From contig NZ_JANZNQ010000001.1 of the NCBI RefSeq assembly GCF_027257955.1, forward strand, positions 310,001-374,000: a DNA stretch of 64,000 nucleotides. Direction: 5' to 3'. Positions within the stretch are counted from its first letter, which is position 1. Each line of letters opens with the position of its first letter. The translations under genes and the position numbers were made by a program. Positions 1 to 64,000 of this stretch are shown here, in pieces. The notes under the pieces were generated by a model. That model saw only the letters and a list, made by a program, of their open reading frames with translations. It did not search any database and had not been told where the DNA came from. Source of the stretch: Zhongshania aquatica (GTDB lineage Bacteria; Pseudomonadota; Gammaproteobacteria; Pseudomonadales; Spongiibacteraceae).

Positions 1-80
1 ACATGGCCGAAACGCTTGCCAAGGACTTACGCAGCACTTACCCAGACCTGCAAGTTCGCCATCGCGAACTGCAGTATTAG
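1..80 (+). CDS. rapZ: RapZ (RNase adapter protein), C-terminal end only
   Basis: Only the last 25 complete codons of this gene are in the window; it is cut by the left edge and ends at TAG 78-80. The tail QVRHRELQY matches the conserved C-terminus of RapZ (YhbJ/YvcJ family), an RNA-binding adapter that targets the GlmZ small RNA to RNase E in enteric bacteria. The identification rests on this short tail plus the gene following 10 bp later, which encodes NPr; rapZ-ptsO is a standard pair at the end of the rpoN operon in gammaproteobacteria. Confidence 0.75.
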   Translation, partial: MAETLAKDLRSTYPDLQVRHRELQY

Positions 81-90
81 AGTACCGAAG

Positions 91-360
91 ATGGTCGAAT
101 CCAATATAATAATCATCAACAAACTCGGCCTGCATGCCCGCGCAGCAGCTAAATTAGTGTCTACAGCGGGCGCGTTTGGCGCCAGCATTCAAATCAGTGT
201 TGGCGATAGAACAGTGGACGGTAAAAGCATTATGGCTGTAATGATGCTAGCCGCGAGCAAAGGTACAGAAATAAAAGTGCACTGTGATGGAGAGGATGAA
301 CGCGAAGCTTTGTCCGCGGTACTCGATATTATCTCGCAACGTTTCGGCGAAGCGGAATAA
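91..360 (+). CDS. ptsO: Phosphocarrier protein NPr (nitrogen PTS HPr homologue)
   Basis: An 89-residue HPr-fold phosphocarrier of the nitrogen-related phosphotransferase system (PtsP-NPr-PtsN), a cytoplasmic regulatory relay. The phosphorylated His is in LGLHARAAAK (His15), and the Ser46-type site lies in GKSIMAVMML, where HPr proteins have their second regulatory serine. The frame stays open upstream to position 16, but ATG 91 gives the normal family length, and an upstream start would run through the rapZ end. It sits 10 bp after the rapZ stop, so the two are probably cotranscribed with the rpoN operon to the left. Confidence 0.93.
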   Translation: MVESNIIIINKLGLHARAAAKLVSTAGAFGASIQISVGDRTVDGKSIMAVMMLAASKGTEIKVHCDGEDEREALSAVLDIISQRFGEAE

Positions 361-472
361 TTAACGGAATATGACGCATTTATGCTCGTTAGCTAAGCCT
401 TGTGGATTGTTGCAGGCTGTACTTTAAAGGATAATTAACCCACATTTTTCTTTCCGCTTAATGGTTCAGGTA

Positions 473-527
473 AGTGCAGTGTCCTGTATAAAATAGCTAT
501 TAACTGCTTTATACAGGACACTGCACT
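473..527. repeat. Perfect 20-bp inverted repeat (leader hairpin) before mgtE
   Basis: Arms 473-492 and 508-527 are exact reverse complements over 20 bp, separated by a 15-nt loop. The right arm ends directly before the purine-rich Shine-Dalgarno region (528-536) of mgtE. Neither flank has a T-tract, so this is not a typical intrinsic terminator for ptsO. It could be an mRNA leader structure, a protein-binding palindrome or a small mobile repeat. I do not recognise it as an M-box or other known Mg2+ riboswitch. Confidence 0.85.
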
Positions 528-537
528 AGGGATAGGT

Positions 538-1896
538 ATGGCCCAGACTGCTGACAAGCTTCAAACCGAGAGCCAACTCAAAACCCTGAACGAAGCACTG
601 GGTTCTGGGGGCTTCCTGCAAATCCGTCGCATGCTCAACGGTTTGCCCCCTGCAGACGCGGCCCACTTAATAGAATCCACGCCGCACAAAATCCGTAGTG
701 TGCTATGGCAGCTCATCGACATAGAGAATGAAGGTGACATTCTTCAGCATCTTAACGATGAAGTGCAGAGCCAGTTCCTGCGTCAAATGGACGCGGAAGA
801 AGTCGCCACCATTACTGAGGGGCTGGAAGCTGATGATATCGCGGATATCCTCCAGCAGCTGCCCGACCGCGTCATTCGCGAAGTTCTCGACTCAATGGAT
901 CATCAGGATCGGATTCGAGTAGAGCACGTACTATCCTACGATGAAGACAGTGCCGGTGGTTTGATGAACACCGACACCATCACGGTTCGCCCAAATATCA
1001 CCCTCGATGTTGCGCTTCGCTATTTGCGCCGCCACGAACAACTACCGGAGATGACCGACAGCCTGCTGGTTGTTAACCGCAACGATCAATACATTGGGGT
1101 TTTGTCGCTACGCAAACTTTTGGTATCAGACCCCAGCGTCACCGTGCGCGAAATCATGGACACCGAAGTAGAGCCGATTCCCGCACGCATGTCATCGCGA
1201 GAAGTCGCAACCCTCTTCGCTCGGCACGACTGGGTATCTGCACCGGTAGTCGATGACAACAGTTTGCTCCTAGGTCGTATTACCATCGATGACGTGGTTG
1301 ACGTTATTCGCGAAGAGTCCGACCACTCTTTAATGAGCATGGCCGGTTTAGACGAAGATGAAGACACCTTCGCAGCCGTTATGACAACTGCACCGCGACG
1401 CGCCGTGTGGCTGGGTATAAATTTGCTCACCGCATTTATTGCCTCTGGTGTGATCAATATATTCGAAGGCACTATCGAAAAAGTCGTCGCCCTAGCCGTA
1501 TTGATGCCGATTGTAGCAAGCATGGGCGGCGTTGCAGGCACCCAAACACTTACGGTTGTTATTCGCGGTATGGCCTTGGGTCACATTAGCCGCGACAACA
1601 GCCGCTGGCTAATTAGTCGTGAAATGACAGTGGGCGCAATTAATGGCGTCGTTTGGGCTATCATTGTCGCCGGTGCGACCACACTATGGTTTGACGATCC
1701 TCTGATGGGCGGTATTATCGGCGCGGCGCTGATCATCAATTTAATTACCGCAGCGCTGGCTGGCGCAGTACTGCCACTGGCCATGAAATCGATGAATATA
1801 GACCCTGCCCTTGCGGGCGGCGTCGTGCTAACCACCGTTACCGACGTAATTGGCTTTCTATCCTTTCTCGGACTGGCCAGTTACTTTTACGGTTAA
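538..1896 (+). CDS. mgtE: MgtE-type magnesium channel/transporter
   Basis: A 452-residue inner-membrane Mg2+ channel. The order of parts is the family's: an acidic helical MgtE N domain (about residues 20-130), paired CBS domains (about 137-255, opening at EDSAGGLMNTD), then a five-helix transmembrane domain (about 285-450). The C-terminal helix carries the conserved TDVIGF motif, whose Asp (about residue 436) lines the Mg2+ pore in the family. The N and CBS domains sense cytosolic Mg2+ and gate the pore. The start ATG follows AGGGATAGG. A perfect 20-bp hairpin sits in the leader just upstream, so expression may be controlled there. The gene lies 177 bp after ptsO. Confidence 0.95.
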   Translation: MAQTADKLQTESQLKTLNEALGSGGFLQIRRMLNGLPPADAAHLIESTPHKIRSVLWQLIDIENEGDILQHLNDEVQSQFLRQMDAEEVATITEGLEADDIADILQQLPDRVIREVLDSMDHQDRIRVEHVLSYDEDSAGGLMNTDTITVRPNITLDVALRYLRRHEQLPEMTDSLLVVNRNDQYIGVLSLRKLLVSDPSVTVREIMDTEVEPIPARMSSREVATLFARHDWVSAPVVDDNSLLLGRITIDDVVDVIREESDHSLMSMAGLDEDEDTFAAVMTTAPRRAVWLGINLLTAFIASGVINIFEGTIEKVVALAVLMPIVASMGGVAGTQTLTVVIRGMALGHISRDNSRWLISREMTVGAINGVVWAIIVAGATTLWFDDPLMGGIIGAALIINLITAALAGAVLPLAMKSMNIDPALAGGVVLTTVTDVIGFLSFLGLASYFYG

Positions 1897-1947
1897 CGAC
1901 GTTCGAACTATACAAAAACACCATTAGTTAAATAAACGGATCGCAAC

Positions 1948-2457
1948 GTGACCGAATCAGAAATAGAACGCCCCAGTAAAACCGCAGTTAAAAAAGAAAT
2001 GCAGGCACTACAGCAGCTTGGCGAACAGCTGGTGAAACTCAGCAACAACGAATTGGCCAAAATTCCCATTCGCGACGAACACCTCAGCGAAGCCATTTCC
2101 ACTGCTCGCCGACTAACCAGCCGCGAGGGTTTGCGTCGCCAATTGCAATACATTGGCAAGTTGATGCGCGGCATTGACCTAAGCGAGATAGAAGCGGGGT
2201 TAACTAAGCGCGAGGAAGGACAGCGCGAATTGGCTCGCGCATTCCATCGCCTTGAGGGTTTACGCGATCAAATTGTTGAAGAAGGCCTGCCCGGCATTGA
2301 AAAAGTCGTTGAACAATTTCCAGATGCAGACCGCCAACGCTTACGAACGCTGATTCTACAAGTTGCGAAAGACGCCAAAGCAAACAAGCCGCCGGCGGCG
2401 AAACGTAAACTTTTTCAATATTTAAAAGAGTTACAGGAACACAAAGTAAAAGATTGA
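1948..2457 (+). CDS. darP: DarP (YjgA, DUF615) ribosome-associated factor
   Basis: 169 residues, highly charged and helical, with no signal peptide. The N-terminal segment (SKTAVKKEMQALQQLGEQLV) and overall composition match the YjgA/DUF615 family, called DarP for its role in late 50S ribosomal subunit assembly. It follows mgtE by 51 bp on the same strand and converges on the nitrilase-family gene with an 8-bp gap. In Pseudomonas the gene sits between pmbA and tldD; neither partner is present here. Confidence 0.9.
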   Translation: MTESEIERPSKTAVKKEMQALQQLGEQLVKLSNNELAKIPIRDEHLSEAISTARRLTSREGLRRQLQYIGKLMRGIDLSEIEAGLTKREEGQRELARAFHRLEGLRDQIVEEGLPGIEKVVEQFPDADRQRLRTLILQVAKDAKANKPPAAKRKLFQYLKELQEHKVKD

Positions 2458-2465
2458 TTGCCGCT

Positions 2466-3293
2466 TTATATACGACGGTGCTGTGCAACCGGCATCCGTC
2501 GCCGCAACGCATTTTGCTCTTCACGGTCAAACTCAGCAACGACACAGGCCTCACCTAGACCCGCCTCGGCCAACACTCGACCCCAGCTATCGATAACTAC
2601 TGAGCCACCCGATGTTTGGCGCTTGGCATCATGAATACCCCCTTGATTGGCCGCAACAACCAAGCATTGATTTTCTATCGCTCGCGCACGTAATAGCGGC
2701 AACCAGTGCGCCCAGCCCGTTTGCCGAGTAAACGCTGACGGCAGCACGATAATATCTGCGCCCTTATCGACCATGGTGCGAAATAGCTCAGGAAAACGTA
2801 AGTCGTAGCAAATACCAATGCCAAGACGGCCTATGTCCGAATCAAATACCGCTACTGCATCGCCCGGTGCGTAACTTTCTGACTCTCGATAACTACCCTG
2901 CGCATCGCCAACATCGGCATCAAATAGGTGAATCTTGCGATAAGCGCCTAAACACACCCCATCAGCGCCATAAACCAAAGACGTTGCGAAAACTCGACCG
3001 TCGTCTGCTGGCAGCGGAATACTGCCTCCAACTAGTGTGATTTGGTATTTTTTTGCCAACCCCGAAAGAAACTGTTGCAGCTCGCCATGCTTACCTTCAG
3101 AAATCGCCAACTTAAAAATATCTTTGCTGCCGAATAAGGCAAAATTTTCAGGTAACACCGCCAACTTCGCGCCTTTAGCAGCGGCCTTTGAAACTAACGC
3201 TTCCGCACGCACCAAATTCACCGGCAATTGATCTACCGACACCATTTGCAGTGCAGCAACTTTAGGGAGTGACAATGAATCGGAATGGCGCAT
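2466..3293 (-). CDS. Carbon-nitrogen hydrolase, nitrilase family (Nit/deaminated-glutathione amidase type)
   Basis: A 275-residue nitrilase-superfamily amidase. The catalytic triad is visible: Glu49 in LPENFALF, Lys120 in YRKIHLFD and Cys162 in GIGICYDLRFPE. The Nit1/NIT2-like branch, which hydrolyses deaminated glutathione, is the best fit. I chose ATG at 3293 because AAAGG lies eight bases before it; the upstream in-frame GTG at 3302 overlaps that ribosome-binding site. It is the last gene of the mre-maf-rng-yhdP run. The tldD gene that follows it in Pseudomonas is missing. Confidence 0.9.
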   Translation of the reverse strand: MRHSDSLSLPKVAALQMVSVDQLPVNLVRAEALVSKAAAKGAKLAVLPENFALFGSKDIFKLAISEGKHGELQQFLSGLAKKYQITLVGGSIPLPADDGRVFATSLVYGADGVCLGAYRKIHLFDADVGDAQGSYRESESYAPGDAVAVFDSDIGRLGIGICYDLRFPELFRTMVDKGADIIVLPSAFTRQTGWAHWLPLLRARAIENQCLVVAANQGGIHDAKRQTSGGSVVIDSWGRVLAEAGLGEACVVAEFDREEQNALRRRMPVAQHRRI

Positions 3294-3358
3294 GCCAGTC
3301 ACCTTTATTCATGTTTACACGTCATGCCAAGTATCGATAACACAACGCATCCAACTAA

Positions 3359-6300
3359 TTAAAAATTTTCATCACTATCTACATCAAAAATCTTTTTAAA
3401 CGTTAACTCAGGTTGCTGAATAGTGCCTGAAATATCGTAGACTGCGCTCGAAAAACTATCGACTTGCTCCTCAAACACCTTCGTCACTACATAGGCGCCC
3501 GCAGCCGCAGGTAAACCACCCACAAGCGCGGCAACCCAGGGCAAATTACTCCCAACAGGTAGAGTCGCGACTAGGCGAAGCGCAGGAACATCGGTATTCA
3601 AATTAATATTACCGGTCATCTGGAACCGACTAGACGGCCCCTTTATATCAAGAGGCTCCTGCAACCGTACCATGCCACCGTGTAGGCTCAAACTGCCACG
3701 CATGGAATCGAAGTAAATCCCCTTGCTAAACACATCGCGAAAATCGAATTTTAATCGCCGTACAATATTCGCCATATTGAAAACACTAAACACGCGCAAT
3801 GCGCCACTCGCCGCATCAGAACTTTTTAAGAAACGTCCATCGTTAAAACTAAACTCTAAATCGCCATCACTGTGCAAAATATTCCATTGATTGGGTGAGC
3901 CAGCCCAATGCATATCAACATTAAAGTCGCCCGTTTTAGTTTCTATAACTTTGGAATAACCAAGTTCAGCTAACACGGCACCAAAATCTTTGACCGCAAA
4001 TCGGCCCTGTAATCGAGAGTTCTGATTGCCATTATCATCTCTAAACCAATGTAAACTGCTCTCGCCATCGCTAGGCGCCAACGCTATACCACGCAACATT
4101 CCCCGCAGCTCACTGAAGTGCGCGCCAGTTTCATCGCTGCGTAAATTAAACCCGACGCTACCCCAATTTCGACCACCAACAGAGAGCGCTTGAATATCAA
4201 CATTTGCATCCATTAAAGTCCGCGGATCTACATCCACAACGTCAGTCGCTACACGATCTTCAAATGCGGGCAAGGCCAATTTTTGAAATACCAGTTTCGA
4301 AATTGTCGAAGAATCGTTTCGAGGAAACGTTAAGTCTCCCGCAAGCTGGACGCTGTCTACTCTCAACTGCCAACGACCCACATTTTCCCTTAGCGTGATG
4401 CGGACATCGTCCAGAAGATGGTCGAATATATCGACATCATCTATGTGTAAGTCGTTTACTGCCAGGACCATTGCCGCACCACTAGGCGGCACACTGGCAA
4501 TATAACGATCGGCTATCTGCCGCCACTGTTCAAAAGTGGCGAAATCCACACGTCCGTCAACGTTAAACTGACCCAATAAAGGCCGAGCTACTGATTTTTT
4601 AGTATCTGTTGGGCCGAGGGTCAAATGAGCACCAAAAAGAGCTCCATCACTAAACCCTAGATTCAACTTAATTTGATCTGCCAAGGTCAGTTGAAGTAAT
4701 TGTTCCTCTTGACCAAAGGGCAGCGTGACAGCAAGCACGCTTGGGGACTCTGGCGACTTATAAAATGGCTGCGGCAATGATATTTCCACCCCTCGCAAAT
4801 CAGACGCCAAAGATAGGCCCGGCGTATCACCACCCGCTTGAATATGCAGACGAATATCACTGCGACCGCTAAAAAACTGCAAAACGGGCAGCTGGAGCCA
4901 CTGCGCAACGTCATTCACTGCAAGTTTTGTAACAACATCGACATCAACTTGCCGATCACGCTGGCTAATCACCGCCGACAGTGGCCTGCCAAACACTTCG
5001 CCAGTTAAATTTCGACTGTTCAATCCATCGGTAGAGTCATAGTGCAAATGCCCCTGAACATTGCTCAATGCCAAGCGATATTCACTTAGACCCACCACCG
5101 AAAAATCTATATCCGCATCAACATTCACATTGGGAGTATTGTCGCCTACAAACTGTAAATGAAGACCAAAGTTCACATTTGCATCGCCCTCACCCGTCCA
5201 CGAGTCAAAAGTACTCCCAACATAGGAGTGCAGAGGCGTATCAATAAGTAGACTTTTGACCTGTTCGAAATTGGGATTTGCGGTTGTAGCGACATCCAAA
5301 ACCGCATGCCCGCTCGCGGAAGTGGAAACATCAACCGCTAGCGGCCCAAGGGCCAACCCATTCATGGTTGCGGACGTAGACTTCGCTATCACCTCAGCAT
5401 TATCAATCCGCACCGATGCCTGCGCCGCTTTGACCGACGGCCAATCGGCTTGAAAATGCAATTCCGCGTCAGCGAGATCGAGATCTAACTGAACCGATGG
5501 GCTGTGCTCAGCATGCGCCAGTAAGGAGCCGTGATAGATAAACCCTGCGGTTTTAGCACGCCCGCCACGAATACTATCCTCAAGCCAATTATGGAGTCCG
5601 TCGCTCAAGACCTTGGGCGTATACAGACCATGCTGACTGGCATCTATGTCCTTCGCACCAATCACCAAAGTCATCATCGGGTCAGGCTCAGCATCCTTGT
5701 GTAAGGGCAAATCCAAGCGCAGCATCGCCGCCATTGGCTTATCATTGCTTTTAGCACTAATCAAACCACTGTGCAGACGCAGACGCTCCTGGTCGTAGTC
5801 CCAGCGCAACTCTGCTTTCACCGAATTTAAATCGAAGGCCTTGTCATATAAATGAGGAAAAGAGAGGGACAAGGAATCCGAATCCATCATCAACAAACCC
5901 TGTTGAGGACTGATTTCTAAATACCCCGACAAGCCCTCTGCACCCGGCGCCCCCTGCCAGGCCTGCACGCTTAGTTTCGACGCTTCGGCTCGGAGCACAA
6001 AATTATCGACTCCCGAGTCTCCGGTAAACAAGTCAAACTGAATATGATTCAGGTGACCTTCGGGCGCCAAATCAATGAGCACCTGTTGCAGGTGTTCTGG
6101 CAGTATGTCGCTTTCCGTCAGAAGTGCATTACTGGCGCCAACGTCTAACTGCGGTAAGTTAAAACGCCAAAGGGTTTGTTCCGGGTGACGCACTGAAATA
6201 CCGGCAAGATCAATACGATGATCTCGCCAAAGAGCGTCAAACTCAGTAAAACTCACTCGCCAAAAGCCATCGCGGTGACTTCCGGCAAAACGCATATTGA

Positions 6301-7174
6301 CGTCTTTTAGCGAAGCGTCCTCAGCCCCCCACAAAACACCAACGGCAAGTTCAGGTGCATTTAATACACCGCTCAAACTTATGCGCTGCCCACGTCGCCA
6401 ACTCAGCCATAACTCGCCACTCACTTCACTATCAAACAGTGGCGCGCTGTCTTGAAAGATGGGTGCTATTGCCGACAAACGACTACCGGCGATGACCATA
6501 TACGCACTAGCACTAAATTTTTCGGCATTGCGCGGATCACCGTAGGCCTCAAGTAACATTTGAATATCGCCATCGCTGTCTGTATTTAGCTGGGCGTAGA
6601 TACGTCGGAATTTATCGTCGCTGCGCAAAGAGAAATCGCGACTGCTGATATGGGTGACATTGCCATTTGCATAACGGAGATTGATGGCAAACAAATCTAA
6701 CGCGGCACTGCGAACACCGAGCACCGAGTTAATTAACATATCGGGACTAGCATCGGCGGCATCGGCGGTTACCAATCCTGGCACCCGCCAGCGACCATCC
6801 GCTGTTTGCTCCAGATCCACACTGAGTGTGCCCGCCTGAATTTGGCGAACCTTTGGCGTGCCTGTTACCAACGAAGACAGCACATCAATTTCTATACGGG
6901 CATGATCTAAACGAACGGCCGCGTTAGCGCCAAGACGAAAATCACTAAGCTCAATGACAGGAGAGAGGCCTGCCCAGCTGCCTTGCAAGCTAGCCGCCTG
7001 CATACTGATGCCGGTAAAACCCTCTACACGCTCAAAAATATCCTGCTGATAACGCTCTACCAAACCGATATATTGGCGCCCCAAACTTGCGTACAAAGCG
7101 AGAATAACCAGCAGTACCAGGGCGACACCCCAGAGAAAGGTATACAGCTGGCGAAACGCGCGAACGAGCATCAA
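3359..7174 (-). CDS. yhdP: YhdP family AsmA-like envelope protein (bridge-type lipid transport)
   Basis: A 1271-residue protein with one N-terminal membrane helix (about residues 10-30, LWGVALVLLVILALYASLG) followed by a very long, beta-rich periplasmic region with AsmA/DUF3971 character and a C-terminal AsmA-like segment. E. coli YhdP belongs to the AsmA-like bridge proteins (TamB, YhdP, YdbH) implicated in moving phospholipid to the outer membrane. The length is normal for the family. It lies 28 bp after rng and 65 bp before the nitrilase-family gene, in the conserved rng-yhdP-nit order. Confidence 0.92.
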   Translation of the reverse strand: MMLVRAFRQLYTFLWGVALVLLVILALYASLGRQYIGLVERYQQDIFERVEGFTGISMQAASLQGSWAGLSPVIELSDFRLGANAAVRLDHARIEIDVLSSLVTGTPKVRQIQAGTLSVDLEQTADGRWRVPGLVTADAADASPDMLINSVLGVRSAALDLFAINLRYANGNVTHISSRDFSLRSDDKFRRIYAQLNTDSDGDIQMLLEAYGDPRNAEKFSASAYMVIAGSRLSAIAPIFQDSAPLFDSEVSGELWLSWRRGQRISLSGVLNAPELAVGVLWGAEDASLKDVNMRFAGSHRDGFWRVSFTEFDALWRDHRIDLAGISVRHPEQTLWRFNLPQLDVGASNALLTESDILPEHLQQVLIDLAPEGHLNHIQFDLFTGDSGVDNFVLRAEASKLSVQAWQGAPGAEGLSGYLEISPQQGLLMMDSDSLSLSFPHLYDKAFDLNSVKAELRWDYDQERLRLHSGLISAKSNDKPMAAMLRLDLPLHKDAEPDPMMTLVIGAKDIDASQHGLYTPKVLSDGLHNWLEDSIRGGRAKTAGFIYHGSLLAHAEHSPSVQLDLDLADAELHFQADWPSVKAAQASVRIDNAEVIAKSTSATMNGLALGPLAVDVSTSASGHAVLDVATTANPNFEQVKSLLIDTPLHSYVGSTFDSWTGEGDANVNFGLHLQFVGDNTPNVNVDADIDFSVVGLSEYRLALSNVQGHLHYDSTDGLNSRNLTGEVFGRPLSAVISQRDRQVDVDVVTKLAVNDVAQWLQLPVLQFFSGRSDIRLHIQAGGDTPGLSLASDLRGVEISLPQPFYKSPESPSVLAVTLPFGQEEQLLQLTLADQIKLNLGFSDGALFGAHLTLGPTDTKKSVARPLLGQFNVDGRVDFATFEQWRQIADRYIASVPPSGAAMVLAVNDLHIDDVDIFDHLLDDVRITLRENVGRWQLRVDSVQLAGDLTFPRNDSSTISKLVFQKLALPAFEDRVATDVVDVDPRTLMDANVDIQALSVGGRNWGSVGFNLRSDETGAHFSELRGMLRGIALAPSDGESSLHWFRDDNGNQNSRLQGRFAVKDFGAVLAELGYSKVIETKTGDFNVDMHWAGSPNQWNILHSDGDLEFSFNDGRFLKSSDAASGALRVFSVFNMANIVRRLKFDFRDVFSKGIYFDSMRGSLSLHGGMVRLQEPLDIKGPSSRFQMTGNINLNTDVPALRLVATLPVGSNLPWVAALVGGLPAAAGAYVVTKVFEEQVDSFSSAVYDISGTIQQPELTFKKIFDVDSDENF

Positions 7175-7202
7175 TAATCACCCATGATTATCGCCACCAC
7201 GC

Positions 7203-8666
7203 TCAGAGCAAAACAACATCAAACTGCTCCTGCGTGTACACCGCCTCTACCTGAAAGCGAATACTTGCACCTATAAACTCTTCAAGATCTGCGACGTTTG
7301 CCGACTCTTCGTCAAGTAAACGATCAACCACTTCCTGCGATGCCAATACCAATAAACGCTTACTTTCATAGGCACGCGATTCACGCAGAATCTCTCTAAA
7401 CACCTCGTAACACACAGTTTCCGGCGATTTTAGCGAGCCTCGTCCATGACAGTAATGACAGGTTTCGCAGAGTATATGTTCCAAACTTTCGCGGGTGCGC
7501 TTGCGCGTCATTTCCACTAAGCCCAATTCCGAAACACCGGTAATTGAGGTTTTCGCGTAATCTTTCTCCATGGCCCGTTCTAGCGCGCGCAATACTTGGC
7601 GACGGTGTTCGGGGTCTTTCATGTCGATAAAATCGATAATGATAATACCGCCAAGATTTCTTAAGCGAAGTTGACGTGCGAGCGCCGCCGCGGCCTCTAG
7701 ATTGGTTTTAAATATGGTTTCTTCTAAGTTGCGATGACCGACAAACGCGCCGGTATTAATATCGATGGTACTCATCGCCTCAGTTTGGTCGATAATTAAA
7801 TAACCGCCCGATTTGAGTTCTACTTTGCGCCCTAAGGCCTTCTGAATTTCGTCTTCAACACCATATAAATCGAATACCGGCCGCTCACCTGGGTAGTATT
7901 CAAGCTGAGAGCTAATCTCCGGTAAGTAATCTTCAGCAAATTGCGCCACACGCTGGAAACTCTCGCGGGAATCTATTCTTATTTTTTCTAAACCAGGCCT
8001 AACCAAATCGCGCATGGTGCGCATAAATAACGGCAAATCTTCGTATATCACGCTAGGCGCAGTATCGCGTTTCATGCGGCGCTCAACCGCTGCCCACAAT
8101 CGTTTTAAAAATTGTACATCGGCATGCATTTCATCCTGACCAGCACCTTCAGCGGCCGTACGCAAAATATAGCCGTCCTGCAGATCTTCATCTTCGACTC
8201 GCGCAGCTGCCTCTAAAACCTCGCGCAAACGCTGACGTTCTTCTTCGTCATCAATTCTATGTGACACGCCGATGTGAGCTGCGCCCGGCATATACACCAA
8301 ATAACGGGAAGACACCGACAACCGCGTCGTTAAACGTGCGCCTTTCGTTCCCATAGGATCTTTACTGACTTGAACCGTAAGCAACTGTCCTTCGCGAATC
8401 TTACTGCGAATATCTGCATGTTCACCGGTGTCAGTATCTAAGCAGGCAATATCTGAGGCATGAATAAAGCTAGTGCGCTCTAAGCCAATATCAACAAACG
8501 CCGCCTGCATACCCGGCAATACACGGACAACTTTGCCTTGGTAAATATTGCCCACGATGCCACGCGAACGGCTGCGTTCAATATAGACCTCCTGCAGCAC
8601 ACCATTTTCGACGACTGCCACGCGGGTTTCTACCGGCGTAACATTGATAAGAATCTCTTCACTCAT
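7203..8666 (-). CDS. rng: Ribonuclease G
   Basis: A 487-residue RNase E/G family endoribonuclease, close in length to E. coli RNase G and lacking the long RNase E scaffold tail. The S1 RNA-binding domain spans about residues 35-120 (GNIYQGKVVRVLPGMQAAFV). The catalytic region carries DINTGAFVG and IIIDFIDMKD, which hold the metal-binding aspartates. The zinc-link cysteines appear as CETCHYCHGRG near residue 405. RNase G matures the 5' end of 16S rRNA and trims some mRNAs. Its ATG overlaps the maf stop by 8 bp, so translation is probably coupled. Confidence 0.96.
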   Translation of the reverse strand: MSEEILINVTPVETRVAVVENGVLQEVYIERSRSRGIVGNIYQGKVVRVLPGMQAAFVDIGLERTSFIHASDIACLDTDTGEHADIRSKIREGQLLTVQVSKDPMGTKGARLTTRLSVSSRYLVYMPGAAHIGVSHRIDDEEERQRLREVLEAAARVEDEDLQDGYILRTAAEGAGQDEMHADVQFLKRLWAAVERRMKRDTAPSVIYEDLPLFMRTMRDLVRPGLEKIRIDSRESFQRVAQFAEDYLPEISSQLEYYPGERPVFDLYGVEDEIQKALGRKVELKSGGYLIIDQTEAMSTIDINTGAFVGHRNLEETIFKTNLEAAAALARQLRLRNLGGIIIIDFIDMKDPEHRRQVLRALERAMEKDYAKTSITGVSELGLVEMTRKRTRESLEHILCETCHYCHGRGSLKSPETVCYEVFREILRESRAYESKRLLVLASQEVVDRLLDEESANVADLEEFIGASIRFQVEAVYTQEQFDVVLL

Positions 8667-9249
8667 GCACAGGCTCTATAATAATTCCGGCTTTGCCCAG
8701 CAAAACCGCTGTTTCGTATAAGGGCAAACCCATGACGCCAGAATAGCTACCGCTCAAATGTTTTACAAAGCATCCCGCTGCACCCTGAATGCCATAAGCC
8801 CCGGCTTTGTCGTCGGCGTCACCGCTGGCGACATAGACCTCAATTTGCTGGTCTGACAAATGAGCAAAGTGCACGTCGCTAATACTCTGGCTCACCGTTA
8901 TGTCGCCGTGCTGGCAAATGGCGAGCGCCGTGATAACTTGATGAACACGACCGCTAAGGCCCGACAACATTACCTTAGCATGTTGACGGCTCAAGGGCTT
9001 TCCCCAAATTTCATCATCAACAATGACCGAAGTATCTGCCGCCAACACGACCCGGTCTGGAAAAGCCGCAGCAACGGTTGCCGCTTTTTCTTTAGCCATA
9101 CGCCGAACGTAATCCAAAGCCAACTCACCGCTGATTATTGACTCGTCTATATCTGCGGGCACCACCTGAAATGAGACACCAATTTGGGTGAGCAATTCAG
9201 CCCGACGCGGAGAGCCAGACGCCAAGATGAGTGAATGACTATTTTGCAA
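8659..9249 (-). CDS. maf: Maf-like nucleotide pyrophosphatase (YhdE/dTTPase type)
   Basis: Maf/YhdE nucleoside triphosphate pyrophosphatase, hydrolysing dTTP/UTP-type and modified nucleotides. The signature LILASGSPRRAELL is at the N-terminus, and VVLAADTSV and KPLSRQHAKVML are further family blocks. The frame is open to 9309, but that would overlap mreD by 58 bp and add about 20 residues ahead of the normal N-terminus. TTG at 9249, two bases after the mreD stop, gives 196 residues and the expected short leader. The ribosome-binding site there is weak, so the exact start is uncertain. Confidence 0.9.
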   Translation of the reverse strand: MQNSHSLILASGSPRRAELLTQIGVSFQVVPADIDESIISGELALDYVRRMAKEKAATVAAAFPDRVVLAADTSVIVDDEIWGKPLSRQHAKVMLSGLSGRVHQVITALAICQHGDITVSQSISDVHFAHLSDQQIEVYVASGDADDKAGAYGIQGAAGCFVKHLSGSYSGVMGLPLYETAVLLGKAGIIIEPVHE

Positions 9250-9251
9250 AA

Positions 9252-9737
9252 TTAAAATACCGCAAAAGCACGCTGAAACCATCCGACGATTGGCCGCACA
9301 AACAACCAAAGCAGCCCGGTGGTCAATGCGGGGAGGAAAACCAGCCAGTGGGTTTGTGCTACACCGTTAATATTTTGCGCCCACTGATCAACCAAAATAT
9401 GGAAAAGCTCAAGCAAGAACACAAAAGCAGCCTGCTTGCGTAAACTAAACATGCGCAAGCGCTGATATGACACTTGAATGATATAGGCAACCACGGCGAA
9501 GGCAAACGCATTCTGACCGAGCACCACGCCCTGTAAAACGTCTAAGAGAATGCCGCATAGCCAACAAACAAAGACGCCAACACGCTCAGGCAGCGCGAGC
9601 AGCCAATACACCAAAATCAACAATAGCCAGTCAGGCCGAGCCCAAGCGAGATCAGGGCTAAGGGGGGATATACTCAGTAACAAGGCAATGAGTATAGAAA
9701 CAACAACAAACCAAAGTCCCTGCGCATGCGACTCCAT
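9252..9737 (-). CDS. mreD: Rod shape-determining protein MreD
   Basis: 161 residues, almost wholly hydrophobic, with about five to six predicted membrane helices, the usual size for MreD. The inner-membrane MreD works with MreC, MreB, RodA and PBP2 in the elongasome that guides lateral-wall peptidoglycan synthesis. The start ATG lies three bases after the mreC stop, and maf follows immediately. The protein is poorly conserved; the assignment rests on hydropathy, length and position. Confidence 0.92.
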   Translation of the reverse strand: MESHAQGLWFVVVSILIALLLSISPLSPDLAWARPDWLLLILVYWLLALPERVGVFVCWLCGILLDVLQGVVLGQNAFAFAVVAYIIQVSYQRLRMFSLRKQAAFVFLLELFHILVDQWAQNINGVAQTHWLVFLPALTTGLLWLFVRPIVGWFQRAFAVF

Positions 9738-9740
9738 GCG

Positions 9741-10574
9741 CTACTCCTCTATCTTCTGCTCACTGAACACCAGTAAGACATTGCGGCTGCGATCCAGTTT
9801 CGCCATAGGGCGGGCGCGAACTTCAGCAAAAGGCTGGCCGGGATCGATTGACACTTCAACGACCTCGCCAACGGGATAACCGCTGGGGAATCGGCCGCCA
9901 AGGCCTGAACTCACTAATAAATCTCCAACTTGGATATCCGTAGTGGCTGCAACATGGGTCAGTGCCAGCTCATCAATTAAGCCGGTGCCTTCTGCAATTG
10001 CCCGCAAGCCATTGCGACTCACTCGTACCGGCAAGGCGTGGGCGTTATCAGTAATTAAAAGCACGCGGCTTTGCAGTACGCCCACCTCGATAATTTGACC
10101 GAGTAAACCATTGGCATCAATAACTGGCTGACCTACAAACGCGCCGTCGCGACTACCCTTGTCGACCAACAGCAAATGCCTATTGGGATCAGACGCCACG
10201 GCAATGACCTCGGCGACCACAACAGTATCATTTACACGCTCGGAGGAATTCATCAGCTCGCGAAGACGCACATTTTCGGCGCGCAGCTCGATATATTTTT
10301 GAAGTTTTGCATTGAGGATGAGCGACTCGGAACGCAAGCGCTCATTATCAGCGAGTAAATCGCTTCGACTGCTCCACGAATCGCGGAACTGATTAACCAT
10401 GCGACTGGGAACATCCACGACCCAATAAAATGGGGTCGCGACAAGAGACAACTGAGTCCGCAGAGGCGCCATAAAATCAAGGCGCTGACCGAGTAAAATC
10501 AGAACCAACGCAACACCGCCTAAGATCAGCAGTCGGCCGCCAATGGACGACTGATTAGAAAATACCGGTTTAAT
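9741..10574 (-). CDS. mreC: Rod shape-determining protein MreC, apparent AUU start
   Basis: A 277-residue bitopic elongasome protein: a short cytoplasmic tail, one membrane helix (about residues 14-30), a coiled coil (about 65-105) and the periplasmic double beta-barrel domain. The family N-terminus is M-KPIF-type; here the aligned residues are KPVF preceded by ATT at 10574-10572. A strong Shine-Dalgarno (GGGAGG, 10588-10583) stands eight bases before that ATT. From the in-frame stop at 10604-10602 to the ATT there is no ATG, GTG, TTG or CTG codon. The first conventional start, TTG at 10508, would cut into the membrane helix and lies far from any good ribosome-binding site. Confidence 0.88.
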   Translation of the reverse strand: MKPVFSNQSSIGGRLLILGGVALVLILLGQRLDFMAPLRTQLSLVATPFYWVVDVPSRMVNQFRDSWSSRSDLLADNERLRSESLILNAKLQKYIELRAENVRLRELMNSSERVNDTVVVAEVIAVASDPNRHLLLVDKGSRDGAFVGQPVIDANGLLGQIIEVGVLQSRVLLITDNAHALPVRVSRNGLRAIAEGTGLIDELALTHVAATTDIQVGDLLVSSGLGGRFPSGYPVGEVVEVSIDPGQPFAEVRARPMAKLDRSRNVLLVFSEQKIEE

Positions 10575-10607
10575 TGCTGCGTCCTCCCTCCGCGGGGCGA
10601 ATCATTA

Positions 10608-11906
<1,299 letters not shown>

Positions 11907-12194
11907 ATGAGCCTAGACCAAAACGACATTGCAAAGTTAGCACGGCTGGCGAGAATCAATATCGCAGAAACAGAAACCGCAGAACTCAGCGAACGCATTG
12001 GCGACATTCTTAATATGGTCGACGCTATGCAAGCCGTCGACACTGCCAACGTCGTAGCAATGGCAAATCCCCATGACGCTATACAGCGACTCAGAGCCGA
12101 TGAAGTCACCGAAAGCAATCACCGCGAAAAATTTCAACAAATCGCACCGCAAACGGCGGACGGCTTGTACTTAGTACCCCAAGTGATTGAATAG
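11907..12194 (+). CDS. gatC: Asp/Glu-tRNA amidotransferase subunit C
   Basis: A 95-residue GatC, the small belt-like subunit that stabilises the GatA-GatB pair in tRNA-dependent transamidation. The N-terminal helix (IAKLARLARINIAETETAEL) and the C-terminal DGLYLVPQVIE are family hallmarks. AAGGTAGAGC precedes the ATG. It starts the gatCAB operon on the plus strand, divergent from mreB, the same arrangement as in Pseudomonas. Confidence 0.95.
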   Translation: MSLDQNDIAKLARLARINIAETETAELSERIGDILNMVDAMQAVDTANVVAMANPHDAIQRLRADEVTESNHREKFQQIAPQTADGLYLVPQVIE

Positions 12195-12272
12195 AACGCG
12201 ACTGCGTATTGCGACGACACACCAATTTACCGCCGCACTCTATTACGGCAGACACAACGAGTAATCTGAACT

Positions 12273-13727
12273 ATGCCCAAGCACACAATTGCCGATATTC
12301 TTCGGGGGCTGGAAGCGAAAACATTCTCCAGCGAAGAAATCACGCAGCAATACCTAGACGCCATCGCTAAACACGACAGCAAGTTCAATAGTTTTATTAC
12401 TGTGACCGGCGAGCAAGCACTAAGCCAAGCTCGCGCAGCCGATACAGCCAGACAAAAAGGGGCTGCCGGCGCCCTCTGCGGCGTACCCATTGCCCACAAA
12501 GATATTTTTTGCACTGAGGGTGTTCGCACCAGCTGTGCATCGAAAATGCTCGACAATTTTATCGCGCCCTACAACGCCACCGTCGTTGATAGACTCGCTA
12601 GCGCCGGCGTTGTGACACTCGGCAAAACCAATCTCGACGAATTCGCCATGGGTTCGTCTAATGAAACCAGTTTTTATGGCCCGGTTCGCAACCCTTGGAA
12701 TACCGACTGTGTACCCGGCGGCTCATCCGGCGGCTCAGCAGCAGCAATTGCAGCGGGTATGGCACCCGCTGCCACGGGCACCGATACCGGCGGCTCCATC
12801 CGTCAGCCAGCCGCACTGTGCGGCCTCACTGGCTTAAAGCCGACCTACGGGCGTGTGTCTCGTTACGGTATGATTGCGTTTGCGTCCAGCCTCGATCAAG
12901 GTGGGCCAATGGCAAAGACTGCCGAAGACAATGCGCTACTATTGCAAGCCATGGCGGGATTTGACCACCGCGATAGCACCAGCATGAACGTCGCCGTGCC
13001 CGACTATGTTGCCGGACTGAGCAAAGACCTCAGCGGATTAAAGATTGGCGTACCTAAAGAATATTTTAGTGACGGCCTAGCCCCAGACATCGCAGCGGCA
13101 ATAGAAGCCTCACTCGATGTGTACAGAAAAATGGGGGCAGAAATTAAAACGATAAGCCTGCCTCACACGCATTTAGCGGTGCCTTGTTACTATATAATCG
13201 CACCCGCTGAAGCATCGACTAATCTGTCACGTTTCGACGGCGTACGCTATGGATATCGCTGCGAAAACCCAAAAGATTTAGACGACCTATACACCCGAAC
13301 TCGCGCCGAGGGTTTTGGCGCCGAAGTGAAGCGCCGAATCTTGATCGGAACCTACGCGCTATCGTCTGGTTTTTACGACGCTTACTACCGCAAAGCTCAG
13401 CAAATTCGCCGTCTTATAAAGCAGGATTTTGACGAAGCGTTTAAATCTGTCGACATTATTGCAGGACCGACCACACCCAACCCCGCGTTCGCCCTCGGTG
13501 AAAAAGTGAGCGACCCCGTTACCATGTACCTTGAAGACATTTACACCATCGCTGTCAATCTAGCAGGGCTTCCAGCCATTTCATTACCGGCTGGCTTTAC
13601 CCAAGGCAAGCCGATCGGATTGCAACTCATCGGCCGCGATTTTGACGAAACCACCCTGCTCGCCGCCGCACATCAGTATCAGCAACGCAGCGACTGGCAC
13701 CAGCAAGCCGCTCCCGGCAGCGTATAA
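12273..13727 (+). CDS. gatA: Asp/Glu-tRNA amidotransferase subunit A
   Basis: A 484-residue amidase-signature enzyme that releases ammonia from glutamine for the GatB kinase/transamidase. The Ser-cisSer-Lys triad is readable: Lys76 (VPIAHKDIF), Ser151 ([10 protein letters not shown]) and Ser175 ([12 protein letters not shown]), with the same spacing as characterised GatA. It lies 78 bp after gatC and 11 bp before gatB. GatCAB makes Gln-tRNAGln and/or Asn-tRNAAsn from the misacylated precursors; this window alone does not show which. Confidence 0.97.
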
Positions 13728-13738
13728 GGATAGCGACT

Positions 13739-15187
13739 ATGGAATGGGAAGTTGTAATTGGTCTGGAAATTCACGTCCAGCTCACCACCAAATCTAAGAT
13801 ATTCTCCGGCTCCAGTACCGCCTTCGGCGCCGACGCCAATACCCAAGCGAGCGCTGTAGACTTGGCTATGCCCGGCACCTTGCCGGTGCTAAACGAGCAA
13901 GCGGTGAAAAATGCCATCTTATTCGGCTTGGCGATAAACGCGGACATTTGCCGCGACTCGGTTTTTGATCGTAAAAACTATTTCTACCCCGATCTACCCA
14001 AAGGCTATCAGACCACACAGATGGACTTTCCCATCGTCGGTCCCGGTATCGTAGAAATCACTTTGAGCGACGGCAGCACCCGAAGCGTTCGCGTACATCA
14101 CGCCCACCTAGAAGAGGATGCGGGTAAATCACTACACGAAGACTATCAAGGTATGTCGGGCATCGACCTCAACCGTGCAGGCACGCCGCTTATTGAAATT
14201 GTATCAGAGCCCGATATGCGCAGCGCCGAAGAAGCTGTCGCTTATCTACGTAAGATACACTCTATTGTGACCTACTTGGGCATTTCCGACGGCGACATGT
14301 CCCAAGGTTCACTGCGCTGCGACGCCAACGTTTCGATTCGTCCCAAGGGGCAAGAGGAATACGGCACTCGTGCCGAACTCAAAAACATCAACTCTTTCCG
14401 CTTCGTTGAGCGCGCCATCAAAACCGAAGTATTGCGCCAAATCGAGCTGATTGAAGACGGCGGCAAAGTTAAACAAGAAACGCGCCTATACGACAGCGAC
14501 AAGAACGAAACCCGTCCAATGCGCAGCAAGGAAGAGGCGAACGACTACCGCTACTTCCCCTGCCCAGATTTACTACCGGTGCATGTTGAACAGTCGCTAA
14601 TCGATGAGCTTTTAGCAGGTATGCCGGAATTACCGGACGCAAAACGCCAGCGCTTCGAGTCAGACTTCGGCCTATCCGCCTATGATGCCTACCTGCTTAC
14701 CGGCGAACGCGCAGTCGCTGATTATTTTGAAGTTGCTGCCAATAGTGCAGGCGACGCCAAACTGGCAGCCAACTGGGTAAACGGTGAACTATCAGCTTCG
14801 CTGAATCGAGATAATCTATCAATCAATGCCAGCCCCGTAAGCGCGGAGCAGCTCGGCGGCTTAATTCAGCGGATTCGCGATAACAGCATTTCAGGCAAAA
14901 TCGCCAAGCAAGTCTTTGACGCCCTATGGAACAAGGAAGGCGACAGCGCAGACGCAATTATCGACAGCAAAGGTTTAAAGCAAGTCTCAGACAGTGGTGC
15001 TCTAGGCGCAATGGTCGACGAGGTACTCGCTGCCAACCCAGAACAAGTTGAGCAATTCCGCGCCGCCGACGAAGGCAAACGCAAAAAAATGCTGGGCTTT
15101 TTTGTCGGTCAAATAATGAAAGCGTCGAAGGGCCAAGCAAACCCTGGCGTAATTAACAAACTTTTAAACGAAAAACTCGGCGGCTAA
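13739..15187 (+). CDS. gatB: Asp/Glu-tRNA amidotransferase subunit B
   Basis: A 482-residue GatB, the subunit that phosphorylates the mischarged Glu or Asp on tRNA and transfers ammonia to it. Family blocks include [16 protein letters not shown] at the N-terminus, [15 protein letters not shown], the cradle region HLEEDAGKS and the ANVSIRP segment. The C-terminal roughly 140 residues form the helical YqeY-like tRNA-binding tail. The ATG lies 11 bp after gatA, with AAGGA upstream. Confidence 0.97.
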
Positions 15188-15219
15188 ACCGCCGGTACTT
15201 TTATGGTAGAAACAGTTTT

Positions 15220-15510
15220 ATGAAAAAAGACAAAGAAAAAGTATTAGACGAAGTATGGACGGAAGGCCGTGTTCGCGAGTTTCTTGATTCAGAACCTAAA
15301 GCAGGTACCAATCGCGACTTCCACGCCTTGCTAAAAGCCTACCAAAGCATGCGCGCCGATGACTTTGAATTATTCATTGGCATGTTTTTAGAGACTGGCC
15401 GCGATCTTAACGCCACCGACAAGGATGGCCGCACGGTATTAAGTTACGCTAAAGAACACCGCAATTCCGGCGAGTACGTCGCCGCACTAGAAAGCAAAGG
15501 TGCCGCTTAG
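15220..15510 (+). CDS. PA4642-family conserved hypothetical protein
   Basis: 96 residues, no signal peptide or membrane helix. The N-terminal MKKDKEKVL, the central FHALLKAYQSMRADDFELFI and the ankyrin-like DLNATDKDGRTVLSYAKEH resemble the small Pseudomonas PA4642 family as I remember it. No function is known to me. The C-terminal half reads like one degenerate ankyrin repeat. It follows gatB by 32 bp and ends inside the left arm and loop of a terminator hairpin. Confidence 0.75.
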   Translation: MKKDKEKVLDEVWTEGRVREFLDSEPKAGTNRDFHALLKAYQSMRADDFELFIGMFLETGRDLNATDKDGRTVLSYAKEHRNSGEYVAALESKGAA

Positions 15511-15522
15511 CAGGCACCTTTG
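15495..15522. terminator. Hairpin terminator between the PA4642-like gene and smr
   Basis: Perfect 10-bp arms at 15495-15504 and 15513-15522 with an 8-nt loop that contains the TAG stop of the upstream gene. The flanks are T-rich on the plus strand (TGTCTTTA). It separates two convergent genes, so it may work in both directions. Confidence 0.7.
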
Positions 15523-15525
15523 TCT

Positions 15526-16107
15526 TTACATACCGCGACCGCGAGCTAAGCGGTCGCGATTTTCCTGTTTTTTCTTCTCACTTTTCCGCAGCATAATATA
15601 AACCGCCCCCGCACCGCCGTGCTGAATCTGGGCGCTGCAAAAGCCCTGCACCTCATCCATTTCGGGCAACCAACGATTCACATAGGATTTCAGCACCGCA
15701 CCCTTAGATTCATTGTGATGTCCTCGACCATGCACAATCATCACCGTGCGCAGATCAGCTTTCATGGCCTCGCGAATAAATTCAAACACCTGCAAGCGAG
15801 CTTGCTCCACGGTCATCTTATGCAAATCAAGTCGAGCTTCGGTGGCGTATTTACCCTGCTTTAAACGACGGAATACACCGAGCTGCACGCCTTCACGACG
15901 AAACTCAAGTAGGTAATATGGATCTAATATTTCTATTTCAGACGTTGATAAAAAATTACGCGCATTGCTCTGCGCCGTCGCAGCAGCGCGCCGCGCAGCA
16001 ATATTTACCTCACCGCCATCATCTTTTCTAATTACCACGCGCCGCTCTAGCTCAAGCGGTTTGACACCGGCCATCTCTTCAGCGAACAATCTATCGTCGT
16101 CGCTCAT
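15526..16107 (-). CDS. Smr domain protein (SmrA/YdaL-like putative nuclease)
   Basis: 193 residues. The C-terminal half is a Smr domain: LDLHKMTVEQAR, VMIVHGRGHH and GGAGAVYIMLR are its three conserved blocks. The N-terminal half matches the DUF-type leader of SmrA/YdaL proteins. Smr domains nick or cleave nucleic acids; the cellular target of this branch is unsettled. ATG at 16107 lies five bases after a GGAGGAGG ribosome-binding site; the in-frame GTG two codons earlier overlaps that site. The very end of the gene forms a 9-bp GC-rich palindrome (15534-15558). Confidence 0.9.
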   Translation of the reverse strand: MSDDDRLFAEEMAGVKPLELERRVVIRKDDGGEVNIAARRAAATAQSNARNFLSTSEIEILDPYYLLEFRREGVQLGVFRRLKQGKYATEARLDLHKMTVEQARLQVFEFIREAMKADLRTVMIVHGRGHHNESKGAVLKSYVNRWLPEMDEVQGFCSAQIQHGGAGAVYIMLRKSEKKKQENRDRLARGRGM

Positions 16108-16140
16108 ACTCACCTCCTCCGGCGTAACAGGAATTCAACA

Positions 16141-16347
16141 ATGCCCACCAGCAACTTAGTGTCTTACACCGATCCTGCCCTCTGCCCACTCTGTCAGCAA
16201 GAGAATCATTGCGCCGTGGCGGCAGGCAAAGACCCCACTAGCTGCTGGTGCATGAACACTAAAATAGACGAGGCCGCCAAACTTCGCGCAAATGACGGTG
16301 GCAGCACGAAACGCTGCCTTTGTAAGACCTGCGGATGCCCGTGCTAA
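16141..16347 (+). CDS. Small cysteine-rich CWC-family protein
   Basis: 68 residues with eight cysteines. CPLCQQENHCAVAAG and TSCWC are the signature of the Cys-rich CWC family, and the protein ends CLCKTCGCPC. The spacing suggests bound zinc or another metal, but no function is established. AGGA stands before the ATG. The gene is divergent from smr, with a 33-bp gap that must hold both start regions, and it converges on the next gene with 2 bp between the stops. Confidence 0.85.
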   Translation: MPTSNLVSYTDPALCPLCQQENHCAVAAGKDPTSCWCMNTKIDEAAKLRANDGGSTKRCLCKTCGCPC

Positions 16348-16349
16348 GC

Positions 16350-16715
16350 TTACTCGTAGTTCTCAACCATCTTCTCATAGCGCTCACACTCAGGCGTTGA
16401 AGTATCGCCCATGTTTTCTATTTGATCACAGCTGAGCTTTCCCATAGATGACAAGCACGCACTCGCTGGACCATAAAGCGGATGCGCCGCCGCTACACTA
16501 GGGAACTGCTGCTCAATTGACTGACACGTGTTCTCTAGACTGGCGGTAATCATCGCCCGCATATCAGGGGTTAAATCCGCCTCGCCAATACTTTTCATGG
16601 CGCAGGACTTCATCTTTTCACACATCACATTATAGGATTCGCTTAAATCTCCCGCCTGAACTTGGCTGGATGCCACAAACACCACACCAAGCCACACTAA
16701 ATAAATTGCTCTCAT
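16350..16715 (-). CDS. Secreted Cys-containing hypothetical protein
   Basis: 121 residues with a clear Sec signal peptide (hydrophobic YLVWLGVVFVASSQVQA, cleavage likely after QVQA), giving a mature protein of roughly 100 residues. The mature part has six cysteines and is acidic and helical, suggesting a disulfide-stabilised periplasmic protein. AAAGG lies before the ATG. I do not recognise the family, and the neighbours (CWC protein, CysZ) do not explain it. Confidence 0.75.
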   Translation of the reverse strand: MRAIYLVWLGVVFVASSQVQAGDLSESYNVMCEKMKSCAMKSIGEADLTPDMRAMITASLENTCQSIEQQFPSVAAAHPLYGPASACLSSMGKLSCDQIENMGDTSTPECERYEKMVENYE

Positions 16716-16896
16716 CAGACCTTTCCCTCTGTCAGTATTCCTAGTGTTATGAAAAAGCTAAACGCTCGGTGTATCGCCGACAGGGCAAAGCACGCAGCAT
16801 TAAGCGAGATATCGTTGGCCATTTAATGGCTTAGCTCGTTATCATTAGGCACAACAGTGATTTGAATAATGCGAACCCATTCGCCCGCTAACAAGC

Positions 16897-16921
16897 GAGA
16901 AAAAGCATAGCGATTTTTCTC
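16897..16921. repeat. Inverted repeat upstream of cysZ
   Basis: 8-bp perfect arms GAGAAAAA (16897-16904) and TTTTTCTC (16914-16921) around a 9-nt loop, in the 268-bp gap between the secreted hypothetical protein and cysZ. The rest of the gap holds no recognisable gene. It could be a leader structure; CysB-type binding sites are not obvious. Confidence 0.5.
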
Positions 16922-16983
16922 CGCACGGGAAAGTGCGCCGCTCAGCAATTCGAACAATTCATTCCTAACAGGTAACTCTGACT

Positions 16984-17715
16984 ATGAATGCACGCCCACT
17001 CAGCGGCCCAGACTATTTAATACGCGGCTTTAAAATGCTACGCGAACCGGGAATTCGTCTCTTTGTCGTCTTGCCACTGCTGATCAACGTCGTTATTTTT
17101 GGCACCTTCACCGCGCTTACTCTAGAAACCATCTCAGGATGGATAAACCAGGTCGTCGCTTGGCTACCTAGCTGGCTAGACTTTTTACAGTGGATTCTCT
17201 GGCCGCTGGCGGTCATTCTCGTGCTCGCCATCGTTATGTATATCTTCAGTACCGTGGCCAATATCATTGCCTCGCCCTTCAATGGTCTGCTCGCAGAAAA
17301 AGTCGAGGAAATGCTCACAGGAGAAGACGTGTCTGGTCGCGAAACCATTGGGATGGCAATCGCGAGCTTTCCAAAGAGTATCGGTCGAGAATGTCAAAAG
17401 CTACTGTACTACTTCGGCTTTGCGATTCTAACGTTAATTGCCAGTTTTGTTATCTCGCCGTTGTCGCCACTTCTTTGGTTTGCTCTGAACGCATGGATGA
17501 TGGCTATCGAGTATTGCGACTATCCGATGGACAATCACAAGCTGAGCTTTAAGGATGCGCGCAAGCGTGTGGCGAGCCAGCGCGGAACCAGCGCAAGTTA
17601 CGGTGCGCTGGTTATGCTGGGTACCATGGTACCTATTTTGAATTTATTTATTATGCCCGCCGCGGTTTGCGGCGGCACCCTAATGTGGGTGGAGCGCTTT
17701 AAAAATAAAGCTTAA
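16984..17715 (+). CDS. cysZ: Sulfate transporter CysZ (EI24 family)
   Basis: A 243-residue EI24/CysZ inner-membrane protein with about four to six hydrophobic helices. The N-terminal [20 protein letters not shown] and the central [16 protein letters not shown] are typical of the family. CysZ mediates sulfate uptake for cysteine biosynthesis in E. coli. GTAACTCTGACT precedes the ATG, with a weak ribosome-binding site. The 3' end overlaps the convergent rhlB stop by 4 bp, so the two are probably transcribed against each other. Confidence 0.92.
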
Positions 17716-19094
17716 CGAGTGCTTGACAGCAAATGCTCGGGGGGTCGTTCGCAGGGCAATTTCATACCTAGCTCTGCTTCAATGCCAGGCAGCAAAAACG
17801 CGTCATCTTCGCAGGCAAAGCTAATCGACGTACCCGTGGCGCCTGCTCGACCTGTACGACCGATGCGATGCACGTAGTCATCGGCATCTTCCGGCAAGGT
17901 GTAATTAATAACGTGACTAACGCCATCCACATGAATACCACGACCTGCCACGTCGGTAGCAACTAGGCACGCTATTTCACCATCTTTAAACTGCTGCAGC
18001 GTTCGCGAGCGTTTATTCTGCGGAATCTCCCCAGATAACATACCGCAACGAATACCGGCCTTTTGCAATTTCTCATGAAGGCGCCGCGTTTCATCCCGGC
18101 GATTCGCAAACACAATCACACTTTTCGCACTGTCATGGCGAACAATATTCAACAGCAATTTGAATTTATCTTGGGATTCAACCAAATACACTTTTTGGTC
18201 AACCGTATCCGTTGCCACACTTTCGGGCTCGATCTCGATATTCACCGGGTCGTCCGTCCACTGCTCCGTTAAACGAATAATGTCATCGGTAAACGTGGCA
18301 CTGAACAATAGGGTTTGGCGGTGGCTTTTTTGAGGACAAGAACGCACGATGCGTTTTACTTGCGGAATAAAGCCCATATCTAACATTCGGTCGGCTTCAT
18401 CGATGACCAGAATTTCAATTTGATCTAAGTAGAGATCTTTGCGACCTTCGAAATCCAATAAACGACCTGGCGTCGCGACAACAATATCGACCATCCCCGC
18501 CAGCTTATCTTGCTGCTTTTGGTAGTCCATACCGCCAATTAAGGTGACCACATTTAAGCCACAATATTTGCCTAGTTGGCGCGCATCATCACCAATTTGA
18601 ACGACAAGCTCGCGGGTAGGCGCAATAATTAAGGCACGCGGCTCGCCCGCAAAACGCTCTTCTTTAATGGGATTTATTAACAAATCATTGAATATGGTGA
18701 TCAAAAAGGCGGCGGTTTTACCCGTGCCTGTTTGCGCTTTACCAATAACATCATTCCCGCGCAGTGTATGTGGCAGAGAAGTCGCTTGTATTGGCGAACA
18801 GTATTTAAAGCCGGTATCGGCAATACCGTGCATCAAGCGTTCATCAAGGCCGAGATCGTGAAAGCGGGTTTTACCCTCTTCCGGCGCTACGTGAAATTCT
18901 TTAAGTGTCCATGCCGGGGCAGTCACTTCCGCTTTTTTACTTGGCGCCCGCTCGCGACCGCGCTTATGGCCACCTACGTTATTTTCTTTTCCATCTAATG
19001 CTGTGCCCGACGTAGGGGTCGCATTGCGCGTCTCGGCAACCGAAGCTGCGGCCTTGGGCGCGGGTTTACCTGATCCAAACAACTTTTTTAACAA
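17712..19094 (-). CDS. rhlB: DEAD-box ATP-dependent RNA helicase RhlB
   Basis: A 460-residue DEAD-box helicase. The core starts near residue 75 after a basic, low-complexity N-terminal extension typical of Pseudomonas-type RhlB. Motifs in order: the Q motif region [10 protein letters not shown], Walker [35 protein letters not shown] as [15 protein letters not shown] in LFSATF, and the C-terminal [12 protein letters not shown] and [10 protein letters not shown]. RhlB unwinds RNA for the degradosome. The start is TTG at 19094 with an AAGAAGA ribosome-binding site; no ATG is available near the N-terminus. Confidence 0.93.
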
Positions 19095-19137
19095 AATACA
19101 GTCTTCTTACATTGCTCAATAATCAGCCATTCTAGCA

Positions 19138-19989
19138 TTATTCCTTCACTTCAGTGCCAGCCTGTGATTCTTGGGATGATGGCTTTGTATCGACAGCTGT
19201 TTCTACTGCCGCTTCTGACTTATCTTTGGGTGGCGTCTCGGATAATTTTTCTGGCTGAACTTCGGCCTTTTTTGCGGATTCAGCGCCTGACTTTGCCGGC
19301 TCAAGTTCTGGCTCCATCTTTGTGTCAATCGGTATTGGCTTCATATATTGCCGCACCTGCCGATCTAAAAAATAATCCAAGCTCAAGTACCGTCCACCGC
19401 CGCTAAATAATAAACTCAGCAGCATAATAAAATACGTGGCAGCAAACTCAATACCATTATTCAGGACTGCATAATTGCCCTTTTCTGTTAGCCAGCCATA
19501 GTGACCGTATTCGTTTAGCAGGGCTCTGGCCCGCCCCAAACGCTCACCAACGCCAATACTATTTTCCATACTTTCTTTTGCCATCGGCAGACCAATATCA
19601 GCCAACGGCTTTGCCGCACTTGTTAACGGATCACTCGGCGCAATCGCAAACCAGCCGTTATCCCAGTGAACACTATAGGCCGCGACCAGCATTGCGACCA
19701 TTAGGGGAATACTCACCCAGCGCACAGCAAGGCCAAACAGCAATAAAAATCCACCCACTAATTCTGTGTAAGTCACCAAATAAGCCATGAGCTCTGGATA
19801 GGGAAGATGCAAACCCTGCCCCAACCAACTCGCGGTCGCATCGAAATGCTCAAGTTTATAGAGCCCTGCAGCGAGCATAATCGGTGATAAATACAGACGA
19901 ATTAAGAATGGCGCAACACCATCAAGCTTGGACAGCAGACTGAGTATGCCATCGTGCAAAAAATAGTAGCCCCGGAAAAGCAACCTCAT
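19138..19989 (-). CDS. DoxX-family membrane protein (HvfX-like)
   Basis: 283 residues: four hydrophobic helices in the DoxX pattern (PFLIRLYLSPIMLAAGLYKLE; YPELMAYLVTYTELVGGFLLL), interrupted by a long insertion of about 80 residues (NGWFAIAPSDPL... to NNGIEFAATYF). A charged, disordered tail follows (about residues 215-283, rich in Lys, Glu, Pro and Ser). The insertion recalls HvfX-type DoxX proteins associated with copper-binding RiPPs, but no precursor peptide, HvfB or HvfC gene is nearby. The ribosome-binding site GAGGGATC is good. Function is unknown. Confidence 0.75.
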   Translation of the reverse strand: MRLLFRGYYFLHDGILSLLSKLDGVAPFLIRLYLSPIMLAAGLYKLEHFDATASWLGQGLHLPYPELMAYLVTYTELVGGFLLLFGLAVRWVSIPLMVAMLVAAYSVHWDNGWFAIAPSDPLTSAAKPLADIGLPMAKESMENSIGVGERLGRARALLNEYGHYGWLTEKGNYAVLNNGIEFAATYFIMLLSLLFSGGGRYLSLDYFLDRQVRQYMKPIPIDTKMEPELEPAKSGAESAKKAEVQPEKLSETPPKDKSEAAVETAVDTKPSSQESQAGTEVKE

Positions 19990-20070
19990 GATGATCCCTC
20001 ACTCATTATCAATGCGTTGTAAAAACTTATTATTTAATGGCCGCCTATCGAGAGCCGCCCACTGAAACCC

Positions 20071-20820
20071 CTAAAAAGACTTTGCACAAACGGGACACTC
20101 AGGGTCACGACGCAAATTGAGCTGCCGTACTTCCATTGTCATTCCATCGATAAGCAATAGCCGTCCGATCAAGGGTTCACCAATACCCACCAAGCATTTC
20201 AATGCCTCAAGGGCCTGCATGCTCCCAACCATCCCCACGATGGGCGCAAGCACACCGCTTTCGGCACAATTTAACGCCGCGTCATCGCCATCCTGATACA
20301 GGCAGCGATAACAGGGCGAATCATCCCGTCGAAAATCAAACACACTTAGCTGCGCTTCACCACGTATCGCCGCCCCTGACACTAATGGCCGCCGCGCCCG
20401 GTAACAGGCCTCGTTAAGTGCAAAGCGTGTGGTGAAGTTATCGCTGGCATCAACGACTAGATCAACAGACTCTACCGCCGCAAGGAGTGCCTCACCACTG
20501 AGCCTAGCATCGAGCAAAACCAATTTAGTCTCAGGGTTAATCGCTGCCACGCTATCTGCTACTGATGCCGTTTTCATACGGCCTATATCGGCCTGACCGT
20601 GGGCAATTTGACGCTGCAAATTACTAAGATCGACGGTATCGTCATCCGCTAAATGCAATTCACCGACACCCGAGGCTGCAAGATAAAGAGCCACAGGGCA
20701 GCCAAGACCGCCCATCCCCACAATCAACACTTTGCTATTGAGCAGCGTTTCCTGCCCTGCGATATCAAGCGCCGGTAATAAAATATGACGGCTATAGCGC
20801 AGCAATTGCTCGTCATTCAT
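20071..20820 (-). CDS. moeB: MoeB/ThiF-type adenylyltransferase
   Basis: A 249-residue E1-like enzyme that adenylates the C-terminus of a small sulfur-carrier protein (MoaD or ThiS). The nucleotide-binding loop VGMGGLGCPVALYL, the DLSNLQRQ block and the DASDNFTTRF block are clear. Two Cys pairs (CYRC and CPVC at the end) form the zinc site. ATG 20820 overlaps the prmC stop (ATGA), so translation is coupled; an earlier in-frame GTG at 20838 would lie inside prmC. No moaD or thiS is in the window, so MoeB versus ThiF is decided by synteny with prfA-prmC. Confidence 0.88.
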   Translation of the reverse strand: MNDEQLLRYSRHILLPALDIAGQETLLNSKVLIVGMGGLGCPVALYLAASGVGELHLADDDTVDLSNLQRQIAHGQADIGRMKTASVADSVAAINPETKLVLLDARLSGEALLAAVESVDLVVDASDNFTTRFALNEACYRARRPLVSGAAIRGEAQLSVFDFRRDDSPCYRCLYQDGDDAALNCAESGVLAPIVGMVGSMQALEALKCLVGIGEPLIGRLLLIDGMTMEVRQLNLRRDPECPVCAKSF

Positions 20821-21680
20821 GTCAACCACGCGCCCCATGTCATTCTTTCATTACCACCGTAATCAGCCTGCGAAGCAACATTGCTAAAGCCCCGTTCAAT
20901 CAGGGCTGTGCGCACTTGTTCGCCCTGACTGTAGCCGTGCTCCAGTAGCAATTCGCCACCGGCAATCAAATAATCAGGCGCTGCGCCAATAATACTACGC
21001 AAGTCCGCCATGCCGCCCTCTGCCGCAACTAGGGCGGAGCTAGGCTCAAATCGAACATCACCCTCACTTAAATGAGGGTCGTCTGGGTCGATATAGGGAG
21101 GATTGCTAACAATAAGATTAAAACGCTGCACAGGGATTGAATCGAACCAGCTTGAACACACTAGTCGCACATTACTCAGGCCAAGGGTATCGCGATTTCG
21201 CTCAGCTAACGCGACAACGTCAGAAGAAAAATCCGACGCGAGTATGTCAGCATCCGACCGCTCTGACGCCAACGCTAAAGCGATAGCACCGGTACCGGTA
21301 CCGAGATCTAAAATTTTGGGATTTACTTGCTCGGCGAGTATGCCCAACGCCCGCTCTACCAAGCACTCGGTATCTGGTCGCGGAATTAAGGTAAGCGGCG
21401 ACACAGCCAAGGGTAGGGACCAAAAATCTCGCTCACCCAAAATATGGGCGATTGGCTCGCCCGCGATTCGGCGATCTACTAAATGGCGAAAGTGTTTTTC
21501 CTGCTCTGGCGCCAGTTCACTTTCAGGCCAGCTATACAGATAACTGCGGGGTTTCTCTAGGCAGTGGCATAGCAACAAGGAAACATCTAAATCCGGCGAG
21601 TCGCTCAAACCCATTAAGCGCTGTCGCATCGCCATCGCCTCAGCAATAGTCAATGCAGGTACAGCGCTAGACACGCCCAT
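20817..21680 (-). CDS. prmC: Peptide chain release factor N5-glutamine methyltransferase
   Basis: A 287-residue SAM-dependent methyltransferase that methylates the Gln of the GGQ motif in release factors. SAM motif I is ILDLGTGTGAIALALA, and the catalytic NPPY motif is in IVSNPPYIDPDDPHL. The N-terminal helical substrate-binding domain is present. The start ATG overlaps the prfA stop (TAATG), and the end overlaps moeB, forming a coupled hemA-prfA-prmC-moeB operon. Its substrate RF1 is the gene immediately upstream. Confidence 0.96.
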   Translation of the reverse strand: MGVSSAVPALTIAEAMAMRQRLMGLSDSPDLDVSLLLCHCLEKPRSYLYSWPESELAPEQEKHFRHLVDRRIAGEPIAHILGERDFWSLPLAVSPLTLIPRPDTECLVERALGILAEQVNPKILDLGTGTGAIALALASERSDADILASDFSSDVVALAERNRDTLGLSNVRLVCSSWFDSIPVQRFNLIVSNPPYIDPDDPHLSEGDVRFEPSSALVAAEGGMADLRSIIGAAPDYLIAGGELLLEHGYSQGEQVRTALIERGFSNVASQADYGGNERMTWGAWLT

Positions 21681-22762
21681 TATTCCGCCAACGCAGCCAA
21701 AAGATCGGCCTGGTATTCCTGCCGCAGGGGCGACACAACACAATCAACATCGCCCTGTACAAATTCGTCTAATTTATAAAGGGTTAAGTTAATACGGTGA
21801 TCCGTCACTCGTCCCTGCGGAAAATTATAAGTTCGAATGCGCTCGGAGCGATCACCACTGCCCACCAAGTTGCGCCGTTCGGTCGCCTGGTCCTGCTGCG
21901 CTTTACTGCTAGCAGCATCATTCACTTTGGCGGCTAGCAGAGACATCGCCCGCGCCTTGTTTTTATGCTGCGAACGCTCGTCCTGACACTCCACCACAAT
22001 ACCGGTGGGAATGTGAACAATACGCACCGCAGAGTCGGTAGTATTAACGTGCTGACCGCCTGCGCCGCTCGATCTAAACGTATCGATACGCAGATCACCC
22101 TTATTCAACTCTATTTCATCAGCCTCTTCCGGCTCGGCCATTACCGCTACCGTGCAGGCAGAAGTGTGAATACGCCCCTGAGATTCAGTTTCGGGTACCC
22201 GCTGCACACGGTGTGCGCCAGACTCAAATTTGAGATGGCCATACACTTCTTGCCCCGCAACGCGGCTGATAATTTCTTTAAAGCCGCCATGCTCGCCTTG
22301 GCGCTCACTCAGCACTTCTACCCGCCAACCTTTGCGCTCAGCATAACGGGAATACATGCGAAACAAATCGCCCGCAAAAATCGCCGCCTCATCACCGCCC
22401 GTACCGGCGCGAATTTCTAAAAACACGTTATGAGAGTCATTGGGGTCACGCGGCAACAGTAGGGTTTGTAGCTCGACCTCTAGCCCAGCCAATTTTTCCT
22501 TGGCCGACGCTATTTCATCTTCGGCCATTTCCCGCATGTCAGCGTCATCCTCCGCCAACATAGCGGTCGCCTCGGCCAAGTCTTCTTCTATTTGGCGAAA
22601 GCGACCGTACGCCTCAACCACTGGCTCAATTTCGGCGTATTCCTTCGACAAACCGCGAAAGCGATCTTGATTGGCAATTATTTCGCCGTCGCTTAATAGC
22701 GCGCCGATTTCTTCATAACGATCAAGCAAATTGTCGAGTTTAGTGACAATGGAGGCCTTCAT
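21680..22762 (-). CDS. prfA: Peptide chain release factor 1
   Basis: A 360-residue RF1, which reads UAA and UAG stop codons. The catalytic GGQ is in [17 protein letters not shown], and the codon-recognition tripeptide lies in [15 protein letters not shown] (PxT motif of RF1, not the SPF of RF2). Length is normal. It follows hemA after a 43-bp gap on the same strand and is coupled to prmC. Confidence 0.97.
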
Positions 22763-22805
22763 ATTTTCTCGCTTAGTGTGTAGTTAGGGTCTGTTGACCC
22801 TATGC

Positions 22806-24077
22806 TTAGGAATCGCTGTCTTTGAGCTGGAATAATTCACGCGCCCAATGAATAAGATCAACTCGCCCTTTCGCGCCCGCTTCTTTTATCTGTGTGGTTG
22901 GGCTGTGTATTAATTTATTTGTTAAACCACGGGCAAGTTGCTCTAGGACCTGCTCCGCATCATCACCTTTCGCCAAATTACGCAGTGCACGCTCTAGTTC
23001 TATATCGCGCAACTGCTCGGCCTTAGCACGATAATCCCTGACAGTGTCAACGGCATCCAAAGCTCGCAACTGCGATTCCCACTCACGCAGCGCCAACTCA
23101 ATAATATCGCCCGCCTTAGCCGCTTCACCCTGCCGAGCACGTTTATTAACTTCAACAATCTCTCGCAGGTCATCAACCGTATAAAGGTAAACGTCTGCCA
23201 ATTCCGCAACCTGGGGCTCAATATCCCGAGGAACCGCAATATCAACCATCACCATTGGACGATGCTTGCGCTTTTTAAGCGCGCCTTCAACCGCGCCCTT
23301 GCCCAATATCGGCAACTGACTCGCTGTTGAGGCAACGACGATATCTGCGCCGACAAGACTTTGCGGAATATCCGCCAGCATAACCGCCTCTGCGTCAAAT
23401 TTCTGAGCCAGCTCGCGGGCCCGCTCCAAGGTTCTATTGGCAATAATCAGTCGCTTTATGCCCTTGTCATGAAGGTGCCTCGCCACCAGCTCAATGGTTT
23501 CACCTGCGCCAATCAACAGCGCGGTACAGCTGCTTAACGATGAAAAGACATGTTGCGTTAAATTCACTGCCGCGTAGGCAACCGACACGGGGTTCTCGCC
23601 TACCGCGGTATCCGTTCGCACACGCTTGGCAACGGTAAATACATGGGCAAATATGCGATGTAAAACGCCGTTCGCTGTTCCCGCGTCGACCGCAACCGCG
23701 TAGGCCGATTTCATCTGACCCAGAATTTGCGGCTCGCCCAACACCATTGAATCTAGCCCCGAGGCCACACCCATCATGTGTCTTAAAGCGTCTTCGCGGC
23801 GATGATCGTATATACACGCACTCAACTCATCGCGGCCAATATGATGATAAGACGCCAACCAATCCAGCATACTTGCAGCGGCAGCATCACCATCACTCTC
23901 AGCAATACCATACAACTCAGTTCGATTGCAGGTAGACAAAATGGCGAGCTCAGAAACGCCCGTGCAACCGAGCGCATCGTTCAGCGCTTGACTCATTTGC
24001 TCAGGCACAAACGCCACCCGCTCGCGAACCGAGACAGGCGCAGAATTGTGATTAATGCCAATTACGAGCAATTTCAT
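22806..24077 (-). CDS. hemA: Glutamyl-tRNA reductase
   Basis: A 423-residue enzyme that reduces Glu-tRNAGlu to glutamate-1-semialdehyde, the first committed step of tetrapyrrole (heme, cobalamin) synthesis by the C5 route. The catalytic Cys50 is in [12 protein letters not shown], the active-site loop [13 protein letters not shown] follows, and the NADPH-binding fold begins at [16 protein letters not shown] 24077 gives the standard N-terminus [20 protein letters not shown]; the frame is open upstream to 24176 but that extension is not family-like. It is divergent from the TPR lipoprotein gene. Confidence 0.96.
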
Positions 24078-24303
24078 TGAGTACAGAGTGCCTGCTTTAT
24101 CCAGTACGAAGCCAAAATAGCGGGGAATTTTAGCAAGACAGGGGACAAAAGTGGATTTTATTCCCACCTTTTGCAAAACAATCTACGTTTAGCCGATATG
24201 GCGCGAATTAATCGCTACCGCAAATGTCCTATGCGGCAACCCTAACCACCAGCAAAGAGCCATGCTAACATTGGCCTTTAATCACGGTACTGATATTTTT
24301 ACT

Positions 24304-26031
24304 ATGCACCATGCCTTTACCAAACTGCTATTCAGTTTTTCAGTTTTGCTCCTCAGCGGCTGTGCCGTGTTCACAGCCGAACAAGAACAAACACCGGAGA
24401 TAGAAGCCGCCGTCAGCGCAAAGCCTGCGCCTGTTACACGCCCCTTTCCAGAAGATGCCTTCTTCGACTTACTAGTGGCCGAAGTCGCGCTTCGTAACCA
24501 AGACCTAGAAACAGCGCTAGACAACTACACCTATCAAGCGGAAAAAACTGGCGATCTTGGCGTTATCATCACTACCGCTAAGCTAGCTCAATATCTAGAC
24601 CGTGACGACATTGCGGCTATTTACGCAAAACGCTGGGTAACGGAAGAGCCCGAAGCCGCCGAAGGCTACTTTATCTTGTCGTCAGCGCTATCGAAGACCC
24701 AAAATCCCCTCGCCGCACTGCCCTATATGATTAAAGTGCTTGAACTTGGTGGCGACAGTAATTTTGCAGCCTTGGCGGCCACCGTGCTGTCGCAACCCAA
24801 AGACGAACAACAGCAGTTTTTCGATGGTCTCAGCGCACAGCTTAAATTGCACCCCGGTGACAACTCTCTAAAAATCGCAAAAGCCTTAATGTTGCAATAC
24901 CGTAACCAAGAAGAAGAGGCGCTAACACTTATTCATGAGGTCCTCGATGAAGAACCTGACAATCCGCACGCCTTATTAATTGAGACTCGCACCCTAAGCC
25001 AACTGGGACGAGACGAAGAAGCCTTGACTCGCCTGCGCTACGCCGTAGACCAAAACCCGCAGCATAAACGTTTACGCCATGACCTCGCTCGCCGCTTGGT
25101 TAAAACTGATTTATTCCAAGCCAAGGCACAATACGAAGAACTAATACGACAAAACCCGGACGACAGGGATTTGCTGCTCGAACTTATGCTCATCAATCGC
25201 GAGCTTAGCAATACTGCAGAAGTTGCCGCGCAACTTAAATCACTCAATGAAACCCCTGAACTTCGCAGCCGCGCTAATTATATTCTTGGCCGCCTAGCTG
25301 AAGAAGATCAAAATTGGCCCGAAGCCATCACCTATTATTTACAGGCCACCGGGCCGGCGGAGTTCACCCAATCCAGCCAGCGAATTGCCAGTATTAGCCT
25401 TGCCGTTGAAAGTACAGACAAAGCTTTAGAGAGACTGCGCACCCTGCGTTTAAATCACCCCGAACAAGCGATATTCATCTACCTCTTAGAAGCGGAAATA
25501 CTACGCAAAGAAGCACGCTATACGCAGGGCTACGAGTTACTCAGCAAAGCATTAAAGAATCGCGCCGATAACGAGCAACTGCTTTATGCGCGGTCTTTAT
25601 TTAGTGAAAAGCTGGGCAATATTGACGACGTAGAAAGAGATTTGCAGCACATCATTGACCGAGACCCTAACAACGCCACCGCGCTAAACGCACTGGGATA
25701 TAGCCTGGCAAATTTAAGTAATTCGCGACTCGACGAAGCCGAGCAGCTAGTAAAGCGCGCACTTGAACTAGAACCAGACGATCCGGCAATTATCGATAGC
25801 TACGGCTGGATTATGTTGTTAAAAGGTAACCTCAACGCAGCAATCACATTGCTAGAAAAAGCCTTTGAACAAACTCAAGACCATGAAATTGCCGCACACT
25901 TAGGTGAAGCCCTATGGCTCAGTGGTGATAAAATACGCGCCAAAGCTGTATGGGAAACAGGCTTAAAAAATACGCCTAATAGCCCTATTATTATGGAAAC
26001 ACTTCGCAAGCTAGAACTTTTTAATGAGTAG
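24304..26031 (+). CDS. TPR-repeat lipoprotein
   Basis: 575 residues. A lipoprotein signal peptide ends in LLLSGC (Cys20), followed by about ten or more tetratricopeptide repeats, for example NNATALNALGYSLANLSNS and DPAIIDSYGWIMLLKGNLNA. It lies just upstream of and overlapping lolB, the arrangement seen in Pseudomonas and relatives, so it probably works at the outer membrane as a scaffold; no enzymatic motif is seen. I chose ATG 24304 rather than 24262 because it gives a normal signal peptide. Confidence 0.9.
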   Translation: MHHAFTKLLFSFSVLLLSGCAVFTAEQEQTPEIEAAVSAKPAPVTRPFPEDAFFDLLVAEVALRNQDLETALDNYTYQAEKTGDLGVIITTAKLAQYLDRDDIAAIYAKRWVTEEPEAAEGYFILSSALSKTQNPLAALPYMIKVLELGGDSNFAALAATVLSQPKDEQQQFFDGLSAQLKLHPGDNSLKIAKALMLQYRNQEEEALTLIHEVLDEEPDNPHALLIETRTLSQLGRDEEALTRLRYAVDQNPQHKRLRHDLARRLVKTDLFQAKAQYEELIRQNPDDRDLLLELMLINRELSNTAEVAAQLKSLNETPELRSRANYILGRLAEEDQNWPEAITYYLQATGPAEFTQSSQRIASISLAVESTDKALERLRTLRLNHPEQAIFIYLLEAEILRKEARYTQGYELLSKALKNRADNEQLLYARSLFSEKLGNIDDVERDLQHIIDRDPNNATALNALGYSLANLSNSRLDEAEQLVKRALELEPDDPAIIDSYGWIMLLKGNLNAAITLLEKAFEQTQDHEIAAHLGEALWLSGDKIRAKAVWETGLKNTPNSPIIMETLRKLELFNE

Positions 26032-26614
26032 CGCGTACATGTCTAAGTCATCCCTATTGAGAACCCTCGCCATTATTACCGCGCTAGCAATTAGTGCCTG
26101 TGCGACGCCGCCAAAGCCGGCCGTAAACAGCGAGTCGGAGATTTGGCAACTACAAGGGAAAATAGGCCTGTGGTATGGCGACAAACAAGAGAGCGCAACA
26201 ATCGACTGGTCTCAGTGCAGCGCCGAACGTGTTCGTATACGGCTCAGCGGCCCACTCGGCGCCGGCGGCATTGAGTTATCCGCAGATCAAACTGGAGCGA
26301 TGCTGATACAGAATGGCGAAACCACCCACGCGCAAAGTATAGAGGAACTTGCCAGTCAGGCCGAGTGGCCTCTCCCCGTCGATGCCTTACGTTTTTGGGT
26401 AAGAGGACGCCCGACCCCAACAGAAAAATTAGAGGGCCGCGTCAACACCAACGGGCAACTGGAAGAGCTTGCGCAAATTGGCTGGAAAATCACCTATCGC
26501 TACCGCACCCCGTTCCACCAGCTACCGAATAAGATTAGCGCGGAGTCGGCGAACACTCGGCTAACCCTAATCATCAGTGACTGGCAAGACCAACCCACAC
26601 TCTGCGGTCAATAA
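26024..26614 (+). CDS. lolB: Outer-membrane lipoprotein receptor LolB
   Basis: 196 residues, with a lipoprotein signal ending in LAISAC (Cys26), then a beta-rich LolB domain ([40 protein letters not shown]). LolB accepts lipoproteins from LolA and inserts them into the outer membrane. ATG 26024 overlaps the TPR gene stop; a second in-frame ATG at 26039 would also give a proper signal peptide. The stop overlaps the ispE start (TAATG). The lolB-ispE-prs order is conserved in gammaproteobacteria. Confidence 0.93.
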
Positions 26615-27459
26615 TGCAAACGTTGACCCTGCCATGCCCGGCAAAGATTAATCTATTTCTCAACATCACCGGGCGCCGAGCTGACGGCTATCACGAGCTG
26701 CAAACTCTTTTTCAGCTGCTGGATCATGGCGACACACTAACGCTAGCGCAACGCAATGACGACGAAATAACACTGGCAAGCGAGCTCGACGGCGTTAGCA
26801 AAGAAGACAACCTTATTATCCGCGCGGCGCGAAAACTTCAGCCTTTAGCGCGGGACATACCCGTCGGCGCGGATATCCGATTAGAAAAGCGACTGCCCAT
26901 GGGAGGCGGCATCGGTGGCGGAAGCTCCGACGCCGCCAGCACCCTACTGGGCCTGAATAAGCTATGGCAAATGGGCCTGAGCATCGATGAGCTGGCCGAG
27001 ATTGGTTTAGAGCTTGGCGCTGACGTCCCTGTATTCGTTCGTGGTAAAACGGCGTGGGCGGAGGGAATAGGAGAGAAACTCGAACCCGTAGAAACAAGTA
27101 ATTTATGGTATCTGGTGCTAAAGCCCGACTGCCATGTCTCCACCGCAGAAATTTTTTGTCATGAACAATTGACACGCCATGACTCACCGATCAAAATAGC
27201 GACCTTTCTTGAGGGGGGTACCGGAAATAGTTGCGAACCATTGGTTCGAAAACTCTATCCGGAAATTGATAAGGCCTTGATTTGGCTGGAACAATTCTCT
27301 CCCGCGAAGCTTACTGGAACAGGCGCATGCGTCTTTGCCAGCTTCGCAGATCAGATGACTGCACAGACAGTTTGTGAGCAACGACCATTAGGTACCCATG
27401 GTTTTGTCGCCCGAGGTGTAAACACCTCGCCATTGCACATAGCATTGGGCTTACTCTAA
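26614..27459 (+). CDS. ispE: 4-diphosphocytidyl-2-C-methyl-D-erythritol kinase
   Basis: A 281-residue GHMP kinase of the MEP isoprenoid pathway. The N-terminus [23 protein letters not shown] and the ATP loop [15 protein letters not shown] are diagnostic, and the C-terminal GTGACVFA block is present. The start codon overlaps the lolB stop by one base, so translation is coupled. tRNA-Gln follows 22 bp downstream. Confidence 0.96.
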
Positions 27460-27481
27460 GAAGTTATCGTAAAAAGTTTAT

Positions 27482-27556
27482 TGGGGTGTCGCCAAGTGGT
27501 AAGGCACTGGGTTTTGATCTCAGCATCCGTAGGTTCGAGTCCTACCACCCCAGCCA
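27482..27556 (+). tRNA. tRNA-Gln (anticodon TTG)
   Basis: A complete cloverleaf: acceptor stem TGGGGTG paired with CACCCCA, discriminator G at 27553 and an encoded CCA (27554-27556). The anticodon stem is CTGGG/CTCAG with loop TTTTGAT, giving anticodon TTG, and the T-loop is TTCGAGT. It sits between ispE and prs, its usual place in gammaproteobacteria, and may be transcribed with ispE. Confidence 0.97.
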
Positions 27557-27695
27557 TTTTAACCATGTAGCCAGAAGCCACATGTAATTCAGTGTCAGTC
27601 GCGTAAAATAACGATCTGAAGACTGTCTAGCTTTATGAACGTAGGCAGCCACCACCTGATTTTTCAAAACACACATGCCTAACAGGACTCTGACC

Positions 27696-28640
27696 GTGCC
27701 CAAGATGATGGTCTTCACCGGCAATGCCAATCCCGAACTCGCCCGCAAAGTTGTTGAGCATCTTCACCTACCCCTAGGCGATGCGACGGTTGGTAAGTTT
27801 AGCGATGGCGAAATCTACGTCGAAGTAAATGAAAATGTCCGCGGCGCTGACGTCTTTCTTTTACAGCCAACCTGCGCACCCACCAACGACAATTTGATGG
27901 AGCTCATCGTTATGGCCGACGCTATGCGCAGAGCATCCGCCGGTCGTATTACCGCTGTTGTACCCTACTTTGGTTACGCTCGCCAAGATCGCCGCGTGCG
28001 TTCACAGCGTGTACCAATATCCGCCAAAGTCGTTGCCGACATGATGAGCGGCGTTGGCATTAATCGTGTTTTGACTGTTGATTTGCACGCCGAGCAAATT
28101 CAAGGATTCTTCGACGTTCCGGTAGATAACGTTTACGGCTCACCGGTACTGCTCGACGATATCAGTCGCCAGCAATACCAAAACCAAATGGTCGTATCAC
28201 CCGACATCGGCGGTGTTGTTCGCGCCCGCGCTGTAGCAAAGCAATTAGATGACGCAGACCTAGCCATTATCGATAAACGTCGTCCACAGGCAGGCGTTGC
28301 GCAAGTCATGCATATAATCGGTGAAGTACAGGGCAAAACCTGCTTGCTGGTGGATGATATGGTCGATACCGCCGGCACTTTGTGTAAGGCCGCCGAAGCC
28401 TTAAAGCAGCACGGCGCAGCAAAAGTTGTCGCTTACTGCACACATCCTGTATTATCCGGCGCCGCCATTGCGAATATTAATGGCTCTGAACTAGATGAAT
28501 TGGTTGTTACCGACACCATTCCACTGTCAGAAGAAGCAAGAAAGTGCACCAAAATTCGTCAGCTAACCCTGGCAAATCTATTGGCCGAGTCAATTCGACG
28601 GGTCAGTAATGAAGAGTCGATAAGCGCTCTGTTTCGTTAA
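27696..28640 (+). CDS. prs: Ribose-phosphate pyrophosphokinase
   Basis: A 314-residue PRPP synthetase, making PRPP from ribose-5-phosphate and ATP for nucleotide, His, Trp and NAD synthesis. The PRPP-binding loop is in [18 protein letters not shown], and the ATP/Mg flag region is [20 protein letters not shown] chose GTG 27696 (giving [18 protein letters not shown] after fMet, as in Pseudomonas), with AGGA upstream, rather than the ATG at 27675, which would add an atypical seven residues. Confidence 0.95.
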
Positions 28641-28675
28641 ACCACAACGGTTTAGCAACAGGCTTATCGACATTT

Positions 28676-28706
28676 ACCGCCGCACTGGTCGCAAGTCGGC
28701 GGTTTT
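28676..28706 (+). terminator. Possible terminator/attenuator hairpin between prs and rplY
   Basis: 7-bp arms ACCGCCG (28676-28682) and CGGCGGT (28697-28703) with a 14-nt loop, followed by TTT. The weak T-tract suggests partial termination or a leader element controlling rplY rather than a strong terminator. Confidence 0.45.
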
Positions 28707-28727
28707 CGCGTTATTAAGGAGACTATT

Positions 28728-29360
28728 ATGTCTAGCGATTACACAGTCAGCGCCAAAGCGCGCGCAGATGTAGGGAAAGGTGCGAGCCGCCGCCTACGTC
28801 GTCTGGAAAGTGAAGTACCGGCTATTGTTTACGGTGGCGAAAACGCACCGCAAATGATCAGCATTTTGCACAAAGACCTCCTGTGGTTCTTAGAAGATGA
28901 AGCGTTCTTCACTTCTGTAGTTACTCTGGACATCGATGGCAAGCAAGAATCAGTTGTACTTAAAGATCTTCAGCGTCACCCCGCTAAGCTAAAAATACTG
29001 CACGCTGACTTTTTGCGTGTTGATGCCAACACTAAAATTACCCTGCACGTACCGCTGCACTTCATAAACGAAGATACCTGCGTTGGCGTGAAAACTCAGG
29101 GCGGCAACATCACTCATGCTGCTACTGATATTGAAATCCAGTGTTTGCCTAAAGACTTGCCTGAGTTCATCGAAGTGGACATGGCGCTTGTCGAAACTGG
29201 CACTACCCTGCACATCTCTGACCTAACACTACCTGCAGGTGTAGAAAGCCCTGCTTTAGCACTAGGTGAAGATCACGATTTGGCTATCGCAACTGTACAC
29301 GCGCCACGCGGCGGCAGTGACACTGGCGAAGACGGCGAAGTCGCATCAGACGAAGAGTAA
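28728..29360 (+). CDS. rplY: 50S ribosomal protein L25/general stress protein Ctc
   Basis: 210 residues: an N-terminal L25 5S-rRNA-binding domain (GKGASRRLRRLESEVPAIVYGG, and VVLKDLQRHPAK) followed by the TL5/Ctc C-terminal beta domain (about residues 100-185) and a short acidic tail. This long Ctc form is usual in Pseudomonas-like bacteria. AAGGAG lies nine bases before the ATG. The prs-rplY-pth-ychF order is standard. Confidence 0.96.
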   Translation: MSSDYTVSAKARADVGKGASRRLRRLESEVPAIVYGGENAPQMISILHKDLLWFLEDEAFFTSVVTLDIDGKQESVVLKDLQRHPAKLKILHADFLRVDANTKITLHVPLHFINEDTCVGVKTQGGNITHAATDIEIQCLPKDLPEFIEVDMALVETGTTLHISDLTLPAGVESPALALGEDHDLAIATVHAPRGGSDTGEDGEVASDEE

Positions 29361-29399
29361 GCTGACGGCCTTTCGGGGCCAACAGTAACAGGCGCTCCA

Positions 29400-29987
29400 T
29401 TGGAAACGATAAAACTGATAGTTGGGCTGGCTAATCCCGGCCCGCAATATCACGATACACGTCACAATGCGGGCGCTTGGTTTGTTTCAGAGCTAGCCCG
29501 GCAACAAGGCTGCACGCTCACTAGCGAAGCCCGTTTCTTTGGCGACACCGCCAGAATTCACTACCACGGCCACGACTTGCGCCTACTTATCCCCACTACG
29601 TTTATGAATCGCAGCGGACAAGCTATCGCGGCGCTAGCCAATTTTTACAAAATTTCGCCAGAAGCCATACTCGTCGCCCACGACGAACTGGACATTCCGC
29701 CCGGCACAGCTCGCTATAAAAACGGTGGCGGCCACGGCGGTCACAACGGCCTGCGCGACACCATCGCTCAACTAGGCAACAATAGTCATTTTCATAGACT
29801 CAGAGTCGGCATAGGCCATCCCGGTCACGCATCTCAGGTCACCAATTACGTACTTGGCAAGCCGCCGGCAGAAGAACGAATCAGCATCGATCGCTGCATA
29901 GACGAAGCACTGCGTACCCTAGAAGACGCGGTACGCGGAGACTGGGCCAAAGCCATGAATAAATTGCACAGCTACAAACAAGGGTAA
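29400..29987 (+). CDS. pth: Peptidyl-tRNA hydrolase
   Basis: A 195-residue Pth that releases peptides from peptidyl-tRNA. Motifs: [21 protein letters not shown] (catalytic His22 in the HNAG block), [20 protein letters not shown] and [11 protein letters not shown]. The start is TTG at 29400 with AGG nearby upstream; there is no ATG in frame before the conserved block. Confidence 0.95.
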
Positions 29988-29993
29988 CAACAC

Positions 29994-31085
29994 ATGGGAT
30001 TTAACTGCGGTATCGTCGGACTGCCCAACGTCGGCAAGTCTACCCTCTTCAATGCACTCACCAACGCTGGCATTGACGCGGCCAATTTCCCGTTCTGCAC
30101 CATTGAGCCAAATTCTGGCATCGTGATGGTGCCGGACCCTCGCCTGCAGGCACTCGCCGAGATCGTAAAACCAGAGCGTGTACTGCCCGCGACCATGGAA
30201 TTCGTCGACATCGCAGGACTTGTTGCTGGCGCCTCAAAAGGCGAAGGTCTCGGCAACAAATTTCTCGCCAATATCCGCGAAACCGACGCCATTGCCCACG
30301 TGGTGCGCTGCTTTGACAACGACAACATCATTCACGTTGCCAATAAAATCGACCCCGCAGCCGACATCGACATTATCAATACCGAGCTGGCATTGGCTGA
30401 TATGGAAAGTATCGACAAACAGTTACAAAAAGTAGTTCGCGTTGCACGAAGTGGCGACAAAGAAGCCACTGCACTCAAAAACCTCTTTGAAAAATTACTT
30501 GCTCACCTCGACCAAGGCAAACCTGTTCGCTCCTTAGAACTAGATAGCGACGAGATGGCGCGCACCCGCACGCTACACCTACTCACCATCAAGCCCACCA
30601 TGTACATCGCCAACGTCAACGAAGATGGCTTTGAGAACAACCCACACCTAGATGTCGTTCTGGCCATCGCCGCCGAAGACGGCGCAATCGTGGTACCAAT
30701 ATGCAATAAACTCGAATCTGAAATTGCCGAATTAGATCAAGAGGAAAAACAAGAATTCCTCACTGACCTCGGCATGGAAGAAGCCGGCCTAGACCGCGTT
30801 ATCCGCGCTGGCTATCAACTACTTGGCCTACAAACCTACTTCACGGCAGGCGTAAAAGAAGTTCGCGCCTGGACAATCCCCGTCGGCGCCACCGCGCCAC
30901 AATCCGCAGGGGTTATTCACACCGACTTTGAAAAAGGCTTCATCCGGGCCGAAGTTATCGCCTACAACGACTACATTCAGTACAAAGGCGAACAAGGCAC
31001 AAAAGACGCCGGAAAATGGCGTTTGGAGGGCAAAGACTACGTTGTAAAAGACGGCGATGTCGTCCATTTCCGCTTCAATGTATAA
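29994..31085 (+). CDS. ychF: Redox-regulated ATPase YchF (OLA1 family)
   Basis: A 363-residue Obg-like P-loop NTPase that prefers ATP. G1 is [14 protein letters not shown]3 is [19 protein letters not shown], and the altered G4-like NKLE segment is in [15 protein letters not shown], which explains ATP use in the family. A C-terminal TGS-like domain is present (ending [17 protein letters not shown]). AAGGGTAACAACAC precedes the ATG, six bases after the pth stop. Confidence 0.97.
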
Positions 31086-31102
31086 GCCGAGCTGATCGGC
31101 GC

Positions 31103-31131
31103 TTGACAAGGTGCGCCGATCCTTGGAAAAT
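31103..31131 (+). promoter_or_regulatory. Sigma-70 promoter of tRNA-Met with GC-rich discriminator
   Basis: TTGACA (31103-31108), a 17-bp spacer, then GAAAAT (31126-31131), followed directly by GCGCGCC. A consensus -35, optimal spacing and a GC-rich discriminator are the hallmark of growth-rate and (p)ppGpp-controlled stable-RNA promoters. The tRNA begins at 31160. Confidence 0.75.
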
Positions 31132-31159
31132 GCGCGCCTTCTCTCGATAGAGAGACTGT

Positions 31160-31236
31160 GGCAAGGTAGCTCAGTTGGTTAGAGCACAACACTCATAATG
31201 TTGGGGTCGGCGGTTCGAATCCGCCCCTTGCTACCA
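31160..31236 (+). tRNA. tRNA-Met (anticodon CAT)
   Basis: A complete cloverleaf with acceptor GGCAAGG/CCTTGCT (first pair G-U), discriminator A and an encoded CCA (31234-31236). The anticodon stem is CAACA/TGTTG with loop CTCATAA, and the T-arm is GGCGG TTCGAAT CCGCC. The body resembles elongator tRNA-Met; a lysidine-modified tRNA-Ile2 has the same anticodon and cannot be fully excluded by eye. Its 3' end plus flank (31225-31240) is repeated exactly at 31608-31623. Confidence 0.95.
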
Positions 31237-31240
31237 TTAT

Positions 31241-31424
31241 TCGAAGAAACCACCTTACGGTGGTTTTTTTTCGCCCCAAGTAAAGCACTCCACACTCAAC
31301 GGGTGGATGAGAACCGCCGCGCGGTTCGATAAAATGCGGCCAGCATTTTAGACGGCGATAGCCGCCCAACGGGGCAATAACAGGCCCAAGCCTGTTATTG
31401 ATCAATCCGCTATACGCCTCACCA
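31241..31424 (+). repeat. tRNA-Met downstream repeat, unit 1 (rtT-like)
   Basis: First of two tandem units of about 190 bp directly after tRNA-Met. The core 31271-31408 aligns without gaps to 31461-31598 with 11 differences in 138 positions. Stem-loops in order: GAACCGC/GCGGTTC, AAAATGC/GCATTTT, GGC-gata-GCC, GCCC-aacg-GGGC and an 11-bp stem with arms 31375-31385 and 31390-31400. No credible coding frame exists. The arrangement recalls the E. coli tyrT rtT repeats, which also carry tRNA 3'-end copies. Confidence 0.8.
31247..31271 (+). terminator. Intrinsic terminator after tRNA-Met
   Basis: Arms AAACCACC (31247-31254) and GGTGGTTT (31259-31266) with loop TTAC, followed by an uninterrupted T-run. 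This is a classic Rho-independent terminator and also the first part of repeat unit 1. In unit 2 the corresponding stem is degraded, although the T-run remains. Confidence 0.88.
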
Positions 31425-31607
31425 CCACTATTCGAAGAGTCCACCTACGGATGTTTTTTTTCGCCCCAAGTAAAGCACTCCACACTCAGCGGGTGAATGA
31501 GAACCGCCGCGCGGTTCGATAAAATGCGACCAACATTTTAGACGGCAACAGCCGCCCGAAGGGGCAATAGCAGGCCAAAGCCTGCTATTGATCAATCCAC
31601 AGCCCGT
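31425..31607 (+). repeat. tRNA-Met downstream repeat, unit 2 (rtT-like)
   Basis: Second tandem unit. It opens with a degenerate tRNA 3' end (CCACTATTCGAAG, about 31425-31437). Of the 11 core differences from unit 1, six fall in apparent hairpin loops, and two form one compensatory pair in the 11-bp stem (arms 31565-31575 and 31580-31590): A-T in unit 1 becomes G-C here. One change breaks an inner pair of the AAAATGC stem. On balance the pattern suggests selection on RNA structure. Confidence 0.8.
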
Positions 31608-31640
31608 CCCTTGCTACCATTATCCAAAAAAACCACCATT
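31608..31640 (+). repeat. Third, partial tRNA-Met 3'-end copy
   Basis: Positions 31608-31623 repeat 31225-31240 exactly (16 nt: the last 12 bases of the tRNA including CCA, plus four bases of flank), and AAACCACC follows as in unit 1. It closes the tandem array. The rest up to 31795 is A/C-rich, with no gene seen. Confidence 0.8.
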
Positions 31641-31795
31641 TCAAACAGAACCACCACCAAACAAACTCACACCCCAAGCAATTTGCGACTAATATCCTAT
31701 CAACACACCAAGTTTAAAATGACACGTAGCCACTTATAAAACCAATAGCTTACCGAGTGACCCAACTTCAGCGACAGCCAATACAGGAACAACAA

Positions 31796-33037
31796 ATGTC
31801 ATCTAATGCTTTCCAGCGCATCTATCAAACTCTCGGCCTGACAGGTGACCAAGAGCCCCGTGACCCGACAAACCCGCCGCAAAGAAATCCGCCATCGCCG
31901 CTCCCCACTTTCGTCAACTTCATTCGCTCGCGCTTTAGCCTGATAAATCAGCCCCCAAAGGCTGAAGAGATAGCTGCAGCGTTTACACGACGCCTAGAAA
32001 CCGCACTACAGGATCTAGATAAACAATTAGCCAGTTGCGACCTTTTTACCTTGCCGGCCGGCTCACACGAATGGACGGATACAGGTATTAGCCTGGCGGC
32101 GGGTGAGTCAGTAACACTAATGGGAGATGGCGGCCTTTACCTGTCGCGACGGCTCGACGTCGTCATTGGCGCAAACTTTGGCCTGTGGTATCGAATCGTT
32201 AAGCAGGATGGCACGGGATATATCAATACGCTTCCTCTGGGCGGCGCTATTGTTACCGCGGAACACGGCGGCACATTAGAACTCATTGCGGCGGTACCGG
32301 GTGAGTTTGGTGATTCACAGGGCGGATTTGATCCGAGCATGGCAAGCTTGCAGGTTAACGGACAGTTTGCCGTCGCCGTCCTACGCTGGCGGGCGGATAC
32401 AGAGAAATCTTTAACTACGGCTGCAACTGCCGACGAAGATTTGTTTGGGCCAGTACTAGCGCGCTTTAAAGAGCCTATTCGGCCCCCGAAAGGCTGGCAC
32501 TATTTATGGCGTTTAGGCGAAAGTGAAATATACCAAGAGAAAGAAGATGTACTGTGTTGTACCACACATGCTAATGGCGGAATCTTGCAGTACCCAGTAA
32601 ATATGGCGCTGAACAGCGATTTAGTCTTTAACTGGCAATGGTGTGTTGACGCTTTACCATCTAAATTAGCCGAGCATATTCAACCCACACATGACTACCT
32701 GTCTATCGCAATAGAGTTCGACAATGGCCTTGATCTTACCTATATGTGGAGCAGCAACCTCGACGTAGATACTATATTTCAGTGCCCGCTGCCATGGTGG
32801 GATAAGCGCGAAACCCATTGGGTTCTGCGAAACAATCCTACAGATTTAGGACGCTGGCTCAATGAATCTCGTAATGTCCTCGCGGACTACCAACGCGCCA
32901 TTGGCGGGCCATTACCCGAAAAAGTAGTTGGTGTGTGGCTGATTGCTAATTCAGCCTTCCAACGAGGCGAAGGACATTGCCGCTATCGCAAGATAAAATT
33001 ACAAAATGAACAAGGCACAAAAATCATCTACAGCTAA
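31796..33037 (+). CDS. DUF3047 protein with possible LecA-like N-terminal domain
   Basis: 413 residues with no signal peptide. The C-terminal half (about residues 225-410) matches DUF3047: FNWQWCVDALPSKLAE, HDYLSIAIEFDNGLDLTYMW, CPLPWWDKRETHWVLR, NVLADYQRAIGGPLPEK and VVGVWLIANSAFQRGEG. The central region (about residues 85-200) resembles the calcium-dependent lectin LecA (PA-IL) in pattern, with WTDTGISLAAGESVTL, LPLGGAIV and a VPGEFGDSQGGF loop; this is a weak, by-eye match. ATG 31796 has AGGA seven bases upstream; GTG 31757 is an alternative. Function is unknown. Confidence 0.8.
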   Translation: MSSNAFQRIYQTLGLTGDQEPRDPTNPPQRNPPSPLPTFVNFIRSRFSLINQPPKAEEIAAAFTRRLETALQDLDKQLASCDLFTLPAGSHEWTDTGISLAAGESVTLMGDGGLYLSRRLDVVIGANFGLWYRIVKQDGTGYINTLPLGGAIVTAEHGGTLELIAAVPGEFGDSQGGFDPSMASLQVNGQFAVAVLRWRADTEKSLTTAATADEDLFGPVLARFKEPIRPPKGWHYLWRLGESEIYQEKEDVLCCTTHANGGILQYPVNMALNSDLVFNWQWCVDALPSKLAEHIQPTHDYLSIAIEFDNGLDLTYMWSSNLDVDTIFQCPLPWWDKRETHWVLRNNPTDLGRWLNESRNVLADYQRAIGGPLPEKVVGVWLIANSAFQRGEGHCRYRKIKLQNEQGTKIIYS

Positions 33038-33204
33038 CAAAACCTTTCCGGCGGCCAAAGCCGCCTAACCTGCCTCACAACTGCACATCAGGCATATGTT
33101 TAACCCTATTTAGGCTTTCTGATCACAAGTTTTCCGCACAAAATAGTAAATTACGCTAATATTCCTTCATACTTAGTGACTTACTGCGCTAACCTAAGAA
33201 TATA

Positions 33205-33210
33205 TATAAT
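33205..33210 (+). promoter_or_regulatory. Possible -10 element upstream of the Big-1 lipoprotein gene
   Basis: A consensus TATAAT in an AT-rich stretch, 54 bp before the ATG at 33264. The -35 region (TTACTG around 33181) is poor. The surrounding 226-bp gap also contains a GGCGGC/GCCGCC hairpin (33050-33065) after the DUF3047 gene, without a T-run. Confidence 0.4.
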
Positions 33211-33263
33211 CTGTTGGCTACCTTTGCCCAGCAGAACTGCCTAAGAGATAGAGGACATCCGTT

Positions 33264-34955
33264 ATGAAGGTCTTGTTTCGTGCCTGCCTATTAATGTTTG
33301 CAGTATTTTTATTTGTCGGCTGCGGAGGCGGAAGCGGTGATGGGCCGAGCTTAACGCCAAGTGATAACACGAACTCATCTGGCGATAACGGAAGTGACGG
33401 GGGCACAGGCGCGGTTACTGAACCAACGGTGATTCGCTTTGGCTCATTCTCTGCTGGCACTTTTACGGCAGGACAAATCGCAACAAATAAAACCAGTTTA
33501 GATGCCGGCCAAAGTGCGTCACTAACCGTTTCATTTATTGATCAAAATAACAGCCCCATAACAGACACAACGGATATATTGTTCACTTCACCATGCGCAA
33601 GCTCAGGTTTGTCAGAATTTGATTCAACAATCGCAAGTAACACGACCGGCACAGTCAGCGTGACCTATGCTACTCGTGGATGCGACGGCGCGGATATTGT
33701 GACCGCGCAAACCAGCCTAAACGGTACTACTTTTACAGCTACCGTTACTTTACAAACGGTTCCAGCACCTCTCGGCTCAATTAGTTTTGTATCGGCAACT
33801 CCGCAGATAATCGGTATCAAAGGCTCTGGCGCAATTCCTGAACAATCAGTTGTCAGTTTCTTAGTTACTAACTCGTCCGGTGGGCCAGTACCCAATCAAG
33901 ACGTAAGCTTTGTCCTAAATAACACCACTGGCGGCATAACGCTCAGCAACAGCTCTGACACGTCAGACGCAACCGGCATGGTCAGCACCACTGTCGCATC
34001 TGGAAGTATAGCCTCAAGCGTACGCGTTACAGCGACAGCGATTCGCGACGGTATTACCAGCTCGGCGCAATCAAGTGCACTGGCAATCACAACCGGCATA
34101 CCAGACCAAGATAGCTTTTCATTGAGTGCGACCTCATTAAATATAGAAGGATTGAAGCGAGACGGAATTCAAACGACCTTAACTCTGCGTGCAGCAGACA
34201 GATATAACAACCCCGTGCCGGATGGAACAGCTATTGTCTTCCAAGCTGAGGGCGCTTCAGTACAGGGCAGCTGCACAACCGCTGGCGGAGCATGTTCGGT
34301 AATAATGACATCGCAAGAACCACGCCCAAGCAATGGTCGGGTGACTATTTTGGCAAGCGCCATAGGCGAAGAAAGCTTTAATGACGCAAACCCTTCAAAT
34401 GGACGCTATGACGATGCCGAGCCCTTTACAGATTTAGGTGAGGCGTTCCGCGATGATAATGAAAATGGTGTATATGATTCACCGAACGAACCTTACTTAG
34501 ATTTCAATAACAACAATACAAGAGACTCAGCAAGTGGCGTATATGAAGGACTACTTTGCAATGGGCCTAGTAAATGTAATACCAATCAATCGACAATTAA
34601 TATTAGTAGCAATATAGTCATTGTACTCTCCGGCTCTAGTTTTTTTATCAATGTCCAACCTGCTGCAATTAGCCTCGATGCCGGCACGCAAACTGTCTTA
34701 GTCAGCATTCAAGACGAAAACGGGCAATTTCCAACAGGGGGCACAACGGTTAGTGTATCCACTGACCAAGGCAGCATCGTAGGCCCTAGCTCCGAAACAA
34801 TAGCTTCAACGAACGAGCCAGGCCCCGCCGTATTTGCATTTCAGATAAAACCGGGCACCGCCGTTGGTACCGGAACATTTAGAGTAACTGTCACTACACC
34901 TGCTGGCTTTATTTCACGGGGAACAGCGAACGTTACTCAGACTGTAGTTCCTTAA
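33264..34955 (+). CDS. Surface lipoprotein with bacterial Ig-like (Big-1) repeats
   Basis: 563 residues. The lipoprotein signal ends in LFVGC (Cys near residue 20), followed by a Gly/Ser/Asp-rich linker and at least three immunoglobulin-like Big-1 segments (TSLDAGQSASLTVSFIDQNN; VVSFLVTNSSGGPVPNQDVS; LTLRAADRYNNPVPDGTAIV). Between repeats (about residues 375-425) is an Asp/Asn-rich stretch with DDNENGVYD and DFNNNNTRD, resembling calcium-binding dockerin/EF-hand loops. No catalytic motif. It is probably displayed at the outer membrane as an adhesin-like or structural protein. The ribosome-binding site AGAGGA is good. An 11-bp inverted repeat (34970-34980/34990-35000) lies just after the stop. 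Confidence 0.82.
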   Translation: MKVLFRACLLMFAVFLFVGCGGGSGDGPSLTPSDNTNSSGDNGSDGGTGAVTEPTVIRFGSFSAGTFTAGQIATNKTSLDAGQSASLTVSFIDQNNSPITDTTDILFTSPCASSGLSEFDSTIASNTTGTVSVTYATRGCDGADIVTAQTSLNGTTFTATVTLQTVPAPLGSISFVSATPQIIGIKGSGAIPEQSVVSFLVTNSSGGPVPNQDVSFVLNNTTGGITLSNSSDTSDATGMVSTTVASGSIASSVRVTATAIRDGITSSAQSSALAITTGIPDQDSFSLSATSLNIEGLKRDGIQTTLTLRAADRYNNPVPDGTAIVFQAEGASVQGSCTTAGGACSVIMTSQEPRPSNGRVTILASAIGEESFNDANPSNGRYDDAEPFTDLGEAFRDDNENGVYDSPNEPYLDFNNNNTRDSASGVYEGLLCNGPSKCNTNQSTINISSNIVIVLSGSSFFINVQPAAISLDAGTQTVLVSIQDENGQFPTGGTTVSVSTDQGSIVGPSSETIASTNEPGPAVFAFQIKPGTAVGTGTFRVTVTTPAGFISRGTANVTQTVVP

Positions 34956-34969
34956 AGCTACCCTACCGA

Positions 34970-35000
34970 GCATTTGGCGGATATTTTCCCCGCCAAATGC
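34970..35000. terminator. Hairpin after the Big-1 lipoprotein gene
   Basis: Perfect 11-bp arms GCATTTGGCGG and CCGCCAAATGC with a 9-nt T-rich loop, starting 14 bp after the stop. There is no downstream T-run, so it may protect the 3' end or terminate only partly. Confidence 0.5.
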
Positions 35001-35165
35001 CTCAACAATTTGCGACCCGTAAAAGCTATTTGAACCCCACGAATAGTCATTCATCAGCCTTATAAACTTCGTGACGGCATCATGAACTCCACGGCACAAT
35101 CACTACCACCGACACAATCTTCTCTGTGATAAAATACCCACCCATAAAAGACACTGCACAACCCC

Positions 35166-35888
35166 ATGACCAAACACGACGCCATCTACGCCCAACCCCA
35201 AGTCAACCTCCCGCGCTTCGCCTTTGACGAGCACGTCGTTGAGGTATTTCCCGACATGATTCAGAGGTCGGTACCGGGCTACGCAACCATCATCGCCATG
35301 ACCGGCGTTATGGCTGGTCGATACGCGCAAAGCGGTAGTAATTGCTACGATCTTGGTAGCTCACTCGGCGCAAGCACCTTGGCGATGGCGCGGGAAATCG
35401 GTGAGCGCGATTGCCAGATTATCGGGGTAGATAATTCGCAAGCTATGATCGATCGCTGCAAAGACTATATTGCTGACATACCTCAATCTATTTCGCTTCG
35501 CTGCGAAAGCATCCAAGACACAGCCATCGAAAACGCGTCGGTAGTCGTTCTTAATTTCACCCTGCAATTTGTACCGGCCAGCGAGCGCGCCGCACTCATT
35601 AAAAAAATTAGCGATGCCATGCGCCCCAGCGGCATTTTAATACTGTCAGAAAAAATCGTGTTTTTAGATCCACACCTTCAAGAGCTCAACACCGACCTGC
35701 ACCACGCGTTTAAACGCGCCAATGGTTATAGTGAGCTGGAAGTTGCTCAAAAGCGCAGTGCGCTTGAAGATGTTTTAGTACCGGAGTCATTGCAACAGCA
35801 CCAGCAGCGTCTTCGCGACGCCGGATTCAGCAGCATCGACGTCTGGTTCCAATGTTTTAATTTTGCCTCTCTCGTTGCCATCAAATGA
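35166..35888 (+). CDS. cmoA: Carboxy-S-adenosyl-L-methionine synthase CmoA
   Basis: 240 residues. CmoA converts SAM and prephenate to carboxy-SAM, used to make cmo5U34 in tRNA. The methyltransferase fold shows [15 protein letters not shown] (motif I) and [14 protein letters not shown], and the C-terminal [17 protein letters not shown] block is typical of CmoA. The stop overlaps the cmoB start by 4 bp, so the two-step pathway is translationally coupled. Confidence 0.96.
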
Positions 35889-36856
35889 TCGATTACCACG
35901 CTTTTCTGAACAAACTCAGCCAGCATCCAGAACTAGCGCAGTGGCGCGAAACGCTACCGCAGCAAATAGCAGAAGGCTTAAATGAAGCTCGCTATGGCGA
36001 CTTACCGCGCTGGAAAAACGCACTTGCCGCCCTGCCAGACATTACTCCGAACACCCGAACACTGAATGCCTCGCGAGTCGGCGCTGATGGCAATATCACC
36101 GACAATCAGCGCGAGCAACTACACGACGCACTCAAAGGTCTGCACCCTTGGCGAAAAGGTCCTTACGAGCTCTTTGGCGTGCACATCGACACCGAGTGGC
36201 GCTCAGACTGGAAATGGGATCGCCTTAAAGATGCGATCGCTCCGCTGAATGGACGCACCGTATTAGATGTCGGCTGCGGCAGTGGCTACCACTGCTGGCG
36301 TATGCGAGGTGCCGGTGCCGACTTAGTTGTCGGCATCGACCCGACACCCTTGTTTGTGACGCAATATTTTGCGCTGCAAAAATACCTGCAGGACGACAGT
36401 GTCGCGGTGCTGCCAATGGGTATTGAGCACCTACCGGAAAAACTGCAGGCCTTCGACACCACATTCTCAATGGGTATTCTCTACCATCGTCGCTCGCCCT
36501 TCGATCATCTTTTTGCGCTGCGAGACAGCCTGCGCAGTGGCGGACAACTGGTGTTAGAAACACTGGTGATTGAAGGCAAAGAGGGCGAAGTTCTCGTCCC
36601 CGAGGGACGCTATAGCAAAATGGGAAATGTGTGGTTTATTCCTACCGTCGCTACATTGGAAGGCTGGCTTAAAAAGGCCGGATTTACATCTCCGACGCTC
36701 GTAGACGTCAGCACAACCACCACCGACGAACAGCGCAGCACAGAGTGGATGAGCTTTCACTCCCTTGCCGAATTTCTTAACACTGACAACCCAGATCAAA
36801 CTGTCGAGGGCTACCCCGCGCCGCGACGTGCTACTTTCATTGCCGAAAAACCATAA
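35885..36856 (+). CDS. cmoB: tRNA U34 carboxymethyltransferase CmoB
   Basis: 323 residues. CmoB transfers the carboxymethyl group from carboxy-SAM to 5-hydroxyuridine-34, completing cmo5U in tRNAs that read four-codon boxes. Typical blocks are [35 protein letters not shown] and [17 protein letters not shown] small hairpin (36916-36937, arms GCACAAAA/TTTTGTGC) follows the gene. Confidence 0.96.
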
Positions 36857-37006
36857 CACGTCCACAAAACTGACAATAGAATTCGACTTTTCAAGCAGTT
36901 AGCATAAAATCAACGGCACAAAAAGGGACTTTTGTGCTATGTTTGTAACATATTTTGGTATGACTACGCGCAGAAAATATTAAGAACGGGCGCAACGGAT
37001 TAAAGC

Positions 37007-38491
37007 ATGCTGCAAACTGGTACCGGACTTCTAGCTGACCGCCTGAAATCACAGTCGAGACTGTGGCTTGGCGATCACCTGTACCGCTACTTTGAGCGAC
37101 TAGAAGACAATTTTCACCGCCGCTCGCTGACCGCAACTGATCCAGCAGAGCAAATCGAATTACTAGCACAGCAAATCGCGGTAAAGCAGGGACAGGACGA
37201 AGCCTTCCGGCTTTTCGCCGACCATATTAATAGCGCTTTCAATACCAAACGCGCCTATGAATTAGGTAGCACACCTGACTTAGACCGACTTGCCCAGCGA
37301 CTTGAAAGATTACCTAATGACTACGTCCAGCACGAAAAGCCGCAACTCAGTTACTTTTGCCGCGCTATATCACCCATAACAGTGCTAGCTGGTTTCCAAC
37401 AAATTTTAGTGCCGTTAAAACTGGAGGCGGCTCACCGCCACCAAGCACTGACCATGTTCCAAGGCTTAGTCATTCAAGAATTAAGCAAACTCTATGACGC
37501 ATTGTTAGAGTCGCTGCCGATAGAAAACCAGACCCAAAACTTAGAGGGCTGGATCAGTCACATAAAACAGCAACTCCTAGAGAAAAACCTCTCTACCCAA
37601 GAACGTGCGCTGACAGAAACTCGACTGAATCGGCTATTAAAACTGCACTCTAACAACAGTAGCCAGCCCCTTAGCTCAGCCGTTTTCGACCCCAGTGACA
37701 GCGAGTTACTTGAAGCCGCCGCTATCATTTTTCATCAGTTACCCACCCGCCGACGCTTATCATCGGGAATTCTCGCGTCGCTGAATACACTGCAGACCAG
37801 TGTCAGCACATTGGCCTTGCGTGATCGCAGCACGTATCTGCACCCGCTGCATCCAGCCAGACAAGTCTGCCGGCAAATCATTAGCACCCTTGGCCACTGG
37901 GATGACGCCCCACCGGCGCAGCGCCAGCAATTTGAAACCGAACTCAAGGCCATCGTAAGAACATTTACAGACCACGATATTAGCGCGAATCAATTTTCTA
38001 ACGTACGCGAAAAAGTAGATGCCTGCTGCCAGCATTTGCTACAAACCATAAAGTTCAACGACAAGCGGAATCTGAATGCTGAGGTCGGCCAAAAGCGCCT
38101 CACCCGCTTGCGTCGAAAAGTACACGAAATGCTAGACGCAAAAATCAGCGGCATTGAACTGCCTGTTAGCATCGACAATATGCTCTACGGCCCAATGACG
38201 ACCATTATTCTTTACCACTGGCTGCGCCACGGCAGCAACAGTGGACCACTGCGCCGCAGCCTACAGCTAATCGATGACATCCTCTGGTATATACAGCCCC
38301 ACTCAGACTGGACTGAGCTGCGCCGCGCCAAGGCCATGAGTAAAGATATCGAAAAGGATCTGAGCGACGGCCTACAGCGCATCAACTACGGCTATCACGC
38401 CACCCAAACCCTTATTGAAGAACTCCACCAACTGCGCTTAATCGCGTCAGGTCGCAGCACCAGCATCAGCCAACCAGACGCCAAACGTTAG
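37007..38491 (+). CDS. DUF1631-like all-helical protein
   Basis: 494 residues, no signal peptide or membrane helix, almost wholly alpha-helical, with many Leu, Gln and Arg. Segments such as STYLHPLHPARQVCRQIIS and LYGPMTTIILYHWLRHGSNS suggest a relation to the DUF1631 family, but I cannot be sure by eye. Function is unknown. It lies 150 bp after cmoB on the same strand, and the next gene seems to have its own promoter, so it may be monocistronic. Confidence 0.65.
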   Translation: MLQTGTGLLADRLKSQSRLWLGDHLYRYFERLEDNFHRRSLTATDPAEQIELLAQQIAVKQGQDEAFRLFADHINSAFNTKRAYELGSTPDLDRLAQRLERLPNDYVQHEKPQLSYFCRAISPITVLAGFQQILVPLKLEAAHRHQALTMFQGLVIQELSKLYDALLESLPIENQTQNLEGWISHIKQQLLEKNLSTQERALTETRLNRLLKLHSNNSSQPLSSAVFDPSDSELLEAAAIIFHQLPTRRRLSSGILASLNTLQTSVSTLALRDRSTYLHPLHPARQVCRQIISTLGHWDDAPPAQRQQFETELKAIVRTFTDHDISANQFSNVREKVDACCQHLLQTIKFNDKRNLNAEVGQKRLTRLRRKVHEMLDAKISGIELPVSIDNMLYGPMTTIILYHWLRHGSNSGPLRRSLQLIDDILWYIQPHSDWTELRRAKAMSKDIEKDLSDGLQRINYGYHATQTLIEELHQLRLIASGRSTSISQPDAKR

Positions 38492-38512
38492 GCAAATCTG
38501 CGTTAGTGGGTG

Positions 38513-38539
38513 TTGATATATATGAAAACTAGGTATAAT
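38513..38539 (+). promoter_or_regulatory. Putative sigma-70 promoter of the aminotransferase gene
   Basis: TATAAT (38534-38539) with TTGATA (38513-38518) 15 bp upstream; the spacer is short. Transcription would start near 38546, which would leave the upstream in-frame ATG at 38551 almost leaderless and favours the start at 38626. Confidence 0.5.
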
Positions 38540-38625
38540 TTGCCGCCCGCATGTCTGGCTATCACGGCCTAACGCGCCCAATTTCAACACGTTCAATCGC
38601 GCTACAGCGATCACGCATTAAGGTG

Positions 38626-39909
38626 ATGACTTTGCAACTCGACCAAGCAACTACCGAACAACTGCGCGAATGGGAAGCTTCCCTAAGCCTAGAGTATCAG
38701 CAGTTTAAAGCCTCTGGCCTTAATTTAGACCTCACTCGCGGCAAACCTAGCGCACAGCAACTTTCTTTGTCAGACAGTATTAATGAAATCTTAGGCAACG
38801 ACCTAAGCAACGAAAGCAATACCGATCTGCGCAACTACGGTGGCCTAGATGGCATTCCTGAGTGTAAGCGCCTATTCGCTGGCGTACTTGGTGTAAAACA
38901 AGACGAAACCTTGATTGGCGGCAATAGCAGCCTGACTTTGATGTATATGGCCGCGCAGTTCGGTCTGCATCAGGGCTTTGGCGACCTAGCAAAAAGCTGG
39001 AGCAGCGAAGGCGGCGCGGTTAAGTTTCTGGCCCCGGTTCCCGGCTATGACCGCCACTTTGCTGTTTGCGAGCACCTAGGCATTGAGCTTGTTACCGTTG
39101 CCTTAAATGACGACGGCCCAGACATGGACGCGGTAGAGCAGCTGTTAAAAAACGACCCATCAATCAAAGGCATCTGGTGTGTACCCCGCTTCAGCAACCC
39201 TACCGGTACAGTTTATTCGGATCAAGTTGTTGAGCGAATTGCCCAACTCGGCAAAATCGCCAGCAGTAACTTCCGCGTTTTTTGGGATAACGCCTACGCC
39301 GTTCACAGCCTAAGCGACGATGCACCAGAACTCGCCAACCTGATGGACAGCTGCCGTAAACACGGCACCGAAGACAGCGTTTACTTGTTTGGCTCCACCT
39401 CAAAAATCACCTATGCAGGTGCAGGCGTGGCATTCGCCGGTATGTCTAAGGGCAACTTAAAGGCCTTTACCCATCACCTAGGCATGTCGCAAATCGGCCC
39501 AGATAAAATCAACCAACTCCGCCACGTTCGTTTGCTTAAAGACGCGGACGGGATTACCGAACACATGCGTGAACACGCAGCAGTGCTTAAGCCACGGTTT
39601 GATATCGTACTAAAACATTTGCGTGACGGTCTTGGCGACACAGGTATGGCAAGCTGGACCGAGCCCCAGGGCGGTTACTTTGTATCCTTCGACACCCTGC
39701 CAGGCCTGGCAAAAGACGTGGTGAAATTAGCTGCAGACGCGGGCGTTAAACTCACGCCCGCTGGCGCCACATTCCCGTACGGCAAAGATCCCGCCAACAG
39801 CAATATTCGTATTGCGCCGAGTGTGCCCAGCCTAGAAGAGATTGACCGCGCCATGGCAGTCTTTGTGACTTGCGTAAAACTAGCCTCGGTAAAACAACGC
39901 CTAAGCTAA
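38626..39909 (+). CDS. MocR-type class I aminotransferase (aspartate aminotransferase-like)
   Basis: 427 residues from ATG 38626, a PLP-dependent fold-type I aminotransferase of the Aminotran_MocR group. Blocks: FKASGLNLDLTRGKPSAQQL, GGLDGIPECKRLFA, IGGNSSLTLMYMAA, the PLP-Asp region FSNPTGTVYSD, and the Schiff-base Lys in LFGSTSKITYAGAGVAF. Substrate is not certain; the group is usually annotated as aspartate aminotransferase. There is no DNA-binding domain despite the family name. The ATG has AAGG too close (2 nt); TTG 38632 is better spaced. It is followed by a strong terminator. Confidence 0.88.
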   Translation: MTLQLDQATTEQLREWEASLSLEYQQFKASGLNLDLTRGKPSAQQLSLSDSINEILGNDLSNESNTDLRNYGGLDGIPECKRLFAGVLGVKQDETLIGGNSSLTLMYMAAQFGLHQGFGDLAKSWSSEGGAVKFLAPVPGYDRHFAVCEHLGIELVTVALNDDGPDMDAVEQLLKNDPSIKGIWCVPRFSNPTGTVYSDQVVERIAQLGKIASSNFRVFWDNAYAVHSLSDDAPELANLMDSCRKHGTEDSVYLFGSTSKITYAGAGVAFAGMSKGNLKAFTHHLGMSQIGPDKINQLRHVRLLKDADGITEHMREHAAVLKPRFDIVLKHLRDGLGDTGMASWTEPQGGYFVSFDTLPGLAKDVVKLAADAGVKLTPAGATFPYGKDPANSNIRIAPSVPSLEEIDRAMAVFVTCVKLASVKQRLS

Positions 39910-39926
39910 TCGCTATGCAGTAACGC

Positions 39927-39958
39927 AAAAAAGGGGTGCCAATTGGCACCCCTTTTTT
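39927..39958. terminator. Strong bidirectional intrinsic terminator
   Basis: 14-nt perfectly complementary arms (39927-39940 and 39945-39958), A-rich on the left, T-rich on the right, with a GGGGTGCC/GGCACCCC core and loop AATT. It lies between the convergent aminotransferase and DUF1820 genes and has a T-run on both strands. Confidence 0.92.
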
Positions 39959-39992
39959 ATTCGCAAAACCTTGCTTTTTGATGCTGTAAAAC

Positions 39993-40337
39993 TTACTCGC
40001 TGTCTGGTGAACGGGTAATAGGACGACCCGGCACGCTGGGGAAATGGCGCACATTGCTGCCACCCTCGGCATCAACGATTTTACCCGTGCCCTCTTTTTC
40101 TACCTCATCAATGCGCACAATAGAATGCATTGGAATATAGCTTCGGGTGACGCCACTAAATTCGTTTTTCAGCTTTTCTTCGCCCGGATTAACCACAATC
40201 TGGCTTTGCTCGCCGAACACAAATTCCTCAATTTCTATAAAACCATACATGTCGCTTTGGTATATTGCGCGCGCATAAAGCTCATAAACTTTGCTGTTGT
40301 TGAGAAAAATGACTTTATAAATAGGAACTTGGGCCAT
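39993..40337 (-). CDS. DUF1820 family protein
   Basis: 114 residues, small and soluble. IYKVIFLNNSKVYELYARAI and YGFIEIEEFVFGE with the closing HSIVRIDEVEKEGTGKI match DUF1820, a conserved gammaproteobacterial family of unknown function often located next to miaB. ATG 40337 is chosen; the frame extends to 40373 without family resemblance. It is divergent from miaB. Confidence 0.85.
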   Translation of the reverse strand: MAQVPIYKVIFLNNSKVYELYARAIYQSDMYGFIEIEEFVFGEQSQIVVNPGEEKLKNEFSGVTRSYIPMHSIVRIDEVEKEGTGKIVDAEGGSNVRHFPSVPGRPITRSPDSE

Positions 40338-40469
40338 AGTCTTTCCATTGTCTCTGGTACTGCTGCAGGGCACTTTGCTAGATTGTAATACACCGGAAAA
40401 CCGGGCCGCGGATCATAGCATAAATTTGCCAAATCCACCGCACTTCTGGGTTTTAGCGCGCATTTTCGC

Positions 40470-40475
40470 TATAAT
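40470..40475 (+). promoter_or_regulatory. Putative -10 element of miaB
   Basis: A perfect TATAAT 37 bp before the miaB ATG, followed by GCCTGCCC. The -35 (TGGGTT near 40447) is weak, so another factor may help. It probably drives the miaB-phoH-ybeY-corC run. Confidence 0.5.
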
Positions 40476-40511
40476 GCCTGCCCAATTTTATTAGCAGCCT
40501 GTTTGCGCCTT

Positions 40512-41927
40512 ATGCCTGAAGAACTCACATCAAACACCGCAAGTCCAGCATCGGTAACCGCGACCCCAATCGCCGCTGAACAGCCCAAAAAGCTATTCAT
40601 CAAGACCCATGGCTGCCAAATGAACGAGTATGATTCTTCGCGCATTCAAGACTTACTCGGCGTAAGTCATGGCCTTGTGCTCACCGACGACCCCAAAGAG
40701 GCCGACGTACTGCTTCTGAACACCTGCTCAATTCGTGAAAAGGCGCAGGAAAAAGTCTTTCACCAACTCGGCCGCTGGAAAAAACTAAAAGACAAAAACC
40801 CCAACATCAAGATTGGGGTTGGTGGCTGCGTTGCCAGCCAAGAAGGCAGCGATATTGGCAAGCGCGCGCCCTATGTTGATCTTATTTTTGGGCCGCAAAC
40901 TCTCCACCGCGTGCCCGACATGCTCGATGCCAAAAAACTAGATGGACCGATCATTGTTGACGTTACCTTCCCTGAAATCGAGAAATTCGACTCGCTACCA
41001 GAACCCAGCGTCGACGGCCCGAGCGCCTTTGTCTCAATTATGGAAGGCTGCTCCAAATACTGCACATTCTGCGTGGTGCCCTACACCAGAGGCGAAGAAG
41101 TCAGCCGCCCCTTTGAGGACGTCATTGTTGAAGTTTCTCAACTTGCCGCCAAAGGCGTCCGCGAAGTAAATTTACTCGGCCAAAACGTGAACGCCTATCG
41201 CGGCGAAAATCACGAAGGCGAAATCATCGACTTCGCCGAGCTTATTCACTTTGTCGCCCAAGTTGAGGGTATCGACCGAATTCGCTACACCACGTCTCAT
41301 CCGGTCGAATTTAGCGAAGCGCTTATACAAGCCTATGCCACCGTGCCTGAATTAGTCGACCACTTACATTTGCCCGTTCAACACGGCAGTGATCGCATTT
41401 TGGCGGCCATGAAACGCGGTCACACCGCCGACGAATACCGCGCAAAAATCGCCAAACTCAAAACCATTCGCCCAAACATAAGCCTGTCTTCAGATTTCAT
41501 TATCGGCTTCCCCGGCGAAACCGACGACGACTTCAATAACACCATGCAACTTATAAAAGACATCGGCTTCGACCATTCTTTTAGTTTCATCTACAGCGCC
41601 CGCCCAGGCACACCGGCAGCCCAATTACCTGATGACACATCAGAGGATGTGAAAAAGGAAAGACTGGCAATCCTGCAGCAGCATATTTTACAAAATGCCG
41701 CTCGCATCAGCCGTCAGATGGTAGGAACACAGCAACGCATTCTGGTTACCGGCGTATCTCGCAAAGATCCGGGCGAACTTCAGGGACGTACCGAGAACAA
41801 TCGGGTCGTTAACTTTCCATGTTTAGACCAAGGCGTTATCGGTCAATTTGTCGACGTTGATATTTTGCAAGCCTACGCCAACTCATTGCGCGGCGAGCTT
41901 TGCGACACTGGCAAAGCAATAGCGTAA
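40512..41927 (+). CDS. miaB: tRNA-2-methylthio-N6-dimethylallyladenosine synthase MiaB
   Basis: A 471-residue radical-SAM methylthiotransferase acting on i6A37 of tRNA. The N-terminal UPF0004 domain holds its 4Fe-4S cysteines in [22 protein letters not shown] and [11 protein letters not shown]; the radical-SAM cluster is CSKYCTFC; and the C-terminal TRAM domain starts near residue 380. ATG 40512 is preferred over TTG 40503. The N-terminal roughly 25 residues are a variable extension. It starts the miaB-phoH-ybeY-corC operon. Confidence 0.96.
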
Positions 41928-41930
41928 TTT

Positions 41931-42959
41931 TTGCAAACCCATTTACGCCGCCCTGCGGCATTCGGTGAATCATTGACTGCACAAGACATACAGCGCGTTC
42001 TTACACTTGAACCCAACGACAGCCGCTTGCTGGCTGACCTTTGCGGTCACCTCGATGCCAATCTCAAATTAATCGAACGACGCCTACAGGTTCGCATCGC
42101 CGCGCGAGGCAATACCTTTCAAATCAACGGTCAGGCCAATGCGGTCGATGACGCGGTGCAGCTAATCAAGCACCTCTACAACGAGAGCCAAAACGGCAGC
42201 ACCCTCAATACCGAAACCGTACACCTGCACCTGCAGGAATCTGGTATAGAGCAACTTAGTCGTCCCGTGAGCAGCGACGATGTGCCGGTGGTCATTCAAA
42301 CCAAGAAAGCCAGCATAAAGCCCCGCGGCAAAAACCAACAACTTTATGTAAAAGCCATTCAAAACTGCGACATCAATTTTGGCATTGGCCCCGCTGGAAC
42401 CGGCAAAACCTATCTCGCGGTAGCCTGTGCAGTCGAAGCCTTAATTTCAAATGAAGTGCAGCGTATTCTCCTCGTTAGGCCCGCCGTAGAAGCGGGCGAA
42501 AAGTTGGGCTTTTTACCCGGTGATCTGGCGCAAAAAATAGACCCGTATCTGCGCCCGCTTTATGACGCGCTCTATGAAATGCTCGGCGTAGAAACGGTGA
42601 CCAAGCTGATTGAGCGTAATATCATTGAAATCGCTCCGCTGGCCTATATGCGCGGCCGAACCCTCAATGATTCCTACATCATTCTAGACGAAGCGCAAAA
42701 TACAACCCGGGAACAGATGAAAATGTTCCTAACTCGAATTGGTTTTGGGTCCACCGCCGTGATTACCGGCGACGCCACCCAGATAGATTTACCTCGCGGC
42801 ACCCCCTCTGGACTCGTTCACGTCATGAAGGTTCTGAGCGACATCGAAGGTATCAGCATGACCCATTTTGCTGCCAAAGATGTAGTCCGCCACCCTCTGG
42901 TTCAGCGCATCGTAGAAGCCTATGCCGCGTTTGAAGCCGCGAACGACGCACCGCGATGA
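41931..42959 (+). CDS. ybeZ: PhoH-like ATPase (YbeZ)
   Basis: About 342 residues: an N-terminal KH-like segment ([20 protein letters not shown]) and a P-loop ATPase domain (Walker [17 protein letters not shown]; Walker [13 protein letters not shown]). YbeZ associates with YbeY and is thought to act in rRNA maturation. No ATG exists near the N-terminus; TTG at 41931, just after the miaB stop, or TTG at 41973 with GGTGA upstream, are the candidate starts. The stop overlaps the ybeY start by 4 bp. Confidence 0.93.
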
Positions 42960-43426
42960 CCGCCGCCGTCGAGCTGGAACTCGATTTACAAATTGCCTGC
43001 GACGCCGCCAATCTGCCCACTGAAGAACACTTTGCGCTATGGGCGAAAACAGCACTTCAGGGGCTGAGAGATGAAGCTGAACTCAGTATTCGCCTCGTCG
43101 ACGAGGCCGAAAGCTCTGAATTAAATATGCAGTATCGGCAAAAATCCGGGCCGACCAATGTATTATCGTTTCCTGCGGATCTGCCACCCGAGTTAGAATT
43201 ACCCCTGCTTGGCGATCTTGCGATCTGCAAACAAGTGGTTGAGCGTGAAGCCAATGAACAGCACAAAGCCTGCCTAGACCACTGGGCGCATATGGTAATT
43301 CACGGTACACTTCATCTGCTCGGCTACGATCACATTGACGATGACGAAGCAGAAGAGATGGAAGCGCTGGAAATTGCGCTCTTAAAAACACTGGAAATCA
43401 GTAACCCCTATACCCCTATTTTGTGA
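42956..43426 (+). CDS. ybeY: Endoribonuclease YbeY (rRNA maturation factor)
   Basis: A 156-residue UPF0054 metallo-endoribonuclease needed for 16S rRNA 3'-end maturation and ribosome quality control. The zinc-binding signature [11 protein letters not shown] is intact, and [12 protein letters not shown] and [12 protein letters not shown] are further blocks. ATG overlaps the phoH stop (ATGA), and the gene runs directly into corC. Confidence 0.95.
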
Positions 43427-43443
43427 GGACAGCACCCAAAACC

Positions 43444-44295
43444 ATGAGCGAAGATCGATCTAGCAACGATCCAAGTGATAAATCTTGGATCGAGAAAATA
43501 GCCCATGCTTTTTCATCTGAACCCAAAACACGGGAAGATCTGTTTGAATTGCTTGCTGTCGCCAAACAGAACGAAGTCATAGATGATGACGCGATAAGTA
43601 TTGTGGAAGGCGCCATGCATATCAGCGATATGCAGGCTAGGGAAATCATGGTTCCCCGCCCACAAATGGTGGTGCTCAAAGCAGACCAGCCCCTCAGCGA
43701 ATTACTCCCCATTATTATCGACACCGGTCACTCCCGCTACCCTGTCATCGGCGACACCCTAGATAATGTACTGGGCATTTTACTATCCAAAGATTTGCTG
43801 CCGCTGCTGTGGAAGTTTGAAAACAGTGCCGACATCGATATTCGCGACATCCTGCGTCCTGCCACGTTAGTACCAGAGAGCAAGCGTTTGAACGTGTTAT
43901 TGCGCGACTTTCGTGAAAAGCGCCACCATATGGCGGTGGTCATTGACGAATACGGCGGCGCAGCTGGACTCATCACCATCGAAGACATTCTCGAACAAAT
44001 CGTCGGTGAAATTGAAGACGAGTACGACGAAGACGACGATCTGCCAATTCGCAAAATTGCTGACAACGATTTTGTCGTGCAAGCACTAACGCCCATCGAC
44101 GACTTTAACGACTACTTCAACGCCAAATTTAGCGACGATGAATTCGACACCATTGGCGGCTTGCTGCTCAAAGCCTTTGGACATTTGCCTAGTCGCAACG
44201 AAATAACGCGACTCGAAGATTACGAATTCAAAGTGGTAAACGCCGACAATCGGCAAATTCATCTACTTCGTATGCGCAAACTCGGCGAAAGCTAA
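43444..44295 (+). CDS. corC: CorC/HlyC-type Mg2+/Co2+ homeostasis protein
   Basis: 283 residues: paired CBS domains (MVPRPQMVVLKADQPLSEL; LRPATLVPESKRLNVLLRDF; AVVIDEYGGAAGLITIEDIL) and a C-terminal CorC_HlyC domain. There is no DUF21 membrane domain, so it is the soluble YbeX type, an accessory to Mg2+/Co2+ handling or ribosome-linked functions. ATG 43444 matches the usual N-terminus; a GTG at 43423 overlapping the ybeY stop is the alternative. An 8-bp GC-rich hairpin (44315-44322/44327-44334) follows. Together with MgtE, this is the second Mg2+-linked gene of the window. Confidence 0.93.
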   Translation: MSEDRSSNDPSDKSWIEKIAHAFSSEPKTREDLFELLAVAKQNEVIDDDAISIVEGAMHISDMQAREIMVPRPQMVVLKADQPLSELLPIIIDTGHSRYPVIGDTLDNVLGILLSKDLLPLLWKFENSADIDIRDILRPATLVPESKRLNVLLRDFREKRHHMAVVIDEYGGAAGLITIEDILEQIVGEIEDEYDEDDDLPIRKIADNDFVVQALTPIDDFNDYFNAKFSDDEFDTIGGLLLKAFGHLPSRNEITRLEDYEFKVVNADNRQIHLLRMRKLGES

Positions 44296-44314
44296 GAAGT
44301 AATTTATCCCCTCA

Positions 44315-44334
44315 GGGCGGGAAATCTCCCGCCC
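44315..44334 (+). terminator. GC-rich hairpin after corC
   Basis: Arms GGGCGGGA (44315-44322) and TCCCGCCC (44327-44334) with loop AATC. No T-run follows, so termination is uncertain. It separates corC from the inserted glutamate-synthase-like gene. Confidence 0.5.
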
Positions 44335-44407
44335 CTTGAACTTACGCCTCAATTACGGTCTACAATGACCTTAAGTACCGCGTATTTTTCCCAGCGTAGA
44401 GGCCCCT

Positions 44408-46027
44408 ATGCCCACCCCAACACTAGACACACTCAATAAAATCGCCAGCACATTTATAGAATACAGCGCCCTGCTGTTCCTTCTCGCCCTCGGTCTAGGT
44501 GCCGTGTATCTGGTGTATATCTACATCAGCGACATCACCCAAACACAACATGCGATACGGCGTAACTACCCTGTCATTGGACGTTTCCGCTATATCTTCG
44601 AACACCTCGGTGAGTTTTTCCGCCAATATTTTTTTGCGATGGATCGAGAAGAACTGCCCTTTAACCGCTCACAGCGTTCTTGGGTCTACCGCGCAGCTAA
44701 AAACATCGACACCACTATTGCTTTTGGATCGACCCGACCACTGACCCAAAGCAATGAAATGCTATTTATGAACTGCCTGTTTCCCACACTAAGCCAAGAC
44801 GCAGCCCCCACCCACGCAGTGACCATAGGCGAGGGTTTTGCCAAACACCCCTATACCAGCTCCGCTATTTTCAACATCTCGGGTATGAGTTTTGGCGCCA
44901 TTTCCAAACCTGCGATTCGCGCCCTTAGCGCAGGTGCCAAGGAAGCAGGCATTTGGCTAAACACCGGCGAAGGCGGACTGTCGCCCTATCATTTAGAAGC
45001 GGGTTGCGACATTGTCTTTCAAATAGGCACCGCAAAATACGGCGTTCGCGATAACGAGGGCAATCTAAGCGAGGAAAAACTCAAAGCCATTGCCGCGCAC
45101 CAACAGGTGCGGATGATAGAGATTAAACTGAGCCAAGGCGCCAAACCCGGTAAAGGCGGCATTCTTCCCGGTGGCAAGGTCACCGAAGAAGTCGCAAAAA
45201 TTCGCGGTATTGAAATCGGCAAAGACTCGATCAGCCCCAACGGACACACCGACATCCACAATATCGACGAACTCCTCGATATGGTAGTTAGAATTCGTGA
45301 GATCACCGGTAAACCCGTCGGTTTTAAAGTGGTAATCGGGTTTTCGGAGTGGCTGGACGAACTAGGCGAAACCATCCATCGGCGCGGTCTAAAATACGCG
45401 CCGGACTTTATTACCATCGACAGCGCCGATGGCGGCACCGGCGCCGCGCCACAGAGTTTGATGGACTATGTCGGCCTGCCGATTCGGCGCAGCCTGCCCC
45501 TCGTAGTCGACAAGCTGAATGAATACAATTTACGCAAGCGCATCAAAGTAATCGCCTCCGGAAAAATGATCAACCCGGCTGAGGCTGCGTGGGCATTGTG
45601 CGTTGGCGCTGATTTTATTGTGAGCGCCCGTGGTTTTATGTTTGCTCTTGGCTGCATTCAGGCGCTGCAATGCAATAAGAATACCTGCCCCACTGGCATC
45701 ACCACCCACGACCCTGAACTACAACGCGGTTTGGTGCCTTCGGACAAGGCCACCCGCGTTAAAAATTACGCCCTAAACTTAATGCATGAAGTGGGTGTTA
45801 TCGCCCATTCCTGTGGCGTAAAAGAAGCCCGCGGACTAACACGCAGACATGTCTATCTCATCGACAACAGCGGCAGTCCTGAGCCTCTCACTGACCGCTT
45901 CCCAGAGAAAACGCCCAAACCCGAATACATTATTGCCAGCACCGCTGACAACGTCGATCACCCCGAGGAAAGCAAGCCCCAAGCAGCAATTCCCATTAAC
46001 ATGAATAAAGACGCTCGTCCGCGCTAA
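44408..46027 (+). CDS. FMN-binding glutamate synthase-family protein (membrane-anchored)
   Basis: 539 residues. An N-terminal membrane helix (about residues 16-40, SALLFLLALGLGAVYLVYIY) is followed by the FMN/Fe-S glutamate-synthase domain: FNISGMSFGAISKPAIRAL, INTGEGG-like LNTGEGGLSPYH, GFKVVIGFSEW, SADGGTGAAPQSLMDY and the cluster cysteines in CIQALQCNKNTCPTG. It lacks the glutaminase domain, so it is not classical GltB; the substrate is unknown. It sits between corC and lnt, which are normally adjacent. An 8-bp hairpin (46053-46060/46073-46080) follows. Confidence 0.9.
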   Translation: MPTPTLDTLNKIASTFIEYSALLFLLALGLGAVYLVYIYISDITQTQHAIRRNYPVIGRFRYIFEHLGEFFRQYFFAMDREELPFNRSQRSWVYRAAKNIDTTIAFGSTRPLTQSNEMLFMNCLFPTLSQDAAPTHAVTIGEGFAKHPYTSSAIFNISGMSFGAISKPAIRALSAGAKEAGIWLNTGEGGLSPYHLEAGCDIVFQIGTAKYGVRDNEGNLSEEKLKAIAAHQQVRMIEIKLSQGAKPGKGGILPGGKVTEEVAKIRGIEIGKDSISPNGHTDIHNIDELLDMVVRIREITGKPVGFKVVIGFSEWLDELGETIHRRGLKYAPDFITIDSADGGTGAAPQSLMDYVGLPIRRSLPLVVDKLNEYNLRKRIKVIASGKMINPAEAAWALCVGADFIVSARGFMFALGCIQALQCNKNTCPTGITTHDPELQRGLVPSDKATRVKNYALNLMHEVGVIAHSCGVKEARGLTRRHVYLIDNSGSPEPLTDRFPEKTPKPEYIIASTADNVDHPEESKPQAAIPINMNKDARPR

Positions 46028-46052
46028 TTCACATATTTGCGCTAGCTCCCAG

Positions 46053-46080
46053 CGGAGGCCGTCGCTACACTAGGCCTCCG
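46053..46080 (+). terminator. Inverted repeat between the glutamate-synthase-like gene and lnt
   Basis: Arms CGGAGGCC (46053-46060) and GGCCTCCG (46073-46080) with a 12-nt loop, then TCATACTCTT. A weak terminator or leader hairpin ahead of lnt. Confidence 0.5.
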
Positions 46081-46111
46081 TCATACTCTTGAAAGGCCGG
46101 ATCAACGCCCT

Positions 46112-47599
46112 GTGAAAATAAGTCACTACGTTTTTGTTGCTGTAGCCGGCGCCAGCCTTACACTCTCACTCGCCCCTTTCGACTGGTGGTGGACAGCCAT
46201 CATCGCCATGGCCGCCCTCGCCGCCAGCCTAAATTCCGCAACGGCAAAGCAGGGATTCTTGCTGGGCTGGAGTTTCGGCAGCGCCAGTTTCGCCACCGGT
46301 GTCTCATGGGTTTACGTCGCCATGCATGACTTTGGCGAAACACCAGCGGTGCTCGCCATTCCCATGACGGGTATTTTCTGCATTGGCCTAGGCTTAGTAC
46401 CCGGCCTTTTTGCTTATATATATTCGCGTTGGATTCGCGACGGCGTCGCAGGTAAAACACTGGGCTTTGCCGCACTTTGGGTCCTAGCTGAATGGCTACG
46501 CGGCTGGATATTCACCGGCTTCCCTTGGCTTTACCTAGGCTACGGGCATTTACACACGGCCATGGCAGGATGGTCACCGGTCATCGGCGTTTACGGCCTT
46601 AGCTTTTGGGTAGCGTTGAGCGGCGCGGCGATTGCACTTTGCGTTACCGCACCCGCAAACTTAAAGCGCCACGGCTACGCAACCTTAGCTGGCTGCATCG
46701 CCTTATTTGGCCTCGGGTATTCGCTACAAAAACATGAATGGACAATAGCCGGCACCAAAGCCCCACTGCGCATTGGCGCCGTGCAAGCCAATATTTCGCA
46801 AGAAAAAAAATGGGCCTACACCCAGTACTGGGCAACACTTGAGCAATACGACCTCGCGTCCGAAGAACTGTGGCCAGACTCAGATTTAGTAATATGGCCA
46901 GAAGCGGCCATCCCCGCCCTTTACCACAATGCCTTATCGTATTTTGAATATATCGCCGAGCGTGCAAAAGCCAATAACAGCGCCATCATTACCGGCGTAC
47001 CCACTCGTTTTGGCGAAGATATGTTCAATTCAGTCATGGTCATTAGCGGCGGCGAGGGAATTTATCACAAGCAGCGACTAGTACCCTTTGGCGAATACGT
47101 ACCACTAGCTCACTACATTCGCGGACTAATTAAATTTTTTGACCTGCCCATGTCCAGCTTCACTCGCGGCGGCCCAGGCCAAGCCCACCTAGAAGTCAAA
47201 GGCTGGCAACTCGCACCCTCTATCTGCTACGAAATAGCCTATCCAGACCTTGTCGCCCGCAGCGCCCGTGATTCCGACCTACTGTTCACCATCAGCAACG
47301 ACGCCTGGTTCGGGCACTCCATCGGCCCCGACCAACATATGCAAATGGCACAAATGCGCGCGCTAGAAAATGGCCGCGAACTCATTCGCGTCACCAGCAC
47401 CGGCATTACCGCGATTGTTGACCATCAGGGCAATATTCGCACGCGTATACCGTCGTTTACCGCCGGAAATTTAAAAGGTGTTGTTCACGCGAGGAGTGGT
47501 ACCACACCATTTACTCGGTATGGTTCAATGCCGATTATTGTTTTGTGTGGGGTGTTGGTGCTGTGCACTAGATTTAGGCGGCTATCGATTCCCGCATGA
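46112..47599 (+). CDS. lnt: Apolipoprotein N-acyltransferase
   Basis: 495 residues: six or more N-terminal membrane helices and a periplasmic nitrilase-type domain. The catalytic triad is Glu264 (VIWPEAAIP), Lys320 (YHKQRLVPFGE) and Cys372 (SICYEIAYPD). Lnt N-acylates the lipid-modified Cys of lipoproteins, several of which are encoded in this window. The start is GTG at 46112, with AAAGG rather far upstream. The 3' end abuts a compositionally different accessory segment; leuS, its usual neighbour, lies 1.9 kb further. Confidence 0.95.
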   Translation: MKISHYVFVAVAGASLTLSLAPFDWWWTAIIAMAALAASLNSATAKQGFLLGWSFGSASFATGVSWVYVAMHDFGETPAVLAIPMTGIFCIGLGLVPGLFAYIYSRWIRDGVAGKTLGFAALWVLAEWLRGWIFTGFPWLYLGYGHLHTAMAGWSPVIGVYGLSFWVALSGAAIALCVTAPANLKRHGYATLAGCIALFGLGYSLQKHEWTIAGTKAPLRIGAVQANISQEKKWAYTQYWATLEQYDLASEELWPDSDLVIWPEAAIPALYHNALSYFEYIAERAKANNSAIITGVPTRFGEDMFNSVMVISGGEGIYHKQRLVPFGEYVPLAHYIRGLIKFFDLPMSSFTRGGPGQAHLEVKGWQLAPSICYEIAYPDLVARSARDSDLLFTISNDAWFGHSIGPDQHMQMAQMRALENGRELIRVTSTGITAIVDHQGNIRTRIPSFTAGNLKGVVHARSGTTPFTRYGSMPIIVLCGVLVLCTRFRRLSIPA

Positions 47600-47741
47600 T
47601 CAAAAAATAGTTAAATCCTTCAGAAAGCTTGAAAAGAATAATAGATTTGTTAGTACATTCGAACAAATTTATCGCAAGCGTCGACCAGTATATATTGAGT
47701 TGCGCAATCGGACCAAAGTGCTGGCATTAGGTACTCAATAA
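47600..47741 (+). pseudogene. Possible 3' remnant of a truncated gene after lnt
   Basis: Directly after the lnt stop an AT-rich frame without ATG continues for about 45 codons, rich in Lys/Arg (KSFRKLEKNNRFVSTF, RNRTKVLALGTQ), and stops at TAA 47739-47741, overlapping the next ATG as TAATG. That overlap is typical of translational coupling, so I infer the 5' part of a real gene was lost at the junction with lnt. A chance frame cannot be excluded. Confidence 0.35.
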
Positions 47742-48256
47742 TGCATTACAAAGAAATTGACTTTCGATCCACTCCACTGAGAACACTGTGTACAGCATCA
47801 ACAAATGCAGTTTCCGAACTTATTCTGTTTTCTAAAAGTGGTGTAATGGATGGTATTACTGCAATGGAATATGCTGAATATTTTCATGGTGCAGTTTTGG
47901 TTGCTTGCCAGGCCTACGCTGTGGGCACGGTTAGTGATATAAACGAAATAGAAGCGGCTAACCACAAGAAAATTGATTTATACAAATACAAAGAAACCAA
48001 CTACCACGAGTATACGTACGTTGAACTAATCAATGCTCTTGCTAACTTCTTTAAGCATAACGAAAAGTGGTCTGTTTGGCCCGTCAACGAAACAACCAAG
48101 ATTCTTCGCCACTACCGCATAAACGAAAATACAGAGTTTCCGCTATATCAGGGAATTAAAATAATTATTGGTGAATCAACTGATCTTCGTGGCTTATGTG
48201 AAACATTAGAAAATTGGCGGTTTTCCTTGTTAAATACGAGACACAAAAGTACCTGA
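47741..48256 (+). CDS. Hypothetical protein in the lnt-leuS insertion
   Basis: 171 residues, lower in GC than its neighbours, with no signal peptide. It is probably helical, with an N-terminal helical segment (MEYAEYFHGAVLVACQAYAVG) and a block INALANFFKHNEKWSVWPV reminiscent of HEPN-like or toxin/defence-associated helical proteins; the resemblance is weak and I do not recognise the family. Its ATG overlaps the stop of a possible truncated upstream frame. Composition and position between two normally adjacent genes suggest horizontal acquisition. Confidence 0.6.
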   Translation: MHYKEIDFRSTPLRTLCTASTNAVSELILFSKSGVMDGITAMEYAEYFHGAVLVACQAYAVGTVSDINEIEAANHKKIDLYKYKETNYHEYTYVELINALANFFKHNEKWSVWPVNETTKILRHYRINENTEFPLYQGIKIIIGESTDLRGLCETLENWRFSLLNTRHKST

Positions 48257-48305
48257 TAGAAAATTGATTTCGTGCGTCATTTTTATAGTATTTAACTAGA
48301 TCTTA

Positions 48306-48480
48306 TTTCGCCCTTCCTGGGCGACTTACTTTTTTTTACGAAAAAAGAAGTAAGCAAGAAACTCGCCCGCTATCACTCACCCTTCGGGTACCCTGCGCTC
48401 ACATAAATCCAATGGGATCGCTGCGGAACTCGCCTTCGGCTCAAACAGTCCTCGCTAAAAACATCCCATTGAATTTCTGC
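48306..48480 (-). repeat. Multi-hairpin repeat, inverted copy
   Basis: An inverted copy of the element found twice downstream. 48306-48330 is the reverse complement of 48770-48794 with 2 mismatches in 25, and 48428-48449 is the exact reverse complement of 48631-48652. It contains a near-perfect hairpin with CTTAC/GTAAG ends (about 48325-48354). No coding potential is credible. Confidence 0.75.
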
Positions 48481-48578
48481 GGTGCTAGGTGAGTTCAAAA
48501 GCGGGGATTGAGGCGTCGTCACGTACTGGTACTAGATAAACGACGCGGTTTCAACAAGAGACTCGCAGCTTGCGCCAA

Positions 48579-48961
48579 CTCCCCTTCAGCGCCGCCGAGC
48601 ACTGCAGCAAGTAACGGATTAGAGCGAGAAACTGTTTGAGCCGAAGGCGAGTTTTTCTCGCGCCGTTACTTGCGAAGCGCGCAAGGGATCGATGGCGCTT
48701 TTTGCCATCGACGGTGATGTAGGGTGCCTTTTTTCTTTGCTTACTTTCTTTTTGGGCATGCAAAAAGAAAGTAAGTCGCCCAGCGAGGGCGAAACCAAAG
48801 CGAACAGTAAACCGAAAGAACTAGTCGAAGATCAGATATCTAAACAAAAGCATTCGCTATGCTCAAATGGATACCCAATCGGGGTCGGGTATGACGAGGC
48901 GCAAAAGAATCAGTCACCGACAAATACGGTAGATTTACCACGACCCCCACAGCATGCACCG
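48579..48961 (+). repeat. Multi-hairpin repeat, direct copy A1
   Basis: First of two direct copies about 383 bp apart. It contains nested stems: GCAAGTAACGG/CCGTTACTTGC (48607-48617/48663-48673) enclosing GCGAGAAA/TTTCTCGC; CGATGGC/GCCATCG; a perfect 15-bp stem at 48740-48754/48761-48775; and the ATACCC/GGGTAT pair near 48870. Short frames on both strands recur in each copy but are by-products of the repeat. Confidence 0.8.
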
Positions 48962-49360
48962 CTCCCCTTCAGTGCCGCTGAGCACTGCGGCAAGTAACGG
49001 AATAGAGCGAGAAACTGTTTGAGCCGAAGGCGAGTTTTTCTCGCGCCGTTACTTGTGAAGCGCGCAAGGGGATCGATGGCGTTTTTTGCCATCGACGGTG
49101 ATGTAGGGTGCCTTTTTTCTTTGCTTACTTTCTTTTTGGGCATGCAAAAAGACAACGTTTTCTATTTGATCGCCGCTTTTTGGCGACCCGAAGGGTGAGG
49201 CACGTAGTACCGAGTAAAGTAAGTCGCCCAGCGAGGGCGAAACCAAGGCTTACAGTAAATCTACAAAACATTTCAATTTGCGAGCATCAAAACAAGGACA
49301 TTCGCTAATCTCACATGAATACCCGATCAGGGCCGGGTATGGCTGAGCGCTGTAGCCTCC
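48962..49360 (+). repeat. Multi-hairpin repeat, direct copy A2
   Basis: Second direct copy. About 190 bp (48962-49152) match A1 closely; then a 64-bp segment (about 49152-49215) is inserted inside the hairpin corresponding to A1's 15-bp stem, before the shared AAAGTAAGTCGCCCAGCGAG block resumes at 49216. In the outer stem a C-to-T change keeps pairing as G-U. Nothing else is seen in the remaining bases up to leuS at 49506, apart from a TAGAAT -10-like hexamer at 49452. Confidence 0.8.
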
Positions 49361-49505
49361 AACCCCACACGAAGCGTGGTTCTTACCATCACACCCACAC
49401 CTCGCGCTGAAAGCGCAAAAATAGACACTTATTCACAGACCGCTTAGCTGTTAGAATAACGGCCCTTAACTTATTAGCCCGCTGTACAGAGACCTGACAC
49501 CGCCA

Positions 49506-51965
49506 ATGGACCAACATTACGCCCCCCGCGACATCGAAACCTGCGCCCAACAATTTTGGCAGGATCAAAACAGTTTCGCCGCCGTCGAAGACGCCAGCCG
49601 CGAAAAATACTATTGCTTGGCGATGTTCCCCTACCCCAGCGGAAAATTACACATGGGGCATGTGCGTAACTACAGCATTGCCGATGTGATTTCGCGCTAT
49701 CAGCGTATGTTGGGCAAAAACGTTTTACAGCCTATGGGTTGGGATGCGTTTGGTTTGCCCGCAGAAAACGCAGCGGTAAAAAACAAAACCGCACCGGCAA
49801 AGTGGACGGTTGAAAACATTGCCTATATGCGCGATCAGCTGAAGCAACTGGGCTTTGCCTATGATTGGAACCGCGAGCTAGCAACCTGCAAACCAGATTA
49901 CTATCGCTGGGAACAGTGGTTCTTCACCCGCCTCTACGAAAAAGGCATGGTCTACAAAAAGACCTCGGCGGTGAATTGGTGCCCAGTCGATGAGACCGTA
50001 TTGGCGAATGAACAGGTTATTGACGGCTGCTGCTGGCGCTGCGACACCCAAGTTCAGCGCAAGGAAATTCCACAGTGGTTTATTAAAATCACCAGCTATG
50101 CTGATCAATTGCTTAACGACCTAGACCAACTCGACGGCTGGCCTGAGCAAGTCAAAACCATGCAGCGCAACTGGATTGGTCGCTCGCAGGGCGTGCAAAT
50201 GCGCTTTGATTTAGACACCACCATTGCGGGCATGAACAGTTTTGAGGTTTACACCACGCGCCCCGACACCCTCATGGGCGTCACCTATGTGAGCTTGGCG
50301 GCAGAACACCCCATTAGCTTGGAACTGGCAAAAACCAATGCCAAACTCGCTGCATTTATCGACGAATGCCGCAACAGTTCTGTGGCCGAAGCCGACATGG
50401 CGACCATGGAAAAGAAAGGCATGGCAACCGGCATAGATGCCCGCCACCCTATTACCGGCGAAGCGGTGCAAGTGTGGATCGCCAACTATGTATTAATGGA
50501 TTACGGCACCGGCGCGGTTATGGCAGTGCCTGCTCATGATCAACGCGATTACGAATTTGCTAAGAAATACAACCTCGCGATCAATCAAGTTATCGCGCCT
50601 GAAAATGGCGACGCGGTAAATCTTGAAGAAGGTGCGTTTACCGAGAAAGGTATATTGGTCAACTCCGCCGCCTTTGACGGTTTGAATTTTGAAGCCGCCT
50701 TTAAAGCAATTTCCGATGAACTTGTTGCAAAGGACAAAGGCAAAGTCACCACCAACTACCGCCTTCGCGACTGGGGGGTGTCTCGTCAACGTTACTGGGG
50801 GGCACCGATCCCCATATTCAATCTGCCCGACGGCGGCGAAATTGCGGTACCAGCCCATAAATTGCCTATTCTGCTACCGGAAGACGTAGAGATGGACGGC
50901 GTACAGTCGCCCATCAAAGCGGATACCGAGTGGCGCAAAGATAATCTCGACGGCGTCGCTGTTGAGCGCGAAACCGATACCTTCGATACCTTTATGGAAT
51001 CGAGTTGGTACTACGCACGCTTTACCTGCCCAGACTTTGAAGACGGCATGCTAGACCCCGACCGCGCCAATTACTGGCTGCCGGTAGACCAATATGTTGG
51101 CGGTATCGAGCACGCAATTCTTCACCTCTTGTACGCACGATTCTTCCACAAATTAATGCGTGACGAAGGTCTACTCAATTCTGACGAGCCGTTTAAACAA
51201 TTGCTTTGCCAAGGCATGGTATTGAAAGACGGCAGCAAGATGTCCAAGTCCAAGGGCAACACCGTCGATCCGCAGGCATTGATCGAACAGTACGGCGCCG
51301 ACACCGTGCGCCTATTTATTATGTTCGCAGCGCCGCCAGAGCAAAGTTTAGAATGGTCTGACAGCGCAGTAGAGGGCGCACATCGCTTCCTGAAACGCCT
51401 ATGGAAATTAGCGGCGACTCATCTTGAAGCGGGCACAGCGCCCGCGCTAACGCCGGAAAGTTTGAGCGGCCCGCAGCAGGATTTACGTCGTAAAACCCAT
51501 GAAACCATCGCAAAAGTCAGCGATGATTTTGGTCGCCGCCTCACCTTCAACACGGCTATCGCTGCGGTAATGGAGTTGGTCAACGACGTCAGTCGCTTCC
51601 AACGTGAAACTGAGCAGTGCCTTGCCGTTGAGCGCGAAGCCATTGAAGCCGCCGTGCGTCTACTTGCGCCAATCGTGCCGCATATTAGTCACCAGCTATG
51701 GATCAACCTCGGCCACAGCGATGCCGTTATCGACGCACCATGGCCGCAAACGGATGAAAGTGCGCTGGTACGCAATACCATTGAAATGGCGGTACAGGTC
51801 AATGGTAAACTGCGAGCTACTATTACAGTCGCCGCCGATGCTGATGCGGAAAGTATTAAGCAACTAGCGCGGGAACAGGAAAACGTACAACGCTTTCTTG
51901 CTGACTTAACCATCCGCAAGGAAATTTTAGTCCCTAAAAAATTGGTGAATATCGTTGCTAACTAA
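49506..51965 (+). CDS. leuS: Leucyl-tRNA synthetase
   Basis: An 819-residue class I synthetase charging tRNA-Leu. HIGH-type motif [20 protein letters not shown] in [15 protein letters not shown], the CP1 editing domain (about residues 225-415, [13 protein letters not shown] and [15 protein letters not shown]) and the C-terminal anticodon-binding region are complete. It starts the leuS-lptE-holA run, and the stop overlaps the lptE start by 11 bp. Confidence 0.97.
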
Positions 51966-52473
51966 GCTGATCAATAACGCGCTCATCGTCGCAGTCTGCC
52001 TTACGGTGGCAGGCTGTGGTTTTGCGCTGCGCGGTAATACCAGCATAGATAAAGACATGCAGCCCATTTACGTGGTGAACGATCGCGAAAGCAAAGAGCT
52101 CAGCCTGTCGTTAAAACGGCAATTCGCCATCAATGACGTCGCCGTCAGCAAGCATCGTAAGGATGCGAAACTCATTGTTGTTATAAAACTACTAGACGAA
52201 GAAAAACGCAGCGTAGCCCTAGACCGCGAAGCCCGCGACGCGGAATACGCGCTGTTTGAATCTGCCAGTATCGAACTGCAAAGCCCCGACGGTACAAATC
52301 TGCGCGGCCCACATACACTGCAACAGCGCCGCCTCATTGTGAACGACCCGGACAACCCAGTTGGCGAAGAAACCGAATCGACCATTGTTCGCGCGGAAAT
52401 GCGTGAGCAACTGAGTATTCGTCTCGCGCGCCAAGTCGAGTTCTGGTCGCACCAACTTCAAGAACAGCCCTAA
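51955..52473 (+). CDS. lptE: LPS-assembly lipoprotein LptE
   Basis: A 172-residue outer-membrane lipoprotein that plugs the LptD barrel for LPS insertion. The signal peptide ends in LTVAGC (Cys21) followed by GFALRGN, the family hallmark. The start is TTG at 51955 inside the leuS end; there is no ATG before the signal peptide. The stop overlaps the holA start (TAATG). Identification rests on the lipobox, the N-terminal motif and synteny. Confidence 0.92.
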
Positions 52474-53498
52474 TGCGGATACGTTCGGAGCAACTCACCG
52501 GACACCTCAGCAAGCAATTACTGCCTGTCTATTTAGTGTGCGGTGAAGAACTACTTATCAATCAAGAATGTTGCGACACCATTCGTCAACACTGCCGCAA
52601 AGAAGGAATTAGCGAACGCGAAGTCTTAAATGTTGACCGCAGTTTTGACTGGGGGCAACTACTCGACGCTGGCCAATCAATGTCACTTTTCGCTGACCGA
52701 AAACTTATAGAGTTGCGCCTTGGCGACAGCAAAATGGATCAGAAAAGTTCGGCTGCGTTGCAGGAGTATCTGCAGCACGTCGACGGCAGTAATATTCTGC
52801 TAGTGAGCTGTGGCAAGCTCGACAGCCGCAGCATGAATAGCAAATGGGTGAAGGCACTGGATAATGCTGGCGCGGTGATTCAAGTGTGGCCGGTTGATCG
52901 CCAACACCTTAACAACTGGATTATGCAGCGAATGCGGAATATCGGCCTAAGCGCGGACAATGACGCAGTGCAGCTACTGGCTGATCGGGTTGAAGGCAAT
53001 TTACTCGCCGCCGACCAAGAAATATCTAAACTCAAAATCTTAGCGGGGGATCGCACGATCACCGCTGACGTGGTCGCCAATGCGGTCGCCAGCAGCGCGC
53101 GCTACGATGTATTTAAGCTGATCGATACCGCACTGGCGGGGAATGCCGGCAACGCCTTACAAATGCTGCACAGCCTACAGGCCGAAGGCGGCGAAGACAT
53201 CGCCATGCTTGGCGCAGTAACTCGGGAAATTCGCGCCCTCTATCAATGTGCGCAACAACTCGAACAAGGTGTCAGTATAGACCGGGTTTTAGACGGTGCC
53301 CGAGTGTGGGACAAACGCAAAGCACTTTATAAAAGCGCCCTGCGCCGTATGAAGCCCCTGCAGCTCGGCAAGCTTCTGCAACTTGCTACCCGCATCGACG
53401 CCGCGCAAAAAGGCCAAAGCAAGGAAAATGGCACGGTACTGCTCGCCAATCTAGTGTCGCTACTCGCCGGCCAGAAACTCACCGAGTTATTAGCGTAA
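52473..53498 (+). CDS. holA: DNA polymerase III subunit delta
   Basis: A 341-residue clamp-loader delta subunit. The N-terminus (LTGHLSKQLLPVYLVCGEELL) and the AAA+-like fold with the LLAADQEISKLKIL block match HolA. Delta opens the beta clamp. ATG overlaps the lptE stop by one base. It converges on the metallophosphoesterase gene with a 45-bp gap that holds no clear hairpin. Confidence 0.95.
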   Translation: MRIRSEQLTGHLSKQLLPVYLVCGEELLINQECCDTIRQHCRKEGISEREVLNVDRSFDWGQLLDAGQSMSLFADRKLIELRLGDSKMDQKSSAALQEYLQHVDGSNILLVSCGKLDSRSMNSKWVKALDNAGAVIQVWPVDRQHLNNWIMQRMRNIGLSADNDAVQLLADRVEGNLLAADQEISKLKILAGDRTITADVVANAVASSARYDVFKLIDTALAGNAGNALQMLHSLQAEGGEDIAMLGAVTREIRALYQCAQQLEQGVSIDRVLDGARVWDKRKALYKSALRRMKPLQLGKLLQLATRIDAAQKGQSKENGTVLLANLVSLLAGQKLTELLA

Positions 53499-53543
53499 CT
53501 GCACGCCAATCAAGCCGAACCGCAACACCGCTTTTAACTTCTT

Positions 53544-55586
53544 TTAACCGCCAAGACTAGCCAGACCATCAAATAAACCATCTAAAGCAGACAGCGGCAA
53601 CGCGCCTAAGCCCTGGAGTAACGACGGCAGTAATAGCGTATCTAGGTCATAGGTGACTTCACGCACAACCGCCAGTAATGCACTGCTGATAAACTTAGGC
53701 CCTAGGCCAATCGCATCACTTACTTCCGCAGGCGCAAACTCCTCTATCGGAATAACTTTGAGCAGTAAATTGGCAAGTAAGTCGTCGGTGGTAGACACCA
53801 CCACTTGACCGATTTCGCTGGTGCTGACATTGCCTACCCCATCGATCACGCGAGTGACGTCAAAGAGTAATTCAGACAATAGACTCATGGCACCACCAGC
53901 AACGGGGACGCTGCCGCCCTCTTCTTCAATACTGTCAACGATGCCCTGAATATTGCCGGCAAGATGATTTAAAGGGTCGGTCAAACTGCGCAAATCGACT
54001 GATGCGGCGTCATCGCCGCTGCCAGCTTCGCCAGTAAATTGTTCTAGCGCTGCTGCAAGTTGATCAAATGGCGCAGGTAAACCTTCCTCGCCCGCCGCCG
54101 GTATAGCGCTCTGTAAATTCTGCAGGGCGTACAACAGTGCCTGACTAGCGCGCTCGCCACCCGCGAGTGCCAACTCAGGGTTCTGCTCGGTTGCCGCTCC
54201 CTGTAAACCGCTGAGTAGGGAATCGACAACTTCTAATAAAGCATTTCCAGACTCGCCGACAGCGGCGACGACTCCCGCTAAATTTTCCTCTGGAATTGCA
54301 GCAGCTAAGGTCGCAAAGCCATCGGCGAACTGAGTTTGCACCGGATCAAGATTCCCCTCTTGATCAGTCACATCAAAATTCGACTCGCCCACTAGAGGAT
54401 TAGTGAAGCCATCTGAGGCCGGCAAACCAATCGCAGCTTGCTGACTTTGCTCACGACGGAATGCGGGCTGCGGCGTGGCCAAGGAGCCTAAACCAAGTGC
54501 GGCATCGTCTGGATCGACTTGATACACTTCGCCGACCATTTTATCGCCTTTAATCTCGACCCAAACAAAACCGTAGCTATCGCCTTTTTCGTAGTACACA
54601 GCGTTGTCGTCGCGGTGCTCTAGGCTGCGGGTTTTACTCGCCGCACCCGATAATATAAAGCCCGTTTTACCGCAGGATGCTACTGGCATTAACCACTGCA
54701 GGTCGTGGTCGTGACCCGCAAAAAAGAAATCTGCCTTGTCACACAAGGTCTCTTCCAAAAATGCCTTGTAACGGCTGCCCGCCAATACTGGTGCCACAAA
54801 GCCCGGCACACCGTCGTAGTTGCCGGCGTTACCATGGGAGCCATTAGACAAATAGGGATGATGAGCGAAGGCGATTTTCCATTTTGCTTTACTGTTCGCC
54901 ATCGCGTCTTTTAACCACTGCGCCTGCGCCAGACCGTAGTTGTTATACGAAAAATTTTCATTGCTATCGGGGAAGCCACCGGCAATTTGGTTGGAGTCCA
55001 CGGCAAACAATTCTACCAGTGGCGCCGCCGCATCTCCGCCCTGTGTTAAACGGTAGTAGCGGGCAGGCATATGCCAACGCGATGTTTGCCTAGGCTGCTC
55101 TGGATGCAATGCGTCACGGTAGTGGTAATCAACTTGAAAATCACCATTGGCGTTATTCGCGCCATCGCCACCAAAGAAACCACTATTATCGTGGTTGCCC
55201 AGCACCATATAGAAGGGCAAATCGATGGGGGCAAAGGGGAGTTCAAACTTTTCTTCAAACTGTGGATCAAGTTCAGAACTCACACCCGACTCGTAGATAT
55301 TATCGCCAAGTCCTAAAACCAAATCGCAGCCTTTAGCAGCGCAGACCTTTGCCACCGCCTCGCCAACTGCGTAGGCACCCGCGCTACCACTGCCACTGTC
55401 GCCCAATAAAATCATTCTTACGACCGGCTCAGTGACAGGAGTTTCATCTACCGGGGCTTGATCCACTAGGTCATCGTCAACGGACGTAGTACTCCCAGTA
55501 GAAGAGCTATTAGACGAAGACGATCCGCCGCAAGCGGCGAGGGTCATCATAAGGATGATCAGTAGTGAATTAGCGAGGGTTTTCAT
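53544..55586 (-). CDS. Lipoprotein metallophosphoesterase (purple acid phosphatase-like) with long C-terminal domain
   Basis: 680 residues from ATG 55586. The lipobox MTLAAC (Cys19) is followed by a Ser-rich linker. The calcineurin-like domain (about residues 55-370) carries the metal motifs: GDSG, GLGDNIYESG, LGNHDNSG, FAHHPYLSNGSHG and FFAGHDHDLQWL, like tartrate-resistant (purple) acid phosphatases. About 280 further residues are Leu/Ala/Gly-rich and helical (GLQGAATEQ, LFDVTRVIDGVG, LGALPLSALDGLF), resembling the middle region of bacterial collagen-like proteins (by memory). Exported and probably outer-membrane anchored; substrate unknown. Confidence 0.85.
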   Translation of the reverse strand: MKTLANSLLIILMMTLAACGGSSSSNSSSTGSTTSVDDDLVDQAPVDETPVTEPVVRMILLGDSGSGSAGAYAVGEAVAKVCAAKGCDLVLGLGDNIYESGVSSELDPQFEEKFELPFAPIDLPFYMVLGNHDNSGFFGGDGANNANGDFQVDYHYRDALHPEQPRQTSRWHMPARYYRLTQGGDAAAPLVELFAVDSNQIAGGFPDSNENFSYNNYGLAQAQWLKDAMANSKAKWKIAFAHHPYLSNGSHGNAGNYDGVPGFVAPVLAGSRYKAFLEETLCDKADFFFAGHDHDLQWLMPVASCGKTGFILSGAASKTRSLEHRDDNAVYYEKGDSYGFVWVEIKGDKMVGEVYQVDPDDAALGLGSLATPQPAFRREQSQQAAIGLPASDGFTNPLVGESNFDVTDQEGNLDPVQTQFADGFATLAAAIPEENLAGVVAAVGESGNALLEVVDSLLSGLQGAATEQNPELALAGGERASQALLYALQNLQSAIPAAGEEGLPAPFDQLAAALEQFTGEAGSGDDAASVDLRSLTDPLNHLAGNIQGIVDSIEEEGGSVPVAGGAMSLLSELLFDVTRVIDGVGNVSTSEIGQVVVSTTDDLLANLLLKVIPIEEFAPAEVSDAIGLGPKFISSALLAVVREVTYDLDTLLLPSLLQGLGALPLSALDGLFDGLASLGG

Positions 55587-55653
55587 AACATTACTCTCAA
55601 ATTTTAGCGCTTCCATTCTAGTGGCAGCGTCGTTTAAACATCTACGGCACTTG

Positions 55654-57282
55654 TCACACTTTAGGATAAGAGACCGGTGTATCTTCGATTAGGCGACTAC
55701 TGCCGCTGTTCACGGCTAAAGTTTTAACTTTGCTAGACTCCACTCCGGACTGATCTGCCGAATCAATATTTTCGGCATAATAAAACTCCGCTTGGGCGCG
55801 CTGATGATTCACATCCATCAAAATAAATCCGTGATTTTTTAAGTCCGTGTATTTCATGTGCGGGTTCACCACTGGCAACACCGCCGACACCAATTCAGCG
55901 GCCCCATCAGGAAAGCCCGGCGATGTAATACTCGGCGCTACAAACTCAACGCCAAGTGGCTCATCCAACACGCCGCCCGTAATAACCGCACTGCTTTTAT
56001 ACAGCTCGCTTGCCCAGCTGGTGTGAATATCACCGGTGAGTACCACCATATTAGAAATGCTGTTTTCCTCGACAAAATCGAGGATTTCTTCACGTTCGAC
56101 AGGATAGCCATCCCACTGATCCATATTCACCGCGATCAACGGGCTGAAGTCATTGGTGGGCACACCCGGCAGCAGACGCTGCAGTTCAAGTAATTGCAGC
56201 TGGGCAAACATGACTTGCTGACCGACAAATTTCCACTGCCCCTGTGCGGTTGCCAGCTTATTTTTAAACCAAGACTTCTGTGTTTGACCAAGCAAGTCTC
56301 GGGCGTCGGCACGAGCGGGATCAACTGGATTGTCTAATTGTTTAACGCGCCCTTCTAGGCGCGTATCTAACATAATGAAATCCGCTAAATCGCCATAGCG
56401 AAAGGCGCGATAAATACTGTCTTCACTCACTGTTGGCGGACGAATTGGCATCCATTCAAAGTAGGCTTGGATTGCCTGCGCCTTGCGATTAGCCCATTCG
56501 CCCTCGCCGTCATTGTGATTCTCTGCGCCGTCTTTGTAGGAATCATTAGCCGATTCATGGTCGTCCCAAATAGTAATAAAGGGGTGAATTAGATGGGCGG
56601 CCTGCAAATCCAAGTCCTTGCGATAATGGGCATAGCGACGGCGATAATCGTCTAAGACCATAATTTCATGGGGCGGATCGAGTCGTCGCTCGCTATTGTC
56701 ACCGTACTCATCATCGCCGTATTCATAGATGTAATCGCCCAAATGCAGAACAAAATCGAGATCAGTGCGATTGGCAATCATACGATATACAGAGAAATAC
56801 CCGTGGGGATAGCTGCTACAGGAACACACCGCGTAGCGCAGACGCTCTGCATATTGACCCGGCATAGGTAGCGTTTGCGCCCGGCCAACTGGCGACTGGT
56901 GCTCACCCACCGAGAAGCGATACCAATAATACTGTTCTGACAGCAAACCCGCCGCATCAAACTTAACGGTGAAATCTCGCTCAGCACTGGTGCTAAAGAT
57001 CTCTGACAACACGATACTGTTAAACTCAGCGTCCTCGGCAACCTCACAGAGCACATTGATGGTTCCAATCAGATCCTCTTTTGGTGTCACCCGGGTCCAC
57101 AAAATCACCCGATCATCCAGCGGATCACCACTGGCGACGCCGTGAATAAACGACACATTTACATCTGAAGCTGCGGTATTTGTAGATGAAGATCTGGAAT
57201 TGCTGCTGCCGCCACAGGCTGTCAATATTGGCACCGCAATCGATGCCGTTGTCATCACCCGCAGAAAATGTCGTCGCTTCAC
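55654..57282 (-). CDS. phoD: PhoD-family alkaline phosphatase/phosphodiesterase (Tat lipoprotein)
   Basis: 542 residues. The N-terminus has a twin-arginine motif (KRRHFLRV) and a lipobox ILTAC (Cys23), then a Ser-rich linker: a Tat-exported lipoprotein. The PhoD_N domain (about residues 40-140) precedes the metallophosphatase domain with LHLGDYIYEYGD, WDDHESANDSY and LTGDIHTSW. PhoD enzymes use Ca/Fe and hydrolyse phosphomono- and diesters during phosphate starvation; no Pho box was verified. The start is GTG at 57282. Gene neighbours suggest joint scavenging of organic phosphate with the upstream-facing phosphoesterase. Confidence 0.92.
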   Translation of the reverse strand: MKRRHFLRVMTTASIAVPILTACGGSSNSRSSSTNTAASDVNVSFIHGVASGDPLDDRVILWTRVTPKEDLIGTINVLCEVAEDAEFNSIVLSEIFSTSAERDFTVKFDAAGLLSEQYYWYRFSVGEHQSPVGRAQTLPMPGQYAERLRYAVCSCSSYPHGYFSVYRMIANRTDLDFVLHLGDYIYEYGDDEYGDNSERRLDPPHEIMVLDDYRRRYAHYRKDLDLQAAHLIHPFITIWDDHESANDSYKDGAENHNDGEGEWANRKAQAIQAYFEWMPIRPPTVSEDSIYRAFRYGDLADFIMLDTRLEGRVKQLDNPVDPARADARDLLGQTQKSWFKNKLATAQGQWKFVGQQVMFAQLQLLELQRLLPGVPTNDFSPLIAVNMDQWDGYPVEREEILDFVEENSISNMVVLTGDIHTSWASELYKSSAVITGGVLDEPLGVEFVAPSITSPGFPDGAAELVSAVLPVVNPHMKYTDLKNHGFILMDVNHQRAQAEFYYAENIDSADQSGVESSKVKTLAVNSGSSRLIEDTPVSYPKV

Positions 57283-57397
57283 GGAAAACCCACTCGTGTT
57301 ATCATCAAAAAGTAACAGCAGAATAACTTTTGGGTGTTACAGATACATTTCAGTGACCGTGGGCGCGCCTAAATATTTACGGAGACAATCTCAACAG

Positions 57398-57841
57398 ATG
57401 AAAACCCTTTCACTTTTTGCGGCCTGCGTGCTGCTTATGGCCTGCAGCAGCAAACCCATTCCATTTACCGATTATTTGGTCAGGAACCTTTTGCGTGACA
57501 ATCTAGAGACGATGGCGACACCCGCCATTTTTAAGGTTGAGGATATTACCGTGAAAAGTCTGGAGAGCGGGGAAACCACGGGTAGCGCTATTGCCGACGT
57601 CAGACTGCGCTTTCCTGAAGACTTCGACACCATGGCAAGTTTACGTAGACTAGAACCGTATAACGTCGCCTATTTACAATACAAAAGTAGCTTCGGTAAA
57701 TTTTCAGCGGGAGAGAGCCAAGTCCATCACGCTGAATATCAATTTGAACGTCGCGAAGGTAAGTGGCACATTGTCGGCAGTCGCGCTATTTCGCCGCCTG
57801 AGATTTTTCATGCCGCGGGCAGCCCTGCAACGAAAGAGTAA
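57398..57841 (+). CDS. Small lipoprotein of unknown function
   Basis: 147 residues with lipobox LLMAC (Cys16) followed by Ser-Ser. The mature part (ITVKSLESGETTGSAIADV, AEYQFERREGKWHIVGSRA) has an NTF2/DUF-like beta-rich look but no recognised family. ATG 57398 has GGAGA upstream; the frame is open to 57200 but would overlap the divergent phoD. It is divergent from phoD across a 115-bp gap. Confidence 0.75.
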   Translation: MKTLSLFAACVLLMACSSKPIPFTDYLVRNLLRDNLETMATPAIFKVEDITVKSLESGETTGSAIADVRLRFPEDFDTMASLRRLEPYNVAYLQYKSSFGKFSAGESQVHHAEYQFERREGKWHIVGSRAISPPEIFHAAGSPATKE

Positions 57842-57882
57842 CGCCGGACCTCATTGATAAAACTAAGCAATAAATCGACTGA

Positions 57883-58494
57883 TTAATAGTGACTACCCAA
57901 CTGTACCCAAGGCGCTTTGCCCTCTTGGTGGTAAACCTTAAAGCGGGTTAAGCCAGCATAGGGTACGCCTAAACGGGTCATCGCGCCCATGGGCATACCC
58001 AGCCAATGGCAGATCATCACGCGGATTACGGCGCCATGGGCGACGAGTAAGACCGACTGGCCTTTGTGCTCTTCTGCAATGGCTTCTAGTTCACTCGTAA
58101 TACGCTGACAGAAATCCGGCATGGCCTCGCCATTTGGAGGGCTCGCCTCTGCGGGAGACTCCCAGAAATCTGCCCATTCCTGCGGAAAACGCTTACGGGC
58201 AACATCATGCGCCAAGCCTTCCCAGTCACCGAAATGCATTTCACGCAGGTCTTCGCGCACCGTTATCGGGGTATTTCGATCAGTCGACAACATTTCAGCA
58301 AAGCGCTGGCAGCGCTGCAACGGTGAGCTAACAATGGAGTCCCAGCTTACATCACCCATGCTCGCCACTTTGTCGCGCATTTGCTGCCAACCGGTATCAC
58401 TAAGCGCCACGTCGGTGCTACCGCGAAAAATCTCGCCACCCTCGCAGGCGCCGTGACGTAACAAATCGATACTCGTTGTTGTCACTTTGGCCAT
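57883..58494 (-). CDS. cobC: Histidine phosphatase, probable alpha-ribazole phosphatase
   Basis: A 203-residue histidine-phosphatase-fold enzyme. LLRHGACEGGEIFRGSTDVAL holds the catalytic His12, with the second His in LLVAHGAVIRV. Its place after cobT and cobU supports the CobC role: dephosphorylating alpha-ribazole-5'-phosphate (or adenosylcobalamin phosphate) in the late cobalamin pathway. Sequence alone cannot exclude a general phosphoglycerate-mutase-like phosphatase. Confidence 0.85.
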   Translation of the reverse strand: MAKVTTTSIDLLRHGACEGGEIFRGSTDVALSDTGWQQMRDKVASMGDVSWDSIVSSPLQRCQRFAEMLSTDRNTPITVREDLREMHFGDWEGLAHDVARKRFPQEWADFWESPAEASPPNGEAMPDFCQRITSELEAIAEEHKGQSVLLVAHGAVIRVMICHWLGMPMGAMTRLGVPYAGLTRFKVYHQEGKAPWVQLGSHY

Positions 58495-58509
58495 CGCAAC
58501 ACCCTAGTT

Positions 58510-59556
58510 TTAATTATTACCGCGGCTAACGCCGGCCTGTTCAAAGCTCGCCATTTCTTTTTGTAAACGGCAGGCCGCTTGCATAATCGGCAATGCCAAG
58601 GCAGCGCCACTGCCTTCACCCAAACGCATATCCAACTGCAGCAACGGCTCGGCTTCCATTTTATTGAGCAAACGGCTATGTCCCGGCTCCGCTGAGCAGT
58701 GCGAGAAAAACAACCAAGGCCGAATGGAGGGATTGATTCTGACTGCCGACATTGCCGCTGCTGTACAAATATAGCCATCTACCAATACCGCAATACCATT
58801 CTGAGCAGCACGGATATAAGCGCCCGCCAAGGCATTAATTTCGTAGCCGCCTATGCGTCGCAGAACTTCCATGCCATTTTTCATATGGGGCAAATGCCGA
58901 GACATCGCACGAGTTACTACCGCCGATTTCTTAGCCAACATTTGATCACTAATTCCGGTGCCACGGCCTACCATCGCGGTTGCTGACAAGCGGGTATGTG
59001 CCACCGCCAATGCCGCTGCGGAGGTACTGTTACCGATACCCATCTCGCCACCGATAAAGACATCGATATCGCCAGCCTGATCAATGATATCGCGACCGAC
59101 GCCCATCGCCTCTTCACATTGCTCCATGGTCATGGCTTCGGTCACGCACATATTCTGAGTACCTGCCCCCACGCGCATATCCAACACATTGGGTAAATCT
59201 TCCAAGGCGTACACGGTGCCAACATTGATCACTTTAAAATCGACACCCAGCGCCTTAGCCAACACGCTAATTGCGGCGCCACCACTGGCGAAATTACGCA
59301 CCATTTCTGACGTCACAGATTGTGGATACGCCGATACATCCTCGGTAGTCACGCCGTGATCGCCAGCAAAAACCGCGATCAATGCCTTGTCTACGCGAGG
59401 TTCTAAGGTTCGCTGTATCGCCGACAATTGAATAGCAACATCCTCTAGCCTGCCCAAGGCACCCAGAGGCTTAGTTAAGCTTGCCTGTCGCGCCTGCGCC
59501 GAGGCACGAAATTCTTCGTCCGCTTCCGGTGCTAACTCCTCATACCAATGTGACAT
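58510..59556 (-). CDS. cobT: Nicotinate-nucleotide-dimethylbenzimidazole phosphoribosyltransferase
   Basis: A 348-residue CobT, making alpha-ribazole phosphate from nicotinate mononucleotide and dimethylbenzimidazole for the cobalamin lower loop. LIAVFAGDHGVTTEDVSAYP, GGEMGIGNSTSAAAL and the C-terminal MRLGEGSGAALALPI (which contains the catalytic Glu) are family blocks. It lies 4 bp after cobU. Confidence 0.95.
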   Translation of the reverse strand: MSHWYEELAPEADEEFRASAQARQASLTKPLGALGRLEDVAIQLSAIQRTLEPRVDKALIAVFAGDHGVTTEDVSAYPQSVTSEMVRNFASGGAAISVLAKALGVDFKVINVGTVYALEDLPNVLDMRVGAGTQNMCVTEAMTMEQCEEAMGVGRDIIDQAGDIDVFIGGEMGIGNSTSAAALAVAHTRLSATAMVGRGTGISDQMLAKKSAVVTRAMSRHLPHMKNGMEVLRRIGGYEINALAGAYIRAAQNGIAVLVDGYICTAAAMSAVRINPSIRPWLFFSHCSAEPGHSRLLNKMEAEPLLQLDMRLGEGSGAALALPIMQAACRLQKEMASFEQAGVSRGNN

Positions 59557-59560
59557 GCCT

Positions 59561-60082
59561 TTATCCTTTCAAAACGTGCTCTAAACCCGCTGTTACTAGC
59601 ACAACCCGATCTGCCATAGCAGCGAGGTCCTGATGTAAGCGTCCCGATTCGTCGACAAATTGCCGACTCAATGATCCTAGCGGCACAATACCCTGCCCCA
59701 CTTCGTTACTCACCAATACGATATGGCCTTCGGCGCGCTTAAGTACCTGATAGAACTCATCACGTATTTGCCGCCAAACTGAAAGATCGTCTTTCATTAG
59801 CCAGTTACTTAACCACAAAGTTAAGCAATCTACTAAAATGGCAGTGTCTGTCTTTGCACTGCTGTGAATCGCCTGAGCGAGCGCTTCAGGTGCTTCTACG
59901 GTCTGCCAACCATCGTGACGACGCTGATATTGATGGTGAGCGATACGCGCCGCCATCTCCTCATCGCCCGCGGTGGCGGTAGCGATGTAAATTCGCTTCG
60001 CATGGTTATCTGCAGCGCATATACGCTGCTCTGCCAAGCGACTTTTACCCGATCGCGCCCCACCAAGATACAGCTCTAACAC
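59561..60082 (-). CDS. cobU: Bifunctional adenosylcobinamide kinase/guanylyltransferase
   Basis: A 173-residue CobU/CobP. The P-loop is LYLGGARSGKSRLAE, and RIYIATATAGDEEM, with the guanylylated-His region HHQYQRRHDGW, is typical, as is LVSNEVGQGIVP. It phosphorylates and GMP-activates adenosylcobinamide. It heads the cobU-cobT-cobC run; the cobS gene expected next to these is not present in the window. No B12 riboswitch box is visible upstream. Confidence 0.95.
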   Translation of the reverse strand: MLELYLGGARSGKSRLAEQRICAADNHAKRIYIATATAGDEEMAARIAHHQYQRRHDGWQTVEAPEALAQAIHSSAKTDTAILVDCLTLWLSNWLMKDDLSVWRQIRDEFYQVLKRAEGHIVLVSNEVGQGIVPLGSLSRQFVDESGRLHQDLAAMADRVVLVTAGLEHVLKG

Positions 60083-60183
60083 CGCAACGCCCCCTAACCA
60101 TAGCCGCCAATACTGCCACCAAGAAGTGATCTGACGTATAGTAAACCGCTTATTCTACAAGACCGGCCACAACAGAGGGAAAT

Positions 60184-60738
60184 ATGGGACATCGATTATC
60201 GAAGATTTATACTCGTACAGGCGATGACGGCACTACTGGGCTAGGTGACGGCTCGCGTATCGACAAAGATCACCACCGCATGGACAGCATCGGCACCGTT
60301 GACGAACTGAATTCTGTTATCGGTTTATTAATCGCCGAACTGCCAACAGAAGATGCTTATTTGCCACTGTTAGCCCGTATTCAGCACGATCTCTTTGACC
60401 TCGGCGGCGAGCTTGCTGTCCCTGGCTACACCATGATTAGCGCCGAGCGCATCGGCGAGTTGGAAGCCAGCCTCGATGAATTAAACGAAGATCTGCCACC
60501 ACTTAAAAACTTCATCCTGCCCGGCGGTAGTAAAACCGCAGCATTGTGCCATATGGCCAGATCAGTATGTCGTCGGGCTGAGCGGTGCTTAGTAGCACTC
60601 AACAAAACCGACGAAGTAAATGCCACTGGACGACAATATTTAAACCGTCTGTCAGACTTTTTATTCGTGATGGCGAGATTGCTGGCCAGACGAAATGGCG
60701 GCCAAGAAGTGCTATGGCTGCAAGCTGACAAACGATAA
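60184..60738 (+). CDS. Cob(I)alamin adenosyltransferase (PduO type)
   Basis: A 184-residue PduO/MMAB-type ATP:cobalamin adenosyltransferase. The N-terminal IYTRTGDDGTTGLGDGSRI is the ATP-binding signature, and ARSVCRRAERCLVAL is the second conserved block. It adenosylates cobalamin/cobinamide to the coenzyme form needed by CobU. Divergent from cobU across about 100 bp. A 13-bp inverted repeat follows. Confidence 0.95.
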   Translation: MGHRLSKIYTRTGDDGTTGLGDGSRIDKDHHRMDSIGTVDELNSVIGLLIAELPTEDAYLPLLARIQHDLFDLGGELAVPGYTMISAERIGELEASLDELNEDLPPLKNFILPGGSKTAALCHMARSVCRRAERCLVALNKTDEVNATGRQYLNRLSDFLFVMARLLARRNGGQEVLWLQADKR

Positions 60739-60753
60739 CAACCTTCTTGTAGA

Positions 60754-60785
60754 CCTGTTTTCGTTTTCCAGCAAACGAAAACAGG
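60754..60785. terminator. Inverted repeat between convergent adenosyltransferase and ROK genes
   Basis: Perfect 13-bp arms CCTGTTTTCGTTT (60754-60766) and AAACGAAAACAGG (60773-60785) with a 6-nt loop. T/A-runs lie inside the stem rather than after it. Its place between convergent genes suggests a bidirectional terminator. Confidence 0.6.
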
Positions 60786-60835
60786 GTAAACACGTTCTAA
60801 TTAATGACGCTGAGCCGATATAGCAACGACCTCGC

Positions 60836-61714
60836 TTACCACAACCACGCAGCACCGCGAACACCGCTACTATCACCATACTTCGCTTTCACTAATTTCG
60901 TTTCGCAGCTATCGCTAAAAACAAAGCCGCTCCAATATTGCGGGACTTTCTCATAAATAATATCGACATTCGAGACGCCACCACCCAGCACAATTACGGC
61001 GGGATCGAGCAAGTTAATGACGCCAGATAAAGCACGCGCCAATTGCCGACAATAATTATCCAAAACAGCATCCGCTAAAGCTTCACCCGCCGCCGCACGT
61101 TTAGCAATTTCTGGCGCTTTGATGGATTCACCGCCGGCATTAGAGTAACTTTTCGCCAATCCCCCACCGCACAAATACGTTTCAATGCAGTTAATTCGGC
61201 CGCAGTAGCACACCCGCTCCTCTGTCGCCCTCGGCATGGGATTATGCCCCCATTCACCGGCAATACTATTTGCGCCGACAAGAACCTGTTTATTGACAAC
61301 TACCCCACCACCGGTTCCGGTACCAAGAATAACGCCAAATACGGTGGGGTACTCGCTTCCGGCGCCGTCTACTGCTTCAGACAGTGCAAAGCAATTGGCG
61401 TCATTACTAAACCGCACTTCGTAGCCAAGTCGCTTGCCCAAATCAGCTGGCAGAGCATGCCCGCTGATGGCAAGGGTGTTACTGTTTTTGATCAAACCGG
61501 TGAGGGTTGAAATTGCGCCCGGACCGCCTAAGCCAACCGTTGCAGTGCCTGTCGCATGGGTCTGTAAACCCTCAACTAACCCCGCGATAGCCTCAACCAC
61601 TGCGGCGTAGCTATGGGACGGAGTAGCAATGCGTTCACGTGCTATTTGCTCGCCATTTTCGGCAAGCAAAATACCCTCTATTTTTGTTCCACCTAGGTCA
61701 ACACCAATACGCAA
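60836..61714 (-). CDS. ROK-family sugar kinase
   Basis: A 292-residue ROK kinase. The ATP motif is IGVDLGGTKIEGI, the catalytic Asp is in FSNDANCFALSEA, and the ROK zinc signature is CYCGRINCIETYLCG, preceded by GEWGHNPMP. Fructokinase (Mak) or N-acetylglucosamine kinase activity is likely; the substrate cannot be fixed by eye. The start is TTG at 61714, seven bases after AGAGAGGAA; an upstream in-frame TTG (61744) lacks such a site. Confidence 0.88.
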   Translation of the reverse strand: MRIGVDLGGTKIEGILLAENGEQIARERIATPSHSYAAVVEAIAGLVEGLQTHATGTATVGLGGPGAISTLTGLIKNSNTLAISGHALPADLGKRLGYEVRFSNDANCFALSEAVDGAGSEYPTVFGVILGTGTGGGVVVNKQVLVGANSIAGEWGHNPMPRATEERVCYCGRINCIETYLCGGGLAKSYSNAGGESIKAPEIAKRAAAGEALADAVLDNYCRQLARALSGVINLLDPAVIVLGGGVSNVDIIYEKVPQYWSGFVFSDSCETKLVKAKYGDSSGVRGAAWLW

Positions 61715-61753
61715 AATCGATTCCTCTCTTGCTACACAGAGCAATAATAACGT

Positions 61754-62608
61754 CTATACAAGCTGAACCACCGCCACAATACACACCCAAACCAACAAAC
61801 TGCGAGACAATAAATGCTGAACCGCCAACAACTCCTCGCTTGCTAACTTCACAAACTGCTCACCATCTACCTGCCCCTCTGGCAAGTAAACTGGCAGCGC
61901 CTTCATACCGACCGCGTCTAAGATTTCGCCAGAGGGCAGTTCACTTTTTAAGTGCTCCCGCCATGAAGTGATACACGTATCGAAATTACCGACAATCGCA
62001 AAAGCGAAACCGAGCAAGCGCACGGGTAACCACTCTAAGTAAAAGAGGGCAGTTGCAGCACGGTCACGGTCTTCCTGTTTTAGCTCATTGTCGTTCACCA
62101 GTAAAAATAACAAGCGATACGCAAACGCCGCCGCCGGGCCTGCAAACACAAACCAGAACACCACGGCGAACCAGCGCTCAAATCCTTGGTAAAATACCGC
62201 TTTGCGAACGCTGTGATGGAGTTGAAGGGCGTTATCTGCGCCATTCTCACAAAGCTCAGAGCTGAATCCACGGCCATGCTGGTAAGCACCTTCTAAATCT
62301 CCGCGTTGCCAGCTATTTAAATAGAGCTTAAGAAGAATCTGAAAATCGCCACGGCCTAAGCTATAGAGCAATAAAGCAAGGCTCAGTAAAAATACCGGAA
62401 GGCCAAACAGCAACGGCGCTAACAACCAAAGCACAACGAAAACAGCGATCACCGGCAAGGCTATCAAGAGCAGTAAACGCAGCGTGCTATTTGCTACACC
62501 TGCGGTCATATCGCGGTAGCGCGCAAACCAATGGTCTTCTTGAATAACGCCGCCACTACCCCAAAACTGCACCGCCGCCCAAGCAATTAGTATGGCAAAA
62601 AATTCCAT
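61754..62608 (-). CDS. ampE: AmpE-like regulatory membrane protein
   Basis: 284 residues with about four membrane helices. The N-terminus FFAILIAWAAVQFWGSGG and HWFARYRDM match AmpE, an inner-membrane protein encoded with AmpD; its role in beta-lactamase induction is accessory and ill defined. It begins 3 bp after ampD and is almost surely cotranscribed. Confidence 0.9.
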   Translation of the reverse strand: MEFFAILIAWAAVQFWGSGGVIQEDHWFARYRDMTAGVANSTLRLLLLIALPVIAVFVVLWLLAPLLFGLPVFLLSLALLLYSLGRGDFQILLKLYLNSWQRGDLEGAYQHGRGFSSELCENGADNALQLHHSVRKAVFYQGFERWFAVVFWFVFAGPAAAFAYRLLFLLVNDNELKQEDRDRAATALFYLEWLPVRLLGFAFAIVGNFDTCITSWREHLKSELPSGEILDAVGMKALPVYLPEGQVDGEQFVKLASEELLAVQHLLSRSLLVWVCIVAVVQLV

Positions 62609-62611
62609 GAT

Positions 62612-63160
62612 CTATCCCAATTCATTCTTATAGTATGCCCAATCAAAGGCAGAACCAGGGTCAGTTTTACGACCCGGCGCTATATCACAATGACCAACTA
62701 TACGTGCAGATGAGATAGCCGGATAGTAGGCCCTTAGGCTTTCTGTTACCGCAATTAACTCGCGATATTGAGCGTCGGTATAAGGTATGTCGTCCGCACC
62801 CTCTAGCTCTACGCCAATACTAAAATCATTACAATTCTCTCGCCCGTCAAACCGAGATACTCCGGCGTGCCATGCTCGGTCATTAAAAGACACAAACTGA
62901 TGTATGCCGCCTTCGCGATCGATAAACAAATGGGAGGACACCTGCAGACCATTTAGATCTGAAAAGCTGTCGTGAACACTGCAATCTAAACAATTAGTGA
63001 ACAGTGCATGCACATAGGGACCACCAAATTGCCCCGCTGGCAAACTAATATTATGAATAACGAGCAGGCTAATATCTGCGCCATCAGGCCGCTGATTATA
63101 ATTTGGCGAGGGATGCCTAGCGGCATTGGCTAGCCAGCCCGATGGCTCTATAAGGTACAT
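62612..63160 (-). CDS. ampD: 1,6-anhydro-N-acetylmuramyl-L-alanine amidase AmpD
   Basis: A 182-residue zinc amidase of the peptidoglycan-recycling pathway, cleaving anhydromuropeptides in the cytosol and so keeping AmpR-type induction low. LLVIHNISLPAGQFGG holds the first zinc His; RAWHAGVSRFDGRENCNDFS and the C-terminal GHCDIAPGRKTDPG (His and Asp ligands) complete the site. There is no signal peptide, which fits cytosolic AmpD rather than secreted AmiD. Upstream 63161-63285 has no gene. Confidence 0.96.
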   Translation of the reverse strand: MYLIEPSGWLANAARHPSPNYNQRPDGADISLLVIHNISLPAGQFGGPYVHALFTNCLDCSVHDSFSDLNGLQVSSHLFIDREGGIHQFVSFNDRAWHAGVSRFDGRENCNDFSIGVELEGADDIPYTDAQYRELIAVTESLRAYYPAISSARIVGHCDIAPGRKTDPGSAFDWAYYKNELG

Positions 63161-63285
63161 GTTTCATCGCCCAATACAGTCTGTGCGTTCATCGCTGGAT
63201 CACCAAAACAGTAACAGCGTTAATCGCTAGAGCTTACCGCGCCCAGCGTAACGCTGTAAAACCGCGCTAGCTTGGCCATTCATTG

Positions 63286-64000
63286 TTAGGCGTTCTCGCT
63301 AAAGGCTGCGTTAACCCCATCGCCAAGCAGCCGCAGCAACCCCTCTTGTACCATTGTAGCGACTAACTCGCCTGTTTCAGCATACACATGCCCCATCACC
63401 AAGGCACGATCACCAAAGCAGCTGGCACTATGCATATCATACAAATGCCAATTATTCAGATTAACAGGGCGATGAATCCACATTGTGTGGTTCAGAGTGG
63501 CCATCTGAGAAGCCTGTGATGTAATTTGATTTCGATACGGCAGAGATGCCGTGCGAATAAAATTATGGTCACTAATAAACGCCAACATCGACCGCTGCAT
63601 GGCAGGGTCATCGGGCACGTCATGTTTTGCCTTCATCCACATACGTTGCACCGCTGGGCGATTGTTTAACTCTAAATACGAGGGCAGCTCTAAACACCTG
63701 AAATCAAAAACACTATTGGTCGCCAAAAACTCGTAGAGCCGATGTAAGCCGAGTTCGTCAAATGCCTTGCGATAGGATTCCATGGTGCGGAAAGAATCTG
63801 GCGGCAACACCTCAGGCATTTTTGGCTGCAGATTAAAGCCCTCAGCCTCGATATGAAAGGACGCCTCTAACGTGAGCAACACTCGCCCTTGCTGTTTCGC
63901 AGTGACTCGCCGCACACTAAAATTTCGTCCATCTCGAAGGTTGGCAACCTTAAAATGAATCGCCCCCTCCAAGTTGCCGGCGCGCAGGAATTGAGCGCTT
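63286..64000 (-). CDS. Acyl-CoA thioesterase II (TesB type), N-terminus cut by window edge
   Basis: 238 codons are present, and the frame is open to the right edge, so the start lies outside. It is a double hot-dog thioesterase: VANLRDGRNFSVRRVTAKQQG in the first half and NHTMWIHRPVNLNNWHLYDM with MVQEGLLRLL at the end match TesB. TesB hydrolyses acyl-CoA. The second-half catalytic Asp/Gln region (ATLNHTMWIHRP) looks intact. FLRAGNLEGAIHFKV at the window edge matches the TesB region just before RDGRNF, so the TTG at 63972 is not a start. Confidence 0.88.
   Translation of the reverse strand, partial: SAQFLRAGNLEGAIHFKVANLRDGRNFSVRRVTAKQQGRVLLTLEASFHIEAEGFNLQPKMPEVLPPDSFRTMESYRKAFDELGLHRLYEFLATNSVFDFRCLELPSYLELNNRPAVQRMWMKAKHDVPDDPAMQRSMLAFISDHNFIRTASLPYRNQITSQASQMATLNHTMWIHRPVNLNNWHLYDMHSASCFGDRALVMGHVYAETGELVATMVQEGLLRLLGDGVNAAFSENA

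Follow-up and report, generated by a model that had tools for sequence, protein, structure and literature searches.

RtT has so far been a puzzle, an RNA belonging to a single tRNA operon of E. coli; in E. coli MG1655, four RtT units lie behind tyrT and tyrV. Among DNA systems, integron attC sites and IS200/IS605-type elements are handled by an enzyme supplied in trans, with a folded single strand as its substrate, and tRNA T-loops are known integrase sites. In an RNA-folding paper (PMC7657543), RtT is described as containing a tandem GA motif. REP/REPIN sequences and other bacterial MITEs are gene-less palindromic elements present in many copies (PMC3116915, PMC2817692).

The locus considered here lies in the window, by which we mean the whole stretch of 64,000 nucleotides of Zhongshania aquatica that was analysed. 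An intact tRNA-Met(CAT) is followed there by two units that have the layout of RtT, being tandem repeats behind a tRNA, each closed by a tRNA 3'-end copy. Within each unit the order is an inverted partial T-arm, GGTTCGA, a core that we call module M, ATCC, and the tRNA 3'-end copy:

31160..31236, + strand: intact tRNA-Met(CAT), source of the T-loop halves copied in the units (ARAGORN; Rfam tRNA, 72.5 bits)
31247..31270, + strand: terminator-like hairpin and T-run between tRNA-Met and unit 1 (predicted fold and sequence)
31301..31319, + strand: unit 1, part of the tRNA T-arm copied in inverted orientation (inverted repeat I1, 83% over 23 nt)
31323..31329, + strand: unit 1, 5' half of the T-arm, GGTTCGA, whose last base is A58 (sequence; rule tested across units)
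31330..31404, + strand: unit 1, module M, 75 nt, four hairpins (match of the core-only model R3, contig positions 341330-341404)
31405..31427, + strand: unit 1, 3' half of the T-arm from N59, with a degenerate tRNA 3'-end copy (sequence, repeat search)
31491..31509, + strand: unit 2, part of the tRNA T-arm copied in inverted orientation (inverted repeat I2)
31513..31519, + strand: unit 2, 5' half of the T-arm, GGTTCGA (sequence)
31520..31594, + strand: unit 2, module M, 75 nt (R3 match, contig positions 341520-341594)
31595..31623, + strand: unit 2, 3' half of the T-arm and tRNA 3'-end copy, of which the 16 nt at 31608-31623 are exact (sequence)

A pattern scan for terminators reported none at 31247..31270, and in an Rfam scan of the window only the tRNA reaches its cut-off at the array. 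The direct repeats 31256-31408 and 31446-31598 are 92% identical at a spacing of 190, with 13 differences in 153 nt, and the 11 differences that the sequence-only reading had counted fall in the last 138 nt. Its other observations on the letters were likewise borne out: the exact 16-nt copy of the tRNA 3' end (CCCTTGCTACCATTAT) occurs at 31225 and again at 31608; unit 1 does carry a degenerate copy, which our repeat search places at 31417; six differences, read by hand, lie in hairpin loops (31339, 31357, 31359, 31368, 31370 and 31387); and one stem pair is compensated in both arms, 31380 A>G with 31395 T>C turning A-T into G-C. That reading had overlooked a further difference, 31343 G>A, by which unit 2 loses one stem pair. 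Both units beat 200 of 200 dinucleotide shuffles in folding (z -6.26 and -3.63).

For comparison with RtT and with other genomes, three covariance models were used: R1, built on 10 sequences; R2, on 120; and R3, which contains M only, without tRNA letters. E. coli rtT and the window units share the same succession of parts (inverted T-arm, GGTTCGA, hairpins, CCCGAAGGG, hairpin, ATCC, tRNA 3' end) and the tandem arrangement, with units of about 180 bp in rtT and about 190 in the window. They differ in that the window array stands behind tRNA-Met and has a terminator-like hairpin ahead of it. The RtT model (RF00391) gives no match in the window at its gathering cut-off (45 bits), nor any up to E 10 in 31100-31800; its best place in the same genome is a tRNA-Ser unit at 23.5 bits, below the cut-off. 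The four rtT units are the top four matches of our models at the E. coli locus (21-25 bits with R1, 28-33 bits with R2), and R3 does not find them. The two sets are joined by bridge loci in other genomes, behind tRNA-Tyr and tRNA-Ser, which score with the RtT model 63.1 bits (L148), 57.1 and 50.1 (L161), 55.4 (L152), 48.0 twice (L197) and 46.4 (L194), and with R2 54.7-62.6 bits. Because these loci pass both the RtT cut-off and R2, we hold RtT and the window family to be one wider family, and place the window units in this RtT-like family without assigning them to RF00391. At L152, a group II intron match (2233-2380) lies close to the RtT-like units behind tRNA-Tyr.

BLAST finds relatives of the array at the same tRNA within the genus. 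In its own genome, R1 matches six places, after tRNA-Met, tRNA-Ser(GGA), tRNA-Arg(CCG) and tRNA-Leu(TAA), the E values of 8e-30 and 3e-28 there belonging to training-set sequences. The covariance-model search of related genomes that the sequence-only reading had proposed proved positive, with R1 matches in 50 of 115 relatives (E 0.01) and R2 matches in 116 of 369 genomes of the class, or 94 of 272 genera (E 0.001); at E 0.0001, R2 also matched 54 of 398 genomes of the phylum, some of them outside the class. With relatives at the same tRNA in the genus and model matches in many other genomes, the array is therefore not a chance arrangement. A pattern scan returned 93 genome-contig stretches, including Zhongshania, Spongiibacter, Litorivivens, Microbulbifer, Alcanivorax and Marinobacter, and a few MAGs labelled as outside Gammaproteobacteria.

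After removal of repeats of the same stretch, 312 units were collected, related genomes among them not being independent. In 161 the unit lies 24-97 nt 3' of a same-strand tRNA, and 25 isoacceptors are represented; another 70, mostly further array copies, lie 121-1000 nt downstream of a same-strand tRNA and 9 lie farther. The remaining 72 have no same-strand tRNA upstream in the fetched stretch (for one of them, a tRNA on the opposite strand stands within 300 nt), many being cut by contig or locus ends: 20 had less than 150 nt of upstream sequence, and many of the other 52 show a piece of tRNA. One unit stands behind a tmRNA. Truly tRNA-remote copies were seen in G025 (L084, L086-L088, L029) and in G086 (L076, L082), and the remote modules of G086 lie within other long inverted repeats. 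R3, searching with the core only, recovers the same loci in 30 of 38 genomes, so the tRNA association is not built into the search. The likeness to rtT that had been noticed from the letters thus stands, in the order of parts and through the bridge loci; with 25 isoacceptors and one tmRNA, an independent RNA or trailer at tRNA-Met is too narrow a description. The tRNA-Gln of the window (27482-27556), which precedes prs, has no unit; a tRNA-Gln in another genome (G020, L069), where a prs-like reading frame also comes next, does have a unit.

The flanks of M show where in the tRNA the module sits. In the 144 units in which T60-T65 match the local tRNA, the base following M is the N59 of that tRNA in 119 of 122 cases for A, 15 of 16 for T (many of these being tRNA-Phe of a few genera, and so not independent) and 3 of 6 for G. 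The base before A58 follows the tRNA as well: G57 tRNAs are accompanied by TTCGA in all 123 readable units, and A57 tRNAs by TTCA in all four. The agreement of N59 and R57 shows that M sits in a copied T-loop, after A58 and before N59. Over 12 nt of right flank, identity is 0.72 to the local tRNA versus 0.50 to non-cognate tRNAs, and the local tRNA is better in 82 of 95. The loci used in these flank tests were selected in part by score and in part by hand, and those from the pattern scan through a pattern that itself contains GGTTCGA. The half-T-arms around M therefore derive from the neighbouring local tRNA, and an intact copy of that tRNA adjoins. The left flank that is shared is usually a T-arm half of only 5-8 nt, and it is mostly the 3' end of the tRNA, together with trailer and terminator, that has been duplicated, as in RtT.

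At a few loci the duplicated flank is instead the promoter and the tRNA 5' body. In four such mirror loci (L258, L284, L168 and L257) the sequence left of M repeats the promoter side and 5' body of the downstream intact tRNA, with exact left matches of 132, 80, 77 and 47 nt and a right half of 7-11 nt; L263 and L265 also look mirror-like by eye, and at L168 a single tRNA-Ser has a mirror unit before it and ordinary units behind. The duplicated flank may thus be either side of the tRNA, and since mirror units carry the tRNA 5' half, the 3'-end copy that first drew attention is just one half of a split T-loop. We found no description for RtT of a family at many tRNAs or of a mirror form, and a literature search turned up nothing on RtT-like units beside other tRNAs. 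The ends of M are also visible without any tRNA: R3 coordinates give 14 exact abutments of M against M at 9 loci, all in the window's genus, with five copies in a row in one genome (G008), and reading six of the nine loci showed head-to-tail joins with no tRNA letters between them. M is a gene-less module of about 63-98 bp composed of three or four adjacent near-perfect hairpins.

From the discrete module, the defined insertion point and the duplication that spares one tRNA, we infer recombination of folded M DNA, and consider it reasonably probable that the array consists of two units of a gene-less, T-loop-specific recombining DNA module whose family is widespread and RtT-like. M would recombine as a unit and insert at the T-arm palindrome, the substrate probably being folded single-stranded DNA and the enzymes being supplied in trans or by the host. 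Cells would survive only where tandem duplication or homologous recombination spares one intact tRNA, leaving arrays of the form tRNA-M-(half tRNA) whose copy number may then shift through unequal recombination. Any RNA made from M would be secondary. Such a module resembles integron attC sites and IS200/IS605-type ends in its short foldable DNA ends and precise joints, but its site is a T-loop rather than attI or a tetranucleotide, and no integrase or transposase of these kinds is tied to the units. Unlike REP/REPIN sequences, the M family has few copies, is tied to tRNAs and has flanks copied from the local tRNA, and RAYT/Y1 is missing in 11 of 30 unit-bearing genomes. HUH transposases were considered as the mover and rejected: Y1 is missing in those 11 genomes and Y2 in 26 of the 30, so that the units do not co-occur with Y1 or Y2 as MITEs of an HUH transposase (IS200/IS605, RAYT or IS91 type) would.

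An alternative that we regard as unlikely is that read-through or processing of the tRNA transcript yields a structured RtT-like RNA, such as a trailer sponge or a tRNA mimic with a T-arm, which selection maintains. E. coli rtT carries a non-coding RNA annotation and RtT is an Rfam family; the great majority of units lie on the strand of the tRNA; some stand within tRNA operons without a terminator (L148, L161, L166); the window shows a compensatory change and the family shows covariation; and the GA/GA motif that the RNA-folding paper names for RtT (PMC7657543) also occurs in the window family. The pairing in the hairpins bears on this directly. Across 309 unique cores, counted after helices with less than 70% Watson-Crick pairs had been excluded (which makes hp3 uninformative in this count), hp1 is 97% and hp4 94% Watson-Crick, and the two together have 44 G.U and 48 A.C pairs. 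Where selection acts on the RNA of one strand, stems are expected to favour G.U, as do the controls at the same loci, with G.U:A.C ratios of 14:0 in tRNA acceptor stems and 15:1 in terminators (29:1 together). The main hairpins scarcely do so, which speaks for hairpins maintained at the DNA level, and after this wobble test the RNA-only reading was retained as a rival. Some RNA-like skew remains once end pairs are excluded (30:22, or 35:16 in a separate hand count) and in helix PA (37:9, though the right arm of PA is fixed by the T-arm).

The outer helix of inverted T-arm and right arm was set aside as weak covariation evidence, being only slightly better with the local partner than with a swapped one (-9.89 vs -8.10 kcal/mol; stronger in 60 of 95). 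A selected RNA also fits poorly with a first survey in which 31 of 52 distinct tRNA genes (not all of which adjoin a unit) were followed by a terminator-like hairpin, with the mirror units, which place M within an otherwise full tRNA 5' body, and with the distribution in E. coli, where the RtT unit matches 4680 of 5426 genomes, at 1-9 places each, and has no match in the other 746 at this sensitivity. Where the sequence-only reading had inferred a non-coding RNA or structured trailers, the location behind the tRNA's terminator-like hairpin, the lack of G.U excess in the main hairpins and the mirror units thus all weigh against the RNA part of its inference.

A recombining DNA module can also be set against passive spread without dedicated mobility, in which slippage at palindromes and ectopic recombination through the shared tRNA T-arm (GGTTCGA...TCC) would produce the arrays. 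We hold this to be improbable. It agrees with the tandem arrays and their drifting copies, with the 5-8 nt T-arm half that usually makes up the shared left flank and with the lack of a resident HUH transposase that tracks the units, but the family reaches other classes, and sharp M ends, direct joints of M with M and the exact A58/N59 site at many tRNAs call for a defined reaction. The similarity of M between loci describes the turnover of units. Within the genus it is highest at the same tRNA (0.743, 118 pairs), indicating inheritance of the units; between genera, sharing a tRNA confers no gain (0.556 in 159 pairs vs 0.559 in 1996 pairs at other tRNAs), so in the long term units come and go or change tRNA. 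Units at different tRNAs are not specially alike within one genome (0.623 in 66 pairs vs 0.639 in 436 pairs within the genus), which gives no sign of a recent burst, and by these pairwise values concerted evolution within a genome was not seen. Among the 17 other genomes of the genus, one (G001) has no R3 unit and an empty tRNA-Met site.

That the units are scars or attachment sites of tRNA-integrating phages or islands is very improbable: islands do occur at the same tRNAs, but in G004 an island of about 16 kb that encodes a tyrosine integrase (PF13356, PF00589, PF22022; L188, 2922-19901) lies between tRNA-Ser(GCT) and its unit array, parting the tRNA from a pre-existing array and so ruling out M as the island's end, while the reading frames of the window show no integrase adjoining M or inside the units of about 190 bp, and viral contigs, with zero matches to the pattern that gave the 93 genome-contig stretches, offer no sign of phage carriage.

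Beyond the mobile-module reading of the window array, and at slightly less than even weight, we propose that RtT is one manifestation of a gene-less mobile element that forms a class of its own in Pseudomonadota. This folding module would enter the T-loop of almost every kind of tRNA gene, or of tmRNA, at A58/N59, would copy one flank, on either side, so as to spare an intact tRNA, could stack on itself and would be moved by a possibly universal host enzyme. If RtT does belong to a phylum-wide family with an exact T-loop site, its repeats, its tRNA-end copies and its location beside a tRNA would receive a single explanation, and its nature could be tested with assays of T-arm joining. RtT would then also be an unusual example among gene-less elements, living off the most conserved sequence of the genome. 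The covariance model should be useful to annotators for the many unannotated repeats beside tRNAs.

Genes or other sequences lie between or within units at some loci. Behind tRNA-Ser(GGA) in G228 (L169, 1849-7216), a HigB-type toxin gene with its HTH partner stands between units, as does a MazE-like antitoxin gene, and behind tRNA-Met in G017 (L190, 2845-4473) a PKD-like lipoprotein gene, named by eye, does so; these cases, too few for more, are suggestive of gene capture by arrays. Several units, at L017, L019, L021, L024 and L061, are broken up or cut off by a similar sequence whose ends resemble GGCTCTACAACATTAACGGGGGA and which may be an insertion sequence.
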